Shown here piece by piece: positions 1 through 22,312 of a DNA stretch of 22,312 nucleotides. The stretch spans positions 1 through 22,312 of the IMG/VR virus record IMGVR_UViG_3300032282_004875. The stretch is one strand, 5' to 3'. Positions within the stretch are counted from its first letter, which is position 1. Every line of letters begins with the position of its first letter. Made by a program: the position numbers and the translations under genes. Source of the DNA: a virus. The notes beneath the pieces are model-generated. The model searched no databases and was not told the origin of the DNA. It was given only the letters and a program-made list of their open reading frames with translations.

Positions 1-29
1 CCGGTTTTTACCGCATAGACGTTAGCCAT
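1..29 (-). CDS. Start of a gene cut by the left window edge
   Basis: An ATG at 29-27 overlaps the TGA of the preceding gene by one base (TGATG), the same tight coupling used elsewhere in this cluster. Nine codons (MANVYAVKT) are visible before the window ends. Translational coupling and position after the capsid gene suggest another small head or head-tail connector gene. Nothing more can be said from nine residues. Confidence 0.5.
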
Positions 30-313
30 CAGATACCCTTAGCAGCGAAATATGTTTCAATGGCCGCCTTCACTGCCTCTACTGCCGTAACAGCATCCGG
101 ATCAACGCCATCAAGCGACGCAACCGAGATACCCATGGCTGCCTCGTCGGCGGTGATCACATTGCCGTCCTGGTCGATGCGAGAAGGAACGATACGCATT
201 GCCACACTGGCATCACCCGTGCCGCTACCGGTAACACGATAGGTCACCGCCAGGTTGATGCCAAGTTGATCGTAGGTCTCGTTATCGATAACAACAGGAT
301 TGTTAGCCAGCAT
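29..313 (-). CDS. Small capsid-proximal protein, possible decoration protein
   Basis: This is a 94-residue acidic protein with no signal peptide or membrane segment. The N-terminal half is beta-rich by eye (residues 20-45, VTYRVTGSGTGDASVAMRI) and the C-terminal third is Ala-rich and probably helical (residues 70-94). I recognise the general type from cyanophage head regions but know no assigned function. The G+C content of a line I counted (37 of 60 bases) is close to that of the capsid and tail tube genes and above most neighbours. That fits a highly expressed virion protein. From this and its place two genes after the capsid gene I infer a possible capsid decoration or head-tail connector protein. 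The start is ATG; there is no clear Shine-Dalgarno sequence, only GCAGG 14 bases upstream. Confidence 0.75.
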   Translation of the reverse strand: MLANNPVVIDNETYDQLGINLAVTYRVTGSGTGDASVAMRIVPSRIDQDGNVITADEAAMGISVASLDGVDPDAVTAVEAVKAAIETYFAAKGI

Positions 314-362
314 GATCGGGAAAAATACCTGCTATAGATTGCCAGAATTATCAGCTAAATTA

Positions 363-578
363 CTAAGTTCTGGTAACGCTAGTCAGGTTGCCACTGCCAT
401 CATAGGCCAAGGTCAATGTAGCAACAATCGTACCAGAAGCACCGCCGCTCTTATAGACGACTTGCGTCAAATTGCCAGACGTATAGGAGTTCACACTATA
501 GTCATAAGCCGGAATATTCAAGCCGCCAATATTATGGACATCGTCCCTAATTTGAGCAACTGATTTGTAAAAATCCAT
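363..578 (-). CDS. Small phage structural protein with a beta-rich repeat-like C-terminus
   Basis: This 71-residue protein has an N-terminal helix-like part (MDFYKSVAQIRDDVHNIGG) and a C-terminal strand-rich part ending in AYDGSGNLTSVTRT. The segment with VVYKSGGASGTIVATLTLAYDGSGNL is a pattern I associate with small virion-associated phage proteins, often downstream of capsid genes or in tail-tip regions. The exact role is unknown to me. It is the first gene after the capsid terminator, so it depends on read-through or on a promoter within 579-616. The start is ATG with no Shine-Dalgarno sequence; the intergenic 17-bp repeat described separately ends 12 bases upstream. Confidence 0.7.
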   Translation of the reverse strand: MDFYKSVAQIRDDVHNIGGLNIPAYDYSVNSYTSGNLTQVVYKSGGASGTIVATLTLAYDGSGNLTSVTRT

Positions 579-590
579 AGTTGGTAATAC

Positions 591-607
591 GCCTGCAATA
601 GGTTTCC
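591..607 (-). repeat. Copy 1 of a 17-bp intergenic repeat (GGAAACCTATTGCAGGC)
   Basis: Read on the minus strand, this 17-mer differs at one position from GGAAACCTATGGCAGGC at 19178-19194 on the plus strand. Both copies lie in intergenic DNA. Related but weaker forms are at 338-328 (TCTATAGCAGG) and 18655-18636 (GGAAACCTAGGGATAGCAGG), both minus. This copy sits just upstream of the ATG at 578. Confidence 0.5.
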
Positions 608-616
608 ATAGCTAAT

Positions 617-639
617 AAAAAAGGCCCCGAAGGGCCTTT
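617..639 (-). terminator. Intrinsic terminator after the capsid gene
   Basis: On the minus strand the arms AAAGGCCC (639-632) and GGGCCTTT (627-620) form a perfect 8-bp stem around a TTCG tetraloop. The last arm runs into six T residues (622-617). It lies 19 bases beyond the capsid gene stop. This is a canonical rho-independent terminator with a stable UUCG loop. Confidence 0.93.
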
Positions 640-657
640 GATTATCGACTATTGCGA

Positions 658-1557
658 TCAGGCAACAGCAGCGGTTGCATCCACGTTAGCCAGGCGAGCA
701 GCGGCACGACCGTTGATCAGTGCCAGGCCGCAATACCACTCAACGCGGGTCACCAGGACGGGCGAATCGGTTGCTTCACCCAGGTCACGCACCTGAGGGC
801 CACCGTTCTGCAGACCGGTCAGCAGATCGTTACCGAAAGCAACCACATAGATCGACTGATCAGTGGGGTCGCTATCCAGGATAGCAACGTTCTGGTGATC
901 ACGATCAATTTCCAGGACGGGAACACCGCCGTAGAACAGTTGCTGATAGCCGAAGTCGTTGCGCTCGATATCAATCTGAGAAGAGGCACGGGCCACTTTG
1001 CTCAGATGACGACGGGCCGACTTGGACATCACCAGATACTTCTGGCCGCCTTGGGCGTCCACAGCATCAAGAGCCTCGTCCAGGGCGCCCAGATCCAGGG
1101 CATCAGCGGTAGCAGCGTTTTCGATGTACTGGCTGGAACCAGAGGGCAGGCGATTAGCCAGACCGTCGAATTCAGCGCCGGTAGCGTTCGAGTCACCGTT
1201 GATGAACAGGCTTTCGAAGGCCAGACGCATTGCGCGGGTCTTGGCTTGCACCTGATAGGCGCGAGCTTCGGGGCCCTCCAGGTCCACGATGGCGCGGTCA
1301 ACTTTGATGTCACCACCGAACAGCTTCAGCGCTTCGCTGTGCTGCTTAACGGTGGCATAGCTCTCGGTATAACCAGCGTTGAACGTACGGAAGCCCACAT
1401 CGCCCAGCGACTCTTCACGCTTCCAGAACAGGCCATTGCCTTGCACTTCGCGGAAGGGCAGGTTCTGAAGCAGAGGGCCGGCAGCCAGTTCGGTGATGAT
1501 TGCCAGTTCTTGGGGGTTGGTCGAATGCTTTTTAGCTTCGACAAGAGTTAATGCCAT
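658..1557 (-). CDS. Major capsid protein, HK97 fold
   Basis: This 299-residue protein forms the icosahedral shell. The N-terminus MALTLVEAKKHSTNPQELAI, the segment LPFREVQGNGLFWKREESLG (residues about 33-52), the GYTES turn near 63 and FINGDSNATGAEFDGLANRL (residues about 118-137) match the phage major capsid family that begins MALTLxEA and carries an FxGD...EFDGL segment in the HK97-like fold. There is no N-terminal propeptide of the HK97 protease type, which fits the separate scaffold gene just upstream. G+C is high (35 of 60 bases in a line I counted, against about 40% around it), and codons end often in C or G, as expected for a very highly expressed gene. It stands alone between two intrinsic terminators. 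The ATG at 1557 follows GAAAAACC with no Shine-Dalgarno sequence. Confidence 0.9.
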   Translation of the reverse strand: MALTLVEAKKHSTNPQELAIITELAAGPLLQNLPFREVQGNGLFWKREESLGDVGFRTFNAGYTESYATVKQHSEALKLFGGDIKVDRAIVDLEGPEARAYQVQAKTRAMRLAFESLFINGDSNATGAEFDGLANRLPSGSSQYIENAATADALDLGALDEALDAVDAQGGQKYLVMSKSARRHLSKVARASSQIDIERNDFGYQQLFYGGVPVLEIDRDHQNVAILDSDPTDQSIYVVAFGNDLLTGLQNGGPQVRDLGEATDSPVLVTRVEWYCGLALINGRAAARLANVDATAAVA

Positions 1558-1699
1558 GGTTTTTCAGGGGTTAGATGAACGTTGAACAGGAAAGGTAAAT
1601 CGCCCAATTAGATGTCACATCTACTGGCGCTAGACCCTCCCCGATAGGTCATCTCAACCAATTCAGGGCTGGGTACTCAAACTTATAATACCTAAAATA
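1558..1699 (-). promoter_or_regulatory. Capsid gene leader and likely promoter region
   Basis: This is about 140 noncoding bases between the scaffold terminator and the capsid ATG. Because the terminator separates the two genes, a promoter is expected here. The best AT-rich box is TATTAT (1690-1685, minus), without a convincing -35 element. A perfect 6-bp dyad, TAGATG / CATCTA around TCA, lies at 1609-1623. No coding sequence was found. Confidence 0.4.
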
Positions 1700-1724
1700 C
1701 AATAAAGGCCAGCAAAAGCTGGCC
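1700..1724 (-). terminator. Intrinsic terminator after the scaffold gene
   Basis: On the minus strand GGCCAGC (1724-1718) and GCTGGCC (1713-1707) form a perfect 7-bp stem around TTTT. The stem is followed by the T-rich tract TTTATTG. It lies about 45 bases past the scaffold stop. The T tract is interrupted, so termination may be partial. Confidence 0.8.
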
Positions 1725-1769
1725 AATGAGTGTTTTATGGGCTAATTAATCCGTATTTTGCGGACAATA

Positions 1770-2504
1770 TCAACCAAACGCCTTCAGGAATAACTCGTCC
1801 CGACTGAGCGCACTCAGGTCTTCGCTAGTTACTCCGTTAGCATCAGTGCCGCCATAACCGATGCCAGCACCTGAACCCTTGTTACCTTTGAAAAAGGTTC
1901 CATAAATTGGGTGCGTCTTGAACTGACCCAGGTAGTCTTCGGGGCTTATGCGACGGCCAGATTCTTTATCCAAAATCGGATCACCAGCGCCATCGACAAC
2001 AGTAATACTGCCATCATTTTCAAGTCGGAATTGACCACCAATCTGGTTGGCTAGCATGTCGAAAAAGGACACACCATCTGCCGAATCGGTTCGCCCTCCA
2101 GCAGAAAAGAAAACCTTTTCGAGTGCATACCGCTTACGGAATTCCTGCAATTCCCGATTAGCACTGTCGCGGGCTTTAACCGCTTCAGCGGCCTGCGAGC
2201 CATACTTCTCCTCAAGCAGCGAAGTGCGCTCCTCAACAGCAGCCTTTTCACGGGCCGCCATGGCGACCTCTTCTTGTAGTTGTCGGTATTCTTCCGGATT
2301 GATATCCTGGAACTTCTCAAGTACAGCAGCCTTTTCCTTTACTTCCTTTTCGTACAGTTTACGTGCTTCTCGCTCAGACTTTAACGCCTTAAGCAGATTT
2401 TGGACTTCCTCTTCAGAATAACTCCGATTAGCGGCAGATTCAGTGATACCAGATTCGCCACCAGTAGCACCCATCTCAAGTGCTGATTGATTCTCTTCGG
2501 ACAT
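1770..2504 (-). CDS. Capsid scaffolding protein
   Basis: This is a 244-residue, highly charged protein placed directly before the capsid gene, the usual position of scaffolds. Residues 1-30 are a flexible Gly/Ser/Glu-rich tail. Residues about 30-128 are a long Glu/Lys/Arg/Ala-rich segment with strong coiled-coil character. Residues about 130-205 are a compact C-terminal part (LEKVFFSAGGRTDSADGVSF onward). Residues 205-222 are Gly-rich, and the last 20 residues (SEDLSALSRDELFLKAFG) look like a terminal helix of the kind that contacts the shell. The organisation is that of phage scaffold proteins, which line the procapsid and leave before packaging. No protease motif is seen. It is the only scaffold candidate present. 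The start is ATG, directly preceded by a small hairpin and with no clear Shine-Dalgarno sequence. Confidence 0.8.
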   Translation of the reverse strand: MSEENQSALEMGATGGESGITESAANRSYSEEEVQNLLKALKSEREARKLYEKEVKEKAAVLEKFQDINPEEYRQLQEEVAMAAREKAAVEERTSLLEEKYGSQAAEAVKARDSANRELQEFRKRYALEKVFFSAGGRTDSADGVSFFDMLANQIGGQFRLENDGSITVVDGAGDPILDKESGRRISPEDYLGQFKTHPIYGTFFKGNKGSGAGIGYGGTDANGVTSEDLSALSRDELFLKAFG

Positions 2505-2510
2505 GTTTGC

Positions 2511-2525
2511 TAGGCATCTCGCCTA
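2511..2525 (-). promoter_or_regulatory. Leader hairpin next to the scaffold start codon
   Basis: TAGGC and GCCTA form a perfect 5-bp inverted repeat around a 5-base loop, ending 6 bases before the scaffold ATG. A similar CTAGG/CCTAG dyad lies 7 bases before the tail tube ATG. It may influence translation start. The stem is short, so chance cannot be excluded. Confidence 0.3.
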
Positions 2526-2534
2526 AAGGGCTAG

Positions 2535-2708
2535 CTAGTATGCCGAGCTTCGTTTGATCTTATCTATTTCTTTTTTTATGGATGCATCATTAGCGTGAGA
2601 AATCCTGTTTACTAAAGTTTGAAATCTAGACCGATTTAATAATAAAGTTTCTTGCGGACTTATGGCGTCCATTGCTTGCCTGCTTATTTCTGCTGTTTGA
2701 GCAGTCAT
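2535..2708 (-). CDS. Small 57-residue protein before the scaffold gene
   Basis: An ATG at 2708-2706 opens a 57-codon frame ending in TAG at 2537-2535. The product starts MTAQTAEISRQAMDAISPQE and ends DKIKRSSAY. It is hydrophilic and predicted to be almost wholly helical by eye (many Q, E, K, A, I and R), with no membrane segment. The frame fills the gap between the Tyr-rich gene (stop at 2736) and the scaffold gene (start at 2504). That spacing, 27 bases upstream and 30 downstream, is the main argument that it is real. I do not recognise a family. A small head-assembly helper is possible. No Shine-Dalgarno sequence precedes it, as for most genes here. Confidence 0.65.
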   Translation of the reverse strand: MTAQTAEISRQAMDAISPQETLLLNRSRFQTLVNRISHANDASIKKEIDKIKRSSAY

Positions 2709-2735
2709 TTTCGAAATATTTGTTGTATAGTTTGC

Positions 2736-4412
2736 CTATGGAGTTATATTTTCTTGAGTAAAACCAAGAAGTAGACACATCTTTTTGCAGTAACCAGGGT
2801 TCCCGTAATCTACATATATTAGAGAACGTCTCTCTGCGTCGTCTTCCGTGCAATTAGGGGGCCATGGTAGTCGAATAACATCTTTTCTTTTTACGGTATT
2901 CTTCGTAGAGGGAACGCTGGCTTCGTACAAAGATTCTTTATCGGGATATACATATCCATCCAGCGGGTCATTCTTCTGTTTTGCCTCTCTTATTAGTAAA
3001 TCCTCGTTAATTGGGTATACCAGTTCGGGCCACGCATAAAAAGCACCGTAAGCGTCAAAGGCAGCCTTGACTAGCCCATCATATTTGTCAACTGTTTGAT
3101 ATTTGAATGGAAGATCAACACCATAACCGCTGTAACTAATTAGATCCGATTGTTCACAAAAATTCGGATATCCCCAATAGGGGGCTTCCTCATATAACAG
3201 CACAAACGCCTCAGGGCTGCAGATATCGGTAACACCGTAGACTGTAATCCCTGCTGAACTAAAATCTGAAAACAGGCCATACCAATAGCTTGAGTAATAA
3301 GGCTGAAAATCAAGAGGAAAATCCAAATAATTTGGATGTCCATAGTTATAACCAGTGAAACCATTATCCATGACCATATATCCCTCCACATAGCTTCTAA
3401 TCAAAGAGCCTGCTGGCGGAAAGATTTCACGAATCGATGTATTTGTAACTAAATAATACTGCACATCTTTGGAAACATCAAGAATAGTCCTTGTTAATGA
3501 TAACAGCCAACCCTGTCCAACAGGAGGAGATCCGTAGCTTGCAAAACTCCATTCGTTTGGATCCATGGCAAATCCATAGACAGCCGGCTTGGCATCTCCG
3601 GATGCGGGATTATTGTTTGGATGATATGTATATTGATCGGTTTCGTACGCATAATCTACGGCATACCAGGTTTTGACTGTTGTATCAATATAACTTAAAT
3701 TTATGAAATCTATTGAGCAAAGAATACAGGAGCCGGCTCCCGATGGGATATTAAATCCATCGGTGTCACCGTACCAATCTAATTCCCTAAAACTGAAACT
3801 ACCTGTATAAATTTCTTTTCTTAGAAATACTACTCCATAAGCATCAGCATAATACTCCGTATGAGCTAGCGTATAACCATCAAATGTTGCAGGTGGCAGA
3901 TTTGGTACATTTATACCGTAATTCACATCACGCGAAATCCATTGAGAGCCATCTCCGCAACCGTAATGAACAGAATAATTGCCAGTAACCTGACGCCAAT
4001 AAACTGTTCCATATACACCGTAACCTTGATAGTTAGTGCCGGCGTAGCCATCCTCAGATCCCACCCCTGGCTGCCAACTACTATATTTTGTTTTTGCGGC
4101 CCATGCTATTCCAATTCTTTGTGATTTCTCGCGATTACCATAGGCAGGTGGTTCGTCACGATAAGACCCAGTATTTGATCTACCAGAAGACGGTCCACCA
4201 GATGCTGGCGTTAATATTGGCGCTGATGTTGATGAAGACGCAGGATTATTCAGATTACTAGACTGGATCTCTGCTGATGTTTTATCGGCTTTCTTCTTCA
4301 GTGAAAACTTATTTTCATTTTTTGACCTTGCCGCATTCTGATCCGCTTTGTTTTTTTCTAACAGTTTTTGATATTCAACCGAAATTTTAACATTTACACT
4401 TTTACTAGTCAT
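2736..4412 (-). CDS. Tyr-rich protein of unknown function, probably tail-associated
   Basis: I choose the ATG at 4412, giving 558 residues starting MTSKSVNVKISVEYQ. The 15 upstream codons in frame overlap the preceding gene and lack a good context. With this start the overlap with the upstream stop is 8 bases. Residues 1-50 are Lys/Asn-rich and helical. Residues about 50-95 are a Ser/Pro/Gly/Thr-rich linker. The remaining roughly 460 residues are rich in Tyr, Trp, Gly, Asp and Cys and strand-rich (for example the Tyr-rich stretch after QGYGVYGTVYWRQ), resembling secreted or surface-exposed beta proteins. There is no signal peptide. I recognise no domain. The place after the tail-tip genes suggests a tail fibre or adhesion component; the place before the scaffold gene leaves a head role open. 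Confidence 0.75.
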   Translation of the reverse strand: MTSKSVNVKISVEYQKLLEKNKADQNAARSKNENKFSLKKKADKTSAEIQSSNLNNPASSSTSAPILTPASGGPSSGRSNTGSYRDEPPAYGNREKSQRIGIAWAAKTKYSSWQPGVGSEDGYAGTNYQGYGVYGTVYWRQVTGNYSVHYGCGDGSQWISRDVNYGINVPNLPPATFDGYTLAHTEYYADAYGVVFLRKEIYTGSFSFRELDWYGDTDGFNIPSGAGSCILCSIDFINLSYIDTTVKTWYAVDYAYETDQYTYHPNNNPASGDAKPAVYGFAMDPNEWSFASYGSPPVGQGWLLSLTRTILDVSKDVQYYLVTNTSIREIFPPAGSLIRSYVEGYMVMDNGFTGYNYGHPNYLDFPLDFQPYYSSYWYGLFSDFSSAGITVYGVTDICSPEAFVLLYEEAPYWGYPNFCEQSDLISYSGYGVDLPFKYQTVDKYDGLVKAAFDAYGAFYAWPELVYPINEDLLIREAKQKNDPLDGYVYPDKESLYEASVPSTKNTVKRKDVIRLPWPPNCTEDDAERRSLIYVDYGNPGYCKKMCLLLGFTQENITP

Positions 4413-4806
4413 CAGAACGCAAGCTAAGTCGATAAGTAATCGTTTGACCTGCCGCAATAGAAATATTTGGGCTCTCTGAAATCACACTGTGTACATATGT
4501 TTCGCCATCTATGTAAATAATGATTCTGTCAAACGAGGATCCGCTTGTGCTGGTAAAGGATGCATCAATATCTGGAATAACAAAAGCCGCAGCCCCAATA
4601 TTGTAACTACCAGCGGGAATAGCCTGACTGTAACGAACATAGCCAGCACCTGACAGCTCTACGCTTTGCCAATTAGCCACGGTCGAACTGGAGTCATAAC
4701 CAGTTACACCCACATTGCAGAGCATTACTTTTATAGTTTTGCCGCCATAAGCAAGCGCACCGACTCGCGTTAACTCATTCGGACTAATTGCAACACTTTG
4801 AGCCAT
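4405..4806 (-). CDS. Small tail-tip protein, paralogue of the upstream gene
   Basis: This 133-residue protein shares its plan with the gene just upstream. Both have a conserved KVMLC strand (here about residues 25-30, GKTIKVMLCN), a middle part with short strands and aromatic residues, and a hydrophobic strand near the C-terminus (DRIIIYIDGE). The ATG overlaps the upstream stop (TAATG), so the two are likely translationally coupled. Proteins with the YKVMLC motif recur near phage tail-tip genes; the function is not settled as far as I know. I infer a small tail-tip or adhesin accessory protein, expressed in fixed ratio with its paralogue. Confidence 0.75.
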   Translation of the reverse strand: MAQSVAISPNELTRVGALAYGGKTIKVMLCNVGVTGYDSSSTVANWQSVELSGAGYVRYSQAIPAGSYNIGAAAFVIPDIDASFTSTSGSSFDRIIIYIDGETYVHSVISESPNISIAAGQTITYRLSLRSDD

Positions 4807-5231
4807 TACGCGTAGTTAAACAGAACAATACCATTTGCGTTCCAGAGAATACTAAAAGTATTCGGTGCCGTTACAGACCTGTTGCCTCCAAAGTTTAAGA
4901 ACGCCAATGGCGGATCACCAGCATCAGTATCATTGTAAAGAATACCATACGCGGCCGTCAACGTACCCGTCGAGACGGTCCACGTTATATCATCGGCGTC
5001 AAACTTTGCATCGTTGGTATTTGCAGTAGCAAGCGCAACATTAGTAAGCGTTGCGCCGCCAGCAGTGTAGTCGCTAGCCGTTATTTCTGTTTTCGTAATG
5101 GCTGCAAGCGTTGTATGAGTCGCATTGAATGTCGCAGCCGAGCAAAGCATGACTTTGTAGGTGTCAGCGTCAGTATTGTCGCCAGTGACAAACCTGGTTA
5201 CAGTATGATCATATAGCTGTATTGTGGCCAT
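4806..5231 (-). CDS. Small tail-tip protein of the YKVMLC family
   Basis: This is a 141-residue beta-rich protein. Motifs that I know from a widespread phage structural family are DADTYKVMLCSAATFNATHT (about residues 20-40), YTAGGATLTNV (about 75-85), DAKFDADDITWTVSTGTLTA (about 93-112), AYGILYNDTDAGDPPLAFLN (about 113-132) and a C-terminal SILWNANGIVLF strand. Such genes lie downstream of the tail hub in siphoviruses and podoviruses and are usually annotated as minor tail or hypothetical proteins. It starts 32 bases after the hub gene and ends in a TAATG overlap with its paralogue. Role inferred: tail-tip structural component. Confidence 0.8.
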   Translation of the reverse strand: MATIQLYDHTVTRFVTGDNTDADTYKVMLCSAATFNATHTTLAAITKTEITASDYTAGGATLTNVALATANTNDAKFDADDITWTVSTGTLTAAYGILYNDTDAGDPPLAFLNFGGNRSVTAPNTFSILWNANGIVLFNYA

Positions 5232-5263
5232 GCTTAACCAATCGACTGACTAGTTTACCAAAC

Positions 5264-8200
5264 CTATGATTCGACAATCCATTTCTTGATTATATGATTA
5301 TCAGTCAAGCCGCCACATGCGGCACCAAAGCCCATGTAATATGACGTAGATGTAAACACAAAGGCCGAGAAGACATGAGATGCTGTAGTCGGCTTGGTGG
5401 AGCCAGTCGAATAATAAAGGCTCAACTGTTGAAGCGAGTGATCATAATCCATCCAATAATTGACGTTTTGCCTCCAGCCTGGGCTGGAAAGCGTGCTATT
5501 TACCACTGATTGTTGGGAGTTGTTGTTGTACCAGGTAACAGTATTTGGTCCACCAAAGGTAAATGTCGCAAAGGATATAGCATGAATTACGTTCGAATTT
5601 TCGACTCTGCCCTTGGTTCCACCATATCCACCATTAACATTATTAGCAGTGTACCACTGAACGGTAAATCCGTCAGCGCCACTGCCTCCACTGCACTCAA
5701 AAGTCCATTGAGCGCTAAAGTTTTGACTGAATTGATTGGTTGCACTAGTCCATATATTTCCAACATCATTACTAGTCGTATCTGTTAAGTATATGACCCC
5801 ACCAGTTGTACTTGCAACACTGACCAGCCCCAAGCCGGTAGTTGAGGTAAAATCAGGATAATTGACAAGATATCCACCAAAAACCGTGCCACCAGGCGCG
5901 TAGGCGGTAACAGTGGCATTTGCTTGAGGGATTTTCACTTTAACATTTCCTGGGGCAACGCCAGTCGAAAACTCGCCTGTCGGAGGATCAAATCCATCTG
6001 CACTATAAACAGCGCTTCCAGCCGTTATTTTAAGTGAATCAATGTACACCTTGCTTAAATTACAGTTTCCATTATTATTTGTTTCGGCCGGCCATGTTCC
6101 CAGTCCGCAAGTACGACCAAGTGGATCTGTGTCAAAGTCGTAAACATCTATCAGCTCTTCGTGTGTATAGCTGGAATCCACTACACCATTGATGGCGATA
6201 TAGTGGTTACCGTCGAGCCGGAAGGCTGCAATGTGTACCCACTCATCAAAATCACCAAATGTATCATTATCACCCGGTCCTTCGTATGTCTCGTTTCCGC
6301 TTGTTTGACTCACGTAATGATAACATATAAAAGCATGTGGAGCGTAACTTGACGGATCCACGTTAATGTCTATGCTAAACCCGTGACCAAAATCTATCAG
6401 TGTATCGTATTCACTTATAGCATCGCTTGATACGTAAACCCATAATTCTATGCAGTAATCATCAGTACCAAAATGCACTGGATTGGTAAATAATATCCTA
6501 TTTTCCTGGCCAGGAACGCCGGTATTATCAAAATACAAGGCGCTGTCGCCAAACAGTACTTGGGCACTTGACAATATCGGGGTTCCCTGCGTGACAGGAG
6601 CCGGCTCTATGACATACGGCGATTCGCTCATTACCGTATTGATACCAGCGCCTTCGTTAAACAAGAAGATTAAAGACACTTGCGGTTTTTCTTCAAATGC
6701 CACAGTTGGAACAGTGAAGTTGTCAGTACCATAAACAGCCTGACCAATTGTCAGCCTGAACTCATCGATGTAGCCATACAGATCATAATAGTTATTCTCG
6801 GTTGAGTTACCAAAGCCATGCTTCAAGCCAGTTAAATACGTGGTGTACGGGATGGGAGCTATTCCATCGTTGCCCCAGGTGCTGTAATCCTGAGTCGAGA
6901 ATACCCCATTCACCGCCAGCCACAACTCATTCTCAGTCCTTGTAATGCAGATATGCGTCCACTCATTAAAATTCCACGCTAAAACATCAGTTTCCGTCCA
7001 GTTAACCCAGGTTCCGGAATATTCTCCAACAACCAAAAGAACGTTTCGCACGGTGGGTGCTGTATTTATCTCAATGAAGAAGCTGGGATTATCGCCCCTG
7101 TTAAAGATATAGGGATCAGCATACCTGTCTCCAAACGGATCATCATCGGGAATATATACCCAAAACTCAACCGTAAAGTCTAGATCGCCAAGCGTGAAGT
7201 TCGGAGTGCTGAATTCGACATAGTCGTTCCACGCTCCATCCCAGCAGCCACTACCAGAACCGAACTTAGCCTGAGCTGTTGAAATTACCGGCAGAGCTCC
7301 CTCTGCTGGATCGCCAAATCTTGTAGCAACTATATTGTAGGGATCGTTGCTAACGAAACTAGTGCTATTATTTGCGCCCTCAAAACTGTAGACAACATAT
7401 GCATTTGTTTCGGAAACAGCGAGATCAACGGGATCAGTAAAAGGTGAGCCGGTAACAGACACGGTAGCGTAGTCGGCATATTCATTGAACGGATCGCCAA
7501 CATACTCCGGATCAAGACTGGTGACAGAAGCCGTCGCTGTATCATGCGCAATTTCAAAATTGCCAAGTTCATCGCTGTCAAAGGTTTCGATAGTCACCGA
7601 GCCAATGGCGATAGCAACTGCTGGATTGACTGTTATCTTTGTTTTTATAACAAGTGGGCTTGGCGTACTAAGTATAGATAAGTCATAGTTGAAAAATGTT
7701 ACAATATTTTTTGTCTTTACCGGAAAAATTAAATTAGTTATAACATTATATACTGGTACAGTAGCAGGTGGTGATATGCTTGGACCCAGCACGGTTCCTA
7801 TGTTGGACCAATTGCCTGATCCATCGGAAACCCAGAATTCATTTGTATTTTCATCTAGTACAGCTTGATTATTGGTAGCTCCGGGAAATGCGTTGTTTAA
7901 TTCAATCTGGGGAGTAGCCCCAATATTCAAGCTTCCCAAAATAGAACTTGGCGTATTGTCAACCGGTGTGGGGCTAACTGGAATATCGGTTATTCCCGGC
8001 GCAACCGGGAAAAATCTTTCTGTAAATTGACCGCCCACTCCACCTTGAAACAAAGCATCGCAAGAGGCAATTATTCCCGAACTGTCGATGGTCCATGTTA
8101 AGCCGTCTACGGCATACAAAGCAGAATTTCCACTTATGCTAACAGCGAATTGCCCAAATGGTTCGGTGGGTAAGTTTTCTGGTACAGTTTGTATGTTCAT

Positions 8201-10006
8201 GCCGTATCTGTGCCCTATTGCCAAATCATTCTGAGCCCTGCCGAATCTAGCCGCCCTTGTTTTTGCCTTACTGGTTACAACTACGCCATTTGCTGTAATA
8301 TAATCCATATCATTGTATGGCATCGAATATTCTTTAAACGTATCACTGGAACCGCTGCCAGTGACATAGAAAACCTCACTGCTTTCCTCTAATCGGTAGC
8401 CGGAACTCTGTATGATTCTTTCCTTTTCTCTTGGTCTGTATATAGCCGCTGACTTAACCCTCCCTGTTTGCACATCAACTGTTCGATCAACTTTTCTTAA
8501 TCCCAGCGCAGCAATTGCTAATGCTAATGATGCTGTAAGCTCAGATCCCAGTGCCTCCGTATCAACCAGATTCTTGGAATGCTGGAAATCAGTATAGTAT
8601 AACGGATGTTTGTATTGGGTTGTTGTTGTTATAACTACATTGGCCTCTTGTGATTTTTCAATAGTATAATTTTTATTGAATTCAACCAAGTTAGTTCCAG
8701 GTGGAAAAGGATTGACAGGAAGCGGGGGGTACTGATACTCGGTCGCAGTTTCTGTTCTTTCTACCAAAACAGGATTGGAAACAAGTCCTATCATTTGTCC
8801 GTCTTGGTACCAGGAAAAATTCATTTTTCCGGCCACAGCCCAATACGGTTCGTACACTTCTTTTATCTGTAATGTAACATTGCCCCTGTTGTCGTAAGTA
8901 TAATATGTTTTTGTTTCGCGGTAGTCTGTCCTAAAGATACCGGCAGACCCCGCTTGTCCATTGGCTGCTGCAAGCGCCGCATATCTTTCGTTAGATTCTG
9001 CAAGACAAATTCTGGTTTTCTCAAGTCTGTATACAACAGAATCGCTCAAGTCTGGTCTCTCGCCAGCGCTAGAATAAAGGACGCAAACACGAGGATCCCA
9101 ACTTTGATCCTCTCCATACTCCTGGGTAACCGATGAATAAGGGACGTATGTTCCTGTAGTTAAAACAGTCCCCTGGTCGCCGGTTACGTTAACAGTCACT
9201 GGGTCTCCAAATGACTCATTAAATGTATAGTCATTGTTGAATGCCGTCGAAGTCGGCAGTTGTTCGAAGTCTGGCTCAAGTACCAGAGTTGTATATTTGA
9301 CAAAAACAGCTTCAGCTCCAATTTCACCACTATTGATTTCGCTAATATCTATGATTCTATCTGCTGTTAAAACAGGACAACTTTTTGGCGAGGGAGATCT
9401 AAGGCTTGATGTCACTAAAGCGCTGGAGCTATTCACATATCCAAAGAAGCACTCAGATATTAAAAGGTCGGACAATATATCTACATAAGGACTCTCAAAA
9501 ACAAATTTTTCTATATAAAAAGTATTATTAAGCTCAACTGCACCACCAATATCTAATCCGGCCAGGCATTCTTTTGCAAGATCGTTCGCGTAAATGGGAG
9601 GAGGGAAATCGCTAAAAGGTGGATATTCGTAGTTATTTATACAGTTTAATTGATCTGCGGTAACGAAGTTTTTTTCTTCGTCGTCCTGTCCGGGAGGTGC
9701 TGTGGCAGCAGCTTTTAAAGTTAATGAACAACCAATTGACACCTTGGTTGTATTTCTGAATGGATCCGCAAAACTGCTTAATACTCGTAAATTTCTTGGG
9801 ATTTTTCTAGTAATGCCATTTTTTGTATATTCAATCGCAACCGATCCACCTTGAATTGGGTTTAAAATGCCATTTATTTCAACGCTGCCACTAGTGGTTA
9901 CGAGCCCCGCGCCAGAAAGGTAGCTATCACTGACTGATCCGGATATTATTTCATATTCATTGCCCGAATAGTTTAGTTTGCATATTGCACGAATGTCAAT
10001 TGTCAT
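5264..10006 (-). CDS. Tail hub/tip protein with two LamG-like domains and an L-type-lectin-like domain
   Basis: This 1580-residue protein is placed after the tape measure and distal-tail genes, where siphophages encode the tail-tip hub (Tal-like). Residues 1-665 carry no recognised enzyme motif but include a hub-like N-terminus (VRVLSSFADPF-type segment near 74-83) and a helical segment at 485-510. Residues about 690-740 are a short linker domain. Residues about 870-1095 and 1110-1335 are two homologous concanavalin/LamG-like domains. They share (F/L)WVY (near 948 and 1188), EWxHI (1015 and 1255), AVNGV/AINGV (1031 and 1271) and IDxxxxTxGxAVY (1080 and 1322). Residues about 1385-1580 resemble an L-type lectin: GADGFTVQW near 1443, WMDYDHSLQQLSLYY near 1518, and the C-terminal GFGAACGGLTDNHIIKKWIV. 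I infer glycan binding for host adsorption. TAATG coupling joins it to the upstream gene. Confidence 0.85.
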   Translation of the reverse strand: MTIDIRAICKLNYSGNEYEIISGSVSDSYLSGAGLVTTSGSVEINGILNPIQGGSVAIEYTKNGITRKIPRNLRVLSSFADPFRNTTKVSIGCSLTLKAAATAPPGQDDEEKNFVTADQLNCINNYEYPPFSDFPPPIYANDLAKECLAGLDIGGAVELNNTFYIEKFVFESPYVDILSDLLISECFFGYVNSSSALVTSSLRSPSPKSCPVLTADRIIDISEINSGEIGAEAVFVKYTTLVLEPDFEQLPTSTAFNNDYTFNESFGDPVTVNVTGDQGTVLTTGTYVPYSSVTQEYGEDQSWDPRVCVLYSSAGERPDLSDSVVYRLEKTRICLAESNERYAALAAANGQAGSAGIFRTDYRETKTYYTYDNRGNVTLQIKEVYEPYWAVAGKMNFSWYQDGQMIGLVSNPVLVERTETATEYQYPPLPVNPFPPGTNLVEFNKNYTIEKSQEANVVITTTTQYKHPLYYTDFQHSKNLVDTEALGSELTASLALAIAALGLRKVDRTVDVQTGRVKSAAIYRPREKERIIQSSGYRLEESSEVFYVTGSGSSDTFKEYSMPYNDMDYITANGVVVTSKAKTRAARFGRAQNDLAIGHRYGMNIQTVPENLPTEPFGQFAVSISGNSALYAVDGLTWTIDSSGIIASCDALFQGGVGGQFTERFFPVAPGITDIPVSPTPVDNTPSSILGSLNIGATPQIELNNAFPGATNNQAVLDENTNEFWVSDGSGNWSNIGTVLGPSISPPATVPVYNVITNLIFPVKTKNIVTFFNYDLSILSTPSPLVIKTKITVNPAVAIAIGSVTIETFDSDELGNFEIAHDTATASVTSLDPEYVGDPFNEYADYATVSVTGSPFTDPVDLAVSETNAYVVYSFEGANNSTSFVSNDPYNIVATRFGDPAEGALPVISTAQAKFGSGSGCWDGAWNDYVEFSTPNFTLGDLDFTVEFWVYIPDDDPFGDRYADPYIFNRGDNPSFFIEINTAPTVRNVLLVVGEYSGTWVNWTETDVLAWNFNEWTHICITRTENELWLAVNGVFSTQDYSTWGNDGIAPIPYTTYLTGLKHGFGNSTENNYYDLYGYIDEFRLTIGQAVYGTDNFTVPTVAFEEKPQVSLIFLFNEGAGINTVMSESPYVIEPAPVTQGTPILSSAQVLFGDSALYFDNTGVPGQENRILFTNPVHFGTDDYCIELWVYVSSDAISEYDTLIDFGHGFSIDINVDPSSYAPHAFICYHYVSQTSGNETYEGPGDNDTFGDFDEWVHIAAFRLDGNHYIAINGVVDSSYTHEELIDVYDFDTDPLGRTCGLGTWPAETNNNGNCNLSKVYIDSLKITAGSAVYSADGFDPPTGEFSTGVAPGNVKVKIPQANATVTAYAPGGTVFGGYLVNYPDFTSTTGLGLVSVASTTGGVIYLTDTTSNDVGNIWTSATNQFSQNFSAQWTFECSGGSGADGFTVQWYTANNVNGGYGGTKGRVENSNVIHAISFATFTFGGPNTVTWYNNNSQQSVVNSTLSSPGWRQNVNYWMDYDHSLQQLSLYYSTGSTKPTTASHVFSAFVFTSTSYYMGFGAACGGLTDNHIIKKWIVES

Positions 10007-10752
10007 TACAAGACTTCCCCCAACTGAATAGAAACAGTGTATACATCGGTCGGTACGCCTGACACAATCTTACGCTGTGCTGTGGCCGTAGGTGGTGTTA
10101 TCGGAAAATCGGATCCAGTCACAGGAATTGCTACAATCTGCGCTTCATACCACGCCCTGACATTGTTCCACCCATTAACATCAGTATCACCTTCGATATC
10201 TTTTATCCTATATACAACTAGCGGACCGCTAATGTAATGAGTCCCAGAAGAAGTTAGCTGCAGAGCCGGACCTTCGCCATATGCATTTATTGGCTTTTTT
10301 AAGGTCAATGTCGAAGTACCTATTGTTACCGTTCCGTAGTCAGGAAGAAGTTCATCTTCTTCCAGTGCAGCTAACTGTATTAAATCAAGTGATTGATTAG
10401 CATCAACCAATTCAAAGCTAACATCAAGCCACACGCCGGCTTGATTGGCCGTCGGGGCTACAGAAAACCAGCAATCAACGCTAGTCCACGTTTGCAGTGC
10501 TGCGCCATCCATGGAAAGCGTAACAACAGCACCAACTACACCCGTGTCCGCAGGACTATCCTCCACTATTTTAGCATCACGCCAATCATTATATATTTGC
10601 TGCAAATCTAACCAATCTGCCCCACTCATCAACCCAGTAATCGCCCACTTGCGAGCTGTTTGACCGCGCCTTACATCTTGCTCATCATAACCGAATGGCT
10701 GATCTTTCAGGTATAAATCACTGAACGTAGTACCATCAATAGTTACTGCCAT
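10006..10752 (-). CDS. Distal-tail-like protein
   Basis: This 248-residue protein starts MAVTIDGTTFSDLYLKDQPF and is coupled to the tape measure gene by a TAATG overlap and to the hub gene by another. The first half (residues 20-125) is strand-rich with several Trp residues (WAITGL, DWLDLQ, WFSVAP, GVWLDVSF), consistent with a beta-sandwich of the type found in distal tail proteins that join tube and hub. The second half (residues 140-248) has another set of strands. The sequence alone does not prove the family. Position between tape measure and hub is the main support, and I infer a distal-tail role. Confidence 0.6.
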   Translation of the reverse strand: MAVTIDGTTFSDLYLKDQPFGYDEQDVRRGQTARKWAITGLMSGADWLDLQQIYNDWRDAKIVEDSPADTGVVGAVVTLSMDGAALQTWTSVDCWFSVAPTANQAGVWLDVSFELVDANQSLDLIQLAALEEDELLPDYGTVTIGTSTLTLKKPINAYGEGPALQLTSSGTHYISGPLVVYRIKDIEGDTDVNGWNNVRAWYEAQIVAIPVTGSDFPITPPTATAQRKIVSGVPTDVYTVSIQLGEVL

Positions 10753-13700
10753 TACAGAAGCCGATTAAAGGCGTCAAGATAAGCTGCATTACCAGTATTC
10801 CTGACTTTTACATCTACGTTCCAATTTTTATCGACAAGATTATTGACGGCCTCAGCCAGCTTACCTATTTGAGCGGCTTGATGTGATTGAACCCTTCTAC
10901 TGTCTTGCTCGTTGCGACTTGAAGCAATCGACTGGGCCTTGAAATAAGCCATCAGCATTGAAGTAGTGGAATTCATTCCGCCCGCCCTTGCTATATAGCC
11001 ATTGGCACTTGTACGGCTAGCCTTCACTGAGCCACCTGCACTCTTCAGTTTATCCATGATGTGAGCAGGGATCACCGTACCGGTCGCTGGGGGGCGCCAC
11101 AGGCTGTTCTTGGGCCTATTGATGTCGCTAAGGGTGCCAGCGTTGCTCAGGAAGCCTTCCTGACCTAATTCGTTAACACGATAAGTGGTTCCAGCAGACA
11201 CCGGCCCACCAGCCCACCGGCCCTGTGTATTACTAATAGTAATCGTACCGTTAAGGTTGATATTATTTGGGATATTGTTTATCACATCTGCGAACCTTTG
11301 ACCAGCCTGAGCGGCTGTCTCGGCACTATTGGCCAGATTCTCCATGTTACCAGCAGCCGTTCCCGTATCGACAGAAACTTGATTCATGTCTTTTGCAACT
11401 GTTGGACCACCGACCCCAAAGTCGGAAGACCCAGGTTTTACATTTGGAATCGATTGGATGTTTATACCTAATCTTTTCGCTTCATCGGCAGCGCTGGAAA
11501 AGGCTTGCTTTGCTGTCTGTAAACCACCAAACCCTTCGTTTGCGCCCGCAAGTGCATCTTTTGCCGATTGAATCCCTGCTCTGTATATTTCAAGCTCGTC
11601 GGTGCTGAAGCCGGCCGCCTTGGCTTGCTCGTATTGTGCAGTTGCAGTATTTAGTTGCGCTTGGGCTATGTTAACGGTTTCCAGAGCTACAGCATAATTT
11701 GCCGCAGAAGAGGCCCAGGAATTCATTTGCGCGGCCGGACCGCCCATGGGATCACCCATGGTGAATCCCTGAGTTTCAAGTCCAGCGATTGCCGTATTAA
11801 AGTCTCCATTGGCCTTTCGAGCAGCCTCCTGAATTAGCTGCTGATTTGGTGGCTGCACCTTTGTGCCAAACACAATCTGGGCGCCGGCTCCGGCTGCAAA
11901 ATTCTGCCCAGTCTGCTGTAATTTATCTATAAATGCTTGTCGCTGATTCTCAGCAGAACTTGCGCCATCTAAGCCTTTTATGTACGAACTTAAAGGCTTA
12001 ATCGCCCCAGAGAATGCGTTACTGAGTTTCGAGGCAGACTTTTCGCCTGCTGTTCCGATATTGCTTATGACAGCAACACCTTTTACCATTTTAGCAGTTA
12101 TATTACCACCAGCCTGGCTAGCAGCATTCCCAATATTTGTTACAGAGGATGCTGCTCCGTTTGACGTTGGCGTTATATTACCTAACGCTGCTGAGCTTTG
12201 CTGGGCGCCCTTAGTCGTTGCAGCACTTGCCTTGTCTGCCGCCTGCAACCTTTTGAATTCAGCTCCAGTAACTTCTTCTACCTTCCCAGTTAAATTATCA
12301 TAATACAAAACAGCTTCTTTGGCGGGAACTGAAATCTTTTTGCCTGCACCATTTGAATACGTTGATGCAGCAGTCGATATCTTACCAATAACTTCGCCAA
12401 TTCGCTTGACTCCTTGGGCAGTCGATCCGCCAAGCTCGCCTAATTGTTTTTCTGAATTTAAAACATTGGCTACGTAATCCTGGAATGATTTTTTACCGTC
12501 GTCGAGCTTTTTCTTGTCGCCTTCGCTGAATAATTTAGCGAAACTGTCGCCGCCGACCTTCAAGTCCTTCAGTTCAATGCCAGCCAATTTGGCCAGTGCT
12601 GCCGCCGCAATGGTCATCGCGTCAGCCGCTTGCTTCATTGTATCCGCTAATTTATCCGCTTCTTTTCTGGTATCAACGAAATCCTTCTTCGACTTCAGTA
12701 ACGCATCTGCAGATGATGTATCCAGCTTTGGTGTAAAGTCAGGGAATTGTTCACGTACTTTTGCCAATGCCGCAGTAAAGTCTTGTTCTATTTGTATTGC
12801 ATTCTGACGAATCTCTTCTGGCGCAAAGAACTCAGGTTTGCCCAGTTTCAGGTCTTGTAGACCGCTACGCGCAGCATCAAGTTCTTCTTTGAACTTCCTA
12901 CCAGCTTCTATAATCTTAGCTGCACCTTCCCTGGTCGACACCAGATATTCTTGCGCTGCTTGCTTGATATACTCAGCAGCCTGGGCGGAGAATTTTGGAT
13001 TTTCGGCGGCAAGATCCCTTGCTGCCTGTACCTTGTTCAGGAATGTTTGGCTGGCAGTATTGATATCTGCTCCGATCTCGGATGCCAGTTTTTGCGATTC
13101 GCGGAATGATCCCGGATTCAGGTTGATATCAAGCTGTGCTTGGTTTAATTGATTTTGTATTTTCGTCGTCTCCAGTTTGATTTCCCATTTCGTCTTGCTG
13201 ATGAACTCCAGGATACTCTTCAGTCGGTTAACCTTATTAATATCCTGATCATAATTAGTTCGACCTAATTTTGACGTAAGATCGTAAGTCTTCGCGCTGT
13301 CTTCGAGGCCTTCAATAATATCTTTTAATTGACCAATACTGGATGTAGCCTGTTTTGCTGGATCGTAAATTCTGCCAGTTGCTTTAGCAAATGCTTTCAA
13401 CTGAGCTTCAGTTGGCGCTAATACGCCATTTAAGTTTTGTATGCCGACCTTCAATGCATATGCAGTATTATTTAAGTCATTGTACTTTGCTACCTGTGCT
13501 TGAGTTGGGGTGGGAAGTTGTAGTTTTAATTTATTTAATTCCTTTATTCTTTTGTCTAAAAGGACTATTTCTTGTATGGTTGCACGCTGACCAATTGTAT
13601 CACCCCTCGCGCCTTGAGCTGTCGCCTTGGCTTGTAATTCTGCGGATTTTTTACCGGCTGCCGCTAGTTCATTTTGAACAGCAATTGCCTTACGTATTTC

Positions 13701-16700
13701 CGCTGGCATTCCTTTCATCGCATCATTTACTCCCTTTTGATCTGTTTCCAGTCCCTTAATTTGATCACGAAGTGCCTGAACCGAATCCCGAGCTATGACG
13801 AAATTTTTAGCAATCTTAGCATCGGTGGCAGCATTAGGCGCAACACCTTTCTTTCTATCCGCATCGCGGGCGACTTGTAGATTTTTAAGCTCTTCAATTA
13901 AGGTTTTTGTTTTAGTGGTTTCGGCCTTTGCTGAATTACCCAATGCTTTTATTCTATTATTGAGCTCCCTAAGTTTCACATCAGCATCGCTACCAGCTCC
14001 AGCAATAGCAATTATTCCAGCCACTGTTGCACCAATAACTGCACCTGGAATAGCTCCTATGCCCAGGATCGTTGCCCCCAAGGCGGCACCTGCTATGGCA
14101 CCGGCTGCCAGAGCGGTACCTAACTTGAGAGCATTGCTTATAAATACCCCAATTCCTGTAGCAGCAGTGTCGAGTGCCGGTGCGAATATAGATCCCAATG
14201 TGTCGGCAACATCTTTAACAATATATGACAAACGTAGCCATGCCAATGCAAACCCAGAAATTGGCTTCTCACCTGATTGAGTAGTCCCCTTCAATTCTTT
14301 CAGTGCTGTGTCAAGTACTTTTATACGATTTGCGCTTTCCGATGTTACTTGCGCTGTGACAGCATTTGCATCATTGTAAGCCCTTGTAGCAATAGCCGTG
14401 CCAATCAAAATGATCTCAAGGGGCCCAATAGATGATAGCAGTGCCTTAGCGCCCAAAGCAGCACCAGAGAAAGCATTCCTCAGAGCTACGCCTATGCCAG
14501 ACGCTCCCGATTTAATCAGTCCAAGTCCTTTGTTGAACGAAGGAAATAGCCCATTCGTTGTTTTGATATCGCCGCTCAAAGTACGATAAGCAGAACTTAG
14601 GTCGGTGACTGTACCTCCAGCCGCGCCCTGCCGCTGGCGTAAATCAGCTAAATCACTTTCCAGTTGAGGTATCTGCTGCCTCAGATCAATGATTTCCCTG
14701 AGTTGGGCAGAGCTGCGGCGGCTAGTAGCTCCAATATCAGTCAGGCTGGCCAGCCTGCTAGAAGCAGATTTTAGCGCTTTTTCAGCATTATTTACCTGCG
14801 TTGTTAAATTAGCAAAATTAGTTTCCGCATTATTTAATGCAACTTTTGCGAAATTCAACTGGTCATTTAGCGTAGCGCCGACACGCGTAGCTCTTGATTG
14901 AGCGCTAACCAAATCAGATTCGGCTGCCGCTTGAGAAGTTAAAGCCTGAACAGCTAAGCTCCGTTCAGAATTCAGGTCGGCCAACTCCTGTTGCTGCTTT
15001 CTTAAGACTGCAGTTGAATCAATCTGCCCAGACTGAGCTGGGGCAAGCCTGAAAGATGATTGAGCCTGGATTAAGCGCCTGGTCGCTTCTATTTCTTTTT
15101 CTTTTAAAACAATCTTTTTGTCAGCGTCAGCTATGCCGGAGTTGTTGGCTATTTTTTCTGCCAACAATCTGTCCTTTGTCTGTTTTGATAGTTGCTGTTC
15201 CGCTGCGCCTTGCTTGCGAACTTGATCCAAACGAGCGGACAAGCTAGTGTCATCAGCCGCTGCCGCAGGAGCACCACCTGCACCCTGAAGTGCTCGATAT
15301 TCCAGTTGAGTTTCGCGTAACCTGCCTTGCAATTTGGTCAGACGCTTTTCTTCTTTTTCTGTAAACGAAGATACAGGCGCAGCCAGACTTGCTTGAGTTT
15401 TTGCTATTTCTGACTCAAGTCCCTTGATTTTTTGCTGCAACTGCCCAGCCTTTGCAACACTAGCGTCATCTACTATGTCCTGACCGGATACTATGGCTTG
15501 AGCCGGAAGTCCAGATATCAGATCGTCGATAACCTTTCCGGTTTTTGCAACCGAACCCTGCAGTAGTTGCGAGGCACTGCTTACATCTGTTGCAGCTATT
15601 TTCGCGCCCAGGGAAAGAATCTTGAATGCTTCATCTGGGTTGCTACCGGCAAATGCCTTTAATTCCGTCTCAATAGATCGAATATCGCGAAGGAACTGAT
15701 TGCCTCCAAAATTGGTAGCGTTAACCAGTCCGGGCCTGTTAGCTAAATCATCCGTTAAGTCATTATATTGATTTATTAATCGCTTCAGGGCGTCACTTGT
15801 GTTGTCTATATTTTTTACTGCATTTACGTCAATTGGCGTAAATACCTCGCCGCCGGCGGCCTGCTGTGCGACTTTTGGCAGATTTGCGTATTCCTTTCTG
15901 GCATCTTGCAGTAAGCCAGTCTGTTCGGTCAATTGTTGGCGCAGTATTTTAGTGGGATCATCCGATTTTTTCTTTTGAAGCGCGCTAACTTCTGACACAT
16001 ACTGGCGATACCTGGCAGTGACATTGTCGAGTGTTTTACTGGTATCAGCCTGTATGCGCTTGTTTGCGTTTTCCTCTTGCTTAACTCTGGTGTTTATGAT
16101 ATTGTTATCTGGTTTTGCGGTGTCTATTATGCTATTGGTTGCCAGTGGCGTAGTTAATCTTTGTGATAATTTTTCTATCTTACCACGATAATCGTCAACT
16201 CCAGGGCTTGCGTCCTTCCATGCCTTCTTCAGGCCTTGAATGAATTTATTTTGTACAACTAGGTTGTCGGCCAGACTTCCTTTTAAGTTACTTAATGGAT
16301 TCAGGAATCTGCCAATTATACTGAGGCCAATCAGTTCCAGGACGCCTGGGATACTTGCCAGCGCACTGATTAATGGCGTAACAGCGCTTGCAAGTTGCAG
16401 GAATCCCTCCACCAATGCCGTCAGTGCATTTAAAACACGCAGCACAGCCTCGCCAACCGAATTAAATATACTGATAATGTCCTTGGTAGCACGAATTTCT
16501 AGTATCCTGGTGACAAAGTCAGTTATAACTGCCTGGGCACGCAGGAATGTAGCAACAAGCGGCTCAGCAAACTTTGCAAACTTCTCCAGGTTGAGTTGAT
16601 TCAGGTTGGCAATATTTGCCTCAACTTGCGAAATAATGGCGCTGCCATTCTGTAGTGCATCAACAGCGGTATTTGCTGTCGGCCCAAGCTTACCGAACAG

Positions 16701-17867
16701 CAAGCTGGCTTTACTCAGTTGCGGTAAGATTTTGATTAATACATCAGTTGTAATCTTACCCTGTTTGACCAGACCTTCAAGCGAAGATATTGGCTGTTCG
16801 CCTTTTTGAGCAAGAGTTTCTAGTTCCTTGCCAAGTTCTGCTGTCTTGCCGCCAGTTGCCTTCAGAGCCTCCGCAGAAGCAAATAATGCATTAGCAAAAT
16901 CAGTCTTGAACGCAGGATCAGCTTCTGATATCTGCTGTGTTAATTCTTCAGCTTGTAACTTGCCTTTTGCAAATGCTTGAATAACACCGTTCAGCACACG
17001 TCGTGATTTGTCCGCATTTAAACCAAATGCAGCAAAACGGCTAGACAGTGATTCAACAATGCTGGATACGTCGCCCAGATTGCCCCCACTGTTAATGATA
17101 ACAGGCGATAACTGCTTGAAGCCTTCGCGGACTGTCTGGATACTTACACCAAGGCCAAGCGCTATGCTCTGGGCATCCGATAGCGCCTTTGTGGCACCAG
17201 AAGCGCCTTGCCCGATAGCCTGGAACGACAATCCAAATGACTGCAGTTCAGCTAACGCACCGGTCACAGCCTTGATCGGTGCAACTAGCTGCGTAGCAAT
17301 AATGTTTAAACTTTGGAAGATGTTTACAATATCAGAAACGCCACGACCAAGGGCAGCTATGCCACCCAGGTTAAAGCTGGCCCCGATTTTATCGAGTGCT
17401 GTACCACCAGCAGCCTCCAGGTTGCGAAGCTCCTGTTGCAAGCTTTTTACCCTTGATTCAGCAGAAAGCCATTCCGGACTTAATTTAGCACTGAAAACAA
17501 CGCTGCGATTTGTCTTGTCGATTTCTTGGTTGAATTTTGCAATTTGATCCCTAGCCGAACGGGCTTGGTTTAATTGCTGCCTTACACTGGTTACACTGCC
17601 AGGCTGGGTTCTTGTTGCATTTTTAAACGCCCTTTCATATTTATCTAGCTCAGTCCTGGCTTCTTTTACAGTTGTTGCTAGAGTCTTTGCCCCGTCCTTT
17701 GACTCCAGCCTTAATTCAACCTTTTTTGTTACAGTTCCACCCAGTGCTGCGTTAGCTGCATCGCCAGCACGTTTCGACCCGGCAATATATGCCTCAAACA
17801 GCCTCTTGAAATCATCCGCTGCAGATTGCGTATCAAACTGTACGGAAAAATCAAGATTATTGGCCAT
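10752..17867 (-). CDS. Tape measure protein
   Basis: This 2371-residue protein is the largest in the window. It sets tail length and leaves the tube at DNA injection. Residues about 205-390 match the N-terminal tape measure domain (LGVSIQTVREGFKQLSPVI, FAKGKLQAEELTQQ, ADPAFKTDFANALFASAEAL, LVKQGKITTDVL). A hydrophobic stretch lies at about 470-525. A Gly/Ala-rich membrane-like segment lies at about 1236-1292 (AAGAIAGAALGATILGIGAI), as needed for the membrane channel. Long coiled-coil regions rich in Q, K, E and A fill most of the rest. The C-terminal part has RWAGGPVSAGTTYRVNELGQ near 2216 and GTVIPAHIMDKL near 2262, a signature I know from cyanophage tape measures. No lysozyme or peptidase motif was noticed. 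ATG start at 17867; no Shine-Dalgarno sequence. The leader 17868-17918 holds no clear promoter. Confidence 0.93.
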   Translation of the reverse strand: MANNLDFSVQFDTQSAADDFKRLFEAYIAGSKRAGDAANAALGGTVTKKVELRLESKDGAKTLATTVKEARTELDKYERAFKNATRTQPGSVTSVRQQLNQARSARDQIAKFNQEIDKTNRSVVFSAKLSPEWLSAESRVKSLQQELRNLEAAGGTALDKIGASFNLGGIAALGRGVSDIVNIFQSLNIIATQLVAPIKAVTGALAELQSFGLSFQAIGQGASGATKALSDAQSIALGLGVSIQTVREGFKQLSPVIINSGGNLGDVSSIVESLSSRFAAFGLNADKSRRVLNGVIQAFAKGKLQAEELTQQISEADPAFKTDFANALFASAEALKATGGKTAELGKELETLAQKGEQPISSLEGLVKQGKITTDVLIKILPQLSKASLLFGKLGPTANTAVDALQNGSAIISQVEANIANLNQLNLEKFAKFAEPLVATFLRAQAVITDFVTRILEIRATKDIISIFNSVGEAVLRVLNALTALVEGFLQLASAVTPLISALASIPGVLELIGLSIIGRFLNPLSNLKGSLADNLVVQNKFIQGLKKAWKDASPGVDDYRGKIEKLSQRLTTPLATNSIIDTAKPDNNIINTRVKQEENANKRIQADTSKTLDNVTARYRQYVSEVSALQKKKSDDPTKILRQQLTEQTGLLQDARKEYANLPKVAQQAAGGEVFTPIDVNAVKNIDNTSDALKRLINQYNDLTDDLANRPGLVNATNFGGNQFLRDIRSIETELKAFAGSNPDEAFKILSLGAKIAATDVSSASQLLQGSVAKTGKVIDDLISGLPAQAIVSGQDIVDDASVAKAGQLQQKIKGLESEIAKTQASLAAPVSSFTEKEEKRLTKLQGRLRETQLEYRALQGAGGAPAAAADDTSLSARLDQVRKQGAAEQQLSKQTKDRLLAEKIANNSGIADADKKIVLKEKEIEATRRLIQAQSSFRLAPAQSGQIDSTAVLRKQQQELADLNSERSLAVQALTSQAAAESDLVSAQSRATRVGATLNDQLNFAKVALNNAETNFANLTTQVNNAEKALKSASSRLASLTDIGATSRRSSAQLREIIDLRQQIPQLESDLADLRQRQGAAGGTVTDLSSAYRTLSGDIKTTNGLFPSFNKGLGLIKSGASGIGVALRNAFSGAALGAKALLSSIGPLEIILIGTAIATRAYNDANAVTAQVTSESANRIKVLDTALKELKGTTQSGEKPISGFALAWLRLSYIVKDVADTLGSIFAPALDTAATGIGVFISNALKLGTALAAGAIAGAALGATILGIGAIPGAVIGATVAGIIAIAGAGSDADVKLRELNNRIKALGNSAKAETTKTKTLIEELKNLQVARDADRKKGVAPNAATDAKIAKNFVIARDSVQALRDQIKGLETDQKGVNDAMKGMPAEIRKAIAVQNELAAAGKKSAELQAKATAQGARGDTIGQRATIQEIVLLDKRIKELNKLKLQLPTPTQAQVAKYNDLNNTAYALKVGIQNLNGVLAPTEAQLKAFAKATGRIYDPAKQATSSIGQLKDIIEGLEDSAKTYDLTSKLGRTNYDQDINKVNRLKSILEFISKTKWEIKLETTKIQNQLNQAQLDINLNPGSFRESQKLASEIGADINTASQTFLNKVQAARDLAAENPKFSAQAAEYIKQAAQEYLVSTREGAAKIIEAGRKFKEELDAARSGLQDLKLGKPEFFAPEEIRQNAIQIEQDFTAALAKVREQFPDFTPKLDTSSADALLKSKKDFVDTRKEADKLADTMKQAADAMTIAAAALAKLAGIELKDLKVGGDSFAKLFSEGDKKKLDDGKKSFQDYVANVLNSEKQLGELGGSTAQGVKRIGEVIGKISTAASTYSNGAGKKISVPAKEAVLYYDNLTGKVEEVTGAEFKRLQAADKASAATTKGAQQSSAALGNITPTSNGAASSVTNIGNAASQAGGNITAKMVKGVAVISNIGTAGEKSASKLSNAFSGAIKPLSSYIKGLDGASSAENQRQAFIDKLQQTGQNFAAGAGAQIVFGTKVQPPNQQLIQEAARKANGDFNTAIAGLETQGFTMGDPMGGPAAQMNSWASSAANYAVALETVNIAQAQLNTATAQYEQAKAAGFSTDELEIYRAGIQSAKDALAGANEGFGGLQTAKQAFSSAADEAKRLGINIQSIPNVKPGSSDFGVGGPTVAKDMNQVSVDTGTAAGNMENLANSAETAAQAGQRFADVINNIPNNINLNGTITISNTQGRWAGGPVSAGTTYRVNELGQEGFLSNAGTLSDINRPKNSLWRPPATGTVIPAHIMDKLKSAGGSVKASRTSANGYIARAGGMNSTTSMLMAYFKAQSIASSRNEQDSRRVQSHQAAQIGKLAEAVNNLVDKNWNVDVKVRNTGNAAYLDAFNRLL

Positions 17868-17918
17868 TTACAGTAATCTTTAACATCATCTGGTTCTAGA
17901 ATTCCAAATACAGACCAC

Positions 17919-17944
17919 AAAAAAGGGGCCCCTGTGGGCCCCCG
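17919..17944 (-). terminator. Strong intrinsic terminator between tail tube and tape measure genes
   Basis: On the minus strand a run of G and C gives a 7-bp all-GC stem (GGGGCCC with GGGCCCC) around a 3-5 base loop. Six T residues (17924-17919) follow directly. It lies 35 bases past the tail tube stop and 51 bases before the tape measure ATG. It would lower tape measure expression relative to the tube protein, as virion stoichiometry requires. Confidence 0.93.
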
Positions 17945-17978
17945 TAAGCGCTTTCAGGCCGGTTATCAGGCGTTGGCG

Positions 17979-18578
17979 TCAGTTGGCGTCAATGTCGATG
18001 ACATACCCGCCGTAGCCGTTGACAGTGGCTTCCCAGGACACGATAGAGCCAGCCTCGATCGATTCCGTGTAACCACTAAGAGTACCATAGCCATAGATGG
18101 CCTCGACGGTACCCGTGGGGCCCAGGCGGCCAAACTTCACGCGCAGCGCATCCTTCACGGTGTTCTGCTCAGTCAGACGCAGGATCTGGTAGCCGGCATC
18201 TTTGAAGTCAGCCACGCCAGCCAGCGAGATGCTCCAAGTCTTGGAAGTAGGAAGGGTCAGGTTGAAACCACCGGTCGTGGAATCATAAGTAACCACTTCT
18301 TCGGAGTTGGTATCAGTCTGCAGGGCAGCATTGGTCAGGCCATACAGCTTCACCGGGGTGTCAGCGCCATCCATGCTAAAGGCAGCGCCCTCAACAGTAA
18401 ACACACCAGCCGAATAGCTGACAGTATCAGTAGCGTCGACAACAGCGGTCGTATCGATGAAGTTGCCAGAGTTAGCGCCAATAGCACCAGTCACACCAGT
18501 GAAAGACGTATCCACATCAGCCGCGTTAAGCGGAATGATATAAACGTCGTAACCAAACGCAGTCGAAATGTTTGCCAT
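17979..18578 (-). CDS. Major tail tube protein
   Basis: I choose the ATG at 18578, giving 199 residues starting MANISTAFGYDVYIIPLNAA. The frame can be extended to a GTG at 18632, but that would translate through a leader hairpin. The product is strand-rich, with SWSIS-type strand pairs (TWSISLAGVADFKDAGYQIL) and the segment DALRVKFGRLGPTGTVEAIY, which fits tail tube proteins of the siphovirus type. Next to the tape measure gene this is the expected place. G+C content is high (35 of 60 bases in a line I counted), as for the capsid gene, supporting very high expression. An intrinsic terminator follows and a 126-base leader with two hairpins precedes it, so it is effectively a single-gene unit or the strongest gene of a two-gene unit. 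Confidence 0.85.
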   Translation of the reverse strand: MANISTAFGYDVYIIPLNAADVDTSFTGVTGAIGANSGNFIDTTAVVDATDTVSYSAGVFTVEGAAFSMDGADTPVKLYGLTNAALQTDTNSEEVVTYDSTTGGFNLTLPTSKTWSISLAGVADFKDAGYQILRLTEQNTVKDALRVKFGRLGPTGTVEAIYGYGTLSGYTESIEAGSIVSWEATVNGYGGYVIDIDAN

Positions 18579-18704
18579 GTTGGAGCTAGGTAGGAGTCCT
18601 AGTGCGAGACGACAAGGATTGATAGCAGGCACCTACCTGCTATCCCTAGGTTTCCAATTAAAAATTTATTAGGCTTCCAAGTAAGATCCGGTTATCTATT
18701 GTTT
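18579..18704 (-). promoter_or_regulatory. Tail tube gene leader with two hairpins
   Basis: This is 126 noncoding bases. A perfect 9-bp inverted repeat, GATAGCAGG / CCTGCTATC with a 6-base loop, lies at 18621-18644. CTAGG / CCTAG with a 7-base loop lies at 18586-18602, ending 7 bases before the ATG. No T-run follows either, so neither is a terminator. An AT-rich block (AATAAATTTTTAATTGG, minus, about 18672-18656) could be a promoter box. The layout suggests transcript stabilisation or control of translation of an abundant protein. Confidence 0.45.
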
Positions 18705-19139
18705 TCATATCAAAATTGTTGAATTTTCTGGTATCAATATCTGTGTCTGCACCAGGGTTGTCAGCTCATTTGGCGTTGGCACAGTCTGAACAGATGTTGA
18801 CCCATTAAACATTTCTATCATTCGTTTTGCCGCATTATTCATTGTCACACCATCGGCCCCAGGCCATACAATTAGAAATACTTGATATGTGATCAACGCT
18901 TCTGGTGCTTCCGTCAGATAATCCCTTCGTGTGATGATACCAACATCATGAATAACAACCTCTAGGCCACTTTGTGACTGCAACTCGGGTGACACTTGTC
19001 CAGGTGTTACAATACTTATTGAATCAATCGGCGTTGTATTCCCAGCAAATACATACTGGCCAACATAAGACATAAACGTCGTATCGCCAAACAGTGCATC
19101 GTAAATATCGTCCGGCGAACTAACCCTAAGTTGTGTCAC
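18705..19139 (-). CDS. Tail terminator/completion candidate
   Basis: This 144-residue protein starts at GTG 19139; an in-frame TAG four codons upstream excludes a longer form. The order is helix (SPDDIYDALFG), strands, then EVVIHDVGIITRRDYLTEAP and YQVFLIVWPGADGVTMNNAA, ending in a helix and strand. This alpha/beta plan with a central strand pair and C-terminal helix resembles the small tail terminator proteins that cap the tube. Position directly before the tail tube gene supports that. I have no single diagnostic motif. It is divergent from the HNH gene. Confidence 0.55.
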   Translation of the reverse strand: MTQLRVSSPDDIYDALFGDTTFMSYVGQYVFAGNTTPIDSISIVTPGQVSPELQSQSGLEVVIHDVGIITRRDYLTEAPEALITYQVFLIVWPGADGVTMNNAAKRMIEMFNGSTSVQTVPTPNELTTLVQTQILIPENSTILI

Positions 19140-19177
19140 AATTGGTCGCTAATACTTGCCTAGGATGCCCAGTTTCG

Positions 19178-19194
19178 GGAAACCTATGGCAGGC
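19178..19194 (+). repeat. Copy 2 of the 17-bp intergenic repeat (GGAAACCTATGGCAGGC)
   Basis: It matches the copy at 607-591 (minus) at 16 of 17 positions. It lies in the divergent intergenic region and reads toward the HNH gene, with a 14-bp palindrome starting 1 base after its end. Confidence 0.5.
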
Positions 19195-19208
19195 ATTTGA
19201 TATCAAAT
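19195..19208. promoter_or_regulatory. 14-bp perfect palindrome, possible operator
   Basis: ATTTGATATCAAAT is fully self-complementary over 14 bases. It sits between the divergent start codons of the HNH and tail terminator genes, which is where a repressor or activator site would be placed. No regulator gene is visible in the window. Confidence 0.35.
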
Positions 19209-19254
19209 CATGCTGTATTCGATACTCTCGAAAACACCCAATCGTAGTACGCAG

Positions 19255-19260
19255 TATAAT
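19255..19260 (+). promoter_or_regulatory. Consensus -10 box for the HNH gene
   Basis: TATAAT lies 24 bases before the GTG start of the HNH gene. The -35 position (AAACAC) is poor. The HNH gene is the only one on this strand and is divergent from its neighbour, so it needs its own promoter. The rest of 19140-19284 holds the repeat and palindrome listed here and no ORF. Confidence 0.4.
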
Positions 19261-19284
19261 TACCACCTAACATAATCAATAATC

Positions 19285-19668
19285 GTGCCAGAAAGCTGCT
19301 TCCAGGCTTTTCAGCATCCATACGATTACTTGATTGCCATGCAGGCTTTAACGCACAAAGAAGCTAAACATATGTGGCGTAAGGCGATCAAAGATAAGTG
19401 GAATAATTGTTGCGCATATTGTGGAAAACCTCCAATTGATGACACCAGCTTGACCCTGGATCATGTCAAGGCTAAATCAAAAGGTGGCGAAGACTTGACG
19501 GCCAACATAGTGCCGGCTGACAGGGGATGCAATGCATCCAAAGGCTCAGAATATTGGCGCGATTGGTTCCGCAACCAGTCATTCTATAGCATACAAAAAG
19601 AACACAGGATCGAGCACTGGCTGAACACCGGTCAGGTGCTGGATGAATCCCATTTCCCAGAAAATTAA
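19285..19668 (+). CDS. HNH endonuclease, free-standing homing type
   Basis: This 127-residue nuclease is the only plus-strand gene. Residues 11-40 (HPYDYLIAMQALTHKEAKHM) are the N-terminal segment typical of a cyanophage and cyanobacterial HNH group, so I prefer the GTG at 19285 over the ATG at 19339, which would remove part of it. Motifs: Cys43-x2-Cys46, Asp59-His60, Asn74 and Asn83 (HNH core), and KGSEYWRDWF at 86-95. The second zinc knuckle has Asp79 and Cys82 (ADRGC) where many relatives have two Cys. The enzyme cuts DNA with a metal ion. Its orientation against the structural genes, and its position between a chaperone and a tail gene, fit a mobile homing endonuclease gene inserted in the late region. 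A role in packaging is less likely because terminase-linked HNH genes lie next to terminase. Confidence 0.88.
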   Translation: MPESCFQAFQHPYDYLIAMQALTHKEAKHMWRKAIKDKWNNCCAYCGKPPIDDTSLTLDHVKAKSKGGEDLTANIVPADRGCNASKGSEYWRDWFRNQSFYSIQKEHRIEHWLNTGQVLDESHFPEN

Positions 19669-19685
19669 TAAAAACTTAATCTTTA

Positions 19686-20887
19686 CTAGTAAATATCAAT
19701 ATAGCAATTCTCAATAGCCACTACCTTACTCCTTATTTCCGGTATCTTCGCTTTTATTGCCTTACCACACGGTGATTCCATGTGCATTATCCTGTTTGAT
19801 GCAGCCTCCGTCGCAATTAACATGCATTTACACATTGAATCCGATACCTGTGGTGCCAACAGTAATGCATCATCTGATACATAACATAATATATCAGGTA
19901 ACTTACTGCTCTTTGCATTCTGCCCCGCTTCCGCCAGCTCCTTATAGACAAATAATGCCCACGATGGAAACTTCCTTTGACGTATTAACTCAACCGCTGT
20001 AATGCCATATATCCCATCAATTTGATCCTTCCCTTCGTTCGATGGGTAACAAAAGAATTCATCAATCGTAAATGGTTTCTTTCTCGATTTGCGGTCACGA
20101 TTTATCTCAGCTTGTTGCGCCGCTAACATCGCTATCGGTGCTTCATTTTCATGTAACTCCCGATACCTGAGGCGATTTGTACTGATAACCGCTTGTATCA
20201 CATATTCATACGGTAACTCCCAATAATTTTCATAACAAAACTCCCTGTCACCAGGATATGCCCTCTTTAATAACCAATAATATTCATCAAATGGTATTAT
20301 TCTGCCCTTGTCGCCCTGCTGCGCGACTTTTTTTCTACTTTCTCGACCTCAAGCTCGTCAGACTCTTCCTCATCCACTTTCTCAGCAGCTATTAACCGCT
20401 CAGTTGATCGCATCTCCTCATCATTATATAACTCTACTAAACCATTGATGATATCCGGATGTAAATCCAAAACATCACTTACCCCCAAATTGGGATCAAT
20501 TCGATATTGCACCATACATAATGCTTTTAAAATCTGCTCCTTTGATTGTACATTCGCTAAATGACTTAATAAATCGTTGAAATCATCAAAATATTCAGCC
20601 TCAATTTCACTGCATTCCTCATCACCCCTGAGCTGACCAGATACAATCCCAATTACTTTCTGATATGCATCATTTAATTCCATCTTACGTGATGCAGCTA
20701 CCTTACGCGATAACCCAATCACACGAATACTCGTCTCATCTACACCCAATGCCTGCTGCACAAATGCTTTCTCACCACTACTTAAATATCCACGACGCTC
20801 AATTGCAATCTGCCCCGATTCCTCACTACCGACATACTCCGTAATCGGCTTACATTTCGGCTGTACAACAAATGGTAATCCGCTCAT
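19686..20887 (-). CDS. Tail assembly chaperone long form made by -1 frameshift (G-T fusion)
   Basis: Translation begins at ATG 20887, shifts -1 at A AAA AAG (20333-20327), and continues in the second frame to TAG 19688-19686. That gives 187 + 213 = 400 residues. The downstream frame is open from 20348, well upstream of the GTG at 20201. The residues before that GTG are protein-like (RIIPFDEYYWLLKRAYPGDR, then EFCYENYWELPYEY), which shows the second frame is translated by fusion rather than by independent initiation. The T part is globular, with ENEAPIAMLAAQQAEINRDR and several Cys. In lambda-like phages the fusion G-T binds the tape measure and tail tube during assembly and is absent from the virion. 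The gene does not lie between tail tube and tape measure as usual but upstream of both. Confidence 0.82.
20297..20887 (-). CDS. Tail assembly chaperone short form (G)
   Basis: This is the unshifted product: 196 residues starting MSGLPFVVQPKCKPITEYVG, ending in TAA nine codons past the slip site. Residues 25-110 include ERRGYLSSGEKAFVQQALGV and a helical segment rich in charged residues. Residues 165-196 are very acidic then basic (EEESDELEVEKVEKKSRSR), a flexible hinge at the frameshift point. As in other tail chaperones, most ribosomes are expected to make this form and a few percent the long one. It is followed by no terminator. Start context has no Shine-Dalgarno sequence. Confidence 0.82.
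   Translation of the reverse strand: MSGLPFVVQPKCKPITEYVGSEESGQIAIERRGYLSSGEKAFVQQALGVDETSIRVIGLSRKVAASRKMELNDAYQKVIGIVSGQLRGDEECSEIEAEYFDDFNDLLSHLANVQSKEQILKALCMVQYRIDPNLGVSDVLDLHPDIINGLVELYNDEEMRSTERLIAAEKVDEEESDELEVEKVEKKSRSRATRAE
20327..20333 (-). other. Programmed -1 ribosomal frameshift site, A AAA AAG
   Basis: In the zero frame the codons are GTA GAA AAA AAG TCG; the heptamer A AAA AAG is the strongest known bacterial -1 slippery sequence, also used in dnaX. After the slip the next codon is GTC and the second frame is open to 19686. GAGG (20350-20347) lies 13 bases upstream and may act as an internal Shine-Dalgarno stimulator. A 5-bp stem, GTCGC with GCGAC, follows at once (20327-20310); its spacing is too short for a classic stimulator. 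Confidence 0.88.
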
Positions 20888-20927
20888 CGAATTTACTTAC
20901 TCAACATTCGTATGGTACCATTTATAT

Positions 20928-21434
20928 TCATATAATATCCGATACCGCTTGTAAAATGATATCCCCATAATTTATTTGTGGTAATCCATTCGTCCCATCC
21001 AATACAGCACGTATCCATGGCCTCGGTGGTATATATACCTTCTCCACATTCCTTGATCCATATGGTACAATATACCCCCCATAATATATTAATGATGCAT
21101 ACGGTACATCATACCTGATACTGATGTCCGATCCATTGACTAATACATTACCAGACGATAACAAATTACCCGTTAAATATATATCATCTAATCCATCATT
21201 CGTACTCCATATACTTGATGTTATCGCTAATGCTAGGTTACGCTCAATCGTATCCGATATCTGTAATATACTACGTATCATCGCCTTATCAATATTACGT
21301 GTTATATTCTTGATATATCCCTCCGATTTATTAACTAAATTCAATCGCGGATTGTAAACCGCCTGCGTACTGAAATTACTCCCTAACTTGGAACTAAACC
21401 CTATGTCACTTAACTTTATATCAAACTTTGCCAT
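20928..21434 (-). CDS. HK97 gp10-like tail completion candidate
   Basis: I choose ATG 21434, giving 168 residues starting MAKFDIKLSDIGF, one base after the TGA of the upstream gene. Nine further in-frame codons upstream would overlap that gene. The middle is helical (NIDKAMIRSILQISDTIERN). The segment SIRYDVPYASLIYYGGYIVP and then IPPRPWIRAVLDGT is the Tyr-aromatic, Pro-Arg-Pro pattern of HK97 gp10-like proteins, which join head and tail. I infer that role at moderate confidence. Coding-strand bases are strongly G-rich over C, as in the neighbouring genes to its right. Confidence 0.6.
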   Translation of the reverse strand: MAKFDIKLSDIGFSSKLGSNFSTQAVYNPRLNLVNKSEGYIKNITRNIDKAMIRSILQISDTIERNLALAITSSIWSTNDGLDDIYLTGNLLSSGNVLVNGSDISIRYDVPYASLIYYGGYIVPYGSRNVEKVYIPPRPWIRAVLDGTNGLPQINYGDIILQAVSDII

Positions 21435-21435
21435 G

Positions 21436-21948
21436 TCATGATGATAAATAATCACCACCACTGATGATAATCGGTATCCCCTTTATCTCACTGATGATCG
21501 TCTCGTCAATACCCTGTGATCCATATACCCCCGTTGATGTAATTACCTTACAACTTAATATATTAATCGTATCACCAAACTTTACCCTTAATGTTACCCC
21601 ACTCGTTAACCACTCCGGTCTGCTCGTAATATTCGTTAAAACATTAACTACATCAACACCTAAATTAAAATTTGAATCAACCTCCGCATATCCTAATACA
21701 TACCCTCGATATATAAACGTCTGCCCACTATACCCTGGCATTACCCTCGGATTATTTGATATATTCTTCGCTCCACTGTCCGTACCACCTGATTGCGCTC
21801 TCTTTAAAAATAAACTTAAATAATAATTACTCGCTGGTGTACTACTCGAAACACTTAATCGACCATTCGTTACCTCAATCTGTGAACCTAATGTGCTCGT
21901 TATTATCCCACTCGCATTCGCATATGCCCCTAATGGTGAATTACTCAT
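21436..21948 (-). CDS. Small structural protein of unknown function, perhaps head-tail connector
   Basis: This 170-residue protein is beta-rich, with MSNSPLGAYANASGIITSTL at the start and VTLRVKFGDTINILSCKVIT near residue 130. It overlaps the upstream gene by 4 bases (ATGA), so the two are coupled. No motif I can name. Its place between a zinc-ribbon protein and a gp10-like protein suggests a head-closure or connector protein, by synteny only. Very rich in Ser, Thr, Asn, Ile and Val, and without Trp except one at about 115. Confidence 0.6.
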   Translation of the reverse strand: MSNSPLGAYANASGIITSTLGSQIEVTNGRLSVSSSTPASNYYLSLFLKRAQSGGTDSGAKNISNNPRVMPGYSGQTFIYRGYVLGYAEVDSNFNLGVDVVNVLTNITSRPEWLTSGVTLRVKFGDTINILSCKVITSTGVYGSQGIDETIISEIKGIPIIISGGDYLSS

Positions 21949-22286
21949 CCTAAATCCCCCTCACGACAAAATCGACATGACTCAATCCCATTAACCACAT
22001 ACGCCGCATACTCACTGTTGATCGGTCGCTTACATCCACATCCCTTACACATTACTAACGTGATCTGTGACTCCTTCACAAATCTGATTACCTCGTTACT
22101 AGAATCACTTAACTCTAAATGCTCTCTCATATCCCCCCACCATACACACCATTCATTGGCCCGTTGCTCTATGGTTCCAGTTTTTTCTAAAAATTTTACG
22201 GGGGGATTGCCAAGATGTGACAATGCCAGAAACGGGGTGGGGGTACCCCTTGCCTCCGGCAAGCTGCCGCCTTTTCTCGCCGTCAT
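21945..22286 (-). CDS. Small zinc-ribbon protein
   Basis: This 113-residue protein ends in a C-terminal zinc-ribbon-like pair: Cys-x2-Cys (MCKGCGCKRP, about 79-84) and Cys-x2-Cys (ESCRFCREGD, about 103-108), 20-odd residues apart. The N-terminal 35 residues (MTARKGGSLPEARGTPTPFL) are encoded by GC-rich palindromic DNA and look unlike the rest. The middle part has two Trp (WCVWWGDM) and a helix. The ATG at 22286 follows directly after an in-frame TAA, so no longer form is possible. A DNA- or protein-binding role is likely; a link to head assembly is inferred from position only. Confidence 0.65.
   Translation of the reverse strand: MTARKGGSLPEARGTPTPFLALSHLGNPPVKFLEKTGTIEQRANEWCVWWGDMREHLELSDSSNEVIRFVKESQITLVMCKGCGCKRPINSEYAAYVVNGIESCRFCREGDLG
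22240..22263. repeat. Two abutting GC-rich palindromes
   Basis: GGGGTACCCC (22240-22249) is a perfect 10-bp palindrome. It shares its last C with CTTGCC-TCC-GGCAAG (22249-22263), a 6-bp stem with a 3-base loop. Both lie inside the N-terminal codons of the zinc-ribbon gene. The pair resembles short dispersed palindromic elements of bacterial genomes; only one copy is seen here. Confidence 0.5.
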
Positions 22287-22297
22287 TTATTCGTGAT

Positions 22298-22312
22298 AGA
22301 TCGGAAGAGCAC
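22298..22312 (+). other. Illumina sequencing adapter (assembly artefact)
   Basis: AGATCGGAAGAGCAC is exactly the first 15 bases of the Illumina TruSeq read-1 3' adapter. The true sequence ends at or before 22297. It does not affect any listed gene, because the nearest start codon is at 22286. Confidence 0.96.

Follow-up and report, generated by a model that had tools for sequence, protein, structure and literature searches.

A 22.3-kb virus contig, analysed here at its full length of 22,312 nucleotides and referred to as the window, carries its late genes on the minus strand, among them two overlapping reading frames, G and T, that very probably encode a tail assembly chaperone pair of the lambda G/GT type, the longer product of which would arise by a -1 ribosomal slip on the heptamer A_AAA_AAG. 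We consider the finding to be right and its interpretation well supported. The phenomenon is a familiar one, and the gains lie in the corrected annotation of a cyanobacterial phage family and in a collection of natural slip-site variants.

The G/T pair within the tail module

The features discussed below, in window coordinates, are as follows.

20928-21461, minus strand: neck or tail-completion protein (HK97 gp10-like); phrog_5 ("tail completion or Neck1") is hit by the S-CBS2 homologue at E 1e-8
20297-20887, minus strand: G frame, 196 aa, the short product, a putative tail assembly chaperone; open reading frame with relatives in 70 distinct junctions, S-CBS2 and the S-CRES phages
20347-20350, minus strand: GAGG, a proposed stimulator, unsupported
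20297-20348, minus strand: overlap of both open frames, 52 nt
20327-20333, minus strand: slippery heptamer A_AAA_AAG, in phase (GAA AAA AAG); from the sequence, 70/70 junctions and a shuffle control
20310-20327, minus strand: 5-bp stem GUCGC/GCGAC, a proposed stimulator, unsupported
19686-20327, minus strand: T domain, 213 aa, in the -1 frame; open reading frame, phrog_34388 at E 2.5e-30, residues 12-42 conserved
20199-20201, minus strand: GTG, the first possible T-frame start codon; not conserved, probably unused
19285-19668, plus strand: HNH endonuclease, after the T frame
18705-19139, minus strand: putative tail terminator, 144 aa; assigned from its place in the gene order, S-CBS2 homologue called structural
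17979-18632, minus strand: major tail tube protein; Pfam Phage_tail_2 at E 5e-7, phrog_38654 at E 1e-80
10752-17867, minus strand: tape measure protein, 2371 aa; Pfam TMP_3 at E 9e-16

Read along the minus strand, the genes begin with two unknown proteins of 113 and 170 aa and the 177-aa neck-like protein, followed by the G/T pair, and then, past the HNH gene on the opposite strand, by the putative terminator, the tube protein and the tape measure protein, beyond which lie more tail proteins, the scaffold and the major capsid protein. The order neck, G/T, terminator, tube and tape measure was found at every locus, within the reach of the contigs and of our homology searches, and it places the pair among the tail morphogenesis genes, on the upstream side of the tape measure gene. 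We note that, on this strand, the tail genes (10752-22286) are followed downstream by the capsid and scaffold genes (1-2504), an apparent rotation of the usual head-before-tail order.

Because the gap between the end of the tube gene (17979) and the start of the tape measure gene (17867) is just 111 nt, the G/T pair is the sole visible chaperone candidate in the tail module. The initial annotation had read the two frames as a tail chaperone pair, and this identity is upheld by context, by the published virion proteome of a relative and by mechanism, not by homology to a named chaperone family. Comparison of both frames with tail chaperone profiles, which the same annotation had put forward as a check, gave no match: neither G nor T matched the named tail chaperone families of Pfam, PHROGs or NCBIfam in sequence, and we found no sequence similarity to lambda G/T or HK97 gp13. 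A Pfam match of G to GWD1_pHisD (E 0.03) fell below the cutoff and was discarded, and bacterial genomes searched with the T alignment yielded no confirmed relative.

The G model (pLDDT 82) consists mainly of helices, a long one of which reaches the slip site, and the T model has a helical start and a beta-rich end (pLDDT 79, pTM 0.52). Searches against solved structures gave no convincing match for either model (Z <7 for G, <5 for T), and channel-like helical overlaps with solved structures were read as common helical arrangements, the pTM of the T model being only 0.52. Among viral predicted structures, Foldseek returned F4YCJ6 (181 aa) for G and C7F4B1 (177 aa) for T, which by length and identity fit S-CBS2 gp015 and P-SS2 gp065, respectively; G and T respectively also matched close or adjacent accessions (A0A346A5Z9/Z8 and A0A510E8E6/E8J5), which may be further G/T pairs. 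Several named tail chaperones appear among the Foldseek matches, in weak rows with E > 0.4 only.

In the S-CBS2 record, gp013, 014, 018, 020, 023 and 024 are called structural and gp015/gp016 "hypothetical". The published virion proteome of Cyanophage P-SS2 lists ORFs 061-063 and 066-069 with peptides and does not list 064/065 (PMC2784084, Table 2). As negative evidence, the omission of 064/065 lends support to products that may, like chaperones, leave before the virion is completed.

The best-surviving alternative, which we nevertheless consider improbable, is that the frameshift is real and its products serve some other role in morphogenesis, such as neck or head completion. The pair adjoins the neck gene, precedes the terminator and is not beside the tape measure gene, its P-SS2 counterpart and the tape measure gene of that phage are ~18 kb apart, and homology to known chaperones was not detected. 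Set against this are the 111-nt gap, which makes the pair the only visible candidate, the wide conservation of the -1 G/GT arrangement in the tail chaperones of long-tailed phages (PMC5009743), and the fact that the published P-SS2 virion list does not include the products (PMC2784084). Given its upstream position and the lack of sequence similarity to known chaperones, we class the pair as G/GT-type by arrangement, conservation and context, and not by common descent.

Slip site and second reading frame

The T frame is open from 20348 in the -1 phase relative to G, and a slip at A_AAA_AAG (20333-20327) would join 187 and 213 residues into a 400-aa fusion; the first ATG, GTG or TTG of T is the GTG at 20201, 42 codons past the slip site. 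The 196-aa frame, the 52-nt overlap, the -1 phase, the heptamer, this GTG and the 400-aa fusion had all been described in the initial annotation, and every coordinate proved right. Calculated for the window alone, A_AAA_AAG falls inside the overlap in 0.4% of permutations of the G codons and any X_XXY_YYZ motif does so in 10%, and one of the three heptamers observed in the family occurs there in 8.8% of synonymous-codon shuffles, which makes the case from the window alone suggestive.

Searching with G and with T yielded 70 distinct G/T junctions, that of the window among them, from IMG/VR contigs, S-CBS2, S-CRES1 and S-CRES3. In all 70, which are kin sequences and so not 70 independent events, the -1 phase is kept and the overlap contains a slippery heptamer in phase (A_AAA_AAG in 47, G_GGA_AAG in 21 and G_GGA_AAA in 2), as compared to 9.0/70 expected from synonymous shuffles of each G gene (sd 2.8, maximum 19, 2000 shuffles). 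Outside the overlaps, the same G genes contain a single such heptamer in 11,411 codon positions. At the level of sequence, this comparison with shuffles is decisive for the slip site, and the case for a frameshift, as judged in relatives, looks close to settled. The prediction that relatives would keep heptamer and phase was borne out, with 0/70 junctions retaining both frames after loss of an in-phase slippery heptamer. A cleaner argument than the 70/70 count is given by three motif switches: the heptamer type changed three times on the maximum-likelihood T tree, at least two of these changes being forced by well-supported branches, and the phase was kept. The exchange of one slippery motif for another, with the phase unchanged, implies that it is slipping that would have been preserved, and not the encoded residues.

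The distance from the start of the heptamer to the end of the G stop codon ranges from 10 to 91 nt among the relatives, and is 127 nt in P-SS2, a distant relative (T 24-27% identical) that carries G_GGA_AAG. This variable distance could tune the slip frequency. A literature search turned up no paper on a frameshift in S-CBS2, and neither cyanophages nor Synechococcus are mentioned in the PRFect paper.

That G and T are instead two separate proteins, the second self-started at GTG 20201 or at another internal codon, is very improbable in our estimation. This is how the GenBank records of S-CBS2, S-CRES1, S-CRES3 and P-SS2 present the pair, with the second gene annotated separately and given a downstream start. 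However, T has no conserved start, as any column before residue 43 holds a start codon in at most 9/70 relatives, and 45/70 lack one throughout the stretch from the heptamer to the conserved LPY block. The 42 residues before GTG 20201 are, furthermore, among the most conserved: residues 12-42 are conserved among relatives, with F13, W18, L20, K21, G26, F30 and Y42 present in nearly all of them. A separate start would also give no reason for the 70/70 in-phase heptamers. The earlier view that independent initiation of T is unlikely is thus confirmed by the missing start column and the conserved upstream residues, and so is the accompanying warning that naive annotation splits the pair, as S-CBS2 gp015/gp016, S-CRES1 gp72/73 and P-SS2 gp064/gp065 are all entered as separate genes of which the second lacks its beginning.

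With T read as the -1 extension of G, phrog_34388, which matches T from residue 44 onward only, appears as a family for which this coverage suggests construction from truncated genes, the internal-start annotation having cost it about 43 conserved N-terminal residues. The same reading offers a function and correct gene boundaries for phrog_34388, which is listed as unknown, and for the "hypothetical" pairs of S-CBS2 and P-SS2. In addition, the natural swap between A_AAA_AAG and G_GGA_AAG, together with the variable position of the G stop, constitutes a ready series for studying what determines slip frequency on cyanobacterial ribosomes.

The window does have a homopolymer of seven A (20334-20328), on which slippage during transcription might produce the fusion in place of a ribosomal slip. 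We consider this very improbable, as 23 relatives have no long A run and carry, in the same phase, G_GGA_AAG or G_GGA_AAA; homopolymers of only seven bases are, moreover, not known to slip well.

For a ribosomal slip, a GAGG upstream and a 5-bp stem downstream of the heptamer had been proposed as stimulators, and neither of these proposals holds. The stem pairs 20327-20323 with 20314-20310, takes in the last base of the heptamer and so leaves no spacer; its folding z is -1.8 over the first 30 nt past the heptamer and an unremarkable value of about -0.2 over 50 nt, and the nearest relative (L001) lacks it. The GAGG (20350-20347) lies 13 nt 5' of the heptamer. Shine-Dalgarno-like 4-nt matches 5-15 nt upstream are found in 44/70 relatives as compared to 34 by synonymous shuffle (maximum 43, 500 shuffles), a slight family-wide excess that does not extend to matches of at least 5 nt (16 vs 16 among the 70). 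The commonest spacing of such matches in relatives is 7, against 12-13 in the window, and the window GAGG, at a spacing not common to relatives, is not supported as a stimulator. In Escherichia coli dnaX, an upstream Shine-Dalgarno sequence and a strong downstream stem accompany the slip site, whereas neither is convincing at the window site.

Comparison with known systems and proposed mechanism

The heptamer of the window, A_AAA_AAG, is the same as that of dnaX (PMC5009743), and the lambda G/T junction carries G_GGA_AAG, as do 21/70 relatives and P-SS2. The window pair resembles lambda gpG/gpGT in its predicted -1 slip, close to the end of G, into a T frame that overlaps it, and in its location upstream of the tape measure gene. 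The lambda products are reported not to be in virions (PMC5009743), and those of P-SS2 are not listed in its published virion proteome (PMC2784084). It differs from lambda in the size of its G and T parts (196/213 aa vs 140/144 aa), in the lack of detectable sequence similarity, and in gene order, which in lambda is U-V-G-T-H, whereas the window pair precedes both terminator and tube. HK97 gp13/gp14 is similarly a -1 frameshifted short/long pair in a tail operon; there, however, the order is terminator, tube, gp13/14 and tape measure, while the window pair lies upstream of terminator and tube, and its G has no sequence similarity to gp13. The position between the tube and tape measure genes, which is customary and not defining, is not the one that the window pair occupies.

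The pairs of S-CBS2 (gp015/gp016), S-CRES1-3 and P-SS2 (gp064/gp065) are homologous to that of the window, with the same phase, a slippery heptamer and the same neighbours, including the antisense HNH gene, but are annotated as two unlinked genes, mostly "hypothetical". In P-SS2, the tube gene (gp076, 37% identical to the window tube) and the tape measure gene are found ~18 kb downstream of the pair. In S-CBS2 and S-CRES1, unlike in the window, the heptamer abuts the G stop codon. We observe, more widely, that the G stop directly follows the heptamer in 18/70 relatives and comes one codon later in 9 more (L026 8537-8546, L027, L024, L091 and others).

The short protein of lambda forms a coat on the tape measure protein, and it is the rare fusion that brings in the tube subunit (PMC5009743). 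We infer the slipping itself, its frequency and the binding partners, and propose the following scheme for the window pair. The majority of ribosomes would terminate at 20297 and release the 196-aa short protein, and a minority would slip back by one base on A_AAA_AAG, with two lysine tRNAs re-pairing on AAA AAA, and read on in the second frame to give the 400-aa fusion. On the model of lambda, the tape measure protein would be coated by numerous copies of the short form, the tube subunit would be recruited through the T part of the less frequent fusion, and both forms would depart before the tail is completed.

Antisense HNH gene and tape measure length

The antisense HNH gene follows the T frame at 70/70 distinct loci, and in P-SS2 it lies unannotated between gp065 and gp066 (L029 4686-4994). 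Its D-H pair and C-x-x-C motif are invariant (71/71). For a homing gene this constancy is unusual and, as far as sequence can tell, suggests a function that may have been kept. Taken further, and rather unlikely as a whole, is the idea that the frameshifted tail chaperones of cyanobacterial siphoviruses form a lineage of their own, without sequence kin among known chaperones, which has shifted to a place before terminator and tube and is fixed next to an antisense HNH gene kept by all members. This gene would not be a passing homing gene, the gene itself, its persistence or its antisense transcript being functionally tied to tail-gene expression.

Finally, the tape measure protein of the window (10752-17867) has 2371 aa, as compared to 956 aa in S-CBS2 and 1431 aa in S-CRES1 for the annotated genes. 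From this length an unusually long tail is predicted, of roughly 350 nm by our own estimate at 1.5 Å per residue.
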